DNA from: Mycolicibacterium goodii
GTDB taxonomy: Bacteria; Actinomycetota; Actinomycetes; Mycobacteriales; Mycobacteriaceae
Direction: 5' to 3'
NCBI RefSeq assembly: GCF_022370755.2
Contig: NZ_CP092364.2
Location: 4,774,001 to 4,838,000, forward strand
DNA length: 64,000 bases
This document shows, piece by piece, positions 1 through 64,000 of this stretch. The translations under genes and the position numbers were made by a program. Below the pieces are notes generated by a model. It was given only the letters and a program-made list of their open reading frames with translations, was not told the origin of the DNA and did not search any database. Every line of letters starts with the position of its first letter. The first letter of the stretch is position 1.

Positions 1-7
1 CGAGCAA

Positions 8-937
8 ATGAGCAGCCAAGCAGCGACGGACAACCCGTTCGACCCCACGATGTGGGAGCGGGTGCCCGGCTTCGATGATCTGACCGACATCACCTACCAC
101 CGCCACGTCATCGACGATGCACGTCAACCCACCGTGCGGGTGGCTTTCGACCGTCCAGAGGTACGCAACGCCTTCCGGCCGCACACTGTCGACGAGTTGT
201 ACCGCGTGCTCGACCACGCACGGATGTCGTCCGACGTCGGCGTCATCCTGCTCACCGGCAACGGCCCGTCACCCAAGGACGGCGGCTGGGCGTTCTGCTC
301 GGGCGGTGATCAGCGCATCCGGGGCCGCTCGGGCTACCAGTACGCGTCGGGCGAGACCGCAGAGACCGTCGATCCGGCGCGCGCGGGACGATTGCACATC
401 CTCGAGGTGCAGCGGCTCATCCGGTTCATGCCCAAAGTCGTGATCTGTCTGGTCAACGGGTGGGCCGCAGGCGGTGGACACAGCCTGCACGTCACGTGCG
501 ACCTGACGCTGGCAAGCCGCCAGCATGCACGGTTCAAGCAGACCGACGCCGACGTGGGCAGCTTCGACGGCGGGTTCGGCAGCGCCTATCTCGCGCGTCA
601 GACCGGGCAGAAGTTCGCTCGTGAGATCTTCTTTCTCGGCCGCGCCTACGACGCCGAGACCATGCACCAGATGGGTGCCGTCAACGATGTCGTCGACCAC
701 GCCGACCTGGAGAAGGCCGGGTTGCAGTGGGCCGCCGAGATCAACGGCAAGTCCCCACAGGCGATTCGGATGCTCAAGTTCGCGTTCAACCTGATCGACG
801 ACGGTCTGGTGGGCCAGCAGGTGTTCGCCGGTGAGGCGACACGTCTGGCGTACATGACCGACGAGGCCGTCGAAGGCCGCGACGCGTTCCTGGAGAAGCG
901 CGACCCGGACTGGAGCGCGTTCCCCCGCTATTTCTGA
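8..937 (+). CDS. menB: 1,4-dihydroxy-2-naphthoyl-CoA synthase MenB
   Basis: A 309-aa crotonase-fold enzyme that closes the second ring of the menaquinone precursor, converting o-succinylbenzoyl-CoA to dihydroxynaphthoyl-CoA in the cytosol. Visible features are the oxyanion-hole region with CSGGDQ near residue 98, the long actinobacterial MenB insertion (residues about 105-135), the WAAGGGHSLH turn near 157 and TDADVGSFDGG near 179-190, which carries the conserved catalytic Asp. The C-terminus ends in DWSAFPRYF, typical of MenB. Length and motifs match the family. The start lies only 8 bases inside the window, so upstream control cannot be seen. menE and menA also lie in this window, but in separate transcription units. 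Confidence 0.96.
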   Translation: MSSQAATDNPFDPTMWERVPGFDDLTDITYHRHVIDDARQPTVRVAFDRPEVRNAFRPHTVDELYRVLDHARMSSDVGVILLTGNGPSPKDGGWAFCSGGDQRIRGRSGYQYASGETAETVDPARAGRLHILEVQRLIRFMPKVVICLVNGWAAGGGHSLHVTCDLTLASRQHARFKQTDADVGSFDGGFGSAYLARQTGQKFAREIFFLGRAYDAETMHQMGAVNDVVDHADLEKAGLQWAAEINGKSPQAIRMLKFAFNLIDDGLVGQQVFAGEATRLAYMTDEAVEGRDAFLEKRDPDWSAFPRYF

Positions 938-947
938 CCCCTCTTCT

Positions 948-1012
948 CCGCCGAAACGTCATTCCAGCAGGGAAAGTGCGAGTAGAGGCCTGCTGGAATG
1001 GGGTTTCGGTGG
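948..1012. repeat. palindromic repeat family A, copy 1 (menB-SDR intergenic)
   Basis: An interrupted inverted repeat fills most of the space between menB and the next gene. The outer arms CCGCCGAAAC and GTTTCGGTGG pair with one mismatch; the inner arms ATTCCAGCAGG (961-971) and CCTGCTGGAAT (989-999) pair perfectly around a 17-nt loop. A related copy lies between hemD and hemB (60796-60858), sharing the TCCAGCAGGG / GCCTGC / TTTCGG core and the AGTGCG loop. There is no T-tract after the hairpin, so it reads as a dispersed palindromic element rather than a simple intrinsic terminator. Confidence 0.7.
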
Positions 1013-1043
1013 AGGGAAACCGACCCCAATACACTCCGAAGGC

Positions 1044-1958
1044 ATGAGCAAACACCCACTGCGCCGGCTCACCGACAATTTGTTCCTGGCGAGTATGCGG
1101 CCGCCGGTGACCGACCAGTTGATCCAGCTGCGCGCGGCCCGTGAAGCGGTGAACCTGCGGGGCAAGCGGGTGCTGATCACCGGTGCGTCGTCGGGGATCG
1201 GCGCGTCCGCCGCGGTCAAGTTCGCCGAACGCGGCGCGCGGGTGATCGTGGTCGCGCGACGGGCCGAGCTGCTCGACGAGGTGGTCGGTCAGATCACCGC
1301 ATCCGGGGGTGAGGCGATGGCACGGCCGTGCGACCTGACCGACCTGGATGCGATCGACGCGCTGGTGGCCGAGATCGAGTCCGAGTACCGCGGGATCGAC
1401 ATCCTGGTGAACAACGCGGGCCACTCGATCCGCCGGCCACTGGCCGACTCGCTGGAGCGCTGGCACGACATCGAGCGGACCATGACGCTGAACTACTACT
1501 CGCCGTTGCGGTTGATCCGCGGGTTCGCGCCGGGCATGCGGGGGCGCGGTGCGGGGCACATCATCAACGTCTCGACATGGGGTGTGCTCAGCGAGGCGTC
1601 TCCGCTGTTCTCGGTGTATCAGGCCTCGAAGGCCGCGCTGAGCGCCGTCAGCCGCGTCATCGAAACCGAATGGGGCGACGGCGGTGTGCATTCAACGACG
1701 CTGTACTACCCGCTGGTGGACACCCCGATGATCAAACCGACCCGCGCGTTCGACGGACTGCCCGCGTTGTCGGCGGACGAGGCGGCCGACTGGATGATCA
1801 CCGCGGCGCGGTACCGGCCCGTGCAGATCGCGCCGCGCGTAGCCGTGGGCGCCCGGGCGCTCAACGCCGTGGCACCCGGTGTGGTGAACGCGGTGATGAA
1901 ACGTCAATCGGCGCAACCCGACGGGGTGGGCCGCAGGCCTATCTTCCCGGCGGGGTGA
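1044..1958 (+). CDS. short-chain dehydrogenase/reductase (Rv0547c-like)
   Basis: A 304-aa classical SDR. The Rossmann glycine motif TGASSGIG lies near residues 46-53, NNAG near 123, and the catalytic Tyr-Lys sits in YQASKAA near 193, preceded by the Ser of the NVSTWG strand. An N-terminal extension of about 35 residues before the Rossmann fold and the C-terminal tail are typical of the mycobacterial protein that follows menB (Rv0547c by synteny, from memory). The substrate is unknown; location beside menB does not establish a role in menaquinone synthesis. The start ATG at 1044 follows palindromic repeat A. The 3' end overlaps the convergent deacetylase gene by 20 bp. Confidence 0.88.
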   Translation: MSKHPLRRLTDNLFLASMRPPVTDQLIQLRAAREAVNLRGKRVLITGASSGIGASAAVKFAERGARVIVVARRAELLDEVVGQITASGGEAMARPCDLTDLDAIDALVAEIESEYRGIDILVNNAGHSIRRPLADSLERWHDIERTMTLNYYSPLRLIRGFAPGMRGRGAGHIINVSTWGVLSEASPLFSVYQASKAALSAVSRVIETEWGDGGVHSTTLYYPLVDTPMIKPTRAFDGLPALSADEAADWMITAARYRPVQIAPRVAVGARALNAVAPGVVNAVMKRQSAQPDGVGRRPIFPAG

Positions 1959-2805
1959 TGCTGCGCGGGGTGAGACCCTGCCCGCGCACATGCTCGGCGA
2001 TAGCGCCCAGATTGGTGGTCCACACGTCGGCGTGCTCGGTGACGTAGCGCATCAGATCATCGAGTTCTGCTGCGCGCGAAGCTCTTCCGGACAGGAACGG
2101 ATGGTTGGTGAGCACCCAGCAGCCGCCGACCCTACGCAGCGCGTCGAACTCCAGCTGCCACAGTTCACGCGCCTTGCGCGGGCTTTCGATGAGCCCACTG
2201 CCCGAGATGTCGGGCAGGAAGCAATACTGCTCCCAGTCGTCGAGCGCCCACTGGATGGGGATCTCGACAAGTGAGGTGTCCCCCACCGCGAGCTCATAGG
2301 GGACGTCGGCGTCCATGAGGCTCGAGTCGTAGAGGAAGTTGCGTTCGGCCAGCAGTCCCGGTGTGCGCCAGGACAAATCCCACATCGGGGCACGGTAGCC
2401 GACCGGGGTGACATCCGCGACCTCGGCCAGTGCCTTTAGGCCACGGTCGAGTGCCTCGATCTCCTCCTCGAGGGTGAGCGCGGTGGGTTGCTCGTGCAGA
2501 TAGCCGTGATGGGCCACCTCGTGGCCTGCCGCAACGATCGCCCGGACGGCCTCGGGATACCGGTGTGCGGTGTGCCCGGGCACGAAGAACGTCGAGGCGA
2601 TCTGGTGGCGCTCCAACAGATCGAGGATGCGCGGGACCCCCACCAGCGGTCCGTAGGCCTGGTGGCTCATGACGCTCATGCGCGCACCGACGGCGGCCTC
2701 GTTGCCCCACAGGACCGCGGATTCGGCGTCCACATCGAACGTGAACGCCGCCGCCGCGACCTTGCCGTCAGGCCAGGCCAATTCAGAGGCGAATTCAGAA
2801 GCCAT
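1939..2805 (-). CDS. polysaccharide deacetylase-family (PuuE-like) hydrolase
   Basis: A 288-aa NodB-fold carbohydrate esterase-4 relative. Seen: the first motif FTFDVDAE near residue 22 (metal and base Asp), the H-x3-H metal motif in HHGYLH near residues 98-103, and GYRAP near 136. There is no signal peptide, so it is probably cytosolic. That and the PucR/transporter context favour a small-molecule amidase of the PuuE (cofactor-free allantoinase) branch over a cell-wall deacetylase. The ATG overlaps the ureohydrolase stop by 11 bp, which implies translational coupling in the five-gene operon running from 6711 to 1939. Its exact substrate cannot be read from the sequence. Confidence 0.85.
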   Translation of the reverse strand: MASEFASELAWPDGKVAAAAFTFDVDAESAVLWGNEAAVGARMSVMSHQAYGPLVGVPRILDLLERHQIASTFFVPGHTAHRYPEAVRAIVAAGHEVAHHGYLHEQPTALTLEEEIEALDRGLKALAEVADVTPVGYRAPMWDLSWRTPGLLAERNFLYDSSLMDADVPYELAVGDTSLVEIPIQWALDDWEQYCFLPDISGSGLIESPRKARELWQLEFDALRRVGGCWVLTNHPFLSGRASRAAELDDLMRYVTEHADVWTTNLGAIAEHVRGQGLTPRSITPPGR

Positions 2806-3766
2806 CGGCCATCAGCGTGATCAACTCGTAAGCGAGGTTGGCACCGGCGACCGCCGTCACGTCACCGCTGTCGTAGGCGGGGGCGACCTCGACAACATCG
2901 GCGCCGACGATGTTCAGCCCGCGCATGGCCCGCAGCACCGCGACGAGTTCACGGCTGGTCATGCCCCCGATCTCGGGTGTTCCGGTGCCGGGCGCGAACG
3001 CCGGGTCGAGCACGTCGATATCGATCGACACGTACACCGGATGCTCGCCGACGCGCTCGTGGACGCGTTCGATGACGCCGTCGACGCCGATGCGATCGAT
3101 GTCGCGGCAGTGCACGACCGTGAACCCGAGGGACTCGTCGTCCAGCAGATCGGCGCGGTCGTACAGCGATCCCCGGATGCCGACGTGCGCCGAGTGCCCT
3201 TTGACGATGAGCCCCTGCTCCGACGCGCGGCGGAAAGGCGTGCCGTGCGTGCACGGCGCCCCGAAATACGTGTCCCAGGTGTCGAGGTGGGCGTCGAAGT
3301 GCACGAGCGCGATCGGGCCGTGCATCGCGTGCAGCGCCTGCAGGGCGGGCAGCGCGATCGTGTGATCACCGCCGAGCAGCACCACACGCTGGTTCGGGCG
3401 GTGCAGCAATCCGGCCACACCGTCACGGATCTGGCCGACGGCCTCGTCGATGTCGAACGGGTTCACCCCGAAATCGCCGGCGTCGACCACTTGGGCCTGC
3501 GCGAACGGGCTGACGTCGAGCGCGGGATGATACGGCTTGAGCAGCCGCGACGCCTCACGGATGGCAGCCGGACCGAAGCGCGCACCCGGCCGGTAGGTGA
3601 CACCGCTGTCGAACGGCACCCCCACGACGGCGATGTCGTAGTCGAGGACCTCGAACAGCTGCGGCAGCCGCGCGAACGTCGCGATTCCCGCGTACCGCGG
3701 CACCTCGGTCGCGTTGACCTGGCCCACCTTTCCCGACGCCGACCGTACGTACGGCTGGCCTTTCAC
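2795..3766 (-). CDS. agmatinase-family ureohydrolase
   Basis: About 323 aa. All binuclear manganese motifs of the arginase/agmatinase superfamily are present: GGDHT, DAHLDTWD, SIDIDVLDP and the following GTGTPE. The enzyme should hydrolyse a guanidino group to urea plus an amine (agmatine, guanidinobutyrate or a similar substrate). I chose GTG at 3766 because AAAGGAG sits 5 nt upstream of it; the frame is also open from an in-frame GTG at 3784, which has no better ribosome site. The gene lies between two SDR genes and the PuuE-like gene, in an operon with an APC permease and opposite a PucR regulator, suggesting catabolism of an imported guanidino compound (inference). Confidence 0.9.
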   Translation of the reverse strand: MKGQPYVRSASGKVGQVNATEVPRYAGIATFARLPQLFEVLDYDIAVVGVPFDSGVTYRPGARFGPAAIREASRLLKPYHPALDVSPFAQAQVVDAGDFGVNPFDIDEAVGQIRDGVAGLLHRPNQRVVLLGGDHTIALPALQALHAMHGPIALVHFDAHLDTWDTYFGAPCTHGTPFRRASEQGLIVKGHSAHVGIRGSLYDRADLLDDESLGFTVVHCRDIDRIGVDGVIERVHERVGEHPVYVSIDIDVLDPAFAPGTGTPEIGGMTSRELVAVLRAMRGLNIVGADVVEVAPAYDSGDVTAVAGANLAYELITLMADGF

Positions 3767-3788
3767 GTGCTCTCCTTTCGTCACGGCT

Positions 3789-4550
3789 TCACGCCCGGGA
3801 CCGCGTGGACCCGCCGTTGGACGAGATCACCTGCCCGACAACAGCTTCCAACTCAAAATCAGCGAGGAACTCCACAGCCGCGGCGATCTCGTCCCCAGAT
3901 CCTATGCGACCCATCGGGATCGCCTCCGCGTACCGCGCCCGTACGGTCGCCAACTCCACCCCGGCGGCGTCGGCGTCGACCTGCAACTGCGGGGTGTCGG
4001 TGACGCCCGGAGCGACCGCGTTGACGATGATGTGCTCTGGTGCGAGCTCGCGACCGAGGGATTTGACCAGCGAGATCAGCCCGGACTTGGCGGCGGCATA
4101 CGCCGTGGCCTCGGGCCAGCCGATGACGCCCCATTCGCTGGCGATCACCACGATGCGCCCCGCGCCCAGCGCCCGCATGTGCGGCAGCACGGCCTGCACG
4201 AGGTGAAACGTGCCGCCGAGGTTGGTGTCGACGACGCGCCACCAGTCGCGTTCATCGTGGTCGAGCAGCGGCGCCATCGTCATGTACGCATGGTTGGCGA
4301 CGAGGATGTCGAGGCGGCCCGTCGCCGTGGCCACATCGTCGGCGATCTGCGTGCACACCGCCGGATCGGACACGTCCCCTGGGACGGTGAGCCCGCCGAT
4401 CTCCTGCGCGAGCGCGTTCAGCGCCTCACCATTGCGAATGTCGTTGACAGCCACCGTCGCACCGGCCGCAGCCAACCGGCGTGCGTGTGCGGCGCCCATC
4501 CCCTGCGCCGCGCCGGTCACCAGCGCGACGCGGCCTTCCAACGAGGTCAT
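3789..4550 (-). CDS. SDR family oxidoreductase
   Basis: A 253-aa classical SDR. TGAAQGMG forms the nucleotide site near residues 12-19, ANHAY replaces the usual NNAG, and the YAAAKSG motif near 155 holds the catalytic Tyr and Lys, with the Ser in IASEWG. ATG 4550 is chosen because it overlaps the stop of the upstream SDR gene by 4 bp (ATGA), a coupling pattern repeated through this operon; the frame is open further upstream but inside that neighbour. Two unequal SDRs side by side could act on successive alcohol or aldehyde intermediates of the same pathway; this is inference. Confidence 0.87.
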   Translation of the reverse strand: MTSLEGRVALVTGAAQGMGAAHARRLAAAGATVAVNDIRNGEALNALAQEIGGLTVPGDVSDPAVCTQIADDVATATGRLDILVANHAYMTMAPLLDHDERDWWRVVDTNLGGTFHLVQAVLPHMRALGAGRIVVIASEWGVIGWPEATAYAAAKSGLISLVKSLGRELAPEHIIVNAVAPGVTDTPQLQVDADAAGVELATVRARYAEAIPMGRIGSGDEIAAAVEFLADFELEAVVGQVISSNGGSTRSRA

Positions 4551-5248
4551 ATCACTGCTCCTGAGTTCACGTTGACCACGTCTCCGGTCGCGAAAGTCGC
4601 GTCGCACACCAGATATTCGACACAGCGCGCCACCTCGCGGGGCGAGGCGAGCCGGCGCAACGGCAGAGTCTGCAGATATTCCGGTGCGCGCCACGGGGAA
4701 TCCTCGGCCAGCAGCGGAGTATCGGTCGGGCCCGGTGCGACGGCATTGACGCGGACGCCGCGGTCGGCGACCTCGGCGGCCAGGCTTCGCACCATGCCGA
4801 TGATCGCGCCCTTGGCCGCGGCGTAGTGTGCCTCGGCATCGCCGCCGCCGACCGCGAGTTCACTGGCAACGGCGACCACCGCCCCCGAGCCCGCGTCGAG
4901 CATGTCCGGCAGACAGGCACGCGCGGCATTGAACAGACCACCCAGATGCACCCGCAGCATGCGCCGCCACGCCTGCGTGGTGATGTCGGTGACCGCTGCC
5001 ATCTCGTAGTGCCCGGCCGAGGTCACCAGCACGCTCACCGGTCCGAGCGCACGCCTGATCTCGCCGACCGCTCCGGTGACCGCAGGTCCATCGGAAACAT
5101 CCACCGGCACAACGTGATCAGCGTCGGCACGTCCCGCCATGTCCAGGGCGCCCACGCGGTAGCCGCGGCAGCGCAAGGCGTCGACCACGGCGGCACCGAT
5201 CCCGCTGGCCGCACCGGTGACCACCGCGACCGGAGCTGTCCCCGTCAT
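4547..5248 (-). CDS. SDR family oxidoreductase
   Basis: A compact 233-aa SDR. TGAASGIG lies near residues 11-18, and the catalytic YAAAKGA motif is near 141, with Ser in VASELA just before it. The NNAG motif is changed to TSAG. ATG overlaps the permease stop by 4 bp and its own stop overlaps the next SDR start by 4 bp, so permease, both SDRs, ureohydrolase and deacetylase read as one transcript. Sequence similarity to the downstream SDR is only general family level, so this is unlikely to be a recent tandem duplication. Confidence 0.86.
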   Translation of the reverse strand: MTGTAPVAVVTGAASGIGAAVVDALRCRGYRVGALDMAGRADADHVVPVDVSDGPAVTGAVGEIRRALGPVSVLVTSAGHYEMAAVTDITTQAWRRMLRVHLGGLFNAARACLPDMLDAGSGAVVAVASELAVGGGDAEAHYAAAKGAIIGMVRSLAAEVADRGVRVNAVAPGPTDTPLLAEDSPWRAPEYLQTLPLRRLASPREVARCVEYLVCDATFATGDVVNVNSGAVI

Positions 5249-6711
5249 GACCGGTCAGCCAGTTCGTCGCGGAGTTCGGCCTCTTCGATCACGGCCGCCC
5301 CGGTGATCGAAGAGCGCACCGAGGCCAGGATCGCCGTGCCGAGCACCGCCAACACCGCGACACCGATCCACACCGACCAGTCGAGCCAGCGCTGGTCGAA
5401 AGCCGCGCGCGGCCAAGCGATGTTGAGGAACTGCAAGCTTGCCCACACCACGGCCACCACGGCGACCGGCAGCGTCATGCCCCGCAGCGAGAACGTCGCA
5501 GGCGTCCAGCCACGGCGCAACAGCACGACCAGGAAACCGACGAGCGGGAACAGGAACGCCAGGTAGAAGCCACCCGCGGTGAAGTTGACCATCAACGAGT
5601 AGATGTCGCCCGCGACGATGCTCAACAGGAACAGTCCGGCCCCGACGACCGTGGTGACCAGAATCGCCACCGTCGGGATACGGGCCGGTCCCCGCAGCTT
5701 GCCCAGCGCCGACGCCGCAGGAAGGGCACCGTCACGTGCGTACGCCCAGATGACGCGCGACGCCGACGTCTGCAGCGCGAGGAAGCTCGCGAGGAAGCCG
5801 ATCACGAACATCACCTCGACGGGTTTGGCCACGCCGTGGCCGAGTGCGGTGGTCAGGGTGTCGTACACCGGGTCGGCGACCACGCCCTCGGCGACCGCAT
5901 CGAGATCCGGGATGGCCAGGATGATCGCCAGGCTCGAATAGCCCACGACAAGCGCGATGAACGTCAGCGAGAACAGCACGGCCTTCGGCAGGTACTTGCG
6001 CGGCTCGTGCACCTCCTCGGCGATCGACCCGGCACTCTCGAAACCCACGAAGCTCCAACCGATGAACGCCACCGCCAGCAGGAAGGGACCGCTCAGGTAC
6101 GTCCACATGTCGGTATCGGCGCCGGCCCCGTCGAACAGCACCGACAGTGAGTTCTGCCGGTGGAACAACAACAGCCACGTGCCGAGCACCACCGAGCCGA
6201 TCACCTCGGCGGCGATGCTGGCCGCCATGAAGATCTTGAGCGCCTGGCGTCCGGCGAGGTTGACCGCGGTGCCCGCCAGCAGGATCACGAGCGCGATCAG
6301 GGCGAGCGTGCTGCCCGACGGTTCCTCGAGACCGGCGATGTTGGCGACGAATCCGGCCGCGCCGAGCGCGACCGTGGCCATCGCGATCACGAGCGTCCAC
6401 ATGTAGACCCAGCCCGCGAACCAGCCGTAGGTGGTCCCGAGCAGGCGTCGCGACCACTGGTAGATGGACCCTTCGAGCGGCCAGCGGGACACCAGCATCG
6501 CGAACACCAGGGCAACCAGGAACTGGCCGGCGAACACGATCGCGAAACCCCACCAGAAGCTGGGCCCGGCGGCCGACAGCGCCAGCCCGAAGATGCCGTA
6601 CAGCGCGACGATCGGCGAGATGAACGCGAAGGCGAACGCGAACGCCGACCACAGTGAGAATTCGCGTCGCAGAGTTTGCGAGTCGTCTGATACGGGCTCA
6701 CGTACAGACAC
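5245..6711 (-). CDS. APC-superfamily amino acid/amine permease
   Basis: About 488 aa with roughly 12 hydrophobic segments; the first, after a short polar N-terminus, begins with FSLWSAFAFAFAFISP, the usual opening of APC transporters. EGSIYQWSRRLLG near residue 90 and the SFVGFESAGSIAEE block near 225-240 resemble the unwound substrate-binding helices of this family. I place the start at GTG 6711, which follows AAGGGAGGACACC; the open frame continues upstream but that part is arginine-rich, lacks a ribosome site and would run into the divergent regulator. It is probably the uptake step for the substrate handled by the downstream hydrolases and dehydrogenases. Cytoplasmic membrane. Confidence 0.89.
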   Translation of the reverse strand: MSVREPVSDDSQTLRREFSLWSAFAFAFAFISPIVALYGIFGLALSAAGPSFWWGFAIVFAGQFLVALVFAMLVSRWPLEGSIYQWSRRLLGTTYGWFAGWVYMWTLVIAMATVALGAAGFVANIAGLEEPSGSTLALIALVILLAGTAVNLAGRQALKIFMAASIAAEVIGSVVLGTWLLLFHRQNSLSVLFDGAGADTDMWTYLSGPFLLAVAFIGWSFVGFESAGSIAEEVHEPRKYLPKAVLFSLTFIALVVGYSSLAIILAIPDLDAVAEGVVADPVYDTLTTALGHGVAKPVEVMFVIGFLASFLALQTSASRVIWAYARDGALPAASALGKLRGPARIPTVAILVTTVVGAGLFLLSIVAGDIYSLMVNFTAGGFYLAFLFPLVGFLVVLLRRGWTPATFSLRGMTLPVAVVAVVWASLQFLNIAWPRAAFDQRWLDWSVWIGVAVLAVLGTAILASVRSSITGAAVIEEAELRDELADRS

Positions 6712-6875
6712 GGTGTCCTCCCTTGATCTGGTTGGACGAACTATCACGCTCGGACTGTGGCAACGCCAAGGCATTGCGGCAAAGTCGCTGCAAACCCACC
6801 GTCGCACACCCGCGGCTTTGGAGGATCGCACAATGCGCCGGACCGTTGGTATGACGTCCGCGTTACGCTCGGTAC
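6712..6875. promoter_or_regulatory. divergent promoter region, permease operon / pucR-like gene
   Basis: 164 bp between two divergent starts. It must hold both promoters and, by analogy with PucR-type loci, the regulator's binding site. I see no strong palindrome; the region is less GC-rich near 6725-6800. Function is inferred from gene orientation only. Confidence 0.4.
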
Positions 6876-8294
6876 GTGCCTGACCGCGGCGACGTCGCTC
6901 CCACGCTGCGCGATTTGCTCGATTCACACCTGGGCGTCGTGGCAGCCCACAGCGTCGCCGACGACGGGACCGCCGGCGCGGCCGATGAGCTGGACCGGAC
7001 CATCACATGGGCCCACACCACCGAGCTGCGCGACCCGTCGCGTTATCTGCGCGGCGGCGAACTGGTGTGCACCGTCGGCATCAGCCTGCAGACCCCTGAC
7101 GACTCCGAGACGTTCGTCGCCGCGCTGTGCGACTCCGGTGCGGCAGGGCTGTGCTTCGGTACCGGCGACGTGCACGACACGGTTCCCGACGCGCTGGTCG
7201 CGGCATGCTCGCGGCGACGGTTGCCGCTGCTGATCGCGCCGCCGCACGTGCTCTTCGCGACCGTCAGCCGCTACGTCGCCGACTTCCAGGTGGGCGGCGA
7301 ACTCGCCGTCGCACGCGCCACCAACACCCTGGTACCCGAACTGCTCGCCTCCCAGCGCCGACGGGAATCCGCCCGGCAGCTGCTGGACCGCGCCGGCGAG
7401 GTGCTGGGCTGCTACTTCCTGCTGGAACCGGACGCGCCTGCCGAAACCGGCGGTCCGGCCGTGCGGATCGACGGTCTCGGCACGCTCGTGTGGGTGGGCA
7501 GCGGAACTCCGCCCGACGACGCCGTGCTGGACGTCATCGCGCGGTTCGTGCAGGCCGCCCAGGGCGAGCGGGACATCGAATCCGCACTGGCGCGTGAACG
7601 CGTCGGTCAGCTGTTGTCGCTCGTGGAGCGCCGCATGCTGCTCCCCGATGCGCTCAATCAGCTGCTGGCCTGGCCCGGTCTCGCGGCGCGCGAAGTGGCA
7701 TGTTCTGCGTGGCCGGCCGGCGCCGGGGCACTGTTGTCGATGGCGTTTCCCACGGCCCTCGTCGGCGACGCACCCGAGGTGTGCCTGGTGCTCACCGAGC
7801 CCGCCACTCGCACCACGGCCGACCTGTCGGCGATCGCCGCGGAATTGTCGCTGCCATCGGGACATTCGGCCACGGCGCCGCTGGCCGAGCTCGGCTCGGC
7901 GATCACGCAGGCCCGCATCGCGCTCGACCTCGCACGCCAGCACGGCGGCAGCATCGGCCCCGATCAACTGAGCACGTTCGACAGCCTGCTGGAAGGTCTT
8001 CCGCTCAGCCGGCTCGCGCCGTTCGAACAACAACTCATCGACCCGCTGGCCGAGACCGACCGCGAACGCGGCACCCAGCACGTGCGTACCCTCCGGGTGT
8101 TTCTGGCCACCAACGGGTCCCTCATCGACACCGCGCGCGAGCTGTTCCTGCACACCAACACCGTGCGGCACCGGCTCTCCCGCATCCACGAGATCACCGG
8201 CCGCAACCCGCTGAACTTCGAGGACCAGGCCGCCTTCGCGATCGGCCTGCGCGCCTGCGACCGACACGGCCGCATCACGCGGCGACCCGACTGA
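6876..8294 (+). CDS. PucR family transcriptional regulator
   Basis: A 472-aa regulator. The N-terminal 130 residues resemble the PucR/XylR-like sensory domain, with LRGGELVCTVG near 52-62. The C-terminal 60 residues carry the PucR helix-turn-helix, with ATNGSLIDTARELFLHTNTV and the RHRLSRIHEITG helix. Family members activate catabolic operons when they sense the substrate. It is divergent from the permease operon with a 164-bp gap and is the obvious regulator of it (inference). Start GTG 6876; no clear Shine-Dalgarno, so a leaderless or short-leader transcript is possible. Confidence 0.9.
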   Translation: MPDRGDVAPTLRDLLDSHLGVVAAHSVADDGTAGAADELDRTITWAHTTELRDPSRYLRGGELVCTVGISLQTPDDSETFVAALCDSGAAGLCFGTGDVHDTVPDALVAACSRRRLPLLIAPPHVLFATVSRYVADFQVGGELAVARATNTLVPELLASQRRRESARQLLDRAGEVLGCYFLLEPDAPAETGGPAVRIDGLGTLVWVGSGTPPDDAVLDVIARFVQAAQGERDIESALARERVGQLLSLVERRMLLPDALNQLLAWPGLAAREVACSAWPAGAGALLSMAFPTALVGDAPEVCLVLTEPATRTTADLSAIAAELSLPSGHSATAPLAELGSAITQARIALDLARQHGGSIGPDQLSTFDSLLEGLPLSRLAPFEQQLIDPLAETDRERGTQHVRTLRVFLATNGSLIDTARELFLHTNTVRHRLSRIHEITGRNPLNFEDQAAFAIGLRACDRHGRITRRPD

Positions 8295-8342
8295 TCCCGT
8301 GTCGCATGCCCACACGGCGAACAAGGATGGTAGACAGACACC

Positions 8343-8714
8343 ATGGAGATCCTGGCCAGCCGGATGTTGATCCGACCGGTCGACTACGAGAGATCGCTCG
8401 AGTTCTACCGCGACGGGATCGGGCTGGCCATCGCGCGTGAATACCCCGGCGGCACAGTGTTCTACGCCGGACAGTCGTTGATCGAACTGGCGGGCCACGG
8501 TGACCCGTCGGGAGGCGGCAGTCTGTGGCTGCAGGTGCGCGACATCTACGCCGCGCAGCGGGAACTGGAGAGCCGAGGGGTGTCGATCGCCCGGCCCGCC
8601 GAGCAGGAACCGTGGGGTCTGCACGAGATGCACGTGACCGACCCCGACGGCATCACACTGATCTTCGTGCAGGTGCCCGTCACGCATCCCCTGCGCCGGG
8701 ACACCCGGGACTGA
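8343..8714 (+). CDS. VOC/glyoxalase-like domain protein (Rv0546c-like)
   Basis: A 123-aa vicinal-oxygen-chelate protein with two beta-alpha-beta-beta-beta modules: SRMLIRPVDYERSLEFYRDG at residues 5-24 and a second beginning LQVRDIYAAQRELESRG near 61. It ends with the DPDGITLIFVQ strand, where a metal-ligand Glu is often found but here is replaced. By gene order it corresponds to Rv0546c, which in M. tuberculosis sits beside the SDR and pitA; here the accessory permease/PucR block separates it from the SDR. Whether it is a glyoxalase, a dioxygenase or a binding protein cannot be decided. Confidence 0.85.
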   Translation: MEILASRMLIRPVDYERSLEFYRDGIGLAIAREYPGGTVFYAGQSLIELAGHGDPSGGGSLWLQVRDIYAAQRELESRGVSIARPAEQEPWGLHEMHVTDPDGITLIFVQVPVTHPLRRDTRD

Positions 8715-8762
8715 ACCAGCGGGCCGTCGTGGCGGCAACGGCCCAACCGACGTTCGAGTGCG

Positions 8763-9215
8763 CTACCAGTTCCAGACGGTCGGGTCGACGGCTGGATAGT
8801 CCGGGCAGTTCTTCGTACCGTGCGCGACGACGCCCTTGTTGTTGAAGAACAGTTTGGCCCAGTTCGGCCAGCGCCACGACATCTGTTCGAAGAACGCATC
8901 GGTGGCCATGTTCTCCGAGTACTGACGACGGCCCGCATAGTCCAATGAGAAGAACCAGTAGATGCGGTCGCGGGCGCCCTGCTGATCGGCGGCCGGCTTG
9001 TTGTTGTAGTCGATCATGTAGCGCTCGTAGTACACCGGATTGGTGTCCCGCACCGCCGCCATGTACTGATCGACGGTGCAGGTGGTCCTGAGCATGTTGC
9101 TCGGGATCGGGTACTCGTCGGTGGCATCGGCGGCCGCGACGCCGGGGTTGAACATCACGGCCGTGAGTGCCGCGGTCGCGGCGAGACCGGTGCCGGTGAA
9201 CTTCCTGCGACGCAT
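8763..9215 (-). CDS. secreted DUF5078-type protein similar to Rv0455c
   Basis: 150 aa with an N-terminal MRRRKFTG segment, hydrophobic core and AAADA cleavage region around residue 29, so it is exported. The mature part has just two cysteines (TTCTVDQ near 45 and TKNCPDY near 137), which could form a single disulfide, and the signature YYERYMIDYNN, WFFSLDYAGRRQYSE and FFNNKGVVAHGT. From memory this is the fold and sequence of Rv0455c, a periplasmic protein needed for mycobactin secretion with MmpL4/MmpL5. ATG 9215 follows GGGGAGGCAC. The gene lies 71 bp downstream of mmpL on the same strand, so co-transcription and a role in MmpL-mediated export are likely. Confidence 0.87.
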   Translation of the reverse strand: MRRRKFTGTGLAATAALTAVMFNPGVAAADATDEYPIPSNMLRTTCTVDQYMAAVRDTNPVYYERYMIDYNNKPAADQQGARDRIYWFFSLDYAGRRQYSENMATDAFFEQMSWRWPNWAKLFFNNKGVVAHGTKNCPDYPAVDPTVWNW

Positions 9216-9286
9216 GCTTTGTGCCTCCCCAGCGGCCGTCGGTGGTGATGTCCTGCCCGTCCTGCGCCTCATGGGCGAGATGCGCA

Positions 9287-12181
9287 TCAGACGACAACCT
9301 CTCGCGGATGGCTCTGAATCTTGGGCCAGGGCTGTGGTTTCGGCCGCGGCCGTACCCGTTGTGGCCACCAGAACCACCTGCCGAGCAACCCGGCGATCGA
9401 CGGTGTCATGAACGAGCGGATCACCAGGGTGTCGAACAACAGGCCCAGACCGATGGTCGTGCCGACCTGGCCCATGATCGTGAGGTCGCTGACCGCCATC
9501 ACCATCATCGTGAACGCGAAGACCATCCCGGCGGCGGTCACGGTAGAACCGCTGCCGCCCATCGCCCGGATCATGCCCGTGTTCAGCCCGGCGCCGATCT
9601 CCTCTTTGAGCCGGGACACGACCAGCAGGTTGTAGTCCGCGCCGACAGCCAACAGGATGATCACCGCCATCGGCAGCACCATCCAGTGCAGTTCGATCCC
9701 CAGCACGTGCTGCCACAGCAGCACCGAAACCCCGAACGACGCACCCAGCGAGAGCACCACCGTGCCGACGATCACCGCTGCGGCCACGATCGCGCGGGTC
9801 ATCAGCAGCATGATCAGGAAGATCAAGCAGATCGCGGCGATCCCCGCGATCATCAGGTCGTACTTCGTGCCGTCGGCCATGTCCTTGAACGTGGCCGCGG
9901 TGCCGCCCAGGTAGATGGTCGAACCCTCCAGCGGTGTGCCCTTGATCGCGTTCTTGGCCGCAGTCTTGATCGCGTCGATCCTCTCGATGCCCTCGGCAGA
10001 CATCGGATCACCCTCATGGTTGATGATGAACCGCACCGCGTGCCCGTCCGGTGAGAGGAACTGCTCCAAACCCTTTGCGAAATCCGGGTTCTCGAACGCT
10101 TCGGCAGGAAGATAGAACGAGTCGTCGTTCATCGCGTCGTTGAAGGCCTTGCCCATCTCGGTCGAGGTCTCGGCCATGATGCGCTGCTGCTCCTGCATAC
10201 CCTGCTGGGTCTGCTGCATGGTCAGCATCATCTCCCGCATGCTCACCATGGTCTGCTTCATCTCGGGCATGATCGCGATCATCTGCGGCATCAGCTCGTT
10301 GAGCCGATGCATCTGCGGCATCATCTCGTTCATGTCGGTGGTCATCACGTCCATGCCGTCGATGACGTCGAAGACCGACCGCAGCGACCAGCACATCGGG
10401 ATGTTGAAGCAGTGCGGTTCCCAGTAGAGGTAGTTTCGGATCGGCCGGAAGAAATCATCGAAATTGGCGATGTTGTCGCGCAGTTCCTCGATGTTGGCCA
10501 CCATGCCGTCCATGGACGCCACCATCTGGCTGGTGGTGTCGGCCATCTGTTCGGTGATGGCCTGCATCCGGTCCATGTTGTCGATGGTCTTCTGCATGTC
10601 CGCAACCTGTTTGGTCATATCGGCGGTGCGGTCGGCGTTGTACTTCTCGTTGAGCCGCTGCAGGGTGCTCTGCTGACTGATCATGTACGGGATCGAGGTG
10701 TTCTCGATCGGCGTGCCGTCGGGCCGGGTGATGGTCTGCACCCGACCGATGCCGTCGACCTGGAAAACTGCCTTGGCGATCTTCTCGATGACCAGGAAGT
10801 CGGCCGGGTTACGTAGGTCCCGGTCACTTTCGATCATCAGCATCTCCGGGTTCAACCGCGCCGGCGAGAAGTGCCGCTCGGCCGCCGCATAGCCCTGATT
10901 GGAGCTGATGTCGTCGGGCAGGTACAGACGATCGTTGTAGCTGGTCTTGTAACCGGGTAGCGCCAGCAGTCCGATGAGCGAGACCGCGATGGTGGTGATC
11001 AGGATCGGTCCAGGCCACCGGACCACCGCCGTACCCACCGAGCGCCAACCACGCACGCGCATGGAGCGCTTGGGATCGAGGAACCGGCCTGCGATGGTGA
11101 CGATGGCAGGACCGAACGTCATCGCGGTGACGATGAGCACCAGCATGCCGATGGCAAGCGGCACACCGAGGGTCTGGAAGTACGGCAACCGCGTGAAGCT
11201 CAGGCAGAACGTGGCGCCCGCGATGGTCAGGCCGGATCCCACGATCACATGTGCGGTGCCACCGAACATGGTGTAGTAGGCCGACTCTCGATCCTCGCCG
11301 CTGCCGCGCGCCTCCTGGTAACGGCCGACGAAGAAGATCGCGTAGTCGACGGCGATCGCGATCGCCAGCGTGACCAACAGCCCGGTCGCAAAGGTCGAGA
11401 GGCCGATGACGTCGTAGTAGCCGAGGAATGCCACCGCACCGCGGACCGTCAACAGGCTGACCACCACCATCAAGAGGATCAGCACCGTCGTCATGATCGA
11501 TCGGAAGATGACGAGCAGCATGATGATGATGACCAGGAAGGTCAGCGCCTCCACCATCCGCATGCTGCCGTGGCTGGCCTCGGTCTGCTCGGCGGTCATC
11601 GCCGCGGAACCGGTGACGAAGACCTCGACACCCTCGGGCGCGGGGATGCTCTCCACCATGTGCTTGACGGCTTCGACGGATTCCAACGACAGCGACTCGC
11701 CCTGATTGCCCGCCAGGTTGGCCGAGACGTAGACGGCCTTGCCGTCGCCGCTCTGCACACCGGACGCGGTCAGCGGATCACTCCAGAGGTCCTGCACATG
11801 CTCGACGTGCTTGGTGTCGGCCCGCAGCTTCTCGATCAGCTCGGAGTAGTAGCGGCGGGCGTCCTCGCCCAGCTTCTCCTGACCTTCCAGGACGATCATC
11901 GCCGAGCTGTTGGACGTGTATTCGCCGAACACCTGACCGATGCGCTCGGTGGCGATGACCGCAGGCGCCTCCTTCGGGCTCATGGACACCGACCGCATCT
12001 CGCCGACTGCCTCAAGCTGCGGCACCGCGATGTTCAGGAACGCGGCGATCGCGACCCAGATCAGGATGATCGGAATGGAGAGCTTGCGAAGGACGCGGGC
12101 GATCCGTCCGAAGTGTGCGCTCTCGTGCGCGGCCGGCGCGGTGATGGGCCCGGTGGGCGCGTCGTCGGCGTGCGCGCTCAT
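9287..12181 (-). CDS. mmpL: MmpL4/5-type RND transporter
   Basis: A 964-aa MmpL protein. TM1 is near residues 35-55, followed by a first periplasmic domain, TM2-6 with the proton-relay Asp-Tyr pair near 279-280 (AVDYAIFF), a long second loop, and TM7-12 with the second pair in GADYNLL. The second loop holds a methionine- and glutamine-rich coiled coil (MEQ/MM-rich, about residues 480-680), the hallmark of the MmpL4/MmpL5 branch that exports siderophores and related lipids or drugs. The start overlaps the mmpS stop by 4 bp. An Rv0455c-like gene follows. The substrate is unknown; siderophore or glycolipid export are the leading options. Confidence 0.95.
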
Positions 12182-12606
12182 GCGGACTTCACGATGCAGA
12201 AGGTCTGGACGTTGGTACCGGTGGAGGTGCGCTCGTCTTTGACCTCACCGTCGACGGTGACGCGGCACCCGAGAAAACTGGTCTTGCCCTGTGCCACGAT
12301 GTTCGCCGCGGCCGAGGGCTCGGTGGTCTGCAATGTGACAGACCACGGCAGGATGGCGCCGTCGACCCGCTGCGGCTCTCCTTCGAGATCGACATAGTTC
12401 ACATCCACGGCAGCCCCTTCCGGACCAAAGATCTCGTACGTCAACACTTTCGGATCGAACGGCTCGGGATCGTTCGCGAACTCCACCGGCGTGGTCAGCG
12501 GCGGGTTTGATGCGAAAACTCCGCGGATGCGGTCGACGGTGAACCCCGCGACGCCGATCACCACCACGGCGACCAAGGGCAACCACACCCGCTTGAGCAA
12601 TTGCAT
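12178..12606 (-). CDS. mmpS: MmpS family membrane accessory protein
   Basis: 142 aa. A single N-terminal membrane anchor ([17 protein letters not shown], residues about 7-23) is followed by a periplasmic beta domain with [18 protein letters not shown] and the closing [13 protein letters not shown] strand containing one of two cysteines. MmpS proteins partner the MmpL encoded immediately downstream; the genes overlap by 4 bp. ATG 12606 is chosen because AAAGGAGAGCGTTG precedes it; upstream in-frame codons are unlike MmpS proteins. Its promoter region holds two palindromes and a CRP-like site. Confidence 0.93.
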
Positions 12607-12807
12607 CAACGCTCTCCTTTCGCCCTGCCGGCGTTCTCGGGGCCCGAATCCGATGACGAACCTGGGTAACAGCTGGGAACAAGTTATACGCAGGACAAAC
12701 TTGAGACAAGCCGATCGGCTAGGTGAAATTAGACATGTCGCTATATTGCGCCCTGCCGCACGGTGAATGAGATCACGACACCAATACCTGTGTGGGCCAG
12801 AGCACAC
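12607..12807 (-). promoter_or_regulatory. mmpS-mmpL promoter region with two palindromes
   Basis: Read on the minus strand, TTGTCT and TATAAC (15-nt spacing) form a possible promoter. Two operator-like palindromes overlap it: a perfect 12-mer AGCCGATCGGCT at 12709-12720, and CAAGTT-N12-AACTTG at 12680-12703. A GTGA-N6-TCAC site lies at 12763-12776. No regulator gene is adjacent, so control would be by a distant factor. The promoter assignment is by eye and uncertain; the palindromes are directly visible. Confidence 0.5.
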
Positions 12808-12839
12808 AAAAACGGCCCCGATCGTCCGATCGGGGCCGT
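12808..12839 (-). terminator. rho-independent terminator after the pitA-side genes
   Basis: A strong hairpin with arms ACGGCCCCGATC and GATCGGGGCCGT (12812-12839, 4-nt loop). On the minus strand it is followed by TTTTTG (12808-12812 read in reverse), a proper U-tract. It lies about 50 bp past the stop of the minus-strand DUF3349 gene and upstream of the mmpS promoter, so it should insulate the two units. Confidence 0.85.
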
Positions 12840-12888
12840 CTTGAACGCTTGTTCGCCGAGTTCTAGCTCAGCACAAGCGATTTGGGCA

Positions 12889-13197
12889 TCATCGCACCGG
12901 CATCGCCAACGGCCAACCCACCGACGCCAGCCGGGCGGCCACCTGGTTGATCTCGTCGGCGATCGGTTCCTTCTCGATGATCTGGTGCACGGCATCGCGG
13001 ATGTGCTCGTCCGTCACCGGGCTCTCACCGTCGCTGGAGCGCAGGATTGCCTGGACGGCGCGCACCACCTCGTCCTCGGTCAGCGAGCGCTTCAGCAGCG
13101 CCAGCAATGCGAAATAGTCTTTCGGCGGAACGCCCTCGGGGTAGCCCTTGCGCAGCCAACCCAGGACGTTGTCCATGAATGTCGCGGTCTCGGTCAT
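12889..13197 (-). CDS. DUF3349 protein (Rv0543c-like)
   Basis: A 102-aa small, mostly helical protein with no signal peptide or membrane segment. The family signature is GYPEGVPPKDYFALLALLKR near residues 18-37, and the end is VGWPLAMPV. By gene order it matches Rv0543c, a structurally solved protein of unknown function (from memory). A paralogue with the same GYPEGVP and GWPL boxes is encoded at 15047-15385 on the other side of pitA. ATG 13197 begins 1 nt after the stop of the small membrane-protein gene, so the two are probably co-translated. A terminator follows. Confidence 0.87.
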   Translation of the reverse strand: MTETATFMDNVLGWLRKGYPEGVPPKDYFALLALLKRSLTEDEVVRAVQAILRSSDGESPVTDEHIRDAVHQIIEKEPIADEINQVAARLASVGWPLAMPVR

Positions 13198-13198
13198 G

Positions 13199-13477
13199 TC
13201 ACTTCCTCGGCAGGAACGGGAACAGGTCGACACCGGTGTGGTGAATGATCGTGCCGCGGGTGATCCACAGGATCGCGACGACGATCACGGCACCGACGAA
13301 CACGAACAGCGCCACGCCGAGGAATCGCAACGCCGGATGGCGGGTCGCTGCGGTGCCGTCGGCGCCGGCTTCCGGCCCGGCGAACGCCAACAGTCCGGTG
13401 GCGAACAGGGCGGGCAGGCCGGCACCGAGAATCAGTCCGACCACCAGGACCTTGAGGATGGATTCCAGGTAGGTCAT
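13199..13477 (-). CDS. small two-helix membrane protein (Rv0544c-like)
   Basis: 92 aa with two hydrophobic segments: about residues 8-32 (LKVLVVGLILGAGLPALFAT) and 53-73 (LGVALFVFVGAVIVVAILW), separated by a polar, Gly/Ala-rich loop. It has no recognised catalytic motif. Synteny (Rv0544c, between pitA and the DUF3349 gene) suggests a conserved unit with the phosphate transporter; a regulatory or assembly role is possible but unproven. It lies 42 bp after pitA and 1 bp before the DUF3349 gene. Confidence 0.82.
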   Translation of the reverse strand: MTYLESILKVLVVGLILGAGLPALFATGLLAFAGPEAGADGTAATRHPALRFLGVALFVFVGAVIVVAILWITRGTIIHHTGVDLFPFLPRK

Positions 13478-13519
13478 CGGCGTTCCTTCACGTCGTCAGG
13501 CAGGGCGTGGGTCATGGCG

Positions 13520-14776
13520 TCACACGCCCGCCGGGGTGGGGCGCTGGGAATCGTCGCGGGTGCTCGCCCGCACTTCGGCGGGGACGACCGAGTTGGTGGA
13601 CTCGTCCCAATCGGCGTTGACGTTGCTGTGGTCCACCTTCTGCTGCTGGGCGCGCCACCACATGTAGAAGGACAGGCCGACGAGCACGAGGAAGATCAGG
13701 CCGTCACCGGCGAGCGACGAGCCGGTGAGTGATTCGACGCCGTGGGACAGCCAGAACGCAAGGGCGCCGACGATGCCCGCCGCGGGCAGGGTCACCAGCC
13801 AGGCCACCGCCATGCGGCCCGCCACCGCCCAGCGCACCTCGGCACCGGGCTTGCCCACGCCGCTGCCGAGGATCGAACCGGTGGCGACGTGAGTGGTCGA
13901 CAGCGCCATACCGGCGGCACTGGAGCTCAAGATGATTGCGGCCGAAGACGCTTCGGCGGCCAGGCCCTGCGGGGACTCGATCTCGACGAGACCCTTGCCC
14001 AGCGTGCGGATGACCCGCCAGCCACCGAGGTAGGTGCCGAGGCCGATGGCCAAGGCGCACGACGCGATGATCCAGAACGGCAGGCCGTTCTCCTTGACGT
14101 CGCCCGAGAGGTGTCCGGTGGTGATGAGTGCGAGTGCGATCACGCCCATGGTCTTCTGCGCGTCGTTGGTGCCGTGTGACAGCGCCACGAGCGAGGCCGT
14201 CGCGATCTGGCCCCAACGGAAGCCTTGTTCGCGGCGCTTCTGCGCGACATTGCGGGTGATGCGGTAAACCAGCCACGTACCACAGGCGGCCACCAGGCAC
14301 GCGATGACGGGCGCGGCGACGGCCGGGATCAGCACCTTCTGCGTGACGCCGGCCCAGTTCACGCCGGCCAGACCGATCGCGGCCAGACCGGCGCCGATCA
14401 AACCCCCGAACAGGGCGTGCGACGAGCTCGACGGGATGCCGAACAACCACGTCAGCAGATTCCACAGGATGCCGCCGATGAGGCCCGCGAAGATGATCGT
14501 CAGCCCGGTGGAGGCGTCGATCGAACCGACGAGCTGACCGGACGAGGAATCCTGGATCTTGAGCACCGAGCTGGTGACGGTGATGGCGACCTCGACCGAG
14601 AGGAACGCTCCGACGAGGTTCAGCACACCGGCCAGCAGCACAGCGGTCTTCGGCTTGAGCGCACGGGTTGCGATCGAGGTGGCCATCGCGTTGCCGGTGT
14701 CATGGAAGCCGTTGGTGAAATCAAAGGCGAGTGCGGTTGCTATCAGCAGCACCAACACGACAAGCTCTGCGCTCAT
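13520..14776 (-). CDS. pitA: PitA-type inorganic phosphate transporter
   Basis: 418 aa. A low-affinity metal-phosphate:proton symporter of the PiT (PHO-4) family in the cytoplasmic membrane. Both signature repeats are visible: the N-terminal DFTNGFHDTGNAMATSIATRA near residues 19-40 and the later SHGTNDAQKTMGVIALAL near 200-217, plus PSSSSHALFGGLIGAG near 115. About ten TM segments flank a short central loop. It is followed by the Rv0544c- and DUF3349-type genes on the same strand. The divergent upstream region (14777-15046) contains an 11-nt direct repeat resembling an actinobacterial Pho box. Confidence 0.94.
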   Translation of the reverse strand: MSAELVVLVLLIATALAFDFTNGFHDTGNAMATSIATRALKPKTAVLLAGVLNLVGAFLSVEVAITVTSSVLKIQDSSSGQLVGSIDASTGLTIIFAGLIGGILWNLLTWLFGIPSSSSHALFGGLIGAGLAAIGLAGVNWAGVTQKVLIPAVAAPVIACLVAACGTWLVYRITRNVAQKRREQGFRWGQIATASLVALSHGTNDAQKTMGVIALALITTGHLSGDVKENGLPFWIIASCALAIGLGTYLGGWRVIRTLGKGLVEIESPQGLAAEASSAAIILSSSAAGMALSTTHVATGSILGSGVGKPGAEVRWAVAGRMAVAWLVTLPAAGIVGALAFWLSHGVESLTGSSLAGDGLIFLVLVGLSFYMWWRAQQQKVDHSNVNADWDESTNSVVPAEVRASTRDDSQRPTPAGV

Positions 14777-15046
14777 GCCGCCAATTCTGCTGGATCGCGG
14801 ACGCTTTTGACCAGCGGCGAGCCCCCCTAAATGCTGCCTTTGACCTGCGTGTTTCCTGTATTGACGCGAGTGTTCACCGACTGTTCATCTGCTCGCCGTG
14901 ATGCGTTTGCCCCGCGCGTGGATCACGACCGCCGAGCACTGTGTGTTCGCTGTGAGCGCCGTCACCACATGGCGTCTGGTTATGTGGAATCCTCGGTGGA
15001 CAGAAGTCACCTGACCGCTCACTCGGTGCCGCCTCAGGAGTTCGCA
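14777..15046. promoter_or_regulatory. pitA / DUF3349-menE divergent intergenic region
   Basis: 270 bp without a gene. It holds an 11-nt direct repeat, GTTCACCGACT then GTTCATCTGCT (14872-14893), matching the layout of PhoP/RegX3 Pho boxes, and a GTGA-N6-TCAC site at 14951-14964 (TGTGA GCGCCG TCACC). Promoters for both directions must lie here. AGGAG at 15036-15040 is the ribosome site for the GTG at 15047. Confidence 0.6.
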
Positions 15047-15385
15047 GTGAACGCATTTCTCGCCAGGATCGCGGCCTGGCTCAGCGCCGGGTACCCCGAG
15101 GGTGTGCCCGGGCCGGACCGCGTCCCACTGCTGGCCCTGCTGACCCGTCGACTCACCAACGACGAGATCAGGGCCATCGCGGAGGATCTCGAGAAACGAC
15201 CCCACTTCGACCACATCGACATCGGCGTGCTGATCACCCAGATGACCGACGAGATGCCACGTGAAGAGGACATCGAACGCGTGCGCAGGCACCTCGCGTT
15301 GCAAGGGTGGCCGCTCGACGACCCGCGCGACGGCAAGGAACGCGGGCCCGAGGGGACCGACGGCGAACCAGGAGGCCCGCGATAG
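15047..15385 (+). CDS. DUF3349 protein, second paralogue
   Basis: 112 aa, related to the product of 12889-13197: GYPEGVPGPDRVPLLALLTRR near residues 15-35 and QGWPLDD near 88. The C-terminal 20 residues are polar and Gly/Glu-rich. GTG 15047 is chosen for the AGGAG 7 nt upstream. The stop TAG at 15383-15385 overlaps the putative start of menE, implying coupling. Having one paralogue with pitA and one with menE suggests duplication of an ancestral gene in the Rv0543c position; function is unknown. Confidence 0.85.
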   Translation: MNAFLARIAAWLSAGYPEGVPGPDRVPLLALLTRRLTNDEIRAIAEDLEKRPHFDHIDIGVLITQMTDEMPREEDIERVRRHLALQGWPLDDPRDGKERGPEGTDGEPGGPR

Positions 15386-16521
15386 CCGTCCTGCGCCCCG
15401 TCGCGGTCGATGCGTCGGCCGCCGGCCTGCTGTCGGTGCTCGAGGATCTGCTGAGCGGTGGCGGTTCGGCGATCTTGCCGGTGCCTGCTGCAGACGAGCG
15501 CCGGACCGAGCTGTTGACGACCACCCTGCGCGCCGGTGAACCCATCGACGACGACGTCGCCGTCGTGATCTCGACGTCGGGCACGACGGGAACGCCCAAG
15601 GGAGCACTGCTCACGCGCAGCGCCCTGGTCGCGAGCGCCGAGGCCACCTACGAGCGTCTCGGCGGGGCCGGTCGCTGGCTCCTGGCGCTGCCCGCGTACC
15701 ACATCGCCGGGTTGCAGGTGCTGGTGCGCAGCACCGTCGCGGGCACCACGCCGGTGACGCTGCCGGCGGCGTTCTCCCCTGACGAATTGCCCTCGGCCAT
15801 CGCGCAATTGGGATCCGGCCGCAAATACGCGTCGATGGTGGCCGTCCAACTCGACAAAGCGCTGCGCGACCCGGCGGCGACCGCCGCCCTGGCCGAGCTC
15901 GACGCTGTGCTCATCGGGGGCGGGCCCATGCCCGCGGGCATGGGCGAACGCGCGGCGGCGGGCGGCGTCCGGGTGGTCCGCACCTACGGGATGAGCGAGA
16001 CCGCCGGCGGGTGCGTGTACGACGGCGTGCCGTTGGCCGGGGTGACCGTGCGCATCGAGGACTCACGCATCCTGCTCGGCGGCGCCACCGTCGCCAAGGG
16101 CTACCGCAATCCGACCGACCCTGACCCGTTCTGCGAGCCGGGCTGGTTCCGCACCGACGACCTTGGCCTCGTTGACGATTCGGGTGCGTTGCGCGTACTG
16201 GGCCGCGTCGACGACGCTGTGAGCACCGGTGGACTGACCGTGCTCCCCCAGCTCGTCGAGGCCGCGCTCGTGACGCATCCCGCGATCGCCGAGGCCGCGG
16301 TGTTCGGCGTGGCCGACGAACGCCTGGGCCAGCGTGTGGTGGCGGCCGTCGTGCTCGCCGCCGGAGCACAGCGAGCCGAACTGGATGAACTGCGCGCCCA
16401 CGTCGCGCAGACCCTCGACGCCACGGCGGCTCCACGTGAGCTCCACGTCGTCGACGAACTGCCCCGCCATGGCATCGGCAAACTGGACCGGCGGGCACTG
16501 GTGGCCCGGTTCGGCGGCTGA
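15382..16521 (+). CDS. menE: o-succinylbenzoate-CoA ligase MenE
   Basis: An ANL-superfamily adenylate-forming enzyme that activates o-succinylbenzoate with CoA, one step before MenB. Seen: the P-loop STSGTTGTPKGALL, the YGMSETAGG motif, the hinge-region GWFRTDDLG followed by GRVDD, and the C-terminal Lys in GIGKLDR. The start is uncertain. AGGAGG at 15370-15375 is ideally spaced from ATA at 15382, which also overlaps the preceding stop; no ATG, GTG or TTG is close. In-frame GTGs exist at 15307 (long, Arg-rich, overlapping) and 15436 (361 aa, near the M. tuberculosis length, but it would drop a conserved-looking N-terminus). Coordinates here follow the ribosome site. Confidence 0.88.
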   Translation: MAVLRPVAVDASAAGLLSVLEDLLSGGGSAILPVPAADERRTELLTTTLRAGEPIDDDVAVVISTSGTTGTPKGALLTRSALVASAEATYERLGGAGRWLLALPAYHIAGLQVLVRSTVAGTTPVTLPAAFSPDELPSAIAQLGSGRKYASMVAVQLDKALRDPAATAALAELDAVLIGGGPMPAGMGERAAAGGVRVVRTYGMSETAGGCVYDGVPLAGVTVRIEDSRILLGGATVAKGYRNPTDPDPFCEPGWFRTDDLGLVDDSGALRVLGRVDDAVSTGGLTVLPQLVEAALVTHPAIAEAAVFGVADERLGQRVVAAVVLAAGAQRAELDELRAHVAQTLDATAAPRELHVVDELPRHGIGKLDRRALVARFGG

Positions 16522-16550
16522 AGGGGACATTCCGGTTGCGGCGCGCAGGC

Positions 16551-17177
16551 ATGATGGAACACATGCGCCAAGAGGTCACCTCAATCGAAGAGCTGCGTGC
16601 CATCGTCGGACACCCCAACAAATACGTCGCCAACAAGGTCACCGCGCGGCTGTCTGAAGTACAGCAGGACTGGCTGGCCGCCTCACCGCTGTGTTTCGTG
16701 GCCACCACCGACGCCGAGGGGCGCGTCGACGTCTCGCCGAAAGGTGACCCGGCCGGATTCACCCGCGTCATCGACGACACCACGATCGCCATTCCCGAGC
16801 GCCCCGGCAACAAACGCGTCGACGGCTACCTCAACGTCCTTCAGCAACCCCACGTCGGCACGGTGTTCCTCATTCCCGGTCGCGGCGATACGTTGCGGAT
16901 CAACGGTACGGCCCGAATCCTCTCCGACGCCGAGTATTTCGACGATATGGCGGTGAACGGCAAACGCCCGATCCTGGCCTTGGAGATCAGCATCGAAGAG
17001 GTTTTCTTCCACTGCGCCAAGGCATTTCTGCGATCCGATGCGTGGAAACCCGAGACGTGGAATCCGTCCGCGGTGCCGTCGGTCGCGCAATTGGTCAAGG
17101 CGTTCAAGCCGGACATGAGCGACAAAGAACTCGACGCGTACTACGCCGAGGACAACATCCGCAAGGTCCTCTACTGA
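16551..17177 (+). CDS. pyridoxamine 5'-phosphate oxidase-family flavin protein
   Basis: About 208 aa with an FMN-binding split-barrel. Typical landmarks are LCFVATTDAEGRVDVSPKGD near residues 46-65, the IPERPGNKR strand near 84 and the VFFHCAKAFLRSDAW stretch near 146-160, characteristic of the MSMEG/TIGR04025-like subfamily of PPOX proteins. The reaction and the bound cofactor (FMN, F420 or heme) cannot be told. Alternative starts at 16536 (TTG) and 16563 (ATG) change only the first few residues. It begins 30 bp after menE and may be read on the same transcript. Confidence 0.83.
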   Translation: MMEHMRQEVTSIEELRAIVGHPNKYVANKVTARLSEVQQDWLAASPLCFVATTDAEGRVDVSPKGDPAGFTRVIDDTTIAIPERPGNKRVDGYLNVLQQPHVGTVFLIPGRGDTLRINGTARILSDAEYFDDMAVNGKRPILALEISIEEVFFHCAKAFLRSDAWKPETWNPSAVPSVAQLVKAFKPDMSDKELDAYYAEDNIRKVLY

Positions 17178-17560
17178 CCCGGTTTCACCGTCACTGTGCA
17201 GCGTCGGCCGCAATTCGGCGTGATTTTCACCGCTGGTGAACAACCGGCGCCGCGATTGCACACTCGATGAATGACCGGCCGTTGGCGGCCACCAGGTGAT
17301 GGCAAAGACGACACGTGATCTCACCGAGGTCAGCGTTCACCTGCAATGACGTGTCGAACACCGTCGACGTGCTCATTTGTGACAAATGAATCAGGTGTCT
17401 CAAATTGCGGAGAAATCCTCCGACGCGGCCACGATTTCGCCTCCTCGGCAGGCGATCTGTGGTGGCGCGACAAGAGTTCCGGCTGCACGCTGGAACCAAG
17501 TACTTCCGCGACACGGTAGGCTTCGCAACAAAAACATTCACCGACATCGGAGGAAGCTGC
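17178..17560. promoter_or_regulatory. long upstream region of the Lsr2 paralogue with palindromes
   Basis: 383 bp. A perfect palindrome TCATTTG-TGA-CAAATGA sits at 17373-17389, and TTCACC-GCT-GGTGAA at 17226-17240. A possible 49-codon minus-strand frame (17227-17376) lies here and its start overlaps the first palindrome. A ribosome site (GGAGGAAGC, 17549-17557) precedes the Lsr2-type gene. The region is longer than usual for this genome and looks regulatory. Confidence 0.45.
17227..17376 (-). CDS. possible 49-aa small protein
   Basis: A short frame beginning MSTSTVFDTS with a CRLCHH cluster and a further Cys (FIECAI), which could in principle bind a metal. I do not recognise it. There is no convincing ribosome-binding site, the start codon lies inside a perfect palindrome, and nothing else in the region supports it. 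It may be a chance frame. Confidence 0.2.
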   Translation of the reverse strand: MSTSTVFDTSLQVNADLGEITCRLCHHLVAANGRSFIECAIAAPVVHQR

Positions 17561-17974
17561 GTGGGAAAAATCGTGACGGTCGACTACATCGACGACCTCG
17601 ACGGGGTGCCGATCGATGAGAAAGATGTTGACACGGTCGAATTCTCGTATCGCGGCGAGGACTACACGCTTGTCCTGACCACCAAGAACGGCGCCCAGTT
17701 CAACAAGGACATCGCCCGCTACATCAAGGCCGCAAAGAAAGCGAAGGCCAACGACGGCCGTATCGCGCGCAAGACGGTTCGCAACCGGAAACCCGCCGAA
17801 GGCAAGGCCGCACCGAAGCGCAAGGCCGCCGCACGCAAGGCCGCGACGCCGAAGGTATCGGCAACAGAGCGCAGTCGTGCGATCCGCGAATGGGCTCGGG
17901 CCAACGGTCACAGCGTCTCCGAACGCGGACGGCTTTCCACCGAGATCATCGCGGCCTACGAAGCTGCACATTGA
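17561..17974 (+). CDS. Lsr2-family nucleoid-associated protein (paralogue)
   Basis: 137 aa, against about 112 for canonical mycobacterial Lsr2. The N-terminal dimerisation domain is clear (GKIVTVDYIDDLDG, then DTVEFSYRGEDYTLVLT). The C-terminal DNA-binding domain keeps REWARANGHSVSERGRL with the AT-hook-like RGR that reads the minor groove, and ends EIIAAYEAAH. The linker is expanded and rich in Lys/Ala/Arg (KAAPKRKAAARKAATPK), resembling histone H1-like tails. GTG 17561 is chosen for GGAGGAAGC upstream. From memory M. smegmatis has a second Lsr2 in this neighbourhood. It should bind AT-rich DNA; whether it silences genes or modulates the main Lsr2 is unknown. Confidence 0.92.
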   Translation: MGKIVTVDYIDDLDGVPIDEKDVDTVEFSYRGEDYTLVLTTKNGAQFNKDIARYIKAAKKAKANDGRIARKTVRNRKPAEGKAAPKRKAAARKAATPKVSATERSRAIREWARANGHSVSERGRLSTEIIAAYEAAH

Positions 17975-17996
17975 GACAGCCCCAAGCCTGATCCCG

Positions 17997-18857
17997 TCAA
18001 TCGGACGGTGGTTTGACCAGGATCGCGCGCGTGTAGAGCAGCTGGAAGCCGCGGCGCTGCACATTGTGCTGTGACATCGATCCCGGTGCCGTGGTGACCA
18101 CCGCGAGATCACACCCTGCCGCCGCGGCGTCGGCGAGGCGGGCCCGCAACAATGCGGACTGCACGCCACGGCGCCGATACGCCGGTGCGGTTGCCGCGCC
18201 CGTCAACTGCGCGATCCTGTCGGTGAACCGCACGCTGCCGCCGCCGGCGACCGTGCCGTCGCACAATGCGATATAGGGTGTCGCCCCGGCCTTTTCGAAA
18301 TCCCGCTCGGCACGTTCGATGACGTCGCGGGGAAATTCCTCGTGACTGGGCACACCTTCGGCGTCGGGATGGGCGAAACCGTCCACGACGACGTCGACCC
18401 ATGCGGCGAGATCTTCGGCCCGGTGGACCTCGATGCCGGCGGGCAGGTCCGAGGACTCGTCGGCGCTGACCGGGCGGCCCAGCACGTTCTCGAACCCTGC
18501 CAACCGGTAGCCACGCTCGGTCAGCAGTTCGGCGATCTCCGGGTCGGCGAGGTTTGACAGCTCAACCTGGGTCGCGGAGCCACGCGCCGCGAGTGCGCGC
18601 TCCACCTCACCGAGCACCGCCTCGTCCGGGACGCCCTTGAAACCGAGGCCCACCACCTTGTTCATGGGCGACCCCGGTTCGACGAAGCACGCGAAGCCGC
18701 CTGCGACGGGCAGGACGAGGCCCTCGGCGCCACGACTGCGCGCCGCCTCCGTCGCGGCGGTGATCAGTTGCGCCTCGGCACGTTCGATACGACCGGCCAA
18801 CTCGATCCCGCAGAACAATTGCTCGTCAACCACGACCGGTATTGTGCCCGACCGCAC
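17997..18857 (-). CDS. GNAT family N-acetyltransferase
   Basis: About 286 aa. The C-terminal half is a GNAT domain: VAGGGSVRF strand, then the acetyl-CoA loop PAYRRRGVQSALLRARLADAA (R-x-x-G-x-Q/A form) and the QHNVQRRGFQLLYTR end. The N-terminal half (ERAEAQLITAATEAARSRG, then GGFACFVEPGSPMNK) looks like a degenerate first GNAT fold, as in tandem mycobacterial acetyltransferases. Substrate unknown. The start is uncertain: GTG 18857 is the outermost reasonable codon, 45 bp from the divergent membrane-protein gene; the frame is open further upstream but antisense to that gene. Confidence 0.82.
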   Translation of the reverse strand: MRSGTIPVVVDEQLFCGIELAGRIERAEAQLITAATEAARSRGAEGLVLPVAGGFACFVEPGSPMNKVVGLGFKGVPDEAVLGEVERALAARGSATQVELSNLADPEIAELLTERGYRLAGFENVLGRPVSADESSDLPAGIEVHRAEDLAAWVDVVVDGFAHPDAEGVPSHEEFPRDVIERAERDFEKAGATPYIALCDGTVAGGGSVRFTDRIAQLTGAATAPAYRRRGVQSALLRARLADAAAAGCDLAVVTTAPGSMSQHNVQRRGFQLLYTRAILVKPPSD

Positions 18858-18902
18858 CGTCAGCGAAACGTCACACCCCGCGTCCTGGCGTGCCAATAGG
18901 CT

Positions 18903-20264
18903 GTGCGCATGCAGATCGGGCGACGCGAAGTGGTGGCGGTGACCGTCGCGATCCTGCTGGTGACGGCTGCCTTCGCAGTACCGCACCTCGACCTCGGCAT
19001 CGTCACGCCGCTGATCAACAGCACCCCGGCACAGATCTACAGTTTTGCCGACACCGCACCGATTTTCGGGTGGTGGAACGCCCATGTCGGATGGGGCACC
19101 ATACCGGCAATCCTGATCGGCGCGTCCGCGGTGTGGTGGGGCCCTGGGGTGGCCCGGCGTCTGCCGTGGCGCGCAGTGCCCCTGGCCGCGTGGGCCACCG
19201 CGGCGTTGTGGGCGTTCTCCCTTGCCATGGTCGACGGTTGGCAGCGTGGGTTCGCCGGCAGGCTGACCGCACGCCATGAATACCTGCGCCAGGTGCCGAC
19301 GATCACCGATATTCCCGAGGCGCTGCGCACTTTTTCCAGCAGAATCCTCGATTACCAGCCAGATTCATGGATCACCCATGTGTCCGGCCACCCGCCGGGC
19401 GCCCTTCTGACGTTCGTATGGTTGGACCGCATCGGCCTCGGTGGTGGCGCTTGGGCCGGATTCCTGTGCCTGCTGGTCGGTTCGAGTGCCGCCGCCGCGA
19501 TCGTGGTCGCCGTGCGAGCCGTCTCGGGCGATGCCACCGCGCGCCTGGCCGCGCCGTTCGTCGCCGTGGCGCCGACCGCAATCTGGATCGCCGTGTCGGC
19601 CGACGGGTACTTCGCCGGCGTCGCAGCCTGGGGGCTGGCCTTGTTGGCAGTTGCGGTCGGTGGCCGAACCCGCTGGTCCCGGGTGATCGCCGTGGCATCC
19701 GGTCTGCTGCTGGGCTGGGGCATCTTCTTGAACTACGGCCTGGTGCTGGCCGCGTTGATCGCGTTGGCGGTGCTGATCACCGCGACGGATTGGCGCGTGG
19801 CGCTTCGGGCGGCCATTCCGGCCGTCCTCGCGGCGCTGGCCGTGGTGGCGGCGTTCGTCCTTGCCGGATTCTGGTGGTTCGACGGTTACACCCTGGTGCA
19901 GGAACGCTATTGGCAGGGCATCGCCGCCAACCGGCCGTTCCAGTACTGGTCGTGGGCGAATCTCGCGTCGGTGGTGTGCGCGATCGGCTTGGGCAGCGTC
20001 GCCGGGATCAGCCGGGTGTTCGACATCGCCGCGGTCCGACGCAATCCGGGACTGCCCATGCTGGTGATCGGTGCGCTGCTGGCCATCACGTTCGCTGACC
20101 TGAGCATGCTGAGCAAGGCCGAGACCGAACGCATCTGGTTGCCGTTCACGGTGTGGCTGACCGCCGCGGGCGCGTTGCTGCCGCCGCAGTCACACCGATG
20201 GTGGCTGGGGCTCAACGTCGTCGGTGCGCTCGTGCTCAATCACGTCATCCTCACCAACTGGTAA
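18903..20264 (+). CDS. polytopic membrane protein (Rv0541c-like)
   Basis: 453 aa with about 11-12 hydrophobic segments. A conserved-looking extracytoplasmic segment after TM3 reads ILDYQPDSWITHVSGHPPGA (near 150-170), and there is an acidic/aromatic stretch FWWFDGYTLVQERYWQG in the middle loop. The topology with a large early loop resembles GT-C glycosyltransferases, but no D-x-D type motif convinces me. Synteny suggests Rv0541c. GTG 18903 and ATG 18909 are both possible starts. The last 75 bp overlap the convergent small membrane-protein gene. Confidence 0.8.
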   Translation: MRMQIGRREVVAVTVAILLVTAAFAVPHLDLGIVTPLINSTPAQIYSFADTAPIFGWWNAHVGWGTIPAILIGASAVWWGPGVARRLPWRAVPLAAWATAALWAFSLAMVDGWQRGFAGRLTARHEYLRQVPTITDIPEALRTFSSRILDYQPDSWITHVSGHPPGALLTFVWLDRIGLGGGAWAGFLCLLVGSSAAAAIVVAVRAVSGDATARLAAPFVAVAPTAIWIAVSADGYFAGVAAWGLALLAVAVGGRTRWSRVIAVASGLLLGWGIFLNYGLVLAALIALAVLITATDWRVALRAAIPAVLAALAVVAAFVLAGFWWFDGYTLVQERYWQGIAANRPFQYWSWANLASVVCAIGLGSVAGISRVFDIAAVRRNPGLPMLVIGALLAITFADLSMLSKAETERIWLPFTVWLTAAGALLPPQSHRWWLGLNVVGALVLNHVILTNW

Positions 20265-20675
20265 CGCTTGCCGGGATCCCCGGCCCGACAACGCCTTCAG
20301 CGTGACATACGCGGGAACACACAGCCACACCGCGGCGAGCGACCACCACAGCCCGCGTACATAGTCGCGGTCGAGCACGGTCGCGTTGTCCGGCCGCAAA
20401 CCGGGCTTGCCGTACACCGGTATCGCGAGCAGCACCAGGACCGCGCTGCACAGGGCCGCCAGCGCGACCGGGGACTGCCAGCGTGGCGGGAGCACACGGC
20501 CACTGCTCCACCCCAGTGCCGCACAGGCCGGCGCGAACACCAGATCGTGCACGAGCACCGCGACCAGTGCCCACACCACTATCCGCGTGAGGATCACCGG
20601 AGGGTTCTCCCACAACAGCACCGCCCCGTAGCCGCCGATGACGACACCGAGGGCGGCCAGGACGACGCGTGTCAC
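20190..20675 (-). CDS. small membrane protein of the molybdoenzyme operon
   Basis: 161 aa with about four TM segments (VVLAALGVVIGGYGAVLL, WALVAVLVHDLVFAP, PVALAALCSAVLVLLAIPVY, SLAAVWLCVPAYVTL) and a polar acidic C-terminus. GTG 20675 overlaps the preceding stop as GTGA, so it is coupled to the molybdopterin oxidoreductase. The final 75 bp overlap the end of the opposite-strand gene. No known family recognised; it could be a membrane subunit or assembly factor for the oxidoreductase. Confidence 0.75.
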   Translation of the reverse strand: MTRVVLAALGVVIGGYGAVLLWENPPVILTRIVVWALVAVLVHDLVFAPACAALGWSSGRVLPPRWQSPVALAALCSAVLVLLAIPVYGKPGLRPDNATVLDRDYVRGLWWSLAAVWLCVPAYVTLKALSGRGSRQALPVGEDDVIEHERTDDVEPQPPSV

Positions 20676-21799
20676 GACACCACCTCGATACGGGAGAGCC
20701 ATTTCGTCTGCAGCACACCCGGCCGGGTCGGGGCGATCAACCGGCACGGGTAGCCGTGGTCGAGGTCCAGGGTTTCCCCGTTGAGCCGCAACGCGATCAG
20801 CGTCTTGGGGTCGCGCGCATGCCGCGCGGGCAGGACCGTGCGCGAGTACGGACCGGGAGGTTCCAGCGAGATCATCCGCACGTCCGAGTCCGGCGTACCA
20901 CCCACCGCGGCGACGAGATCGGCCAGCACCACCCCGGTCCACTCGGCGTCGACACTCCATCCTTCGACACACGCGATGGGCAACCGGTGCGTGTGCTGTG
21001 ACATGGCGTGCAGTTCGTCGAGCGTGAATGTGCGCGTGGTCGCGCCGTGCGTCACCGTCAAGCGGTACTGCGGCGAACGTGCGGTGCGCAGCACCCCGGC
21101 CGCGACAGCCGACCGGTTCACCGGAACACCCTGCGGCCCTCGGCCGGAACGCGGGGCCAGGACCGAAACCCCGCGCAGCGCCGGTACGGTCTGTCCCGCG
21201 GTGGCGACCGTGGCGACCGCCACCGCGAGCCACGTGCCGCGCAGAACCGTGCGACGGCTGAGCCCGTCAGGCAGGTCACCCGACGACTGGTCGAGCGGTT
21301 CACCGAGGGCCCGCCGGATGACCGGGAGTTTCACGGCGATGTGCACCAGCACCGCACCAGCGGCCACATAAGACATCGCGTAATGCGATGTCGTGAAGAA
21401 GAATTCGAATGCGTACCACTGGGCGATGTTCATGATCCCGGTGGACAACTGGAACAGCAAGGCGCCCACCAAGACCAGGATCGAGGCCCGCTCGAGTTGG
21501 CGGACCGGTCCGCCGATCACGGGCCGCTCGAAAAGCTTGGGCCACACCGACCACAGCTTCACCACGATCAGCGGGATCGCGGCGATGCCGGAGATGATGT
21601 GCAGACCCTGTGTGGCCCGGTAGAGCCACACCGGGCGGGTCGGCCAGAAGAACCACGGCTGCGGGTGCTGGATGAAATGGCTGATCAATCCGGTGACGAA
21701 ACACACCGTGACCGCGATGCCCAGAACCAGGCCGACCCTCGCAGTGATCGCGGTGCCGCGTAACCGGTTGGGCGTTTCTGCCCCTGCGGGCCTGCTCAT
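20672..21799 (-). CDS. membrane-anchored molybdopterin-dependent oxidoreductase
   Basis: 375 aa, a fusion. The N-terminal ~190 residues hold about four to five TM helices with well-placed histidines (LISHFIQH, QGLHIISG, TTSHYAMS, VLVHIAVK), suggesting a cytochrome b561/NarI-like heme b module. The C-terminal ~150 residues are a sulfite-oxidase-type molybdopterin domain: the MSQHTHRLPIACVEGWS stretch with the likely Mo-ligand Cys, SLEPPGPYSRTVLPA, and LDLDHGYPCRLIAPTRPGV. It would pass electrons between the quinone pool and an extracytoplasmic substrate. It sits in a tightly overlapping five-gene operon with glycosyltransferase-type genes. Physiological substrate unknown. Confidence 0.88.
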   Translation of the reverse strand: MSRPAGAETPNRLRGTAITARVGLVLGIAVTVCFVTGLISHFIQHPQPWFFWPTRPVWLYRATQGLHIISGIAAIPLIVVKLWSVWPKLFERPVIGGPVRQLERASILVLVGALLFQLSTGIMNIAQWYAFEFFFTTSHYAMSYVAAGAVLVHIAVKLPVIRRALGEPLDQSSGDLPDGLSRRTVLRGTWLAVAVATVATAGQTVPALRGVSVLAPRSGRGPQGVPVNRSAVAAGVLRTARSPQYRLTVTHGATTRTFTLDELHAMSQHTHRLPIACVEGWSVDAEWTGVVLADLVAAVGGTPDSDVRMISLEPPGPYSRTVLPARHARDPKTLIALRLNGETLDLDHGYPCRLIAPTRPGVLQTKWLSRIEVVS

Positions 21800-22425
21800 G
21801 CCGCCACCAGGCTCGCCACGGCCCGGTCACCGATCGAATGCACGGTGCGCAACGCCAAACCCACATCGGCGGCGATCCGGCCCGCACAGTCCAACCCCAC
21901 CCATGCCCAGCGAAACCACGGACCGACGGCGTGCGCCGACTCCAAACGCACCCAGTTCGTCTCGACTCCTTCGACATCCGTGTCGAACTCGGCCAGACAT
22001 TCACCGCCGCGGCGCAACAGTTCCCCGGCCCGCTGCAGTACTCGCCAGGGGTCACCGCCCAATCCGACGTTGCCGTCGGCCAGCAGCGCGGTGTGCCATC
22101 GCCCGGTTCCCGGCAGGGGCCCGAACAGATCCCGGCACAGGACGGGAACCCCACTGCTGCGGGCAATCTCGACAGCGGTCATCGACTGGTCGACACCAAG
22201 GGCCGGAACGCCGCGCCGCACCAGTCCGGCGACCAGACGTCCTGGGCCGCAACCGAGGTCGATGGTCGGCCCCGAACACAGGTTCACCAGCGTGCGATCG
22301 AACCGGCGGTCGGAACGCGATCCGCCCAGCCAGCGGCGCACCGGTAACCGCTGCACACGCCCGTCGGAATCTCGGATCCAGCAGCGCTCGCCGTCGAGCG
22401 CCCGGTCGTACAGATGCCCGTGCAC
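21796..22425 (-). CDS. class I SAM-dependent methyltransferase
   Basis: 209 aa. Motif I is IDLGCGPGRLV near residues 60-70, followed by acidic VDQS, with PGTGRWHTALLADGNVGLGG forming motif II/post-motif sequence. A basic N-terminal part (DRRFDRTLVNLC) precedes it. Start GTG 22425; its stop overlaps the oxidoreductase start by 4 bp. The preceding DUF2064 gene ends 3 bp upstream. The target molecule is unknown. Confidence 0.85.
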   Translation of the reverse strand: MHGHLYDRALDGERCWIRDSDGRVQRLPVRRWLGGSRSDRRFDRTLVNLCSGPTIDLGCGPGRLVAGLVRRGVPALGVDQSMTAVEIARSSGVPVLCRDLFGPLPGTGRWHTALLADGNVGLGGDPWRVLQRAGELLRRGGECLAEFDTDVEGVETNWVRLESAHAVGPWFRWAWVGLDCAGRIAADVGLALRTVHSIGDRAVASLVAA

Positions 22426-22428
22426 GCG

Positions 22429-23082
22429 TCACACCCCGTGGGTGATGCAGGCGAATCGGCTGTCCGGCGGGCACGCGCGCCGGACCCCATCGATGTCGGC
22501 GACCGTGTCCACATCGGCCAGCTCGGGCAGCAGGCGCACCGTCAGCCCGATGTCCCGCAACGCCGCCAGGGTCAGCTCCCCCGTCTGCGGGCGTGACATC
22601 GGGACGGCGTGCAGGCACGCGGCTGCCGCGGCGTCGTGGACCCCCAGCACCCACCAGCCACCGTCGCAGGCCATGCCGAGAACCGCATCGGCACCCAACA
22701 GCGCACGCCCGCAGTCGGCGAGCAGGGCCGCGCTGACCTGTGGGGTGTCCATCCCGATCTGCAGCACCGGCAGCCCCGATCGCGCAGCGTCGCCATGTGC
22801 GTGGACCAGACGCTCGGCGAAGCCGTCCCCGCGTTGCGCCACGACAGTGAAATCCGCCAGCCGATCGGCGATTTCGCGGCCATGGCATGCGTCGTCGAGA
22901 TTTCCGGTCAACGCGACGACGCGCTGCGCCACGGGTGCGGCGGCCACCGCGTCGAGCGTATCGAGCAGAGCGGCCGCGGCGATGTCGGCGGCGGCGTCGG
23001 GACCGACCCCGGCGGCCAGACGGGTTTTCGCGAGCCCGGGCACGGGCGCCTTCGCGACCACCAGCACCGTGACCGCAAGCAT
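22429..23082 (-). CDS. DUF2064/TIGR04282-family protein (Rv0540c-like)
   Basis: 217 aa. The N-terminus VLVVAKAPVPGLAKTRLAAG has the K-x-P-x-P-G-x-x-K-T-R-L pattern of nucleotidyltransferase-like proteins annotated as TIGR04282 glycosyltransferases, followed by LPVLQIGMDTPQVSAALLAD and LGMACDGGWWVLGV. These resemble a GT-A-type fold with nucleotide-sugar binding. By synteny it is Rv0540c. The start overlaps the glycosyltransferase stop (TGATG). Substrate unknown. Confidence 0.83.
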   Translation of the reverse strand: MLAVTVLVVAKAPVPGLAKTRLAAGVGPDAAADIAAAALLDTLDAVAAAPVAQRVVALTGNLDDACHGREIADRLADFTVVAQRGDGFAERLVHAHGDAARSGLPVLQIGMDTPQVSAALLADCGRALLGADAVLGMACDGGWWVLGVHDAAAAACLHAVPMSRPQTGELTLAALRDIGLTVRLLPELADVDTVADIDGVRRACPPDSRFACITHGV

Positions 23083-23765
23083 CAGAGCACCCGCCAGAAA
23101 TCGACCGCCGCGATGAGGCTGCCGCGCAGCGACCCACTGACCTTCGACCTGCCCCCGGTGCGCGGACCGTACGCCACATCATGTTCCACCACGCGCCATC
23201 CGGACCGAGCCGCGCGGACCAGCAGTTCCAGCGGATACCCCGACCTGCGGTCGGTCACCCCGAGATCCAGCAGCGCCGCACGGCGCACCACCCGCATCGG
23301 GGCGATGTCATGGACCGGCAGCCCGTACCGGTGCCGCAGCCGCCAGCACACCGCTGCCGTTCCCAGCCGGGCATGCCACGGCCAGCGCAGTCCGCGGACC
23401 GGCCTACGACGGCCGATCACCATGTCGGCGCCATTCTCGAGGTCGGCCACCAATGCCGGCAGTGCGGCCGGATCGAGGGAACCGTCGCCGTCGAGCACCG
23501 CCACCACCGGCGTCCGCGCCGCGACCACCCCGGCGTGCACCGCGGATCCGTAACCCGGCCTTGGTTCGTGCACCACCCGGGCGCCGTGTGCCCGCGCCAC
23601 GTCCGCGGTGCGGTCGGTGCTGTTGTTGTCGACCACAAGTGCCTGATAGCCGGGCGGAATGGCGGCCAACACCGAGGGCAGGGACTGCTCCTCGTTGAGG
23701 CAGGGCAGCACCACCGTCACTGCAGCTGGTTCGGTGGCCACGTACGCGACGTTAGGACCCGACAC
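23082..23765 (-). CDS. family 2 glycosyltransferase (Rv0539-like)
   Basis: 227 aa, GT-A fold. TVVLPCLNEEQSLPSVL near residues 16-32, VVDNNSTDRTADVAR near 44, and the metal-binding DGDGS motif near 92 are classic for dolichol-phosphate-mannose-synthase-like GT2 enzymes. SGYPLELLVRAARSGWRV near 168 is the acceptor-side helix. No membrane helices, so it is cytosolic or peripheral. It heads the five-gene minus-strand operon and is divergent from the response regulator gene 82 bp away. Start GTG 23765. Confidence 0.88.
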   Translation of the reverse strand: MSGPNVAYVATEPAAVTVVLPCLNEEQSLPSVLAAIPPGYQALVVDNNSTDRTADVARAHGARVVHEPRPGYGSAVHAGVVAARTPVVAVLDGDGSLDPAALPALVADLENGADMVIGRRRPVRGLRWPWHARLGTAAVCWRLRHRYGLPVHDIAPMRVVRRAALLDLGVTDRRSGYPLELLVRAARSGWRVVEHDVAYGPRTGGRSKVSGSLRGSLIAAVDFWRVL

Positions 23766-23846
23766 CCGTCGAGCACCATGGGCAATCCATGACGAATTCG
23801 TGACGCAGGCGCTGGTAGTGGCCGTGCGGCACTAATCTCGGAAACT

Positions 23847-24539
23847 GTGCCCCGTGTCCTGATCGCCGACGACGACACCGTCGTCCGCGATGTCGTCCGC
23901 CGCTATCTGGAACGGGACGGACTCGACGTGACCATCGCCCACGACGGCTCGGAGGCGCTGCGGCTACTGGAGACCGAACAACTCGACGTCGCGGTGCTCG
24001 ACGTGATGATGCCCGGCCCGGACGGCTTGTCCCTGTGCCGCGAACTACGCAAAGACGGTGACTATCGGCTACCGGTGATCCTGCTGACCGCGCTCGGCGA
24101 GGAGGACGACCGCATCGCGGGCCTGGAAGCCGGTGCCGACGACTACTTGACCAAACCGTTCAGCCCGCGTGAGCTGGCGCTGCGTGTGCGATCGGTGCTG
24201 CGCCGCACCTCCGGGCTGCCGTCGCCCGCGCCCGCCGAACTCTCCGTCGGCGCGCTGCGCGTGTCGACGGCGTCACGCGCGGTCACGGTGTCCGGGCGCC
24301 AGGTCAACCTCACCAACCGCGAGTTCGATCTGCTGGTGTTCTTCCTGACCCACACCGACACCGTGTTCTCCCGCGAGGATCTGCTCAAGCGGGTGTGGCG
24401 GTGGGACTTCGGCGATCTTTCCACCGTCACCGTCCACGTCAAGCGGCTGCGGTCGAAGCTCGGCGCGCACCACCGGGTGCAGACGGTGTGGGGGCGCGGC
24501 TACCTCTGGAGCGGCAGCGAAGATCAGAGGACACCATGA
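23847..24539 (+). CDS. OmpR-family response regulator
   Basis: 230 aa. Receiver domain with acidic pair DDD near residues 7-9, phospho-acceptor Asp in AVLDVMMPGPDG near 51, and Lys in DDYLTKPFSP near 101. A C-terminal winged helix follows (NLTNREFDLLVFFL, then RVWRWDFGDLSTVTVHVKRLRSKLG). It partners the histidine kinase whose ATG overlaps its stop by 4 bp. Start GTG 23847. Regulon unknown; the divergent glycosyltransferase operon is a candidate. Confidence 0.93.
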   Translation: MPRVLIADDDTVVRDVVRRYLERDGLDVTIAHDGSEALRLLETEQLDVAVLDVMMPGPDGLSLCRELRKDGDYRLPVILLTALGEEDDRIAGLEAGADDYLTKPFSPRELALRVRSVLRRTSGLPSPAPAELSVGALRVSTASRAVTVSGRQVNLTNREFDLLVFFLTHTDTVFSREDLLKRVWRWDFGDLSTVTVHVKRLRSKLGAHHRVQTVWGRGYLWSGSEDQRTP

Positions 24540-25549
24540 CCGACCTGTGGCAGATCGCCGGATGGGCACTGGCCTGCTCGGTTCCGGTGGTGCTCGCGGG
24601 CGCACTGGTGATCAGGCTGGCGCGGTCGTGGTCGCTCGCGGTCAGCATGGTGGCCCTCGTGCTCATCCCGGTGCTCGCGACGTTCACGGGTGTGATCGGC
24701 GCGAGCGGATTCATGATCACCGCGACGTTCGAACGCATCGCCGTGGTGCTCGTGATCGTGTCCGTCGTGACGATCCCGGCCGCGATCATGCTGGCGCGCT
24801 ATCAGGCTCGACGCACCGTGTGGGAACAGGAGATCCGCGACGCCGAACGCGCCGCCGAGCACTCACGACGTCAGCTCGTCGCGTTCGTCAGCCACGATCT
24901 GCGGACCCCGCTCGCCGGGATCCGTGCCGTCGCCGAGGCCATCGCCGACGGTGTGGTCACCGACGACGAGGTCCGGGTGCACGCCAAACAGATCGAGCAG
25001 GAATCGATCCGGCTCGCCGAGATGGTCGACGACCTGTTCGAGATGTCGAAGATCAACGCGGGCGCCATCGCGCCCACCCGCGACAACGTGGCGCTCGACG
25101 AGGTGGTCGACGATGTGCTGTCCGCGCACCGCCTGCCCGCGCAACGCGCCGGGGTGACACTGCGGTGCGAGTTGCCCGCCGGCCCAGTGCGGGTGATCGG
25201 CAGCGACCGCGCGCTGCTGCGGGTGCTGTCGAACCTCGTCGCCAACGCGATCGCCCACACCCCCGACGGCGGAAGTGTCACCCTCGCGGTGGGTTCCGAC
25301 GCCGACGGCGCGTGGATCCGTGTCGACGACACCGGTGTCGGAATCGACGAGGCGGATCTTCCCAAGGTGTTCGACGTCGCCTACCGCGGCTCCAACGGCC
25401 GTGTGCCACGGGCTGATTCGTCGCTGCCGAGCGGTTCGGGGCTCGGACTGGCGATCGCCGCGGGCCTGGTGGCCGCCCACGGCGGATCACTGGAGGCACG
25501 CAACCTCGAGACCGGCGCGCGATTCGAGGTGCGCCTACCGACGGCCTGA
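24536..25549 (+). CDS. sensor histidine kinase
   Basis: 337 aa. Two N-terminal TM segments (about residues 5-27 and 34-85, with little extracellular sequence between) suggest sensing within the membrane or through a partner. HisKA domain: FVSHDLRTPLAGIRAV with phospho-His near 123. HATPase domain: NLVANAIAHTPDGG (N box), DDTGVGI (G1) and SGSGLGLAIAAGL (G2). ATG 24536 overlaps the response regulator stop. With so small a sensory region it resembles intramembrane-sensing kinases of cell-envelope stress systems (inference). Confidence 0.93.
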   Translation: MTDLWQIAGWALACSVPVVLAGALVIRLARSWSLAVSMVALVLIPVLATFTGVIGASGFMITATFERIAVVLVIVSVVTIPAAIMLARYQARRTVWEQEIRDAERAAEHSRRQLVAFVSHDLRTPLAGIRAVAEAIADGVVTDDEVRVHAKQIEQESIRLAEMVDDLFEMSKINAGAIAPTRDNVALDEVVDDVLSAHRLPAQRAGVTLRCELPAGPVRVIGSDRALLRVLSNLVANAIAHTPDGGSVTLAVGSDADGAWIRVDDTGVGIDEADLPKVFDVAYRGSNGRVPRADSSLPSGSGLGLAIAAGLVAAHGGSLEARNLETGARFEVRLPTA

Positions 25550-25571
25550 CGCAAGGTGAGCCGCCGCAACG

Positions 25572-26699
25572 TCAGTCCGGCAGCGAGTTGCTCAGCCGTT
25601 CGGTCGCGGCCAGGTAGTCCTCGATGAACTCGCGCACCACCTCCTTGGCGGGCTTGACCTTGTTCATCAGGCCCACACCTTGGCCGACGAAGTACGTCGC
25701 CAGAGCCTGCGCACCCGGATGCCCTTGAGCGGCAAGGACATCGATGCGGCGGATGACCGGCTCGGCGAGCATGTTCTGCAGCGGGAGCGGCAGCGGCCGA
25801 CGACCGCCCTGGTTCGGCAGCCACGCGTCCGTCCACTCCGATCTGAGCTGGCGCGCGGGCTTTCCGGTGCGCCCGGCCGAACGCACGGTGTCGCGTGACG
25901 TCGCGGCGAGCATCTTCTGCACGGTGTGCGGAGCGGTCTCGGCCTCCTCTGTGGTGAGCCACACCGAACCCGTCCACGCACCCGCGGCACCCATGGCGAC
26001 GGCGGCGGCCATCTGCCGTCCCGTCACGATGCCGCCCGCGGCCAGCACCGGGATGTCGCTGCCCACCTCCGCCAGGGTGTCGAGCACCTCGGGTACCAGC
26101 ACCAACGTCGACACCTCACCGCAGTGGCCACCGGCCTCGGTGCCCTGCGCGATGATCAGGTCCACGCCGGCCCGCACCTGCTTGAGTGCGTGCTCGCGCG
26201 CGCCGACCAGCGCCGCCACCGGGACACCGCGCTCGCGACCCGCCTCGATCATGTAGTCCGGCGGGACACCAAGGGCGTTGGCGACCAGCTTGATCGGGTG
26301 GCTCAACGCCACGTCGAGAAGTTCACGGCCGGTGTCGCCGGACAGCGACGAACCGCCCAGCCGCTGCGTGGCCTCCGGTTCGATGCCGTGCTCGGCAAGA
26401 AGTGCGGCGACGAACTCGCGGTACTCGGCCGGGATCCGGTCCTTGAGTTGCTCGCGGGTCAGGTTCTCGCCCTTGCCCTCGAACTTGGCGGGCACGATGA
26501 TGTCGGCGCCGTAGGGCCTGCCGCCAACCTGCTGGTCGATCCAGGACAGCTCCCGGTCCAGCTGCTCGGGGGTGTAGGCGGTGGCCCCGAGCACGCCGAA
26601 GCCGCCTGCGTTGGTCACCGCGGCCACCACGTCGCGGCAGTGGCTGAACGCAAAGAGCGGGAAGTCGATACCGAACTGTTCGCAGATCGCGGGTTTCAC
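25572..26699 (-). CDS. nitronate monooxygenase-family FMN enzyme
   Basis: 375 aa, TIM-barrel flavoprotein of the 2-nitropropane dioxygenase/NPD group. ICEQFGIDFPLFAFSHCRD at the N-terminus, AQGTEAGGHCGE near 186, and VLAAGGIVTGRQMAAAVAMGAAGAWTGSVWL near 217-247 build the FMN phosphate site. Family members oxidise alkyl nitronates or reduce enoyl substrates. M. tuberculosis Rv1533 is similar in outline. It is monocistronic, convergent with the histidine kinase gene and 71 bp downstream of the IclR regulator gene on the same strand. Confidence 0.87.
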   Translation of the reverse strand: MKPAICEQFGIDFPLFAFSHCRDVVAAVTNAGGFGVLGATAYTPEQLDRELSWIDQQVGGRPYGADIIVPAKFEGKGENLTREQLKDRIPAEYREFVAALLAEHGIEPEATQRLGGSSLSGDTGRELLDVALSHPIKLVANALGVPPDYMIEAGRERGVPVAALVGAREHALKQVRAGVDLIIAQGTEAGGHCGEVSTLVLVPEVLDTLAEVGSDIPVLAAGGIVTGRQMAAAVAMGAAGAWTGSVWLTTEEAETAPHTVQKMLAATSRDTVRSAGRTGKPARQLRSEWTDAWLPNQGGRRPLPLPLQNMLAEPVIRRIDVLAAQGHPGAQALATYFVGQGVGLMNKVKPAKEVVREFIEDYLAATERLSNSLPD

Positions 26700-26770
26700 C
26701 CCGTCAGTATCGACCGTATTCGTCCATCAAGAACGCGAGTACGCGTCGCCTCCTTCAGCGCCGTCGTCCT

Positions 26771-27556
26771 TCAGCGCCGTCGTCGCGGAGCCGGCGGCCG
26801 AGTGGATGCCAGGTTTCGCTGGATCGCAACACTCGCCGTGAGCAGGAGCTTGGCGATGTCGTCCACCCGGTGGATGAGCCGGGAGGTGGGCCCGGACACG
26901 TTGATGACGGCAAGCAGAGTGTCGTTGCGGTCGCGGACCGGGGTGCTCACCGAGGTCAGTCCGATCTCAAGCTCCTCGCTTGCGACCGCGTAGCCCCTGC
27001 CGCGTTCGACGCGAAGCCGGGTGAGCAGTTCATCGAGATCAGCCGGCGCTTCCAGCGTGGAGGTCGGAGCTTTCAGATCGTCGGCGGTGAGATCGGCCAC
27101 CAAGGCGTCGTCGCTGTCGAACAGCAACGCCCGTCCGGAAGCGGAGCAGTGCATCGGTGAGCTGCGTCCAACCCACCCGCCCGCTCGCAGCGACTGGTGC
27201 GACTCTTCCCGCAAGACCGTCAAAGACCTGTTGCCCTGTTGCACGGACAGCAATGCAACTTCACTGGTCCGCGCGACCAGCGTCTGCAGAACCGGACGAG
27301 CGGCCCGCAGCAAAGGGGTGTCCCCCGCGCCCGCGGCGAGTACCAGCAGCGGCCATCCCAATCGGTAGGCCTTCGACTCTGCGTTCTGCTCGACGAGTCC
27401 GCCCCTTTCCAGGGCCTTGAGCATCCGGGAAACCTGGCTGCGTTCACGTCCGACGGTGCGGGCGAGATCACTGACGGTGTGCTCGACGTTGGGTCCGTCA
27501 CCGCGTCCGAACGCGCGTAACAGTGCCGCCACCCGTTCTGGGCCCGAGTCGCTCAC
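26771..27556 (-). CDS. IclR family transcriptional regulator
   Basis: 261 aa. N-terminal winged helix-turn-helix (VSDLARTVGRERSQVSRMLKALERGGLVEQN), then the IclR effector domain with SSPMHCSASGRALLF near 134 and the C-terminal RGYAVASEELEIGLTSVSTPVRD block containing effector-pocket residues. GTG 27556 is preceded by AGAAGGAGCCAC. It is divergent from the lyase-transporter pair and is presumably their regulator. Possible operators are in the shared intergenic region. Confidence 0.91.
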   Translation of the reverse strand: MSDSGPERVAALLRAFGRGDGPNVEHTVSDLARTVGRERSQVSRMLKALERGGLVEQNAESKAYRLGWPLLVLAAGAGDTPLLRAARPVLQTLVARTSEVALLSVQQGNRSLTVLREESHQSLRAGGWVGRSSPMHCSASGRALLFDSDDALVADLTADDLKAPTSTLEAPADLDELLTRLRVERGRGYAVASEELEIGLTSVSTPVRDRNDTLLAVINVSGPTSRLIHRVDDIAKLLLTASVAIQRNLASTRPPAPRRRR

Positions 27557-27752
27557 GTGGCTCCTTCTGTTGCTCTCACAACAACAGCATTGCCGGCGGA
27601 AATCCGAAATACCGCAGATACGCAAGAAACGTGTTGCTGCTACAGCACGAATCGTATTCATCGGTGCCCGGGCTGCCTAACGTCTTCGCGCACGGGCCGC
27701 AGAGATTGTGGGCCGAATCACTCGCAAGGCCACTCGGAAGGTGTCGAACTCA
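27557..27752. promoter_or_regulatory. IclR / lyase divergent promoter region
   Basis: 196 bp, AT-richer than its flanks (27560-27670). Two imperfect palindromes stand out: CTGTTG-N9-CAACAG at 27567-27587, close to the regulator start, and CGTG-TT-GCTG-CTA-CAGC-ACG at 27630-27649. Both share TGTTGCT, and either could bind the IclR protein. No experimental support. Confidence 0.45.
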
Positions 27753-29042
27753 ATGCCCTCAACCAAGATCACCCCGGAGGCGGATCAGCCGCTCTACGGG
27801 CAGCAGACAACCTTGTCGCTCGCGAATTTCACCGCCCCGGGCCGCACGTTGGCCGACGTACCGGCATTTGTGCGCAACTATGCCCTGGTGAAACTCGCCG
27901 CCGCACGGGCGAACCATTCACTCGGCGTGCTCGACTCCGCACAGCGTGACGGCATCGTCGCGGCGTGCGAGGAAGTCGCAGCCGGGCACCATGCGGACCA
28001 GTTCCCGTCGGCGCTGCTTCTCGGCGGCGGCGGCACGACCACGAATATGAACGTCAACGAGGTCATCGCGGCCCGCGCCAGTCAGCTCGCCGGCGTGGCG
28101 GTTCATGCCAACGATCACGTCAACGCTTCGCAGTCGACCAACGACACCTACCCGACGGCCATGGCACTGACAGTGTTCGACCTGGTCGAGCATCCTGTGC
28201 AAGCGCTCGGCGAACTGGCCCGCGCGCTTGAGGACAAGGCCGCCGAATTCGACGCCACACCACATTTGGGACGCACATGCCTTCGAGATGCGGTCAGCCT
28301 CACTGCGGGCCAATCGCATCGGTCACAAGCCGCGGCGATTCGCCGCACCTGCGAGGATCTTCGCTCGTCGGTCGCAGCGATGAGCTCGGTACCGCTGGGA
28401 GCGACCGCGATCGGAACGGGCGTTGGCGCCCCCGACGGCTACCAGGAGCTCGCGATCGGTGAACTCGCCTCGCTCACCGGCCGGGACCTGCGACCCGCGG
28501 TGGATCCTTTCGACGCGCTCGCGCACCTGGACCCGTACGCGGCGGTGGCCGCCGCAGGGGCCCGGACCGGACTGACGATGGCCAAGGTGGCCGCCGACGT
28601 CCGGTTGCTTTCGTCGGGCCCGGCGGGTGGCTTCGGCGATCTGAACATCCCTGCGGTACAGGCTGGTTCGTCGATCATGCCGGCGAAGGTCAACCCCGCG
28701 ATACCCGAGTATGTGATGCAACTGAGCTATCGCATCCGCGGCGCGGCCCACACGGTCGAATTCGCCGTCGCCGCAGGCGAACTCGAGCTCAACGTGATGG
28801 AGCCGGTGATCATCGACGCCCTGATCACAATCTTCGGCGATCTCGCTGCCGCGGCAACATGTTTCGCTCGCCGCTGCGTCACGGGCATCAGCTGGGACGG
28901 TCACCGCCGGGAGGAAAACCTCGCCGCGGCCCTCGACAGCTGGGTGACGCTCGCCGCCACGAGGGGGTATGACGCCACCACGACCCAGTACCGCAACAAC
29001 AACCTGTCCGCCACCGGCCGGAATGGAGACGGACATGTCTGA
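27753..29042 (+). CDS. aspartase/fumarase-superfamily lyase
   Basis: 429 aa. Superfamily landmarks: TTTNMNVNEVIAARA near 106-120, NASQSTNDTYPTAM near 137 and the signature loop GSSIMPAKVNPAIPE near 307-321, carrying the catalytic Ser. The NASQSTND and GSSIMPAKVNP forms are closest to aspartate ammonia-lyase and class II fumarase. A TGQSHRSQ-type stretch replaces the usual TH(L/T)QDA helix as AGQSHRSQ, so the substrate may be a substituted aspartate or another amino-dicarboxylate. ATG 27753 is used. The gene overlaps the MFS gene by 8 bp and is divergent from IclR, forming an uptake-and-cleavage unit. Confidence 0.86.
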   Translation: MPSTKITPEADQPLYGQQTTLSLANFTAPGRTLADVPAFVRNYALVKLAAARANHSLGVLDSAQRDGIVAACEEVAAGHHADQFPSALLLGGGGTTTNMNVNEVIAARASQLAGVAVHANDHVNASQSTNDTYPTAMALTVFDLVEHPVQALGELARALEDKAAEFDATPHLGRTCLRDAVSLTAGQSHRSQAAAIRRTCEDLRSSVAAMSSVPLGATAIGTGVGAPDGYQELAIGELASLTGRDLRPAVDPFDALAHLDPYAAVAAAGARTGLTMAKVAADVRLLSSGPAGGFGDLNIPAVQAGSSIMPAKVNPAIPEYVMQLSYRIRGAAHTVEFAVAAGELELNVMEPVIIDALITIFGDLAAAATCFARRCVTGISWDGHRREENLAAALDSWVTLAATRGYDATTTQYRNNNLSATGRNGDGHV

Positions 29043-30366
29043 CGTTGCAGCGCAATCAATTCAGCACGTCGACTACGAGGATGCCCCACTCACCAAATTC
29101 CAGATCCGAGTGACGATCGCGGGCACCGGTGGACAGTTCAGCGATGGCTTCATCCTCGGAATCATCGGGATCGTGATCACCGCTTCAACCAATACTCTCG
29201 GTCTGACCCCACTGTGGGTCGGACTCCTGGGCGCCGCGTCCCTGGCCGGGCTGTTCCTCGGCGCCGTCGTCACCGGTCCGATCGCAGACCGCTTCGGCCG
29301 CCGACACATCTTCGCCTGGGACATGCTCGCCTTCGCCGCCTTGTCCGGACTCCAATTCTTCATCGAGTCGCCATCGCAACTGCTGGTGCTGCGCCTGCTG
29401 ATCGGTGTGGTGCTCGGCGCCGACTACGTGGTCAGCAAATCCCTGGTCACCGAGCACGCACCCCGTAGGTTCCGGGGCAGACTGATGAGCATCCTCGCGG
29501 TCGCCTGGGCCGCCGGTTACGTCGCCGCCTACCTCGTCGGTTTCCTGCTGACCAGCCTCGAAGGCGAATCGTGGCGATACATGCTCGCCGCAAGCGCGGT
29601 GCCCGCCCTACTGATCCTCGGGTTCCGCCTCGGCGTCCCCGAGTCACCCCTGTGGCTCAGCCGGCACGGACGGACCGAGGAGGCCGCAGCCGTCGTCTCG
29701 CGCCATCTCGGTGCTGATGTCCGCCCGCCCTCGATCGAGCCGAACCCAGCACGACGCAACATCGCCGCCCTGTTCACGCCGAAATACCGCAAGCGCACCA
29801 TGGTGGGAGCCCTGTTCTACATCTGCCAAGTCATCCCATTCTTCGCGCTCGGGACGTTCTCCCCTCAGGTGATGGAGTCTCTCGGTGTTACCAGCAAACT
29901 TGGCGCCGGCGCGGCCTACAACATCTTCCTGCTCGCAGGCGCTGTGCTCGGGCTGTTGGTGATCGACCGGATCTCGCGGCGCGCGTTCCTGATCGGAACA
30001 TTCTTCGTGGGGGCCGCCCTGCTGGCCGCGCTCGTCGTATTCTCCGACACCAGCTCAGCGGTCAAGGTTGCCCTGTTCGCCCTGTTCGCTCTCGTCCTCG
30101 CGGCCGCGGTCAACCTCGAATTCGTCTACCCACCAGAGCTGTTCCCCACGGATCTACGTGCCTCGGGAGTGGGGATCGCCGTCGCAGCCAGTCGGATCGG
30201 ATCAGCCGCCAGCACCTTTCTGCTGCCCGTCGTCGTCGCGCAGTACAACGTCAACGCCGCGCTCATCGGCTGTGTCGTCGTCTTGGCGATCGGCGGATTC
30301 GCCTGCTGGGCATGGGCGCCTGAGACCCGCAACGAGTCACTCAACGACGTCGACGGCGACCACTAG
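29035..30366 (+). CDS. MFS transporter
   Basis: 443 aa, 12 TM segments. The loop 2-3 signature ADRFGRRHIF near residue 84 and the RLLIGVVLGADYVVSKSLVTE helix near 120 are typical of MFS members of the metabolite/aromatic-acid group. Start ATG 29035 is preceded by GGAGACGGAC and overlaps the lyase stop by 8 bp, so uptake and lyase are co-translated. It probably imports the lyase substrate, such as an amino-dicarboxylic acid (inference). Its 3' end overlaps the convergent hydrolase gene by 4 bp. Confidence 0.9.
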   Translation: MSDVAAQSIQHVDYEDAPLTKFQIRVTIAGTGGQFSDGFILGIIGIVITASTNTLGLTPLWVGLLGAASLAGLFLGAVVTGPIADRFGRRHIFAWDMLAFAALSGLQFFIESPSQLLVLRLLIGVVLGADYVVSKSLVTEHAPRRFRGRLMSILAVAWAAGYVAAYLVGFLLTSLEGESWRYMLAASAVPALLILGFRLGVPESPLWLSRHGRTEEAAAVVSRHLGADVRPPSIEPNPARRNIAALFTPKYRKRTMVGALFYICQVIPFFALGTFSPQVMESLGVTSKLGAGAAYNIFLLAGAVLGLLVIDRISRRAFLIGTFFVGAALLAALVVFSDTSSAVKVALFALFALVLAAAVNLEFVYPPELFPTDLRASGVGIAVAASRIGSAASTFLLPVVVAQYNVNAALIGCVVVLAIGGFACWAWAPETRNESLNDVDGDH

Positions 30367-31175
30367 GTCATACCTGTGGTCGACAAAAAGTGTTCGAGCT
30401 CGGCGATCAGCTGCCGCCCATCCAGAAACACCGGGTCATTGTGCCCGGCACCCGGCACCAGCAGCCAATGCTTGGACGCTGTGGCCGCGTCGTAGAGCCG
30501 CCGGCTCAGCGCAGTCGGCACAATGTCGTCGCGACCGCCGGCAATGACCAGCAGCGGTGCGGTCACCGACGGGATCCGCTCGATCGACGGATACCGGTCC
30601 AGCAACAGCCAACGCACGGGCAGCCACGGGTAGTGCACTGCTCCGACGTCGGCCAGCGAGGTGAACGGTGACCGCAACACCAACGCAGCCGGGGGCTTGT
30701 CAACCGCAAGCCCGACCGCTACCGCCGCGCCGAGCGACTCACCGAAGTAGGCGACACGATCGACACCCGGCGAAGCGGCCAACCATTCCTGCGCCGCCCG
30801 CGCGTCGGCGGCCAGTCCGGCCTCGGTCGGACGGCCCGGGTTGCCGCCGTAGCCGCGGTAGTCGAACAGCAACACCGGCAACCCCATCCGGTTCAGCGCG
30901 ACCGCCAACGGCGCCCGCATCGACCGGTCGCCGGCGTTGCCGTTGAGCACCAACACCGCTGACCGGCGCGGGCCCGGAAAATACCAGGCCCCCAATCGGA
31001 TTCCGTCAGCAGTGGTCAGCTCGACGTCCCGGCCGCCGGGCAATACGGTCGCGGCCGACGGCACCGGGCCGGGCGACGGGAAGTAGACCAGCCGACGCTG
31101 CGTAGACCACAGCGCGGCCAGCAGGCCGATCGTCACGAGCGCGACGATAGCGATGACGGCAAACCACCGGCGCAT
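30363..31175 (-). CDS. membrane-anchored alpha/beta hydrolase
   Basis: 270 aa. One N-terminal hydrophobic segment (WFAVIAIVALVTIGLLAAL) acts as signal anchor or signal peptide. The alpha/beta hydrolase core follows: LVLNGNAGDRS (oxyanion strand), DYRGYGGNPG, nucleophile elbow YFGESLGAA near 150, an acidic GGRDDIVP and the catalytic His in GAGHNDP near 250. This is the YqkD/BEM46-like group with a serine nucleophile. Substrate unknown. ATG 31175 is the start; an alternative is not evident. Confidence 0.85.
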   Translation of the reverse strand: MRRWFAVIAIVALVTIGLLAALWSTQRRLVYFPSPGPVPSAATVLPGGRDVELTTADGIRLGAWYFPGPRRSAVLVLNGNAGDRSMRAPLAVALNRMGLPVLLFDYRGYGGNPGRPTEAGLAADARAAQEWLAASPGVDRVAYFGESLGAAVAVGLAVDKPPAALVLRSPFTSLADVGAVHYPWLPVRWLLLDRYPSIERIPSVTAPLLVIAGGRDDIVPTALSRRLYDAATASKHWLLVPGAGHNDPVFLDGRQLIAELEHFLSTTGMT

Positions 31176-31283
31176 CAGCCCCGCGGCGGCACATCAGGAG
31201 GGGTCATGCTTGAAACTTACCTTCACCACGCCGCCCGCTGGAGTGAACGTGCTCCCACTCGCGGCGCACGGTTCACCTCAGCG

Positions 31284-32324
31284 CTAACTGCGCAGCGGTG
31301 CGAACGCGAACTCGCGCAGGCCGTCACGCGGATCGACCGCGGCACGGAACCCGAGCACCTCGTGAGCCCGCGCGGGGTCCGCGACGATGTGGCGGACGTC
31401 CCCGCTGCGGTACTGGCCGGTGACCACCGGCGCGGGCGCGCCGCGCACCTCGCACAACTGGGCGGCCACCTCCATGATCGAGATCGGCCGGCCCGAGCAC
31501 ACGTTGAACGCGTGGAACCCGTCGAGCGACCCGAACTGAGCGTGCACCGCGGCCACGTTGGCCGCCGCCACGTCGTCGACGTGCACGAAGTCGCGCATCT
31601 GCCCGCCGTCCTCGAAAACCCTTGGCACGTCACCGGATTCGAGCTCGGAGCGGAAGATCGCGGCGACCCCCGAGTACGGGGTGTCGCGCGGCATGCCCGG
31701 ACCGTAGACGTTGTGATAGCGCAGCGCCACCACCGACCCGCCGGTGGCCTCGGCCCACGCCAGCGCGTAGTGCTCCTGGGCCGCCTTGCTCGCCGCATAC
31801 AGGCTGCGCGGGCGCACCGGGGCGTCCTCACCGACCAACTGCCAGCGCAGCGGTTCGGCACCGACCGGGCACCGGTGTTCGAACACCCCGGCATCCAGAT
31901 CGGCGCGGGTACGTGGCATCGGGTCGATCTCGCCGTGCTCGACGCAGTAATAACTCCCCTGCCCGTAGACGACCATGGACGACGCCAGCACCAGACGCGT
32001 GCAGCCCGCCTCGAACATCTGGGCCAGCAGTACCGCGGTGCCGAGGTCGTTGTGGCTCGCGTACGACGGCGCATCGCCTGCGTTCACGCCTGCGCCCACC
32101 ACCGCGGCCTGGTGGCAGACCACGTCGACCCCGGACAGCAACGGCGCCAACACATCCGGATCGCGCACGTCGACGCGCACACAACCCTCCGGCGGCTCGG
32201 CCCCGCTGCGATGGGCGGCGGGCAGCATGGCGTCGAGGCCGACCACCTCGTGGCCCGCCTCCTGCAGCGCCACCGCGATCCGGCTGCCGATGAACCCGGC
32301 CGCACCGGTGAGCAGCACTCTCAC
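31284..32324 (-). CDS. NAD-dependent epimerase/dehydratase (galE3-like, Rv0536)
   Basis: 346 aa, the length I recall for M. tuberculosis GalE3. The extended-SDR Rossmann motif TGAAGFIGS lies at residues 6-14; the catalytic [12 protein letters not shown] and [13 protein letters not shown] (Tyr-x3-Lys) follow near 113 and 165; [13 protein letters not shown] near 193 is the sugar-nucleotide side. Probably epimerises or dehydrates an NDP-sugar. GTG 32324 overlaps the mtnP stop (GTGA). Co-transcribed with mtnP and the small helical protein. Confidence 0.9.
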
Positions 32325-33100
32325 GGCAACTCGAAGGGCAGGTTCACCCCGGCGTGCGCCAGGCAGTGCGTGCAGCTCCGCTCGACCTCCACGGCCTCGA
32401 GTGCCTCGTAAACAAGTTTCTTGAACGGCGGCATGTTCCGTTCGAACTCGGCCAACACGTCGACCGCGCGCACACCCGAGCCCACTTCGATACCGGCATC
32501 CAGATCGGTGACCAATGCGATTGCGGCATAACACATTTCCAGTTCCCGGGCGAGCACCGCCTCGGGGTAGCCGGTCATGTTCACCAGCGTGAAGCCCTGA
32601 CCCGCGAACCAGCGACTCTCGGCACGGGTGGAAAAGCGGGGGCCCTGGATCACCACCATGGTGCCGCCGTCGACCACGCCGGGCAGACCTGTCGCGGCCG
32701 CGCGCAGCGCCGGGCAGTACGGATCGGCGAACGCGACATGGATTCCGCCGGAATCGAAATACGTGTCGTCGCGCCCACTGGTGCGGTCCACCAGCTGATC
32801 GGGCACCACGATCGACCCCGGACCCAGATCCGGATTCAGGCTGCCGACCGCACACGGCGCGAAGACGCGTCGCACCCCCAGCGAGCGCAGCGCCCACAGA
32901 TTGGCGCGGTACGGCACGGTGTGCGGCGAGAACTCGTGTTTCACGCCATGCCGCGGAAGGAACGCCACCTCGTGGTCGCCCACCGTGCCCACCGTGATCG
33001 GCGCGCTCGGCGACCCGTACGGGGTCTCGACGCTGACCGCTCGCGCGTCAGCGCCGAAAAACGTGTAGAAACCGCTGCCGCCGATGACGCCGAGCATCAC
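32321..33100 (-). CDS. mtnP: S-methyl-5'-thioadenosine phosphorylase
   Basis: 259 aa, purine nucleoside phosphorylase class 2. GVIGGSGFY at the N-terminus (phosphate loop), [24 protein letters not shown] near 48-71, and [15 protein letters not shown] followed by [19 protein letters not shown] near 145-185 are diagnostic. It splits methylthioadenosine from polyamine or quorum-type reactions into adenine and methylthioribose-1-phosphate. Corresponds to Rv0535. Start overlaps the preceding small gene by 4 bp. Confidence 0.94.
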
Positions 33101-33348
33101 TCGGCGGTGTCAGTGCCCGTGGGGCCGGCGTCCGGGACGCTGCTGATGTCGGTTCCGGCGCGTGCCGCCCGTCGGGCATTGTCGCCGATCTCGAACACCT
33201 CAGTCGCCAGGTCCCCGATCGACGACGCCACGTCCTTCACCGCGGTGGTGATGATCGCGGCGACCTCCCCGACCGTCGTGGCCAGGGCCTCGACGGACTC
33301 CTGCAGCGCGTCCTTACCGATCTCGGTCTTACTGAGCTGCTCGTTCAT
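33097..33348 (-). CDS. small alpha-helical hypothetical protein
   Basis: 83 aa, no TM or signal. The central part [41 protein letters not shown] shows amphipathic heptad spacing and could form a helical bundle or coiled coil; the C-terminus is Thr/Gly/Pro-rich. ATG 33348 is chosen; the frame extends upstream only antisense to menA. The stop overlaps the mtnP start as ATGA, so it leads the mtnP-epimerase operon. 58 bp separate it from the divergent menA. Confidence 0.75.
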
Positions 33349-33406
33349 GAGGGCCAGTCTAGGTCGGTGTGCCGAGGAGATCATGTCCTGCAAATACGAT
33401 GACGGC

Positions 33407-34276
33407 GTGGCCAGTTTCGCGCAGTGGATCGAAGGCGCCCGCCCCCGCACGTTGCCGAACGCCGTGTCCCCGGTGATCGCCGGCACCGGCGCGGCGGCCT
33501 GGCTGGACGCCGCCGTGTGGTGGAAAGCGTTGCTGGCACTGGTGGTCGCGCTGGCATTGATCGTCGGCGTCAACTTCGCCAACGACTACTCCGACGGCAT
33601 CCGCGGCACCGACGACGTGCGCTCGGGACCGCTGCGACTGGTCGGTTCGAAGCTCGCGTCCCCGCGCGCGGTGCTCACGGCGGCGATCGCGAGCCTGGCG
33701 GTCGGCGCGGTGGCCGGGCTGGTGCTGGCCGTGGTCAGCGCGCCGTGGTTGATCGCCGTCGGCGCCGTCTGCATCGCAGGCGCGTGGCTGTACACCGGCG
33801 GCAGGAAGCCCTACGGCTATCTGGGCCTGGGCGAGGTGGCGGTGTTCGTCTTCTTCGGCCTGGTGGCGGTGCTCGGCACGCAGTACACGCAAGCGCTGCG
33901 GGTGGACTGGGTCGGCCTGGCCCTCGCGGTCGCGATGGGCTCACTGTCGTCGGCCGTGCTGGTGGCCAACAATCTGCGAGACATCCCCACCGACGCGCAA
34001 TCCGGCAAGATCACGCTGGCCGTTCGTCTCGGCGACGCCCGCACGCGCGTGCTGTTTCAAGTTCTGCTCGCGGTCGCGCTGCTGCTGACCCTCGTACTGA
34101 TCGTCGCGACGCCGTGGGCCGCGGCCGGCCTGCTGGCGCTGCCCCTGGCGCTGCGTGCGGCGTCGCCCGTGCGCCGCGGGCTCGGCGGCAAAGACCTGAT
34201 CCCCGTCCTGCGTGACACCGGCCTGACGATGCTGGTGTGGGCATTGGCGGTGGCCATCGCGCTGTCGCTCTCCTGA
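33407..34276 (+). CDS. menA: 1,4-dihydroxy-2-naphthoate polyprenyltransferase MenA
   Basis: 289 aa, UbiA-family membrane prenyltransferase with about nine TM helices. The first Asp motif [15 protein letters not shown] (near 53-68) and the second [14 protein letters not shown] (near 188-200) bind the polyprenyl diphosphate through magnesium. It makes demethylmenaquinone in the cytoplasmic membrane and is a known antibacterial target. GTG 33407 gives VASFAQW, matching the remembered M. tuberculosis start MASFAQW; an ATG at 33383 with GAGGAG upstream would add eight residues. Synteny: Rv0534c. Confidence 0.95.
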
Positions 34277-34282
34277 CTCCCG

Positions 34283-34340
34283 CGAGCAGACGCGTAGGTA
34301 CCCACAAACACCCTCTCAGGGGTACTTTCATGTCTGCTCG
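34283..34340. repeat. palindromic repeat family B, copy 1
   Basis: Imperfect inverted repeat immediately after menA. Outer arms CGAGCAGAC (34283-34291) and GTCTGCTCG (34332-34340) are perfect complements; inner GGTACCC and GGGGTAC also pair. It shares its first 20 bases with copy 2 at 35321, on the other side of the DUF559 gene. A third, diverged copy lies inside resB (48947-49004). Confidence 0.85.
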
Positions 34341-34359
34341 GCAGAAGGAATGCGGCAGG

Positions 34360-34368
34360 TTATCCACA
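34360..34368 (+). other. isolated DnaA-box-like 9-mer
   Basis: TTATCCACA matches the classic bacterial DnaA-box consensus. It is single and lies between repeat B copy 1 and the DUF559 gene. There is no cluster of boxes or AT-rich unwinding element, so it is not an origin; it may be chance or part of the repeat-associated sequence. Confidence 0.3.
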
Positions 34369-34420
34369 GAACGCGAAGACGTGATCCACGTGACCCGCGC
34401 CCACGGCCACGATCAAGGAC

Positions 34421-35311
34421 GTGCCTCTCGACGAGATCTTCGCCGTCAACGGCGGAGTGGCCACCACTGCGCAACTGACCGCCGTCATGACCCGCAAGGT
34501 GCTGGCCTCGCTGGTGCGCTCAGGTGCGATCAAGCGGGTCTGCCGCGGCGTCTACTGCCTGCACACCCCGGGCAGCACCGAACGCCTGGCCGCGCTCGAC
34601 CTGCTCAACACCACCCCGATCGTGGCCTGCATGAGCACGGCCGCCGCGTTCTACGGCTTCGACACCGAGAACGACAATCGCGTCCACATCCTGGACCCAG
34701 GCGTTCGCATCCGATCCGACAGCAACCTGGTGGTACACCAACGTGTCGGCGCGCACCTGCGACGCGTCCGCGGCCGACTGGCGACGGCACCTGCCTGGAC
34801 CGCCGTCGAGATCGCCCGCACCCTGCGCCGGCCCCGCGCCCTCGCGACCCTCGACGCGGCACTGCACGTCGGTGCCTGCACCGCCGACGAACTCGCCGCC
34901 GCGGTACGCGAGCAGAAAGGACGCCGGGGCATCGTGGCGGTTCGTGATCTGCTGCCCCACGCCGACGGCCGGGCCGAATCTCCGATGGAAAGCGAGATGC
35001 GACTCGTCTTCCTCGACCGGGGCGTACCCGATGCCGAGCTCCAGTACGAGATCGTCGACCATACGGGCAAGTTGTGGCGCGTGGACTTCGCGTGGCCGGA
35101 CGCGAAGGTGGCCGCCGAGTACGACAGCATGCAATGGCACGCCAACCCCACGGCGTTCACACACGATCGGATCAAGGTCGCGCGCCTACAAGAGTGCGGC
35201 TGGACGACCATCGCGGCCGTGGCAGACGACATCCGCAAGCACCCGGAGGACCTGGTGCGCCACCTCCGCCGATACCTGGACCGCCCGGCCCGTCCCGCGA
35301 TCGCGGGCTGA
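34421..35311 (+). CDS. AbiEi-like N-domain / DUF559 (PD-(D/E)XK-like) protein
   Basis: 296 aa. The N-terminal ~60 residues form a winged-helix type AbiEi domain (GGVATTAQLTAVMTRKVLASLVRSGAIKRVCRGVY). The C-terminal ~110 residues resemble DUF559, a Vsr/MutH-related nuclease fold: ESPMESEMRLVFLDRG, then YEIVDHTGKLWRVDFAWPDAKVAAEYD, which supplies the D-x(n)-(D/E)-x-K/E-type active-site pattern, and the closing TAFTHDRIKVARLQECGW. No AbiEii toxin partner is adjacent, so a conventional toxin-antitoxin pair is not supported. The gene is bracketed at about 80 bp and 10 bp by two copies of palindromic repeat B. Start GTG 34421 has only a weak ribosome site. Confidence 0.82.
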   Translation: MPLDEIFAVNGGVATTAQLTAVMTRKVLASLVRSGAIKRVCRGVYCLHTPGSTERLAALDLLNTTPIVACMSTAAAFYGFDTENDNRVHILDPGVRIRSDSNLVVHQRVGAHLRRVRGRLATAPAWTAVEIARTLRRPRALATLDAALHVGACTADELAAAVREQKGRRGIVAVRDLLPHADGRAESPMESEMRLVFLDRGVPDAELQYEIVDHTGKLWRVDFAWPDAKVAAEYDSMQWHANPTAFTHDRIKVARLQECGWTTIAAVADDIRKHPEDLVRHLRRYLDRPARPAIAG

Positions 35312-35320
35312 CATCTCCGG

Positions 35321-35378
35321 CGAGCAGACGCGTAGGTACCCGCGAATGGGCTTTTGCGGGTACATACGCGCCTGCTCG
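35321..35378. repeat. palindromic repeat family B, copy 2
   Basis: A near-perfect 58-bp palindrome starting 10 bp after the DUF559 stop. Arms pair as CGAGCAG/CTGCTCG, CGCGT/ACGCG and GTACCCGC/GCGGGTAC around the loop GAATGGGCTTTT. The left 20 bases are identical to those of copy 1 and in the same orientation, so the two copies are direct repeats of a palindrome flanking one gene. It may double as a terminator (loop includes TTTT, but no T-tract after the stem). Confidence 0.88.
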
Positions 35379-35447
35379 TGGAGGGTAGGAAACCCAAGGA
35401 CTAACGTGTCCGTCGGTTCGGGCGACGACACACTCTGGGGGACGGTC

Positions 35448-36797
35448 ATGATGGTTGCCAGCGACACCCACCCGCCGGCACGATCCGGCGCTGCGGAAAC
35501 CCGCCGCGCGATCTGGAACACGATCCGCGGATCGTCGGGCAACCTCGTCGAGTGGTACGACGTGTACGTCTACACGGTGTTCGCGACGTACTTCGAGAAG
35601 CAGTTCTTCGCCGAATCCGACGAGAACTCGACGGTCTACGTCTACGCGATCTTCGCGGTCACCTTCCTGACCCGGCCACTTGGCTCATGGTTCTTCGGAC
35701 GGTTCGCCGACCGCCGCGGCAGGCGCGCCGCGCTGACGTTCAGCGTGTCGCTGATGGCGCTGTGCTCGCTGATCATCGCCATCGTCCCGTCCCGCGAGGT
35801 GATCGGTGCCGCGGCACCGGTGATCCTGATCCTGTGCCGACTGGTGCAGGGCTTCGCGACCGGCGGCGAGTACGGCACGTCGGCCACCTACATGTCGGAG
35901 GCCGCGACCCGCGAGCGACGCGGCTTCTTCTCGTCGTTCCAGTACGTCACTCTCGTGGGCGGCCACGTGCTCGCGCAGTTCACGCTGCTGATCATCCTCA
36001 CCGTGTTCACCACCGACCAGGTGCACGATTTCGGCTGGCGCATCGGCTTCGCGATCGGCGGCGTCGCCGCCATCGTGGTGTTCTGGCTGCGCCGCACCAT
36101 GGACGAGTCGCTGAGCGACGAACAACTCGAAGCGGTCAAGGCGGGCAAGGACAAGAGCTCGGGCTCGCTGGGCGAGCTGGTCACGCGGTACTGGAAAGCC
36201 CTGCTGATGTGCTTCCTGATCACCCTCGGCGGCACCATCGCGTTCTACACCTACAGCGTCAACGCGCCTGCCATCGTCAAGACCACCTACAAGGATCAGG
36301 CGATGACCGCGACCTGGATCAACCTCATCGGGCTCATCTTCCTGATGCTGCTGCAGCCGGTCGGCGGGCTCATCAGCGACAAGGTGGGCCGCAAGCCGCT
36401 GCTGCTGTGGTTCGGCTTCGGCGGCCTGATCTACACCTACATCCTGATCACCTACCTGCCGCAGACCCACTCGGCCGTCATGTCGTTCCTTCTGGTCGCG
36501 GGTGGCTACGTCATCCTCACCGGATACACCTCGATCAACGCGGTCGTGAAGGCCGAACTGTTCCCGTCGCACATCCGCGCGCTCGGCGTCGGCGTCGGCT
36601 ACGCGCTGGCCAACTCACTGGTCGGCGGCACCGCACCGGTGATCTACCAGGCTCTCAAGGAACGCGACCAGGTGCCGCTGTTCATCGGTTACGTGACGGT
36701 GTGCATCGGAATCTCGTTGGCGGTCTACCTGTTCTTCCTCAAGAACAAGTCCGAGACGTACCTGGACCGCGAAAAGGGCGCGGCGTTCGTTCGCTAG
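35448..36797 (+). CDS. MFS metabolite:H+ symporter (KgtP/ShiA-like)
   Basis: 449 aa with 12 TM segments. The MHS-family features are SSGNLVEWYDVYVYTVFATYF at the first helix, ADRRGRRAALTFSV in loop 2-3, and GFATGGEYGTSATYMSEAA near 125-143. These transporters import alpha-ketoglutarate, shikimate, citrate, proline/betaine or related compounds with protons. ATG 35448 follows GGGGGAC. The TRAP transporter and two-component genes lie just downstream; a shared substrate class (C4-C5 organic acids) is plausible but not shown. Confidence 0.92.
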   Translation: MMVASDTHPPARSGAAETRRAIWNTIRGSSGNLVEWYDVYVYTVFATYFEKQFFAESDENSTVYVYAIFAVTFLTRPLGSWFFGRFADRRGRRAALTFSVSLMALCSLIIAIVPSREVIGAAAPVILILCRLVQGFATGGEYGTSATYMSEAATRERRGFFSSFQYVTLVGGHVLAQFTLLIILTVFTTDQVHDFGWRIGFAIGGVAAIVVFWLRRTMDESLSDEQLEAVKAGKDKSSGSLGELVTRYWKALLMCFLITLGGTIAFYTYSVNAPAIVKTTYKDQAMTATWINLIGLIFLMLLQPVGGLISDKVGRKPLLLWFGFGGLIYTYILITYLPQTHSAVMSFLLVAGGYVILTGYTSINAVVKAELFPSHIRALGVGVGYALANSLVGGTAPVIYQALKERDQVPLFIGYVTVCIGISLAVYLFFLKNKSETYLDREKGAAFVR

Positions 36798-36828
36798 CGA
36801 ATACGGCGGTCTGCGCCCGAATGGAAGC

Positions 36829-36852
36829 GTTCACATAGCCGGTTCACATAGC
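36829..36852. promoter_or_regulatory. direct repeat upstream of LuxR-type regulator
   Basis: The 11-mer GTTCACATAGC occurs twice at 36829 and 36842, a 13-nt period, about 90-110 nt upstream of the response regulator start. Direct repeats at close to one helical turn are typical binding sites of response regulators. It could serve autoregulation or control by another factor. Confidence 0.5.
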
Positions 36853-36937
36853 AGGCCACACACTCGTGGGAAATGATGGGACATCCCGGGCGGACACAGA
36901 CCAGGTCACCTGCGCCGGGCAGGGAGAGGATCACCGA

Positions 36938-37591
36938 ATGAGTGGGCTGCAAGTCGTCGTCGCCGACGACGACGTTCTACTGCGTGAAGGGCTCGCAAGC
37001 CTGCTCGACCGGTCCGGCTTCGACGTCATCGGCCAGGCGGCCGACGCGACCGAACTGCTCGCACTGGTCCGGGAGAAGTCGCCACAACTGGCGGTGGTCG
37101 ACATCCGGATGCCGCCGACCAACACCACCGAGGGACTCGACGCGGCCAAGGTGATCCGCACCGACTTCCCCGACACCGGCATCCTCGTGCTGTCGGCGCA
37201 CGTCGAGGTCGAGCACGCGACCGAACTGCTCGCCAGCGGCCACGGCATCGGCTACCTGCTGAAGTCCCGCGTCACCGACGTCTCCGATTTCGTCGAGACC
37301 CTCGAGCGCATCGCGAAAGGCGCCTCGGTGGTTGACCCGGCGCTGGTGTCGGAGCTGGTCTCCGCGCGGCGGCGCGACGATCCCCTGGCCGCGCTAAGCG
37401 CCCGCGAACAGGAAGTGCTCATGCTGATGGCCGAGGGCCGATCCAACGCCGGTATCGCGCGCCGGTTGTGGGTCACCGAGGGCACCGTCGAAAAGCACGT
37501 CCGCAGCATCCTGACCAAGCTGAACCTCACCGAGACCGCCGACGATCACCGCAGGGTGCGCGCGGTGATCACGTACCTGGAGTCACGCTGA
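36938..37591 (+). CDS. NarL/LuxR-family response regulator
   Basis: 217 aa. Receiver domain: ADDDVLLREGL near residues 7-17, phospho-Asp in VVDIRMPP near 55, and conserved Lys in GYLLKSRV near 107. C-terminal LuxR HTH: LSAREQEVLMLMAEGRSNAGIARRLWVTEGTVEKHVRSIL. ATG 36938 is preceded by GGGAGAGGATCACCGA. The kinase partner is probably the HisKA_3 kinase at 41240-42865, which lies on the other side of the TRAP genes. Its last 23 bp overlap the convergent TRAP permease gene. Confidence 0.92.
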   Translation: MSGLQVVVADDDVLLREGLASLLDRSGFDVIGQAADATELLALVREKSPQLAVVDIRMPPTNTTEGLDAAKVIRTDFPDTGILVLSAHVEVEHATELLASGHGIGYLLKSRVTDVSDFVETLERIAKGASVVDPALVSELVSARRRDDPLAALSAREQEVLMLMAEGRSNAGIARRLWVTEGTVEKHVRSILTKLNLTETADDHRRVRAVITYLESR

Positions 37592-39635
37592 GCCGACTTT
37601 CGGGGTCGCGCAACCGCGTCAGGATGAGGTGCAGCGCCACCGCGAACGTCAGGAGGCCCGCCCCCACCGCGATCGTCAGCGGTTGCAGATACAGCAGCAG
37701 GGCCGCCGCCGGCGCGCACAGCACGCGCTCGGGCCAGCCCGCGCGCCGGATCATCCAGCCGCCGGTCAGGACCGCGAGAGCCGCGACGGCCAGTGCCACC
37801 ACCGCAGTCGACCACACCGCATCGGGGAACGACCGCAGCCCGATCAGGCCCTGACCGTTGTCGGTCAACACGAACGCGAACGGCACCAGGAACGCAGGCA
37901 GTGCGTACTTGCAGGCCTGCATCATCGTGGCGATCACGCGGCCGCCGGTGATGGCCGACGCGGCAACCGAGGCCAGTGCCGTCGGCGGCGTCACCTCCGA
38001 CAGGACCGCGAAGTAGAACACGAACATGGCCACGGCCGGTGCCGCGACACCGAGATCCTGCAACGCGGGCCCGATGATCACCCACGCGATCACAAACGAG
38101 GCGGTGACCGGCACCGCCAACCCGAGCACCGACACCGCCAGCGCGGCGAAGATCGCCGTGAGAATCAGGACGGCCGTGGGGTTCTCGGCAATGGACCGGG
38201 CCGTATTGACCAGGATGGAGTTCAACTGCAGCCCGAGTCCGGTTCGGGTGATCATCGCCGCGACCACACCGGCAGCCGCGCAGACAGCCGCGACCGAAAG
38301 CACCCCGCGGACCCCCGTCGCCAACGCGTTGTAGAGCCGTGCCGGGGTGAGGCGGTGTTCACGATCCAGGAACGACAGCACGATCGCCGCGGCCGTGGCG
38401 TACACCACCGCGCGAACCGCCGAGACATCCATGGCCAGCAACACCACGATCAGCACCAGTGAGGCGAGGTGGTAGCCGAACCGACCCAGCAGACGCCACG
38501 CCGACGTCGCGGCGACCTCGATTTCCCTTGTGCCGTAACGGCGTGCGTCGATCTCGACGGCCAGCAGGATACCGAGGTAGTACAGCAGGGTCGGCGCGAC
38601 CGCCCACACCAGCACGGTCAGATACGGCACACCGAGGTATTCGGCGATGATGAACGCCGCCGCACCAAGCGTCGGCGGGGACAGGATCGCGCCGATACCC
38701 GCGGCGGCCAGCATCCCGCCCGCGTTCTCCTTGGGATAACCGGCTTTTCGCAGCACCGGCCAGCACACCGAGCCCAGACTCACCGCAGTCGCCGTGCCCG
38801 AACCCGACACGCTGCCCAGCAGGAAACCGGCCAGCGTCACCGTCCGACCCGGCGCGGCCCGCGACCGGCGGAACGCCGCGAACGACAGGTTGATGAAGAA
38901 CCGGCTGGCGCCGGAGGCGTCGAGCACGGCGCCGTAGATCGTGAACAACACGATGTAGGTCGCCGCGACATCCAAAGGCACCCCGTACAACCCGGTGGAC
39001 TGCAGGAACGACGAGCTGACGATCTGCTCCCAATCCACCCCGGCGTGTGCGATCGCCGCCCCCTGCGGCAGATAGCCGCCGTAGTAGGCGTAACCCAGTG
39101 CGAGCAGACACACGATCGGCAGTGCCGCGCCCGTGGTGCGCCGGCACGCCTCGAGTACCAGCAGCAACACGATCGAGCCCACCAGCACGTCGACCATGCC
39201 CGGCGAGCCCTGCCTGCCGAGGAACTCGTTGAAACCACCTCCCCCGTCGCCGATCTCGAACGGCAACACCGGGTACAGGCACGCGGCCAGCGCCACCGCG
39301 GCGAGCACCCAGTCGAGCGGGGTCGGGTTGTCCCGGGGTTGCTGCTCCGGTTGCGGTTCACGGCCGCGACGCCACCGCGCGGGCAATGCCAGACCGGAGC
39401 GATAACACAGCAGCGTCAACGGCAGCACCGCCGCGAGAAACAGGATCAGCGAGAACTGGTTGCCCTGCGCCAACGGGAAGAACACCTGGTACACCGCCGA
39501 CAGGCCCAGCAGCACACAACCCGCCGCCACCGCGTGCCCAACCCACCCGCTCAGTTGCCGTGCGGGCTTCTCGTCCTCGTAGGCGGCAGGTGCCGCCACC
39601 TCACCGGGGTCCTGCGAAATCTCGCGTTCGCCCAC
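37569..39635 (-). CDS. TRAP transporter fused permease (DctQ-DctM type)
   Basis: 688 aa. A 4-TM DctQ-like N-terminal part is joined to a 12-TM DctM-like part, the fused form that works with TAXI-type binding proteins. GSVSGSGTATAVSLGSVCWPVLRKAGYPKENAGG near 290-320 and AAAGIGAILSPPTLGAAAFIIAE near 320-342 are the membrane re-entrant signature; SEVTPPTALASVAASAITGG is the second one. A polar N-terminal tail of about 30 residues precedes TM1. Uses an ion gradient to import a dicarboxylate or amino acid caught by the TAXI protein. Start GTG 39635, 2 bp after the TAXI stop. Confidence 0.93.
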   Translation of the reverse strand: MGEREISQDPGEVAAPAAYEDEKPARQLSGWVGHAVAAGCVLLGLSAVYQVFFPLAQGNQFSLILFLAAVLPLTLLCYRSGLALPARWRRGREPQPEQQPRDNPTPLDWVLAAVALAACLYPVLPFEIGDGGGGFNEFLGRQGSPGMVDVLVGSIVLLLVLEACRRTTGAALPIVCLLALGYAYYGGYLPQGAAIAHAGVDWEQIVSSSFLQSTGLYGVPLDVAATYIVLFTIYGAVLDASGASRFFINLSFAAFRRSRAAPGRTVTLAGFLLGSVSGSGTATAVSLGSVCWPVLRKAGYPKENAGGMLAAAGIGAILSPPTLGAAAFIIAEYLGVPYLTVLVWAVAPTLLYYLGILLAVEIDARRYGTREIEVAATSAWRLLGRFGYHLASLVLIVVLLAMDVSAVRAVVYATAAAIVLSFLDREHRLTPARLYNALATGVRGVLSVAAVCAAAGVVAAMITRTGLGLQLNSILVNTARSIAENPTAVLILTAIFAALAVSVLGLAVPVTASFVIAWVIIGPALQDLGVAAPAVAMFVFYFAVLSEVTPPTALASVAASAITGGRVIATMMQACKYALPAFLVPFAFVLTDNGQGLIGLRSFPDAVWSTAVVALAVAALAVLTGGWMIRRAGWPERVLCAPAAALLLYLQPLTIAVGAGLLTFAVALHLILTRLRDPESRLSVTPGT

Positions 39636-39637
39636 GG

Positions 39638-40687
39638 TCAGCGCGCCGCACCCAATTCATCGAGGGCCTTTTTGGCACCGGGATGCAATGGCACCGGTTC
39701 CGTCTCACCCGCGGTTTCCAGCACGATGCCCTCGGCCGCCTTGTTGGCCTTCACCAGATCGTCCTTGTGCTCGTACAGGGCCTTGGTCAGCACACATGCG
39801 GTGTTACCGTCCATATCGTCTTTGACCAGAAGCACATTCGGCACCACCACGGTGGGCACGTCAGCGGGAGTCTGGTAGGTGGCCGCCGGGATCACGCCCT
39901 GTTCATAGATCGGGTTGATCTCCTTGAGCCTGTCGAGCGTGTCGGTGACGTCGATGAACTTCACCTGATCACGCCTGCTGACGATCAGGTCGGTGATACC
40001 GCTGGTGGGCAGGCCGCCCGACCAGAACATGGCGTCGATGGAACCGTCCTTCATGCCCTCGACGGTCTTGCCGAGTTCGGTGCGCTGCGCCTGCACGTCG
40101 GCCGGACTCAGGCCCGCGGCCTCCAACATGCGATTGGCGATCACCTCGGTGCCGGAGTTCGGCGCCCCGGTCGACACGCGCTTGCCGCGCATGTCCGCGA
40201 TCGTGTTGATCCCGGCATCGGTCCGCGCGATCACCTGCGTGTAGTTCGGGTACAGACGCGTGAGCGCCGCGATGGGCTGTTTCTCGCTGAACGACGCGGT
40301 GCCGTTGACGGCGTCGGCAGCCGTGTCGGCCAACGAGAACGCGATCTGATGGGTGCCCGCGACGAGTTGCTGGATGTTCTGCAGCGACGCCGACGTCTCG
40401 GCCGCGGTGGCCTTGAGTTTGCCGTCGGTGGCCCGGCTGATCGCCTCGGCGTACGCGCCACCGAGCGTGTAGTACACACCGGTGGTGTTACCGGTGGCGA
40501 TGCTGAGCCGCGCGTCGGCGGTGACCTCGCATTCGGTCGGTTCGGCCGACGCCGCACCGTTGCTGTCCGACCGTTGACCTCCACAAGCGGTCAGCAGCAA
40601 CAAGATTGCGCCCAGTGCGGCTCCCACCCGAACGGTCGTGCCCGTCGACGTCTTCGAAGTGACCGGTGCCCTACCGTGAATCCCCAT
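39638..40687 (-). CDS. TAXI-family TRAP solute-binding lipoprotein
   Basis: 349 aa. A signal peptide ends in the lipobox LLTACGG with the acylated Cys near residue 35. The mature protein has TAXI features: RLSIATGNTTGVYYTLGGAYAEAIS near 60-84, GKRVSTGAPNSGTEVIANRMLEAAGL near 168-193, and DGSIDAMFWSGGLPTSGI near 213-230. It captures substrate outside the membrane and delivers it to the fused permease encoded immediately downstream. Substrate unknown (TAXI proteins bind glutamate, glutamine or other acids). Start 40687 may be one of several; a shorter form would still retain the signal. Confidence 0.92.
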   Translation of the reverse strand: MGIHGRAPVTSKTSTGTTVRVGAALGAILLLLTACGGQRSDSNGAASAEPTECEVTADARLSIATGNTTGVYYTLGGAYAEAISRATDGKLKATAAETSASLQNIQQLVAGTHQIAFSLADTAADAVNGTASFSEKQPIAALTRLYPNYTQVIARTDAGINTIADMRGKRVSTGAPNSGTEVIANRMLEAAGLSPADVQAQRTELGKTVEGMKDGSIDAMFWSGGLPTSGITDLIVSRRDQVKFIDVTDTLDRLKEINPIYEQGVIPAATYQTPADVPTVVVPNVLLVKDDMDGNTACVLTKALYEHKDDLVKANKAAEGIVLETAGETEPVPLHPGAKKALDELGAAR

Positions 40688-40747
40688 GCGCCGATCATCA
40701 CCCGAATCGGGGTCGCCGCGGCGTGAAATGGACTGATACGTCCCGCG

Positions 40748-41110
40748 TCAGATCCTGGCGAGCAGGTCCTCGATGGCAGGCACCGACAACGCGAACTTCG
40801 GCACGAACCCGACCGCGGGACTCGATGCGATCATCTCGGCCAGGTCCTGCTCGTCGTACGTCGAGATCAGGATCACCGCGGGTGGCGCGGGCGAGATGTC
40901 GCGGTGCAGTTCCTCGGTGAGATCGAATCCGCTCTCGGCGCCGAGTGCGATGTCCACCAGGACCACGTCGGGTCGCAGTTCGCGGCAGAAGACCATCGCT
41001 TCGGCACTGTTGGATGCCACGCCGACGACCTCGACCCCGCCACTGTCGAGCATCGTGGCGGCAGCCGTGCGAAAACTCGCACTGTCATCGACGATGAGAC
41101 AACGCATCAT
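40748..41110 (-). CDS. single-domain response regulator
   Basis: 120 aa, a receiver domain without output domain. DD pair in LIVDDSASFR near 6-11, phospho-Asp in VVLVDIALGAESG near 53, conserved Thr/Ser strand VILISTYDEQD near 81, and Lys in GFVPKFALSVPAIEDLL near 104. As a CheY-like protein it may act by protein contact or compete for phosphate from the kinase encoded divergently 129 bp away. It is on the same strand as, and 60 bp upstream of, the TAXI gene, so it may be co-transcribed with the transporter. Confidence 0.88.
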   Translation of the reverse strand: MMRCLIVDDSASFRTAAATMLDSGGVEVVGVASNSAEAMVFCRELRPDVVLVDIALGAESGFDLTEELHRDISPAPPAVILISTYDEQDLAEMIASSPAVGFVPKFALSVPAIEDLLARI

Positions 41111-41239
41111 GCCTCCGCAACCCGGTCATGACACCAGGGTGGCAGCGACGTGCCGAGGCGTGCATTGCTGCTAGCGGGAATTCGCCGACGGTGGCGGGCA
41201 TGAACCACACGCACCACCTGTTCCGTTTCTCATGGTGAT

Positions 41240-42865
41240 GTGACTGGTGTAGCTGCTCGGCCCCGTGAACGCCGCCGCGAGTCGGTAGGTGGGCGTCTGC
41301 TTGGGCTCGTGCTGCGGCCGGAGGCCCCACCGGTCAAGATCGGCATCGTGGTGGCACTGGCCTGCATCGCGGCCGAGAGCCTGCTGGTGCACGCCCTCCA
41401 ACAGGTCGCGCCCGAGAGCACGTTCGGCACGGTGTTCCTACTCGGCGTGCTCGTGGTGTCGGCCGGATGGGGATATCGCCTTTCGGTCGCGACGTCACTT
41501 CTCACCGCACTGGTCTATGTGCACTTCCACATGGAGACCCACGGCGCGGTGATGCCCATCTACACCGAGGACATCGCGTCCATCGCGGTCTTCGTGCCGG
41601 TCGCGCTGCTCGCGAACATCCTCGTCGGGCAGGCCAGGGTGCGGACTGCCGAAGCCGAGCAGCGCACCGTCGAAGCCGACCGCGCGGCTGCCGCGGCACG
41701 TGCGGCGCAACACTTGATCGAGGCCAGTCACGCCGAGGTCAGTGAACTGGCCGCACAACAGGCCGCACTGCGCCGGGTGGCCACGCTCGTCGCGCGCGGG
41801 TCGCCACCGGATGAGGTGTATCCCGCGGCGGTCAACGAACTCGCGGGCGGCCTCCGCCTGGACCATGTTGCGCTGCTGCTGTACCCGGGCGACGGTACGT
41901 CGACCGTGCTGGCGTCGAGGGACAGCCGTGGCGCCCCGAAATTCCCTGTCGGCGAGAAACTCCCACTCGACGGCAACACCGTGACCACACTGGTGGCACA
42001 GACCGGGCAACCCGCACGCGTCGACGACTACGCCGTCGTCTCGGGCACGACGGCCGCCCGCATCCGCGACATCGGGATCCGCTCGGCAGTCGGGGCGCCC
42101 ATCCTCGTCGACGGACGCGTCTACGGTGTCCTACTCGTCGGTTCGTCACAGCCGTTCGAGTTCCCGCCCGACACCGAGGTGCGGGTGGGCGATTTCGCGG
42201 ACCTGGTCGCCACCGCGATCACCAACGCCGAGACCCGCGCGGCGCTCACCGCGTCACGCGCCAGGATCGTCACCGCCGCCGACGAGGCGCGGCGCCGATT
42301 CGAACGCGATCTGCACGACGGTGCCCAGCAGCGCGTGATCTCCCTGGGACTCGGGTTGCGTGCGGTCGAGGCGTCAATACCCGACGATCAGCCCGAACTG
42401 CGCGCACAGATCGGCCGCCTGGTCGACGGGTTGTCCTCGTTGTCCACCGAACTGCAGGAGTTCTCGCGCGGCATCCACCCTGCGATCCTGTCCAAGGGCG
42501 GCCTGGGGCCCGCACTGCGATCGCTGGCCCGCCGCTGCCCGGTGCCGGTCGACCTCGAGGTGGACCTTCCCGAACCGGTGTGCGAATCCGTCGGCGTCGC
42601 CGCGTATTACGTCGTGGCCGAAGCGCTCACCAACGCCGCGAAATACGCCGAGGCCCAGACCATCGTCGTCACCGCCACGCTCGGCGCCGACACGCTGGAC
42701 CTCATGATCGACGACGACGGGGTAGGCGGCGCGGTGGCAGGCGGCGGGTCCGGGCTGATCGGCCTCAAGGACCGCGTCGAGGCGCTGTCCGGTGAACTGA
42801 CCATCACCAGCCCTCCCGGGGTCGGCACCACGATCACCGCGCGGATCCCACTGCACAACGGCTGA
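41240..42865 (+). CDS. GAF-containing NarL-type sensor histidine kinase
   Basis: 541 aa. An N-terminal membrane module of about four TM helices (about residues 31-115, DUF4118-like) is followed by a coiled linker ([24 protein letters not shown]), a GAF domain (about 190-330), and a HisKA_3 dimerisation helix with phospho-His in RRRFERDLHDGAQQRVISLGLG near 355-376. HATPase: AEALTNAAKYAEA and DDDGVGG, GSGLIGLKDRVEALSG. This architecture pairs with NarL/LuxR regulators, such as that at 36938-37591. Start GTG 41240. It sits divergent from the receiver-TAXI-TRAP operon. Confidence 0.92.
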   Translation: MTGVAARPRERRRESVGGRLLGLVLRPEAPPVKIGIVVALACIAAESLLVHALQQVAPESTFGTVFLLGVLVVSAGWGYRLSVATSLLTALVYVHFHMETHGAVMPIYTEDIASIAVFVPVALLANILVGQARVRTAEAEQRTVEADRAAAAARAAQHLIEASHAEVSELAAQQAALRRVATLVARGSPPDEVYPAAVNELAGGLRLDHVALLLYPGDGTSTVLASRDSRGAPKFPVGEKLPLDGNTVTTLVAQTGQPARVDDYAVVSGTTAARIRDIGIRSAVGAPILVDGRVYGVLLVGSSQPFEFPPDTEVRVGDFADLVATAITNAETRAALTASRARIVTAADEARRRFERDLHDGAQQRVISLGLGLRAVEASIPDDQPELRAQIGRLVDGLSSLSTELQEFSRGIHPAILSKGGLGPALRSLARRCPVPVDLEVDLPEPVCESVGVAAYYVVAEALTNAAKYAEAQTIVVTATLGADTLDLMIDDDGVGGAVAGGGSGLIGLKDRVEALSGELTITSPPGVGTTITARIPLHNG

Positions 42866-42935
42866 TTCGTTCGCCGGTTCTCGGAAGTGTCCGCTGTGTG
42901 AGGCCTCGCAGAGGTGCACACTCGCAGAACAGTGT

Positions 42936-43184
42936 CTATCGGTGGTCACCACCGTGGTGGAAAAGCAACGCGTACCCGCCGAAGAACGGGTACTGCGTTT
43001 GATAGTCGACGGCAGGCGGGTTCGCCGTCACCTGTGCGTTGCCCTCGGACTGGCACAACGTCGAGTTGCCCTGAACCGTGCAGGTCGGTCCGGTGGGTGC
43101 GGCCTGCGCCGCCGGTGCCGAGCCGACAGCCAGCGCTCCCGCACCAGCGGCCAGCAGCGTCAAAGCACGAATACTGATACTCAT
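42936..43184 (-). CDS. small secreted protein of unknown function
   Basis: 82 aa. Signal peptide MSISIRALTLLAAGAGALAVG...AQAAP with probable cleavage after AQA near 29. The mature ~53 residues contain two cysteines (PTCTVQGNSTLCQSEG) and a C-terminal aromatic/His-rich tail (FFGGYALLFHHGGDHR). ATG 43184 has AAAGGAG 12 nt upstream, rather far. Similar short exported proteins with a C-x8-C loop are frequent in mycobacteria. Function unknown. Confidence 0.72.
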   Translation of the reverse strand: MSISIRALTLLAAGAGALAVGSAPAAQAAPTGPTCTVQGNSTLCQSEGNAQVTANPPAVDYQTQYPFFGGYALLFHHGGDHR

Positions 43185-43280
43185 AATCGGGGGAAAACTC
43201 CTTTGTAATAACACTTTTCGTGTACCCCCAGCCTTGCCCGCCGACGCCAGAGTATCGATGGCGCTGGCACCAAACACCGG

Positions 43281-44321
43281 CTACCGGTTATCCCCCACGG
43301 CACTGAGAAGCCGGTCGAGATCGTCCTCGGTGTTGTACAGATGGAAGCCCACCCGCACCGCGCCCGCACGAACGGCGGCGCGAATTCCGGCCTGCCGCAG
43401 ACGATCCTGCGCACCGGCGATCGGGATCGACACGATCGCCGAGTTGTTCGGTGGCAGTTCCAGCTCATGGCGCAGGCGGTTCGCCAGGCCCACCGCGTGC
43501 GACTCGACAGCCGCCGGGTCCAGCGACGCCAGCCACGGCATGGTCAAACCCGCGCCGAGCACGGCGAACCAGGCCGGCGACACGTCGAAGCGGCGGGCCT
43601 CGTCCGCCAACCGCAACGGCAGGCCGTAGATCGCATCCCACGGCTCCTCGCCGGCCCACCAGTTCGCCGCATGCGGAGTCATGCGCGCAGCCACCCTGTC
43701 ACTCAACGACATCCACGCGGTACCACGCGGCGCGAGCAGCCACTTGTACGCCGAGGCGACCGTGACGTCGACCCAACCCAGCTCGAGCCGCTTCCAGCCG
43801 ACGGCCTGTGTGACATCGATCACCGTACGGGTTTCGGTGCCAGCCACCGCGTCGCGCAATGTGTCGGTGTCGAGCACCGTGCCATCGGCCGACTGCACGA
43901 GGCCGGCCACCACCACGTCGTACTCCGCGGCCACGGCCGGCAATGCCGCCGGCTCGACCTCGGTGACCGTGACCCCGCGCGCAGCCTGCGCGGCGAACGG
44001 AAAAGTTGTGCTGGTGAATTCGCCAGAGACCACGACCACACGACTGCCGTCGGCGATCGAGGCGGCGACCAGCCCGAGCGCGGCCGAGGTCGACCCGGCC
44101 AGCACCACCGAGCCGGTCTTGACGCCGGTCAGCGCGGCGTACGCGGCCCGCGCCCTACTCACCGGCTCACCGAACGAAGCGGCGTCCAGCGTCCCGGACT
44201 GCCATTCGTCGATGTGCGTGCGCAACGCATCCACGAGGAACTGCGGCGGCAGACCATAGGTCGCCGAGTTCAGAAACCCCTCGGCGCCCGCGAATTCAGC
44301 TCCGAAAGCCGCCCTCGTCAC
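43281..44321 (-). CDS. class V aminotransferase-fold PLP enzyme
   Basis: 346 aa. Fold type I PLP protein. FLNSATYGLPPQFLVDAL near residue 16 begins the family domain; VIDVTQAVGWKRLEL near 163 supplies the cofactor Asp; the Schiff-base Lys is in VASAYKWLLAPRGTAWMSL near 190. WWAGEEPWDAIYGLPLRLADEARRFDVSPAWFAVLGAG near 215-250 is typical of the kynureninase/cysteine-desulfurase/EgtE-like group. The reaction is uncertain. GTG 44321 overlaps the upstream gene stop by 4 bp. Confidence 0.86.
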   Translation of the reverse strand: MTRAAFGAEFAGAEGFLNSATYGLPPQFLVDALRTHIDEWQSGTLDAASFGEPVSRARAAYAALTGVKTGSVVLAGSTSAALGLVAASIADGSRVVVVSGEFTSTTFPFAAQAARGVTVTEVEPAALPAVAAEYDVVVAGLVQSADGTVLDTDTLRDAVAGTETRTVIDVTQAVGWKRLELGWVDVTVASAYKWLLAPRGTAWMSLSDRVAARMTPHAANWWAGEEPWDAIYGLPLRLADEARRFDVSPAWFAVLGAGLTMPWLASLDPAAVESHAVGLANRLRHELELPPNNSAIVSIPIAGAQDRLRQAGIRAAVRAGAVRVGFHLYNTEDDLDRLLSAVGDNR

Positions 44322-44617
44322 TTCGGCTCGTCGCCCCGCAACCGGGCCTGAAGTTCCGCGCGATCCTTGCGTCTGCGTTCGTCGAACTCCGCGATCGAGG
44401 CGGTGGCGCGCAACCGCAGCGGCTTGAACACCCAGATACCCAGCGGCAGCGCGATCACGAACGAGAACAGCAAAGCCACCACGAGCGGGAAATCACCGGC
44501 AACCAGACGCCCCACGAAGTAGATCAGCGCGGCCAGGACCGCGACCAGAGCCAGCCGGGCCACGACGTAGACGAGCACATCGGCAACCATGCGGGATGCG
44601 GGACGACTTGCTGACAC
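44318..44617 (-). CDS. DUF4229 small membrane protein
   Basis: About 99 aa with two TM segments (VLVYVVARLALVAVLAALIYFVG and FPLVVALLFSFVIALPLGIWVF), then the conserved KPLRLRATASIAEFDERRRKDRAELQARLRG cytosolic helix. This matches the actinobacterial DUF4229 family, found near the cytochrome c maturation genes in mycobacteria. Start GTG 44617 keeps the residues before TM1; ATG 44590 is possible. Divergent from the 54-aa protein gene with a 49-bp gap. Confidence 0.82.
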   Translation of the reverse strand: MSASRPASRMVADVLVYVVARLALVAVLAALIYFVGRLVAGDFPLVVALLFSFVIALPLGIWVFKPLRLRATASIAEFDERRRKDRAELQARLRGDEPK

Positions 44618-44666
44618 CCATCCGAGCCTACCGACGACGCGTATATTCGGGACAAGGAGGTTTCGA

Positions 44667-44831
44667 GTGGCGTACCTACTCCTGTTGTGCACATTGGCCG
44701 GCCTGGTCTACGTGGGTTGGCGACTCTCGCGTGCCGCGAGTGAAAGGCCGCGGACGCGCGTCATCGGCCCCGACGATGATCCGGACTTCCTCCGGAAACT
44801 CGGGCACGGAGACAACAACCCGAGACCCTAG
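44667..44831 (+). CDS. 54-aa single-pass membrane protein (Rv0530A-like)
   Basis: A short gene with a near-perfect ribosome site (ACAAGGAGG, 6 nt before GTG 44667) and a TATATT element 20 nt further upstream. The product starts VAYLLLLCTLAGLVYVGWRLS, a membrane segment, then a polar tail with RVIGPDDDPDFLRKLGHG. The tail motif PDDDP-DFL recurs in mycobacterial orthologues as I remember them. It lies alone on the plus strand between DUF4229 and the ParA-like gene. Function unknown. Confidence 0.8.
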   Translation: MAYLLLLCTLAGLVYVGWRLSRAASERPRTRVIGPDDDPDFLRKLGHGDNNPRP

Positions 44832-44849
44832 CCGCACCGACCCGAGCGG

Positions 44850-46154
44850 TCAGGCGCGCGGGTCCACGAGCCGGTGCGGCCCTGCGGTTTCGCTGGTCGC
44901 GAAATCGCCTGCCCCGAAACCACCAGCCACTGCAGCCGCCAGATCGAGCAGCGCCTCGCGCGTCTTCGGCTTGAGCCGGTCGAGGCTGATCTCGGCACCC
45001 TCTTCCAGATGCGGGTCGAACGGCACGAGCCGCACCGCACGGCAGCGGCGCGAGAAATGGTCAACGACCTTGGACAGATCCACCTTGCCCGACCGCGGCC
45101 GCACCGCGTTGAGGACCGCGATCGAATTGCGCACCAGCTCCTGGTGGCCGTGCGCATCGAGCCAGTCCAGCGTGGCCGCGGCACTGCGCGCACCGTCGAC
45201 CGATCCCGAGCTGACCACCAGGAGCACGTCGGCCTTCGACAGCACCGCCGACATCGCCGAGTGGATCAGCCCGGTGCCGCAGTCGGTGAGCACCAGACTG
45301 TAGAACCGCTCGAGCACTTCCAGCGTCCGCAGATAATCCTCGGAACTGAAGGCGTCCGACACGGCCGGATCGGTCTCGGAGGCCAGCACTTCCAGGCGGC
45401 TCGGCCCCTGGGAGGTGTAGGCCCGCACGTCGCTGTAGCGTTCGATGCCCTCGGCGTCACGCAGCAGATGACGCACCGTGGCTGCCGTCTCCAGCGGCAC
45501 CTTCTGGCTCAGGGTGCCGCGGTCGGGGTTGGCGTCGACCGCGATGACGCGGTCCCCGCGGATCGACGCGAACGTGGCACCCAGCGTCGCGGTGATCGTG
45601 GTCTTGCCGACGCCGCCTTTCAGTGACAGCACCGCGATGCGGTAGCAGCCCTGCAGCGGTTGACTGACCTCGGAGACCAAGCTCTGGCGGTGCGTGACCT
45701 TCGGGCTCTCGCCGACGTTGATCTGTTTGAACGACGCGAGATAGAGCCACCGGCGCCAACCCGCGCTCGGCGGCGGCTTGCGCTGGCCCAGCAGGGCTGC
45801 CGTGGACAGGTCCTCATACGGCGTCGCGAAGTCCGCGGGCGGCTGCTGCGTCGCAACGGTCTGAGGCGGCAGGGGTGGCAGCGGCGGCTGCCCCGGAGCC
45901 GTGATCGGTGAAGCCTGCTGCGGCGTGATCACCGGGATGCCATGTGGAGGCGTCGGCGCTGTCCATTCCGCGGGCAGGGGCGTGCTGACACCGGCCTGCG
46001 CGGGGTCACTGAAGCGTTGCTGTCCCCGGAATCCCGGAACGGGTGCGAATACCGATGGCACCTCAGGTGTCTCGGCCGACGGCGCGGCCTGCGGATCCTG
46101 CAGCGCCGGCACGTCCGCCGAGTCGGGTACCGGGTGGTCGGATGATGCGGACAC
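44850..46154 (-). CDS. ParA/MinD-like P-loop ATPase with Pro-rich N-terminus (Rv0530-like)
   Basis: 434 aa. The first ~150 residues are Pro/Ala/Gln-rich and disordered; the ATPase follows with deviant Walker A LSLKGGVGKTTITATLG near 205-220, switch region VIAVDANPDRGTLSQ near 234, and LVLTDCGTGLIHSAMSAVLSKADVLLVVSS near 315-345. The layout resembles the MinD-like proteins that accompany mycobacterial type VII systems (EspI type), though no such system is nearby. GTG 46154 follows AGAGGGGATTTC. It comes 104 bp after ccsB, but is on the same strand and may be read from the ccs transcript. Confidence 0.87.
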   Translation of the reverse strand: MSASSDHPVPDSADVPALQDPQAAPSAETPEVPSVFAPVPGFRGQQRFSDPAQAGVSTPLPAEWTAPTPPHGIPVITPQQASPITAPGQPPLPPLPPQTVATQQPPADFATPYEDLSTAALLGQRKPPPSAGWRRWLYLASFKQINVGESPKVTHRQSLVSEVSQPLQGCYRIAVLSLKGGVGKTTITATLGATFASIRGDRVIAVDANPDRGTLSQKVPLETAATVRHLLRDAEGIERYSDVRAYTSQGPSRLEVLASETDPAVSDAFSSEDYLRTLEVLERFYSLVLTDCGTGLIHSAMSAVLSKADVLLVVSSGSVDGARSAAATLDWLDAHGHQELVRNSIAVLNAVRPRSGKVDLSKVVDHFSRRCRAVRLVPFDPHLEEGAEISLDRLKPKTREALLDLAAAVAGGFGAGDFATSETAGPHRLVDPRA

Positions 46155-46257
46155 GAAATCCCCTCTTCTCGGACAGCTCCCGGCCCGACGATAGCGCGCC
46201 GCGCCGCCGAGGCGCGCGCTCGCCTGCGCGTCGGGACGCACACTCACTTCACGCGCG

Positions 46258-47256
46258 TCAGCCGACTCCCGCGTACGAATGCAGGCCCACGGTCACCAGG
46301 TTGATGAAGAACAGGTTGAAGACCATCGCGACGAAACCGACGACGTTGATCCACGCGGCCTTGCGGTCACGCCAGCCCGCGGTGGAACGGGCATGCAGGT
46401 ACGCCGCGTACACCACCCATGCGATGAACGACACGGTCTCCTTGGGGTCCCAACCCCAGTAGCGACCCCAAGCTTCCTCGGCCCAGATCGCGCCGAAGAT
46501 GACGCCGAAGCCGAAGACCGGGAACGCGAAGATCGTGGTTCGGTAGGCGATCCGGTCGAGCGTCTGAGCGTCGGGCAGGCGGTCGACGATACGCGCCCAC
46601 ACACTGTCGCGGTTCGCGCCCTCCTGCACCTGCCCCAGCGGCGACATCTTCACCAGGAACAGGATGCTCGCGACACCGGCAACCAGGAACACGCCCGAGC
46701 CGAGGCTGACCACCGACACGTGGATGGGCAGCCAATACGACTGCAGTGCGGGCATCACCGGAGCCGCGTGGGTGTAGAGCCAGCGGCCCGAGACGGTCAG
46801 CAGGATCAGCACCGGCACCAGAACGAACACCCACAGCGTGCGGTACTGCTGGCGGCGCAGCACGACGGCCGCGGCCACCAGTCCGCAGAAGCACGTGAGG
46901 TTGATGAACTCGTACATGTTGCCCCACGGCACGCGTGAGGTGGACAGCCCGCGCAGCACGATGCACGCCAGCAGGAGACCGATGCCGACGTAGGTCAGTG
47001 CCAGACCGGTCTTGCCGATCCGCTCGTCGAACGGCCGCTTCGGGCTCTCCACGACGACGCCCGGGGTCGCGCTGTCGGCACCGACCACGGCGGGCCCGCC
47101 CGCGCCGACGAGCTCGCGTGACTCGACGCGTCGACTGCGGCTGTACGCCATCTCGACGGCCAGCAGCAGCAGTGCGCCCACCAGAACCAGCACCGACGAC
47201 GTGAACGCCCAATCGGAGTACCGGGCCAGCCCGATATCGATGTGCTCGGTATTCAT
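46258..47256 (-). CDS. ccsB: cytochrome c biogenesis protein CcsB (heme handling, System II)
   Basis: 332 aa with about eight TM segments. The tryptophan-rich WWD-type motif WGRYWGWDPKETVSFIAWVVYAAYLH near 277-302 and flanking histidines (HVSVVSLG, HARSTAGW) bind heme outside the membrane. Together with ResB it delivers and attaches heme to apocytochrome c. MNTEHIDIGL is the start at 47256, sharing one base with the resB stop. M. tuberculosis Rv0529 equivalent; the gene is called ccsA in some annotations. Confidence 0.94.
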   Translation of the reverse strand: MNTEHIDIGLARYSDWAFTSSVLVLVGALLLLAVEMAYSRSRRVESRELVGAGGPAVVGADSATPGVVVESPKRPFDERIGKTGLALTYVGIGLLLACIVLRGLSTSRVPWGNMYEFINLTCFCGLVAAAVVLRRQQYRTLWVFVLVPVLILLTVSGRWLYTHAAPVMPALQSYWLPIHVSVVSLGSGVFLVAGVASILFLVKMSPLGQVQEGANRDSVWARIVDRLPDAQTLDRIAYRTTIFAFPVFGFGVIFGAIWAEEAWGRYWGWDPKETVSFIAWVVYAAYLHARSTAGWRDRKAAWINVVGFVAMVFNLFFINLVTVGLHSYAGVG

Positions 47257-49028
47257 TACGCCTTCTTCTCTTCCGCAGGCACTTCCGTTGACTGCACGCG
47301 GCCGTCCAGCAGCCGCTCGGTCAACCGTTCGAACTCGTCTCCCCACCCGGAGTTGTCCGTGCGGGCCAGCCCGCCGAACTCGACGCTCACGGTACCCGCA
47401 CCTGCGGGTACCCCGCCCGATGCCGCCGGGGCGGCTGGGCCCGATGTCGCCGCCGGGGCGGCTGGGCCCGATGCCGCCGCCGGGGCGGCTGGGCCCGATG
47501 CCGCCGCCGGGGCGGCTCGGATGATCCGGACCCAGACCCTGCGCCTGCGCACCACGAGCGACACCAAGAGGCCCGCCATCATCGTCATCGCGAACACCAG
47601 CACCCAGATCTGCGCCGGATCGTGCGACACCTGCAGGTTGACGAACGGCTTGGCGCCGTCGAACCGCACGACGGTGCCGTCGTCGAGGCGGGTCTCCTGG
47701 CCCTCCTCGAGGTTGACGCGCGCGACCTTGGTAAGACGGTTCTGGCCGATCAGCCGCGGGTCGAGCGAGAACAGCGACTGCGGCCGGCCGGTGTCCAGGC
47801 CGGTGTCACCGCGGTAGATGTCCACGGCCACGGCGGGGTCGTTGAGGGCCGGGAAACTTGAGGACAGCAACGTGCCGTCGAGCTGCTTGGTGGGCGCGAA
47901 CAACCCCTGGATCGCGATCTGGTGCTTGCGGCGTTCGTCGGGATCCGGGTAGGTGCCCGCGGGCGGGTCGATGCGCACGACGCCGGAGGACAGGAACGTG
48001 ATCTGTTCCTCGGGGCGCCATTGGATGGTCTGGCTGCGGCTCTGACCGTCGGGGAACGTGACGGTGAACGACGGCGCGTACCCGCGCCCCTGCAGGTACA
48101 CGCGATCCCCGCCAACGCGCAGCGGATGATTGACCTCGAGCCGGTACGGCCGCCAGGTGTCGCCGGCCAGATCGTCGCCGGCCTGATAGTCGATGTCGGC
48201 GGCGAACGACAACGCCTGCCCGCTCGGCAGGTAATCCGCCTCGAAGTTGTTGACCCGGATGCACATCGGATTCAGCGAGGTGCCGTCGACCGTGTTGCCC
48301 GCGCGGAACGAGTCGAACGCCGCCGGTGAGGCCGTGCAGAATCCTGGACCGCCGTCGGCGATGACGATCACGTTGCCCTCGTAGCCGAACAGCTTGCCCG
48401 CCGCGACCGCGACGAGCAGGCCAAGCAACGAGAAGTGGAAGACGATGTTGCCGAACTCGCGCAGATAGCCCTTCTCCGCCGAGATCTCGATGGTCTCGGC
48501 GTCCTGACGGGTCACCGTGCGCCAGCCCTTGAACCGCCGCGTGACGAGTTCGGCGAGTTCGGATGCGTCGCCCTGCACCCGCGCGCTGTGGTGTTTGGGC
48601 AGCCGGCCGAGGTTGCGCGGCGCGGCGACGGGCACGGCGCGCAGGCTGCGGATGTGCTCGATCATGCGCGGGGTCAGGCAGCCGACGAGCGAGATGAACA
48701 GCAGTACATAGATCGCGGTGAACCAGAAGCTGGAGAACACGTCGAACGCCTGCAGACGGTCCAGCCATGGTCCGAGCGTCGGGTGCGTCGCGAGGTATTC
48801 GTCGACCTTGGATTCGTTGAGACTGCGCTGCGGCAGCAGGGCGCCCGGGATGGCGGCCAACGCGAGCAGGAACAGCAACACCAGCGCGGTGCCCATCGAC
48901 GTCAGCGTGCGCCACGTGTTGCGGATCGGGGCCCAGATTCTTCTGCCGAGCAGACGCAAACCTGCCCTTTCTGGGGGGTTTTCGGGCAGTTTTGTGTCTG
49001 CTCGCGCAGGAGACGCGGGGGAAGTCAT
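47256..49028 (-). CDS. resB: cytochrome c biogenesis protein ResB
   Basis: 590 aa. TM1 at about residues 40-62 (GTALVLLFLLALAAIPGALLP), TM2 near 98-118, TM3 near 195 (FHFSLLGLLVAVAAGKLF), a large extracytoplasmic domain with single Cys residues, and a last TM near 490. Two peculiarities: residues about 9-28 are encoded by a palindromic repeat of family B, and the C-terminal cytosolic tail contains a 9-residue repeat (SGPAAPAAA-type) from a 27-bp tandem repeat. ATG 49028 is supported by overlap with the ccdA stop (TGATG). Partner of CcsB. Confidence 0.93.
   Translation of the reverse strand: MTSPASPARADTKLPENPPERAGLRLLGRRIWAPIRNTWRTLTSMGTALVLLFLLALAAIPGALLPQRSLNESKVDEYLATHPTLGPWLDRLQAFDVFSSFWFTAIYVLLFISLVGCLTPRMIEHIRSLRAVPVAAPRNLGRLPKHHSARVQGDASELAELVTRRFKGWRTVTRQDAETIEISAEKGYLREFGNIVFHFSLLGLLVAVAAGKLFGYEGNVIVIADGGPGFCTASPAAFDSFRAGNTVDGTSLNPMCIRVNNFEADYLPSGQALSFAADIDYQAGDDLAGDTWRPYRLEVNHPLRVGGDRVYLQGRGYAPSFTVTFPDGQSRSQTIQWRPEEQITFLSSGVVRIDPPAGTYPDPDERRKHQIAIQGLFAPTKQLDGTLLSSSFPALNDPAVAVDIYRGDTGLDTGRPQSLFSLDPRLIGQNRLTKVARVNLEEGQETRLDDGTVVRFDGAKPFVNLQVSHDPAQIWVLVFAMTMMAGLLVSLVVRRRRVWVRIIRAAPAAASGPAAPAAASGPAAPAATSGPAAPAASGGVPAGAGTVSVEFGGLARTDNSGWGDEFERLTERLLDGRVQSTEVPAEEKKA
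47428..47517. repeat. 27-bp tandem repeat inside resB
   Basis: Three full 27-bp units begin at 47428, 47455 and 47482 with a partial fourth at 47509; the unit begins GGGGCGGCTGGGCCCGAT. Only one base differs between units (GTC/GCC). The length is a multiple of three, so changes in copy number keep the frame and add or remove nine Ala/Pro/Gly/Ser residues in the cytosolic tail of ResB. A likely strain-variable VNTR. Confidence 0.9.
48947..49004. repeat. palindromic repeat family B, copy 3 (inside resB)
   Basis: Arms CGAGCAGAC / GTCTGCTCG, then CAAA/TTTG and CTGCCC/GGGCAG pair around a central TTTCTGGGGGGTTTTC loop. The outer arms are identical to those of copy 1 near menA. The element is 58 bp, the same length as copies 1 and 2, and lies wholly within codons about 9-28 of resB, where it contributes an Arg/Pro-rich N-terminal peptide. 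Confidence 0.85.
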
Positions 49029-49813
49029 CAGATGGGGAGCCTCACATCACTGACGAAAGCGTCGCGCACATAGGACACGAACTCGTTCCACAGGCCGGTC
49101 ACCAGCGCCGTGCCCACCACGATGAGCAGCACGCCACCGAAGATCTGGATGGTCCTGGTGTGCCTGCGCAGCCAACCCAGGCCCTGCACGGCGCGCGCCG
49201 AACCCAACGCGAGCAGCACGAACGGGATGCCCAACCCCAGGCAGTAGGCCAGCACCAGCACCACCCCGCGCGCGACGGTGCCCCCGTCGGTGGCCGAAGC
49301 GACCGCGATGACACCCGTGAGTGTCGGCCCGAGGCACGGGGTCCAGCCGAGCGCGAACACCGCACCGAGCAGCGGCGCGCCGGCGACCGTGGACAACTGG
49401 CGCGGCGTGAACCGGGCCTGCCGCTGCAGCGCCGGGATGAAACCCACGAACACCAAACCCATCACGATGGTGACGACGCCGCCGATGCGTTGCAGCAGAA
49501 GCTGATTGGCGATCAGGGCGGTGGTCATGCCAAGCACCGCGACCGCCCCGAGCAGGAACACCACGGTGAACCCGGCGACGAACAACCCCGCGGCACCTGC
49601 CACGCGCAACCGTGCCGACCGCAGCGCGACCCGTTCTCCGCCGGTCCGCACTGGATCCTCGTTGACGCCGACCACCGCGGCCAGATACGACAGGTAGCCG
49701 GGCACGAGCGGCACGACACACGGCGACGCGAACGACACCAGGCCGGCCAACACGCTCACGGCCAGTGCCAGCAGAACCGGCCCCGCCGCGGCGATCTCGG
49801 CGAATCCGGTCAC
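49028..49813 (-). CDS. ccdA: thiol-disulfide transporter CcdA
   Basis: 261 aa, six-TM DsbD-gamma/CcdA protein. The two redox cysteines are in [18 protein letters not shown] near 28-45 and [18 protein letters not shown] near 156-173, each beside a proline as in the family. It carries reducing electrons across the membrane for the extracytoplasmic thioredoxin and apocytochrome c. GTG 49813 overlaps the thioredoxin-like gene by 4 bp. Rv0527 by synteny. Confidence 0.94.
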
Positions 49814-50454
49814 TGCGGTTGCTCTTTCGAAGCCGACGGGGCGGCCGGTTCGGCGACCAGGCGCTCGATGAGCGGCTCGAGATCCTCGGCGAGCAGTTCA
49901 CGCAGGAACACCGCGGCCACCCGGTGCTCGCGGTCCAGCACCACCGTGGACGGGATGACCGTGGTGGGGTACTTGCCGCCGAACGCGATCATGGTGCGCA
50001 TCGGCGGGTCGTAGATCGACGGGAACGTGACGTTTCGGTCGGTGACGAAATCGACTGCGGCATCGCGGTTGTTGTCCCGCACGTCGATGCCGAGGAACTG
50101 CACACCCTTGTCCTTGGTGGCGTCGTAGACCTCTTGCAGCTGCGAGATCTCCGCGCGGCACGGCCCGCACCACTGGCCCCACACGTTGATCACCACGACC
50201 TTGCCCGCGAAATCGTCGATCGAGATGGTCTTCGACGGGTCGGTGAGCAAGGGGCCGGCCAATGTGCCTGGGCGGCCCCGGCTTTCCGGCGGATCGTAGA
50301 AGATGTCGGTCTTGCCGCCGGGCGCGACAAACTCGAACGTGCCGCCCTGGGCGACCGCGTCCTCACCCGTCGAGCATCCGGCGAGTGCCCCCGCCAGCAC
50401 TGCGAACAGCGCCGCCAGCGTCACACTCACCACCCGGGCGACCCACGACTGCAT
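49810..50454 (-). CDS. TlpA/ResA-like thioredoxin lipoprotein
   Basis: 214 aa. Signal peptide with lipobox LAGCSTG near residue 27, so membrane-tethered. The thioredoxin domain has [20 protein letters not shown] near 88-107 with the CGPC active site, and the cis-Pro in [11 protein letters not shown] near 165. It should keep the CXXCH cysteines of apocytochrome c reduced, receiving electrons from CcdA. The ATG and the previous gene's stop share one base (TGATG). Rv0526 by synteny. Confidence 0.93.
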
Positions 50455-51092
50455 CAGATACCCCAGGGCTCCGTGTATCCCCAGCGGATCAGCCGGTCGT
50501 CGGAGAACGTGAACGACGTGATTGAGGCCAGGTTGCACAGCCTGCTGTGCGGCAGCGGAAGATGCGCGAGCTTGCGCCCCGTCATCGCGCGCCGCAGCGT
50601 CTCGACCGGCAACTGGTGGCTCACGCACACCGCTTCGTGGCCCGCGGCCTTGAGACGCGCACGGTGCAGCGCGGCCATCATGCGCGCTGCGACCTCGGTG
50701 TACGGCTCTCCCCACGACGGTCTGCGCGGGTCGCGCAGGCGCGGCCAGTTCCTCGGATCGCGCAGCGCGCCGTCACCGGGCGCCACCTTCTGCCCCTCGA
50801 AGGTGTTCCAGGACTCGATGAGGTCGTCGTCGGTGTCGATGGAGAGCCCGTGGCGCTCGGCGATGGGCGCCGCCGTCTCCTGCGCGCGTTCCAGCGGCGA
50901 GGCCACGATGTAGACGACGTCGCGGTCCGCCAGCCACTCGGCGGCGGCCTCGGCCTGCGCGCGCCCGCGTTCGGACAGGTGGTAACCGGGCAACCGGCCG
51001 TACAGCACCTTGGCGGGGTTGTGCACCTCGCCGTGGCGCATCACGTGGACGGTGGTGCGCACCGGTGCCGAGGCGGCGGTGTTGTCGCTCAC
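50454..51092 (-). CDS. histidine phosphatase family protein (Rv0525-like)
   Basis: 212 aa. The catalytic RHG motif is in [12 protein letters not shown] near residues 18-22; [18 protein letters not shown] follows; a second catalytic His is in [18 protein letters not shown] near 153. The protein is a phosphoglycerate-mutase-like phosphatase of unknown substrate. It overlaps hemL (GTGA) and the thioredoxin gene (1 bp), so heme synthesis and cytochrome assembly genes are one operon. Confidence 0.91.
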
Positions 51093-52426
51093 GCCTTGGC
51101 CTCCGGGGCGACCGCGGCGGCGGCAGCACGCGCGGCGGCGGGCAGCGCCTCGGCGATGCGCGTGAACGCTTCGTCATCCAGAACCGCTGAGACAAACCAG
51201 GTTTCGAACGCGCTGCAGGGCGGGTAGATCCCGCGCTCCAGCAGGGCATGGAAGAACGGTGGGAAGCGCCAGGTTTCGGTCGCCTTGGCGGCGGCGAAAT
51301 CGTGCACCGGTTCGTCGGTGAAGAACACGCTGAGCATGTTCCCGGCCCGTTGCACTCGGTGCGCGACGCCGGCGTCGGTCAACGCACCGGCCAGCAGGCC
51401 CGCCAACCGGTCGGCGTTCGCGTCGAGCCTGGCGTAGACGGCGTCGTCGGCGTGGCGCAGCGTCGTCAGACCCGCCGCCATCGCGACCGGGTTACCCGAG
51501 AGCGTGCCCGCCTGGTACACGGGGCCCAGCGGGGCCAGCCGGCTCATCACCTCGGTGCGACCGCCGAACGCCGCGGCGGGCAGACCGCCGCTCATCACCT
51601 TGCCGAAGGTGAGTAGATCGGCCTCCACGGGATCGAGCCCGAACCAGCCGGAGCGGCTCACGCGGAACCCGGTCATCACCTCGTCGAGGATCAACAGCGC
51701 GCCGTGCTCGGCGGTGATGCGGCGCAACGCGGCGTTGAACCCCGGCAGCGGCGGCACGGTGCCCATGTTTCCCGGGCTGGCTTCGCTGATGACACACGCG
51801 ATCTCGTCACCGAAACGGGCGAAGACCTCTTCGACGGCCGCGACGTTGTTGTACGGCAGCACGATGGTGTCCGCGGCGGCCGCGCCCGTGACGCCGGGCG
51901 ACGACGGCAGGCCGAGGGTCGCGACGCCCGAGCCCGCGTCGGCGAGCAACGCGTCGCTGTGGCCGTGGTAGCAGCCGGAGAACTTGATGATCTTGGCGCG
52001 GCCGGTGAACCCGCGGGCCAGCCGGATCGCGCTCATGGTCGCCTCGGTGCCCGAGTTGACGAACCGCACCATCTCGACGGGCGCCACTCGGTCGATGATC
52101 TCGCCGGCCAGTTCGGTCTCCGACGGCGTCGGCGCACCGAAGCTCAGGCCGTTCTCCGCAACCTTGCGCACGGCCTCGACGACCGCGGGATGGGCATGAC
52201 CGAGCAGCATCGGACCCCACGAGCACACCAGGTCGACGTAACGGTTGCCGTCGGCGTCGGTCAGCCAGTAGCCGCCGGCCGAGGTGATGAACCTCGGGGT
52301 GCCGCCCACCGAGTTGAACGCGCGGACCGGGGAGTTGACCCCGCCGGGGATGACAGCGCAGGCATCGGCGAACAGCTCGGCCGAGCGTTGGGTCGAAGCG
52401 GATCCGCATGTGTGGTCGACACGCAT
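51089..52426 (-). CDS. hemL: glutamate-1-semialdehyde 2,1-aminomutase
   Basis: 445 aa, PLP-dependent enzyme forming 5-aminolevulinate from glutamate-1-semialdehyde. Markers: [17 protein letters not shown] near 27-43, [18 protein letters not shown] near 120, [19 protein letters not shown] near 146, [16 protein letters not shown] near 240, and the PLP Lys in [19 protein letters not shown] near 268. The first gene of the hemL-PGM-Trx-ccdA-resB-ccsB operon. ATG 52426 or GTG 52432; no ribosome site is visible, so a leaderless transcript is possible (TTGACT lies upstream). Confidence 0.95.
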
Positions 52427-52461
52427 GGCCACCAGTGTCCCAGTCGGCGCAAACGAGTCAA

Positions 52462-53907
52462 CTACAGGGTGTAGTGGTCAGGCTCGCGCGGGGCCACATT
52501 CGCCCTGATCGGGCCCTTCGCGACTGTGGTGAAGGGCACGTCGACGGGGAATTCGGCGTCGACCGATTCCACCTCGACAGCGCGGATGATCGTCGCCAGT
52601 GCCAGCGTCGTCTCCAACCGCGCGAAGTGCTCGCCGATGCATGCCCGCGCTCCCCCGGCGAACGGGATGAAATGCCAGCGGTCGCGATCCCGCGCGTTGT
52701 CGGGGCTGAACCGGTCCGGATCGAAGACCTCTGGGTTCGGCCACAACTGCGGGTCGTGGTGCACGGCGTAGATGCCGAGTGCGACCAGGCTGCCCGCCTC
52801 GACGCGGTGGCCGTCGACCGCGATGTCACGCAGCGCCAGGCGCCCCACCCCCGCAGCGGGTGGGCACATCCGCAGCGCCTCGTGCAGCACCTGCACGGTG
52901 TATCCGAGCCGCGGGACGTCGGCCGGGGTGAGCTCGCGGTCACCGAGGGCCGAGGCCTCGGCGGCCACGCGGTCCTGGATGTCCGGGTGGTGGCCGAGCG
53001 CCCACAGGGCATAGGTGAGGGCGGTGGCGGTGGTGTCGTGGCCTGCCAGCATGAAGATCAGCAGATCGTTGCAGATGTCCTCGTCGGTGAGGCGCTCGCC
53101 GGTCTCCGGATCGGTGGCCGCCATGAGCGCCCGTACCAGTGGGGCGTCGCGGTCCGGATCATCACGGCAGGCCCGCAGGATCTCGGCCGTGACCGCGCGC
53201 ATCGCGGCCACCGCGGCGCGGGCCCGTCGCCGGGCGGGTGTGGGCAGCCAGCGCGGGGCGCGCAGCGGACGCAGCGCCCGGTCGGTCGCGTACGACGACG
53301 CCACGTGCATGTGTTCGACGATGACGTCTGCGCGTTCGTTGAGGTCGATGCCGAGCACCGAGCGGCCCAACGACTGCATGGTCACGCGACGGCACACAGC
53401 ATCCAGGTCGATGTCGAGACGGCTCTGCCGGCCGACCCATTCGTCGGCCCACTCATCTGCGACGGTCTGGGCGGCCCGCGACATGTGCCCGCCGAACGCG
53501 CGCACATTTTGTTTGGTGAACACCGGTTGCAGTGCGCGCTTGCGCGGGCGCCACTGCTCGTTGGGCAGGACGAACAGGCTCTCACCCGCGGCGTGCCGCA
53601 CCTCGTCGTGCACGATGCACCGCTCGGCGAACGCGTCGCTGCGCCCCAGCACGTCGCGGATTCCGGCGGGCGAGAACACCGCGACCAACGGCGGCACGAG
53701 CCATCGGGGACCCAACTGCACCCGGCTGACCGGCCCGCCCGCATCACGGATCACCTCCTGGCCCGTGTCCAGGGTCCGTACCGCGCGCGCCATCTGACGT
53801 AGAGACAACGGATTGCGGGGCGCCAGCGGCAGCGCACTGACGTCCGGCGCTTCCGTGGCGCGGGACCGTCGCGACGGCGCAGACACCGCAGGAACTTCCG
53901 AGACCAT
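52462..53907 (-). CDS. cytochrome P450
   Basis: 481 aa. I-helix oxygen-binding motif [17 protein letters not shown] near 290, K-helix E-x-x-R in LHEALRM near 345, and the heme-Cys loop [17 protein letters not shown] near 425 are all intact. The N-terminus is soluble (no anchor). AGHDTTA and the ERR-type pattern resemble the CYP51/CYP138-like eukaryote-type bacterial P450s acting on lipids or fatty acids; I cannot assign a CYP number. ATG 53907. It is transcribed 35 bp upstream of hemL but is divergent from the nitroreductase-like gene; no ferredoxin gene is adjacent. Confidence 0.92.
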
Positions 53908-53991
53908 GCGTTCAGTTTCGCAGAAACCTCGCCCGGCAAGCAGAACTCGAAAATCTGGTGAGCGCACGCGGCGTGTGCACATGATGGCCAC

Positions 53992-54372
53992 ATGCAACTC
54001 CCGCAATGGCTGGCCCGGTTCAACCGTCACGTCACCAACCCCATCCTGCGGCTGTGGGCGGGATGGGCACCGACGTTCGGCATCCTCGAGCACGTCGGAC
54101 GCAAGTCCGGGAAGCGCTACCGCACCCCGCTGTCGGTGTTCGGCACCGACGAGGGCGTCGCCATCCTGCTGACCTACGGCCCCGACCGCGACTGGCTCAA
54201 GAACATCACCGCCGCGGGCACCGCCGAGATACGCAGACACGGCAAGACCATCCGCGTCGCCGATCCGCGCGTGGTCCCACGCGCCGAGGCTGTCGCGCGG
54301 GTGCGTGGCCCAGTGCGGAAGGTACTGGCGCGGCTGCCGTTCGAGCAGGCAGTCCTGCTGCGTCGGATCTGA
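53992..54372 (+). CDS. DUF385 deazaflavin (F420)-dependent nitroreductase-family protein
   Basis: 126 aa, split-barrel. LEHVGRKSGKRYRTPLSVF near residues 32-50 and ILLTYGPDRDWLKNITAAG near 58-76 are the signature of the Ddn-like mycobacterial F420-binding family; the GRKSG-x-x-YRTP stretch contacts F420 phosphates. Such proteins reduce quinones or other small molecules with F420H2. Divergent from the P450 gene, 84 bp away. Confidence 0.89.
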   Translation: MQLPQWLARFNRHVTNPILRLWAGWAPTFGILEHVGRKSGKRYRTPLSVFGTDEGVAILLTYGPDRDWLKNITAAGTAEIRRHGKTIRVADPRVVPRAEAVARVRGPVRKVLARLPFEQAVLLRRI

Positions 54373-54480
54373 TGCGGTTCGCCGGCGGCGCGCGCGGTTC
54401 AACCGGATCGTGCGCCCGGCCCCTGGGTGATGTTCTGGGCGGGTGCGGCTCTGGGCCGGTTGGGAAGTGCTCCGAATGCA

Positions 54481-54569
54481 AGATCGGCGCGTCGCGCTCC
54501 GGCCAGGAAGAGTGTCAGTTCACGTGTCAACGATGAGCTGACGACACCGGGAGCACGACGCGCCGATCT
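54481..54569. terminator. long inverted repeat between DUF385 gene and mspA 3' end
   Basis: Arms of 20 bp at 54481-54500 and 54550-54569 pair with a single mismatch; inner sequence (GTGTC / GACAC) can extend the stem. The structure begins 35 bp past the mspA stop and 108 bp past the convergent DUF385 stop, so it may terminate both transcripts, though neither side has a T-tract. The rest of 54373-54604 shows no gene. Confidence 0.6.
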
Positions 54570-54604
54570 CAGACGGTCTCAGTGACCGAACGGCTGTCGA
54601 GGAC

Positions 54605-55240
54605 TCAGTTCATGTTCCAGGGTTCGCCGTAGGTGGTGACCGAGTCACCGGTCGAGGCGATCAGCCGGGCGAACGGACGCAGCAGCACACCGCCTGCCGC
54701 ACCGGTCACGGTGCCGTGCGCGTTGGACACCGCCACACCGCCCTGGGCGCCGGAGACGTCGACCGAGAAGGTCGCAACCTCCTGGATACCCGGGCCGTTG
54801 CCCAGGTCGGCCGAGATCGACACACCGGGGAACAGGTTCGGGGTGATGACCGAGTTCAGGCCGAACGGCGGCTGAGTGAGGTCACCGTCGTCGATCAGGA
54901 TGTTCGGGGTGGTGTAGCTGAAGTTGATGCCCACGCCCAGCGACCAGGGGAAACCGATCTGGTAGCCGAGCTCCAGGGTGCCCTCGAACTCGTCGGCGCC
55001 CGGTCCGGCCACGATGTACTTGGCGCGACCGGAGTGGAACCACTCGCGGGTCAGACGGTTGCGGTCCAGCGGGAACACACCGTTGAGGAAGGTGTCCCAC
55101 TGCTGCACCGTCAGGGTGCGGTCCTGGCCGTCGACCAGGCTCAGCTCGTTGTCCAGACCCGCGTGCGAGGTGCCTGTGCTCGTGAAAAGCGCCGCGATGG
55201 CCGCGACCATCGCGATCAGCACCCGACTGATTGCCTTCAT
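54605..55240 (-). CDS. mspA: MspA-type octameric outer-membrane porin
   Basis: 211 aa. Signal peptide ends TGTSHA, giving mature GLDNELSLVDGQDR. The pore constriction residues (Asp 90, 91 and 93 of the mature protein) are present in LIDDGDLTQPPFG; the rim and loop sequences and the C-terminal TTYGEPWNMN match MspA. From memory of the M. smegmatis protein, three mature positions differ (I94L, A96Q, E139Q), so this is an orthologue in a very close relative or variant. It forms the main general porin of the mycolic-acid outer membrane. AGGGAGAAC precedes the ATG. Monocistronic, with a long upstream region. Confidence 0.97.
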   Translation of the reverse strand: MKAISRVLIAMVAAIAALFTSTGTSHAGLDNELSLVDGQDRTLTVQQWDTFLNGVFPLDRNRLTREWFHSGRAKYIVAGPGADEFEGTLELGYQIGFPWSLGVGINFSYTTPNILIDDGDLTQPPFGLNSVITPNLFPGVSISADLGNGPGIQEVATFSVDVSGAQGGVAVSNAHGTVTGAAGGVLLRPFARLIASTGDSVTTYGEPWNMN

Positions 55241-55895
55241 GTTCTCCCTAGCTGTATCGCCGGCGGCCCCCGCTCCACCTGTGTTGTTGTATGCAACCGG
55301 CTCGACACCTGTCCACAGACATCAGGGATCCCAAGAGATCACATCTGCCTCTAAGGCCTCGCTCAGTTGGCAGCAGAAACATAAACGCCAGGGCGCATGA
55401 CAGCAACGGATACCTTCGGCTGTCCTGTTCTGGACAGCCGCCGACAAATAGTTTGCTGCGGGGGCTCCTTGCACACACCGACGGCGCCCGGTGACCGACG
55501 CGCTCTCCCGGCCTCAGTAAAGCTGCGCCACAGCGGTGCCCATGCCGGGAAGGCGTCGGGGCAATCGGCGACTACCTCAGCTTTTACCTGTGAAGTGCAA
55601 TTCAGGTCACACATTCAGCGTGAGGCAAAACCTTTTCCAGCGAGTACCGGCGGTATCGACTGTCACCACTGCGCGCCCGCGCGCGGACTTCCAGTCGACT
55701 CTTCGCCGCCTTCGCGGCCGCCCGACTCCGTTAACTGCAGCCCGAGCGGAGACGGCAACTTGCCCAGGGAACTATTCCTGGTCGTGATCAATGTCACGCC
55801 GCCGATTTTCCGGCCCGTTTCGCGGGGGCCGTGTGATATGGATGCATTCAAATCGCCGGGTCGCGCAAGTGCCTCAGACCCGTCTCACGGGTGTC
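55241..55895 (-). promoter_or_regulatory. 655-bp mspA upstream region
   Basis: No convincing gene. It contains a perfect hairpin CGGCTGTCC-N6-GGACAGCCG (55417-55440), a GTGA-N6-TCAC site (55783-55798, CGTGATCAATGTCACG), and a palindrome TGTGA-N13-TCACA near 55590-55612. From memory the M. smegmatis mspA promoter needs several hundred bases of upstream DNA; this length is consistent. No -10/-35 pair can be named with confidence. Confidence 0.55.
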
Positions 55896-55900
55896 TCAGG
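55872..55900 (-). terminator. hairpin at the end of the PPOX-family gene
   Basis: CCTCAGACCCGT-CTC-ACGGGTGTCTCAGG can fold with a small bulge. It overlaps the stop codon (55896-55898) of the minus-strand gene. No T-tract follows, so this is a weak terminator call. Confidence 0.35.
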
Positions 55901-56378
55901 AGTGCCAGAGGAGGGTCTCGCCCTGGCCGGACATCATCACCGAACCGGGCATCACGCGCAGCCGGTAAGGCGTGAGACGCAGGACCGCGAACTCCGGCGA
56001 CGTCGGTCCGCCTCGCCACTGCGGGATGATCGCCGGGTCGTACCCGACGGGCGCAGGACCGTTCGCGAACTTGTCCCAGACCAGCCCGCGGGTCTCGTCG
56101 TCGGTGTACCACTCCACGAGGCATTCGGCCGAGCACGTGTCGTGACCGGGCGACCAGTAGTTCAGCGACATATAGGGGTGCGCCGCCAGATGCGCCCGCT
56201 TGACCGGCGAGGGCACGGTGGCGATCCAGCCGAACAGATCCGGACCGTCGAACTCCCAGATCGGATGCAGAACACGGGTTCTGGGGCGGCCGTCGGCGTC
56301 GACGGTGGCTGCCGAGGCCCACACGATGGAATGGGCCATGTCGACGAATGCCGGTGCGATCTGCTCGAAAGGGGTCAC
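55896..56378 (-). CDS. pyridoxamine 5'-phosphate oxidase-family (split-barrel) protein
   Basis: 160 aa. IVWASAATVDADGRPRTRVLHPIWEFDG near residues 18-45 and HPYMSLNYWSPGHDTCSAECLVEWYTDDE near 87-115 are the beta strands of the FMN/F420 split barrel. A short internal helix VWDKFANGPAPVGYDPAIIP follows. Reaction unknown. GTG 56378 start. It is the last gene of a small minus-strand pair with the 70-aa protein. Confidence 0.84.
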   Translation of the reverse strand: MTPFEQIAPAFVDMAHSIVWASAATVDADGRPRTRVLHPIWEFDGPDLFGWIATVPSPVKRAHLAAHPYMSLNYWSPGHDTCSAECLVEWYTDDETRGLVWDKFANGPAPVGYDPAIIPQWRGGPTSPEFAVLRLTPYRLRVMPGSVMMSGQGETLLWHS

Positions 56379-56412
56379 AGAGCCACAGTAGGCGGCCGGA
56401 TCTGCCGGTGGC

Positions 56413-56625
56413 CTACCCGCTCTTGTTCTCCGGGCCGTCGTAGATCGGCCGCCCCTCGTCGTCCACCCAGTCGGTCACGGCGGTTCCCGCCACCGTTCCC
56501 CCGCTGCCGGGCAGAACCGTGGTGGGCCGATCGTCGTCGTATGCCCGCATGACCCGCTTGGCTTCTTCGCGGTGCGCATCGGTGATCGGCGGGGGCTCGG
56601 TGCGCTTGCTGTCGTCGGTAGTCAT
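56413..56625 (-). CDS. 70-aa hydrophilic conserved-type protein
   Basis: A small acidic protein with no TM: an N-terminal helix TDAHREEAKRVMRAYDDDRPTTVLPG and a C-terminal WVDDEGRPIYDG segment. The DDRPTTVLPGSGGTVAGTAV stretch looks conserved in mycobacterial homologues as I remember them, but I cannot name the family. ATG 56625. Lies 34 bp upstream of the PPOX-like gene on the same strand. Confidence 0.6.
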   Translation of the reverse strand: MTTDDSKRTEPPPITDAHREEAKRVMRAYDDDRPTTVLPGSGGTVAGTAVTDWVDDEGRPIYDGPENKSG

Positions 56626-56716
56626 GGATGTCGGCTGCCCAGGGACGCGCGGCATCAAACCGCCATCTGTCGTCGGCCTTCAGACCGGCTTTCAGACCGG
56701 CATCACAGACGACGGC

Positions 56717-57310
56717 TCACGCCGGTACCGCGCGCAACGAAACCGGCAGGCTCGGCAGGAAATGCCGGGTGGCGAACGCCCGGATGTCGTCGGCCTTCTC
56801 GAGCGGTTCGACGCTCGGGATCAGCAACGCCATCAACGCATACCGCAGGATGGTGTCGGCCAGGTCGTTGACGGCGGACGCCCCGATCCGGTCGGCGAAG
56901 CCCTCGGGGAAGATCACGCGCAGGGCAGCGGCCATGCGTTCGACCGCCGCGCCGTAGTGCCGATGCGCGAGTTCCAGCACCAGGGCCGGTTCGTCCTTCA
57001 TCATCTGGTTGAGCACCCGATGACGACGGAACCGCAGGATCGACAGCGTGAACGCCTCGACGTAGATGTTGGACTGCGGTTTGGCGGCCTTCAGCTCGGC
57101 CGCGATGTCGGCGAACAGTGACAGGTTCTCGCGTTCGATGACCGCGCCGACCAGATCGTCACGGTTGGAGAATCGGCGGTAGATCGTGGTGCGGCTGACG
57201 CCGGCACGGCGCGCGACATCATCGAGTGCGACACGACGGAAGCCGTATCGCTCGAACTCGACGAGTGCCGCATCGAGGATCGCCCGACTGGCGGCATCAG
57301 CCCCGGGCAT
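56717..57310 (-). CDS. TetR family transcriptional regulator
   Basis: 197 aa. N-terminal [39 protein letters not shown] near residues 24-58. The ligand-binding C-terminal domain is all-helical with no known motif. It overlaps the MpaB-like gene by 14 bp and is downstream of it on the same transcript, so it probably represses that gene in an autoregulated unit. A matching palindrome lies just upstream of the MpaB-like start (58197-58213). Confidence 0.9.
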
Positions 57311-58178
57311 AGCCCTGCCGGGCGTATTTGCTGTAGCGCACGCTCATCGGCAGATGATCCCACACCCAGTTGACCGGGCGGGATCGCCAGAAAGCCGCGA
57401 ACCGCTGATAGCGACGCTCCTGACCCTCGCTCCACGGCAGTCCGAGCAGGTCACGGGCCCGGGGCGGCAGGCCGCCGGTGGTCAGGAACGCCGCGACCGG
57501 GTTGAACACCAGCGAGACCACGCGCCACACGGCCGGGTGCACGGCCTTCGGGCAGGGGAAGCCCTTGGTGACATAACCGACGCCGTATTTGGCGGTCTTG
57601 TGCGGGACGGCGACCTCGTTCATCATCCGGTCCCAGTATTTCTCGAACTCGGCGTAGTCGGCAGGCATGGGCCGATCACTGACGCCGTAACGCCGGTACC
57701 AGGTCTTGGACTCCAGGTAGATCTGTTCCTTCTCCTCGCGGGTGAGCCGCTTGACGAAGGTGTCCGCGAAGTAGATCACCTGCTCGACGAAGGTCGCGTG
57801 CGCCCAGTAGTAGGTCTCCGGGTCCAGGGCGTGGTAGCGGCCGGCCGGCTTGCCGTCGGGCCCGGGCATGTCGCCTTTGACGTGGTGGTGGAAATCCCGG
57901 ACCTGTGTGCCCGCCCCAGTGCCCGAGGGGTCCTCTTCGCTGCCGTAGACGGTCCGGAAGATCGGCGGGATGGTGCGCTTGAGCCGCTCGGCGGTGTCGG
58001 AGAAGAACGTCGAGTGATCCAGCACGCCCTGTCCGAGTTCGGCGAGCATGTTCTGCAGCACCGCGGGCCTTGGGCCGATCAGGAACATGCGGTTGTCACC
58101 GAAGTACTTCCACACCAGCGATTCCGGCCCGAGGGGCAAAGCGTCCAGTTCTGCGGGGCGTTCCGCCAACTCCGTCAT
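57297..58178 (-). CDS. DUF2236 (MpaB/Lcp-like) oxygenase-family protein
   Basis: 293 aa. The N-terminal helix contains [27 protein letters not shown], and the heme-related core has [48 protein letters not shown] (His near 136), with [17 protein letters not shown] downstream. The protein belongs to the MpaB/latex-clearing-protein-like heme oxygenase superfamily, expanded in mycobacteria and often beside TetR genes. Substrate unknown. ATG 58178. Confidence 0.87.
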
Positions 58179-58196
58179 GGACACAGTGTTACAGAT

Positions 58197-58213
58197 TTCG
58201 TACTTTGTACCAA
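58197..58213. promoter_or_regulatory. candidate TetR operator
   Basis: TTCGTAC-TTT-GTACCAA is an inverted repeat with one mismatch per 7-bp arm, 19 bp upstream of the MpaB-like start codon. It is positioned to block transcription of that gene and the TetR gene downstream. A GTGA-N6-TCAC site follows at 58220-58233. Confidence 0.6.
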
Positions 58214-58219
58214 GCGCGT

Positions 58220-58233
58220 GTGAGAGCGCTCAC
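58220..58233. promoter_or_regulatory. CRP-like site upstream of MpaB-like gene
   Basis: TGTGA-GAGCGC-TCACG carries the exact GTGA-N6-TCAC half-sites of the mycobacterial CRP consensus. The core GTGAG-N4-CTCAC is symmetrical. It is one of four such intergenic sites in the window. Confidence 0.5.
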
Positions 58234-58248
58234 GTCTTCGTGGTGAGA

Positions 58249-58479
58249 TCAGCGGCGCCGCGCGTTGGCGACGCCGAGCACGACGAGCACACCGGCCACC
58301 GTCGCGAGCAGCAGGGCGAGCGCAAGCATCGGCGCCGAGTACGTGACCGAGTAGGTCACCGGCTCGCCCGGCAGCACCGGCGCGACCTCGACCGTCGAGC
58401 TCGCGGCGATCCAACTCCACACACAGCCGACCGCGGCGACCACCGCGAGCAGCATCTGGATGACTGCGCGACGTCTCAC
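58249..58479 (-). CDS. small membrane protein
   Basis: 76 aa with two TM segments (QMLLAVVAAVGCVWSWIAAS and PMLALALLLATVAGVLVVLGVA) joined by an extracytoplasmic loop with VEVAPVLPGEPVTYSVTYSA. GTG 58479 overlaps the preceding stop (GTGA). Last of four small membrane-protein genes downstream of hemB. Function unknown. Confidence 0.75.
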   Translation of the reverse strand: MRRRAVIQMLLAVVAAVGCVWSWIAASSTVEVAPVLPGEPVTYSVTYSAPMLALALLLATVAGVLVVLGVANARRR

Positions 58480-58958
58480 GGCGTGCGCTCTTCCACCAGC
58501 TGCTGCAACGCGGCCCGCAATGTCCGGTGCTTGCGCGACCACGCCTGGGCCGTGCGGTCGCCGGTCAGCCTGAGCCCGATGCCCGTGCGGCCGCGCGGCA
58601 CGCCCGTCAGTTCACCGAGTGCACGTGCCGACTGCCACTTGGGCACCTCGGACCCGCTCGCCTCGGGATAGATGCGCACGATCTCGTCGACCGAGATGAT
58701 CTCGGTCCCCTGGCGCAGCGTCTGCCGCGTGAGCTCCACCGAGGTGTGGATGCGGGCGGCCTTGACCTGGATCGCGATGAACCCGGAGACCAGCACCAGA
58801 AAGACCAGCGGAATCCACAGATCGTGCCCGTAGCCGCCGGTGCGTTGCAGGATCGCCATCCCCACCCCGGCGATCGGCCCGGACAACAACCACGCCCAGC
58901 TGGCGCCCTGCTCGTAGAACAGCACCTCGGGAGCGCCGTCTCCGGCGGATTCAGTCAC
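58476..58958 (-). CDS. DUF3093-like membrane protein
   Basis: 160 aa. Two N-terminal TM segments (near residues 20-36 and 46-65) then a soluble domain beginning VKAARIHTSVELTRQTLRQG with IISVDEIVRIYPEASGSEVPKWQSARALGELTGVPRGRTGIGLRLTG, a PH-like pattern seen in actinobacterial DUF3093-type proteins. The closest family name is uncertain. Overlaps both neighbours by 4-8 bp. Confidence 0.77.
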   Translation of the reverse strand: MTESAGDGAPEVLFYEQGASWAWLLSGPIAGVGMAILQRTGGYGHDLWIPLVFLVLVSGFIAIQVKAARIHTSVELTRQTLRQGTEIISVDEIVRIYPEASGSEVPKWQSARALGELTGVPRGRTGIGLRLTGDRTAQAWSRKHRTLRAALQQLVEERTP

Positions 58959-59361
58959 GGTCTCTCCTCGGGAGGGCGTTGAGGATCGTCCCGATGATCA
59001 GCAGGACGATGCCGATCAGCGTCAGGATGTGCACGACGCCGAGGCGCGCGGTCAGCGCGACGATCACCACGATCGCCACCGACAGCGCGATCGCCGCGCG
59101 CCGGAACCGGGGGTCACCGCTTCGGCTGCGGCCCGCCAGGAACGCCATGCCCGCACCGGCGACCGCGATGAGCACGCCCACGCCGCGGAACACCGGGGTG
59201 TCGAGGCCCGGCAACGACACCGAGGCCGCGATCATGCCGCCCACCATCAGCAGCACCGCGGCGACCAGCCAGAAAGTGAACCCGATGGTCTCGACGAGGG
59301 ATTGCGCACGGGCCGGTTCCGACGGCGGCAGCGGCGACTGTGAGGGGCACATTGTCGGCAC
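58951..59361 (-). CDS. four-helix membrane protein (Rv0514/Rv0513 neighbourhood)
   Basis: 136 aa with four hydrophobic segments: FTFWLVAAVLLMVGGMIAAS, FRGVGVLIAVAGAGMAFLAG, AIALSVAIVVIVALTARLG and VVHILTLIGIVLLIIGTIL. An N-terminal Pro/Ser-rich tail precedes them. GTG 59361 or ATG 59352 start. The stop overlaps the next gene by 8 bp. Synteny with the genes after hemB in M. tuberculosis is only approximate. Function unknown. Confidence 0.75.
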   Translation of the reverse strand: MPTMCPSQSPLPPSEPARAQSLVETIGFTFWLVAAVLLMVGGMIAASVSLPGLDTPVFRGVGVLIAVAGAGMAFLAGRSRSGDPRFRRAAIALSVAIVVIVALTARLGVVHILTLIGIVLLIIGTILNALPRRDRD

Positions 59362-59372
59362 AGCCTAGCGAA

Positions 59373-59804
59373 TCATCGGGTGAAGAAGCCGTTCGCATCC
59401 TTGCGGTGCAGGAGGTACACACCACCGACGATCAGTACCGATCCGACGATCCCGGTGAGCGCGTAGGCGACGGCGGCCGCGGGCGGGCGCTCACCGCCGA
59501 ACAGACCGGTGACGACGTGGATCACCGAGACCAAACCGCCGCTGGTCAGCAGGGTCCGCGTCCAGCGGTAGCCGTGGCGCATGAGGATCAGGAACGCGAC
59601 GACGATCGACGAGACGACGATCATGAACATGACCGCCAGCACGATCATCAGCACGCGCTGATCGCCCGCCGAGCCGGTGACAGCGTCGAGCAGATAGCCC
59701 ACGACCAGCAGGGGCAGCGCGACGACCCACAGCCAGAACCCGGTGTCGACGTCCTCGGGACGGGGCTCAGAGCCCGGCCGCTGCTCGGTCATCGAGCCGG
59801 TCAC
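59373..59804 (-). CDS. membrane protein following hemB
   Basis: 143 aa with about four TM segments (FWLWVVALPLLVVGYLLDAV, MIVLAVMFMIVVSSIVVAFLIL, LTSGGLVSVIHVVTGLFGG, ALTGIVGSVLIVGGVYLL). GTG 59804 overlaps the hemB stop as GTGA, so it is coupled to hemB. Likely Rv0513-like by position. No catalytic motif. ATG 59792 is an alternative. Confidence 0.77.
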   Translation of the reverse strand: MTGSMTEQRPGSEPRPEDVDTGFWLWVVALPLLVVGYLLDAVTGSAGDQRVLMIVLAVMFMIVVSSIVVAFLILMRHGYRWTRTLLTSGGLVSVIHVVTGLFGGERPPAAAVAYALTGIVGSVLIVGGVYLLHRKDANGFFTR

Positions 59805-60781
59805 GCCAGCCAACCGGCGACATCGGCCGCCCAGTAGGTGAGGACGATGTCCGCGCCCGCACGGCGGATGCCGACCAGCGACTCCACCGCGGCGGTCTGC
59901 AGGTCGATCCACCCGTTGGCCGCCGCGGCGCTGATCATCGCGTACTCGCCGGAGATCTGATAGGCCGCGACCGGCACCGGCGAGATGTCGGCCGCTGCGC
60001 GCACGACGTCGAGGTAGCTCATGGCGGGCTTCACCATGACCATGTCGGCACCTTCGTCGATGTCGAGTTCGATCTCGTGCACAGCCTCGCGGATGTTGCC
60101 CGGCTCCTGTTGGTAGGTGCGGCGATCGCCGCTCAGGCTGGAGGACACCGCCTCACGGAACGGCCCGTAGAACGCCGACGCGAACTTCGCGGCATACGCC
60201 AGGATCGCGACGTCGGTGTGCCCGGCGGCGTCGAGCCCGTCGCGGATGGCCGCCACCTGACCGTCCATCATGCCACTCGGCCCCACCACGTGGGCACCCG
60301 AATTCGCTTGCGCCACAGCCAGTTCCACGTAGCGGAGATTGGTGGCGTCATTGTCGACGCGGCCCGCGGTGTCCAAAACCCCGCAGTGGCCGTGATCGGT
60401 GAACTCGTCGAGGCAGGTATCGGCCATCAACACCGTCGCGTCACCGAGATCCTCTGCCAGATCACGCAATGCGACATTCAGGATGCCGTCTTCGTCCACA
60501 CCGGCCGAACCGGTCGCATCCTTGTCCTCGTCGCACGGCACCCCGAACAGCATCAGCCCGCCCACCCCGGCGGCGACCGCCTCGGCGGCGGCACGACGCA
60601 GCGAATCCCGGGTGTGCTGTACGACGCCAGGCATGGAACTGATCGGCCGTGGTTCGTCGATGCCGTCGGCGACGAACATCGGAAGCACGAGATGCCTTGG
60701 CTCCAACGAGGTCTGCGCCACCAACCGGCGCATGGCCGGCGTGGTCCGCAGGCGACGGGGCCGATGCCTCGGGAACGACAC
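59801..60781 (-). CDS. hemB: delta-aminolevulinic acid dehydratase (porphobilinogen synthase)
   Basis: 326 aa TIM barrel joining two 5-aminolevulinate molecules. The Schiff-base lysines are in AKFASAFYGPFREA near 196 and MVKPAMSYLDVV near 248; GPSGMMDGQVAAIRDGLD near 169 is conserved. The metal motif reads DTCLDEFTDHGHCG: the second zinc Cys is Asp, so this is a mixed or magnesium/potassium-type site. GTG 60781 has AAAGGAGG 8 nt upstream. Palindromic repeat A copy 2 separates it from hemD. Confidence 0.95.
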   Translation of the reverse strand: MSFPRHRPRRLRTTPAMRRLVAQTSLEPRHLVLPMFVADGIDEPRPISSMPGVVQHTRDSLRRAAAEAVAAGVGGLMLFGVPCDEDKDATGSAGVDEDGILNVALRDLAEDLGDATVLMADTCLDEFTDHGHCGVLDTAGRVDNDATNLRYVELAVAQANSGAHVVGPSGMMDGQVAAIRDGLDAAGHTDVAILAYAAKFASAFYGPFREAVSSSLSGDRRTYQQEPGNIREAVHEIELDIDEGADMVMVKPAMSYLDVVRAAADISPVPVAAYQISGEYAMISAAAANGWIDLQTAAVESLVGIRRAGADIVLTYWAADVAGWLA

Positions 60782-60795
60782 TGGTTCGCCTCCTT

Positions 60796-60858
60796 TCCGG
60801 CGAGGTGCAATCCAGCAGGGAGTGCGGGTGCACGCCTGCCGGAATGCCGTTTCGGCGG
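60796..60858. repeat. palindromic repeat family A, copy 2 (hemD-hemB intergenic)
   Basis: Same family as 948-1012: TCCAGCAGGG-AGTGCG-loop-GCCTGC-CGGAAT-TTTCGG with arms AATCCAGCAGG (60809-60819) and CCTGCCGGAAT (60835-60845) pairing at 9 of 11 positions. It nearly fills the 80-bp gap and lies just upstream of the hemB ribosome site, within the hem operon transcript, where it could attenuate or stabilise the message. Confidence 0.7.
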
Positions 60859-60861
60859 TGT

Positions 60862-62811
60862 CTACCTGCGGCGGCTCTTCTTGCGCGGCGGCGGGAGTGC
60901 ACCTTCGGCGCGCAGCCGAGCGGCGTGCTCGGCGAGCGCCTCGACCAGTGGCCCCACCGCGGCGGTCTCTGGCTGCACATCCACCCGGAGCCCGAATTCG
61001 ACTGCGGTCTCAGCGGTCTTCGGTCCGATGCAGGCCACGATCGTGCGGGCGTGCGGCTTGCCCGCGATACCGACGAGGTTGCGCACGGTCGAGCTCGACG
61101 TGAAGCACACCGCGTCGAAACCACCGGTCTTGATCATCTCCCTGGTGTGCGCCGGCGGCGGGGCCGCCCGCACGGTGCGGTACGCGGTGACATCCTCGAT
61201 CTCCCAGCCGCGTTCACGCAGACCTTCGGCCAGCGTCTCGGTGGCGATGTCCGCACGAGGCAGCAGCACACGGTTCACCGGATCGAAAACCTCGTCGTAC
61301 GGCGGGAATTCGTCCAGCAGGCCCAGCGACGACTGCTCGCCCGAGGGCACCAACTCGGGGTTGATACCGAACGCACGCACCTTGTCGGCGGTGGCCTGCC
61401 CGACACAGGCGATCTTCACACCGGAGAACGCGCGGGCATCCAGACCGAACTCGTTGAACTTCTCCCACACCGCGCGCACCGCGTTGGTGGAGGTGAACAC
61501 CACCCACTGGAACCGGCCGTCGACCAGCCCCTTGACCGCGCGCTCCATCTGCGCGGGGCTGCGTGGCGGCTCGACGGCGATGGTGGGCACCTCGATGGGC
61601 AGCGCGCCGTGGGTGATGAGCCGCTCACTCATCTCGCCGGCCTGATCCTTGGTGCGCGGCACCAGCACCGTCCAGCCGTACAGGGCGCGGCTCTCCCACC
61701 AGTTCAGCTTGGCGCGGTTGGCGACGGTCTTGCCGATCGTGACCACGAGCGGTCCGGTCAGCGGACCCGCGAGCTCGCTGCCCGCCGGCTTCTCCACCAC
61801 CGCTTTGTCGGTCAGCCCGGCCAGCGTGGTCTCGACCGAACGCTGCTGGCAGGTGGTGCCATTGGCCGTGACGACCGCGGGCGTGTTCTCGACGAGCCCG
61901 TGCTCGATGAGCGTGCGCGCGGCATCCGGCAGGTGCGACGCGGTCGCGTGCAGGATCAGTGGACCCGGCGCGGCGGCCAACGCGGCCCAGTCGACGTCAC
62001 CGCGCACATCGGCGACGGTGTGCGACGACCCCAGCGGCAGGCCTGCATACGTCGGCACGGCGGTGGTATCGGGCAGACCGGGAACGATCTCGAAGGTCAG
62101 ATGTGTCTTGGCCAACGCGTTGATCTCGGTGATCACGGCGTCCACCGACAGCGGGTCCCCCGCGATCAGACGCACGACGTTGTAGCCGTGGCGGGCCTCG
62201 GCTGCCAGCGTCTTGGCCACCTCGGCGGGATCGCCGAGCGCAGGCCGCACCTCGGGCCCGCCCGCGATGATCGCCGGATCGTCGGACTTCGCGTCTTCGG
62301 ATCTGTCGGCCTTGTCGGAGACCTTCTCGGCCTTGTCGGACTTCTTGGCCGGCGCAGGCCCCGCGGCCGGGGGAAGATCGGTACCGACGAGGGCGAGCAC
62401 CGCCTCGGGCACATCAGGGTCGGTGAAGACGAGTTCGGCGTGCGCGAGCACGGCCTGTGCGCGGGTGGTCAGCAGGCCCGGGTCACCGGGGCCCGAACCG
62501 ACGAACGTGATGCGACCGGGCTTGACCTTGCGGCTGCGCGACCGGCCCGAGCTCTCGCCGGGACGCGTGTGCGCGTCGGCAACCGGGCCGTCGGCCGCAC
62601 CGACCGGAGCTGGATTTTCGACACCGCCGACCACCGCGACTGCGGTGTCAGCACCGCCGAGGACTGTTGGGCTCGCACCGACCACCGCCACCGCGGTGTC
62701 GACACCACCCGCTGCTGCCACACCGTCGGCCACGCCGACGGCTGCCACACTCTCGGCTGCGCCGACGGCTGCAAGACTGTCGGCTCCGCCGATTGGGACC
62801 TGCCGGGTCAT
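60862..62811 (-). CDS. hemD: uroporphyrinogen-III C-methyltransferase / uroporphyrinogen-III synthase fusion
   Basis: 649 aa, longer than the ~565-aa M. tuberculosis counterpart. An unusual Val/Ala/Gly-rich N-terminus of about 92 residues contains degenerate repeats ([15 protein letters not shown]). Then comes a CobA/SUMT domain: [19 protein letters not shown] near 100, [12 protein letters not shown] near 215, [19 protein letters not shown] near 255. A charged Lys/Asp/Ser insert (about 155-180) interrupts it. The C-terminal ~260 residues are Hem[35 protein letters not shown] and [19 protein letters not shown] 62811 overlaps the hemC stop. The SUMT part may be degenerate. Confidence 0.92.
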
Positions 62812-63764
62812 TTCTCACTCCCACGCTCTTCCAACAGCTCGCGTGCACCCAGATCGAACAGCTCCGCCGCAACCGAGACGCCGAGTTCAGCGGCCCGATC
62901 GGGAGTGCCGATGCCGGACGCACGGATCACGTCGGATCCGTCCAGCGTCGCTGCGCAGCCGCGCAACGACAGCTCTTCGAAGACGTTGCCGTCCTCATCG
63001 ATCGACTCGACCACTTCAGCGATCGCACCGACCGGTGCGGAACAACCCGCCTCCAGTTCGGCGAGCAGGACCCGTTCAGCGGTGACCGCGGCTCGCGTAT
63101 CGGCGTCGTCCAACTCCGACAAGATCGCGATCAGCTCGGTGTCGCCCGCGCGACATTCCACCGCGAGCGCACCCTGAGCCGGCGCTGGCAACATCTGCAC
63201 CGGCTCGAGCGTCTCGGTGACAACGTCCAGTCGTCCGATCCGGGCCAAGCCCGCCCGGGCGACCACGATGCCGTCGAGTTCACCGCTCGTAACCCTGTTC
63301 AACCTGGTATCTAGGTTGCCTCTTAGGGGGCGGATTTCCAAACCGAGACCCAGTGCTCTAAGCTGTGCGGCCCGCCGCGGGCTCGACGTGCCGATCACGG
63401 AGCCCGCCGGCAACTCGCCCAGCACCAGCCCATCGCGGGCCACGAGGGCGTCGCGGGGGTCCTCACGGCGCGGGATGGCGGGAATGCAGAAACGCTCGTC
63501 GGATGCCGTGGGCAAATCCTTGTACGAGTGCACGGCCATGTCGACGCGGCCGTCGTCGATCGCCTCGCGCAATGCGGCGGTGAACACACCGATCCCGATG
63601 TCCACGATCGGCCCCTGGTTGCGGTCACCCTCGGTGGAGATGATGACGAGCTCACAGGGATGCCCCGCGGCCAGCAGAGCGTCTCTGACAGTGCCGGCCT
63701 GTGTCGTAGCCAGGAGGCTACCCCGGGTGCCGAGCCGGATCACCGAATCGCGGTTCTTTGCCAA
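62808..63764 (-). CDS. hemC: porphobilinogen deaminase (hydroxymethylbilane synthase)
   Basis: 318 aa. Motifs [15 protein letters not shown] near 9, [14 protein letters not shown] near 77, [34 protein letters not shown] near 127, and the dipyrromethane-cofactor Cys in [12 protein letters not shown] near 238 are intact. It joins four porphobilinogens into hydroxymethylbilane for HemD. The start is TTG 63764 in this reading; GTG 63743 would match the shorter M. tuberculosis N-terminus (MIRIGTRG). Overlaps hemD by 4 bp. Confidence 0.95.
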
Positions 63765-63767
63765 GCT

Positions 63768-64000
63768 CTACTCAGTCTTATCGGGATCGGTTGTTATCAG
63801 GGGCAATTCGCTCGCCGCAACCGCTTCGACGGCTTGCGGATCGAGTTCGAACAGTTCCCGCAGCGCCTCGGCGTAGCTGTCGCCACCCGGGGCGCTGGCG
63901 AGTTGTTTGACGCGGACGGTCGGGGCATGCAACAACTTGTCCACGACGCGACGCACGGTCTTGGCGACCTCGTCGCGGTGGGCCGCATCCAGGCCGGGCA
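63768..64000 (-). CDS. hemA: glutamyl-tRNA reductase, C-terminal fragment (runs off window)
   Basis: Only the last ~76 residues are in the window; the gene continues past 64000. The visible part, [27 protein letters not shown] then [15 protein letters not shown], is the C-terminal dimerisation helix of HemA, followed by a short variable tail. HemA reduces glutamyl-tRNA to glutamate-1-semialdehyde, the substrate of HemL. It leads hemA-hemC-hemD-hemB, ending 3 bp before the hemC start. Confidence 0.9.

Follow-up and report, generated by a model that had tools for sequence, protein, structure and literature searches.

In the REP/REPIN-RAYT systems (TnpAREP, 'REPtron'), a single-copy nuclease gene is flanked by palindromes that are also dispersed between other genes, and each type of RAYT gene is paired with a palindrome type of its own, as stated in passages of two reports (PMC6006769, PMC3116915). 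The enzyme is a Y1 HUH transposase; among the Actinobacteridae sampled in the first report, an excerpt mentions only IS-type subclass 1.1 of the Y1 proteins (PMC6006769). The promoters of AbiEi antitoxins, from the type IV AbiE toxin-antitoxin systems, contain inverted repeats to which these antitoxins bind (excerpt of PMC7319586), and the homing endonuclease I-Bth0305I is described as dimerising on nearly 60 bp (excerpt of PMC3943268). In mycobacteria, repeated structured families such as Myt-1 are listed for M. tuberculosis in part of PMC2267715; they are likewise dispersed, no associated gene is seen in that part of the source, and they are compared here by description only. The open-access literature in PMC yielded nothing on DUF559 together with mycobacterial palindromes, a weak negative given this scope: matches to DUF559 combined with repeat and transposition appear unrelated from their titles and the beginnings of their abstracts, and the sole match from 2018 onward for REPIN/RAYT in actinobacteria concerns HuH enzymes.

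DUF559-type nucleases of mycobacteria and of some other actinobacteria, a family that has received little study, often lie between two palindrome copies. In the best-studied branch, the presumed DNA-contacting part of the protein varies with the palindrome, and together these features suggest a new type of dispersed repeat guided by a protein. One gene of the family is located in the window, i.e., the whole stretch of 64,000 nucleotides of Mycolicibacterium goodii analysed here (contig NZ_CP092364.2, positions 4,774,001 to 4,838,000), with the following features:

34283..34340, no strand assigned: left palindrome, GTACCC subtype, imperfect, 58 bp, directly 3' of the menA stop codon
34360..34369, + strand: TTATCCACAG, between the left palindrome and the window gene
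34421..35311, + strand: gene for a predicted fusion of an AbiEi-like winged helix (wHTH) and an EDxHD (Vsr)-type nuclease, 296 aa, GTG start
35321..35378, no strand assigned: right palindrome, GTACCC subtype, 58 bp, one mismatch in the right head
48947..49004, no strand assigned: dispersed palindrome, ACTGCCC/CCTGCCC subtype, which flanks a paralogous gene and not the window gene

The two 58-bp palindromes bracket the gene in the same orientation, as the earlier note had described, and read in the same direction they share their first 21 bases and 75% identity over 64 nt. The note had also mentioned a third copy of the same repeat; a copy is indeed present at 48947-49004, but it belongs to another subtype (AAACCTGCCC/AAAACTGCCC), that of the closest paralog of the window gene (G000:5611191-5612027, 65% identity), which is bracketed by AAAACTGCCC/AAACCTGCCC. 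In single-stranded DNA folding, the right palindrome (z -8.2) and the 48947 copy (z -6.6) are far more stable than shuffled sequences, and the left palindrome has a z of -2.65, with 2 of 200 shuffles equally good. The neighbours of the gene are menA (UbiA family) and a transporter-like ORF, named MHS in the earlier note, for which the part scanned gave no Pfam match. Between the palindromes we found the nuclease ORF only, and Pfam detected no transposase domain there, so that an insertion sequence or transposon carrying a known transposase was rejected. An Rfam scan of the window returned nothing at gathering scores. In the clade of the window gene, the interval from the upstream palindrome to the gene contains the motif TTATCCACAG, which we take to resemble a DnaA box; it is found beside the paralog L032 and in the relocated cassettes L126, L133, L134 and L151. 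The palindrome at 48947-49004 overlaps the first codons of an ORF of annotated length (47256-49028, presumably ResB-like), whose true start may be further in.

The Pfam analysis of the window protein only partly bears out its first description as a DUF559/AbiEi gene: AbiEi_4 is matched above the cut-off (1.3e-6) and the MTES_1575 REase family PF18741 below it (1.2e-5), but DUF559 itself (PF04480) is not matched. Among 56 homologs, PF18741 is found in 49 and PF04480 in 19 at E 0.01. An AlphaFold2 model (mean pLDDT 92.4, pTM 0.87) predicts an AbiEi-like part (aa 1-182) followed by a nuclease domain of the EDxHD/Vsr type (aa 185-291), whose nearest fold in the model is that of I-Bth0305I; this predicted Vsr-like fold does not favour the single-strand nuclease suggested earlier. 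Candidate catalytic residues are E190, D222 and D249, present in 56/56 homologs, and H240, present in 49/56; their assignment to the EDxHD motif is our own and is tentative. The scan with defence models returned AbiEi profiles and weak matches to homing endonucleases, ZorE and mREase, and we claim no defence role. The AbiEi-like part is here fused to a nuclease, and no AbiEii-like (DUF1814) gene was detected among the three ORFs scanned with Pfam beside the window gene, one of which gave UbiA. With respect to I-Bth0305I and Vsr, the window gene is not located in an intron or intein, its DNA-binding part is AbiEi-like, and its proposed site is the flanking palindrome of the element itself.

As in REP/RAYT systems, the window gene is a predicted nuclease gene flanked by its cognate dispersed palindrome, and by analogy the system would work like REP/RAYT without being a member: the enzyme is a predicted AbiEi-wHTH/EDxHD fusion instead of a Y1 HUH transposase, the unit is a palindrome of ~58 bp with a GAGCAGAC head in which no GT[AG]G tag was seen, and the host belongs to the Actinomycetota. 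Taken as a whole, the data are probably best explained by a nuclease fusion that reads, maintains and spreads its own palindromes. The fusion protein, probably as a dimer, would read both arms of its ~58-bp palindrome, with the recognition helix and wing reading a variable specifier next to a head that is constant (GAGCAGAC) in this clade. The palindromes would bracket the gene and scatter through intergenic DNA as small non-autonomous elements: nicking or cutting at a palindrome would lead repair or replication to copy it to new intergenic places. When specificity drifts, old copies would be lost by decay and copies made afterwards would have the new specifier; flanks and scattered copies would thereby change together. 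The palindrome-gene-palindrome unit itself would move rarely and be inherited mostly vertically. Bracketing, dispersal, the left-right match of specifiers, wHTH co-variation and one relocated cassette are all read directly from sequence comparisons; dimer binding, cleavage and copying are what we infer from them, and mobilisation by the nuclease would be the most economical explanation.

The palindrome is abundant in the 6.74-Mb genome of the window. The pattern CGAGCAGACGC occurs 84 times, versus 5 for the reversed pattern, and AGCAGAC-N28-52-GTCTGCT is found in 50 places, versus 2 for the control, a list based on exact matching from which the right window palindrome is missing owing to its head mismatch. 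This abundance is not due to chance. Each palindrome is composed of a constant head (GAGCAGAC in this clade) and a variable 'specifier'. The length is exactly 58 bp in 36 of 39 distinct copies, the left borders of these copies lean towards pyrimidines and the right ones towards purines, and 33/39 lie outside coding-like ORFs, versus 8% of 1170 random windows. Their arms are CTG on both sides in 21 copies, GTAC on both in 6, and mixed or other in 12; thus, the subtype bracketing each of the two paralogs also exists as dispersed copies.

Across 118 genomes of the genus, the median number of palindromes, uncorrected for relatedness, is 21 in genomes with a hit of at least 55% (n=60), 4 in those with a more distant hit (n=21) and 1 in those without a hit at E 1e-40 (n=37), the last group including some with many palindromes (G051, 27; G071, 20; G046, 13; G095, 10). 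In the four genomes inspected, the specifier core of the gene recurs among the dispersed copies, as counted by eye from listings in which gene-flanking copies are included where listed. The core is present in 25/46 copies and absent from 21/46 in M. celatum (flanks GAATCGCAC), where a second population is of the AAAAGCCCC/AAAAGTCCCC kind; it is present in 14 among the 18 copies listed, of 52 in all, in M. intermedium (ACTTGTAC), in 4/11 in M. arenosum (ATCCCCT; absent from 7/11) and in 11/12 in G034 (GGGCCGC, GGCC core).

Bracketing is retained in most relatives of the window gene, not in all: palindromes are found on both sides in 24/29 loci and on at least one side in 27/29, a count in which one 'none' is void (L104, mis-positioned at a contig start) and one locus is cut by a contig end (L095). 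We then considered 80 named mycobacterial loci, kept out of 272 confirmed places. A palindrome is located upstream in 62/79 and downstream in 50/79 of them, on both sides in 45/78 and on either side in 65/78, and 13/78 (including L192 and L194-L198) have none at the threshold used. Elsewhere in the same loci, there are 24 palindromes in 723,900 bp (0.008 per 250 bp). The enrichment beside homologous genes, which the earlier note had proposed as a check of its reading, is therefore strong. In the 63/80 loci with heads on both sides, left and right specifiers are 0.88 identical within loci versus 0.61 between loci, the best of 10,000 permutations reaching 0.675.

The specifier appears to be read by the protein itself. 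In 67/80 loci, the other 13 being excluded because of internal stop codons or because they have only one head or none, specifier distance is most strongly associated, once overall protein distance is corrected for, with six columns, those of residues 42, 30, 29, 38, 36 and 26, i.e., K26, A29, S30, A36, K38 and R42 in the window protein. In the model, residues 26, 29 and 30 belong to a helix (25-34), 38 to a wing strand and 42 to the segment between wing strands, with 36 just before, so that the co-variation concerns residues 26-42, where the recognition helix and the wing are predicted. In a sliding-window analysis, windows at aa 28-52 give a partial correlation of 0.28-0.31, and none from aa 43 on exceeds 0.18; for aa 24-43, the value reaches 0.34 versus 0.186 in the best of 2000 permutations. 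At specifier position 1, A accompanies H42 in 41/42 loci and a base other than A accompanies R42 in 18/23; at position 5, D29 goes with T (10/10), E29 with A (9/11) and R29 with G (5/5). We propose a code in which H42 would correspond to A and R42 mostly to G at position 1, and D29 to T, E29 mostly to A and R29 to G at position 5.

When independent changes were mapped on a tree from which the wHTH columns had been left out, on average 3.7/6, 2.8/3, 2.0/2 and 1.9/4 pairs agreed in direction and none was opposed, although no single test is large enough for significance. In leave-one-out prediction of the specifier, the neighbour nearest in the wHTH scored 0.751 versus 0.716 for the one nearest in the remainder of the protein, with neighbours separated by 0.25 or more, and random 20-column sets at most 0.641. 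On 27 held-out loci, both kinds of neighbour performed equally (0.805 for the wHTH, 0.804 for the remainder of the protein), versus 0.693 for random 20-column sets. The window gene (K26 A29 S30 R42; GTAGGTACCC) and its paralog (R26 A29 R30 H42; AAAACTGCCC) both fit the co-variation, and in M. aquaticum (L121/L134), M. brisbanense (L122/L187) and URHD0025 (L133/L139), the two clade-1 genes of the genome differ in their specifiers. That the protein recognises the palindrome, as the earlier note had suggested for this repeat, is well supported at the sequence level, and the co-varying residues make such recognition directly testable. These tests leave part of the effect of relatedness in place (protein and specifier distances have a Mantel r of 0.47), and one could argue that co-variation reflects relatedness only and that the palindromes, which form stable hairpins 3' of stop codons, are ordinary bidirectional terminators or structural repeats. 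We find this hardly credible, given the upstream copies, the constant head, the left-right specifier match and a co-variation peak confined to the wHTH.

As regards mobility, clustering of 109 loci by their left flanks gave 19 clusters, of which the largest contains 59 loci (some singletons reflect short flanks and some species occur twice), which indicates mostly vertical inheritance with some new contexts. The cassettes of loci L133 and L134 are homologous and lie in unrelated contexts: in coordinates relative to the gene, DNA similarity extends from -131 to +936 and the two palindromes occupy -124 to -69 and 880 to 939, with homology stopping at their outer edges. The mobile or formerly mobile cassette postulated in the earlier note thus finds support in one case in which homology is limited to palindrome-gene-palindrome. 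In L126, the right palindrome is reduced to GAGCAGA, possibly by excision or slippage deletion, and L133, in the same context, keeps the full palindrome. At one intergenic site, a palindrome is present in some species and absent in others (L154:9606, L139, L152 versus L124, L127, L135, L158). The 5-6 bp repeats (ATGAG, GATGAC) at two insertions in this site are possible target duplications, but they may be imposed by the overlap of a stop codon with a start codon, and we do not claim target-site duplication.

These observations bear on an alternative in which nothing moves, the protein being an autoregulated AbiEi-type transcription factor with flanking palindromes as operator and terminator and dispersed ones as regulon. 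The predicted fold match to AbiEi, the binding of AbiEi antitoxins to inverted repeats in their promoters and the position of the palindromes between genes agree with it; we nevertheless consider it unlikely, in view of the conserved nuclease domain with its invariant candidate active-site residues, the matching palindrome downstream, the cassette in two contexts and the presence or absence of a palindrome at one orthologous site, and since it would require, within each species, a joint change of specifier at tens of sites.

The earlier note had envisaged empty sites lacking the gene and one repeat in the menA interval. Among 30 menA loci, the DUF559 gene and the transporter ORF occur together in four (the window, G108, G063 and G086, the gene being split in two in G063) and both are absent within ~1.5 kb in 25, one locus (G040) being cut by a contig end; hence, no gene-plus-one-repeat site, and no clean empty site 3' of menA, was seen among them. 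In G021, outside these 30 loci, a partial hit adjoins menA by coordinates. Other palindrome types are located just 3' of menA in G101, G103, G113, G011 and G089, where the DUF559 gene is absent. The missing empty target in this interval speaks against a homing-type process, in which the nuclease would cut near unoccupied or heterologous palindromes and gene conversion during double-strand break repair would copy the cassette or the palindrome without a hairpin intermediate. The predicted nuclease fold, nearest to a homing endonuclease that dimerises on a site of similar length, and the concerted change of all copies would suit such a process, but copies in unrelated intergenic surroundings are beyond the reach of conversion alone. 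We hold homing to be improbable as formulated; it is a variant of the preferred explanation, not clearly separated from it.

No Y1 transposase (PF01797, E 0.001) is detected in the window's genome (G000); matches are present in 20/116 genomes of the genus, including the copy-rich G064, G029, G023 and G104. It is very doubtful that a RAYT/IS200-type Y1 enzyme moves the palindromes with the DUF559 gene as passenger: despite these 20 genomes, none is found in the genome with 50 palindromes nor in the other 95, the sampled Actinobacteridae are credited with subclass 1.1 alone in the excerpt cited above, and co-variation would be left unexplained. A conventional mobile element was also ruled out, as 50,697 phage records contained no homolog and 72,556 plasmid records only a partial 31% match in an 11.8-Mb Nonomuraea record (both at E 1e-5).

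Palindromes of a different kind are often associated with other DUF559-type genes. The window's genome encodes 14 homologs of this nuclease family of unknown function, for which a role is hereby proposed, as is a candidate partner for the dispersed palindromes of mycobacteria. Palindromes, some of them weak, are present on both sides of eight (L031-L034, L037, L039, L042, L043) and on one side of three (L036, L038, L044), and three have none or a terminator-like hairpin (L035, L040, L041). The nuclease core of L040 (G000:522152-522796), which is without flanking palindromes, looks degraded (VAVVLD for VAVEYDG). Copy numbers in these other clades are low: the L039-type palindrome occurs six times in the genome, twice beside the gene (control 0), and the L203 motif three times in G125, two copies flanking the gene. 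In three other genomes, a script (score 11; 600 bp each side, distant and terminator-like hairpins included) counted palindromes on both sides of 10/20 genes and on either side of 16/20; with such hairpins excluded by eye, there are seven matching pairs, nine genes with one side and four with none. The same type of count for clade-2 relatives gave 14/20 on either side and one on both, with a head like GAGCGTGCGTG in 7/20. Phylum-wide, outside the genus, matching palindromes occur on both sides in 4/26 loci (L203, L212, L220, L224) and on one side in about six, the rest having none at score 12.

We think the odds lean slightly towards a large RAYT-independent class of nuclease-palindrome systems in Actinomycetota, with dispersed families of ~50-60 bp, a readable residue-base code and, in many cases, a DNA-damage-type promoter. 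Such systems would resemble REP in their arrangement and rely on an enzyme of unrelated origin, within a group reported, for the sample excerpted above, with only IS-type Y1 proteins (PMC6006769). As to the promoter, the PafBC motif is printed as TGTCGG-10xN-TA-3xN-T in an excerpt of PMC8151990. The window gene is devoid of a PafBC-like motif. The similar pattern TGTCGG-N10-NANNNT, in which the -10 element is relaxed at its first base, ends precisely 6 nt upstream of the start codon in 7/10 genes of the 'PFLG' clade in the window's genome (L034, L038-L043), and a motif of this type is located near the start in 10/20 genes of the three other genomes (L279-L298), versus 0.0017 per window of sequence. 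The motif and its 6-nt spacing suggest leaderless, damage-inducible transcripts of DUF559-type genes.
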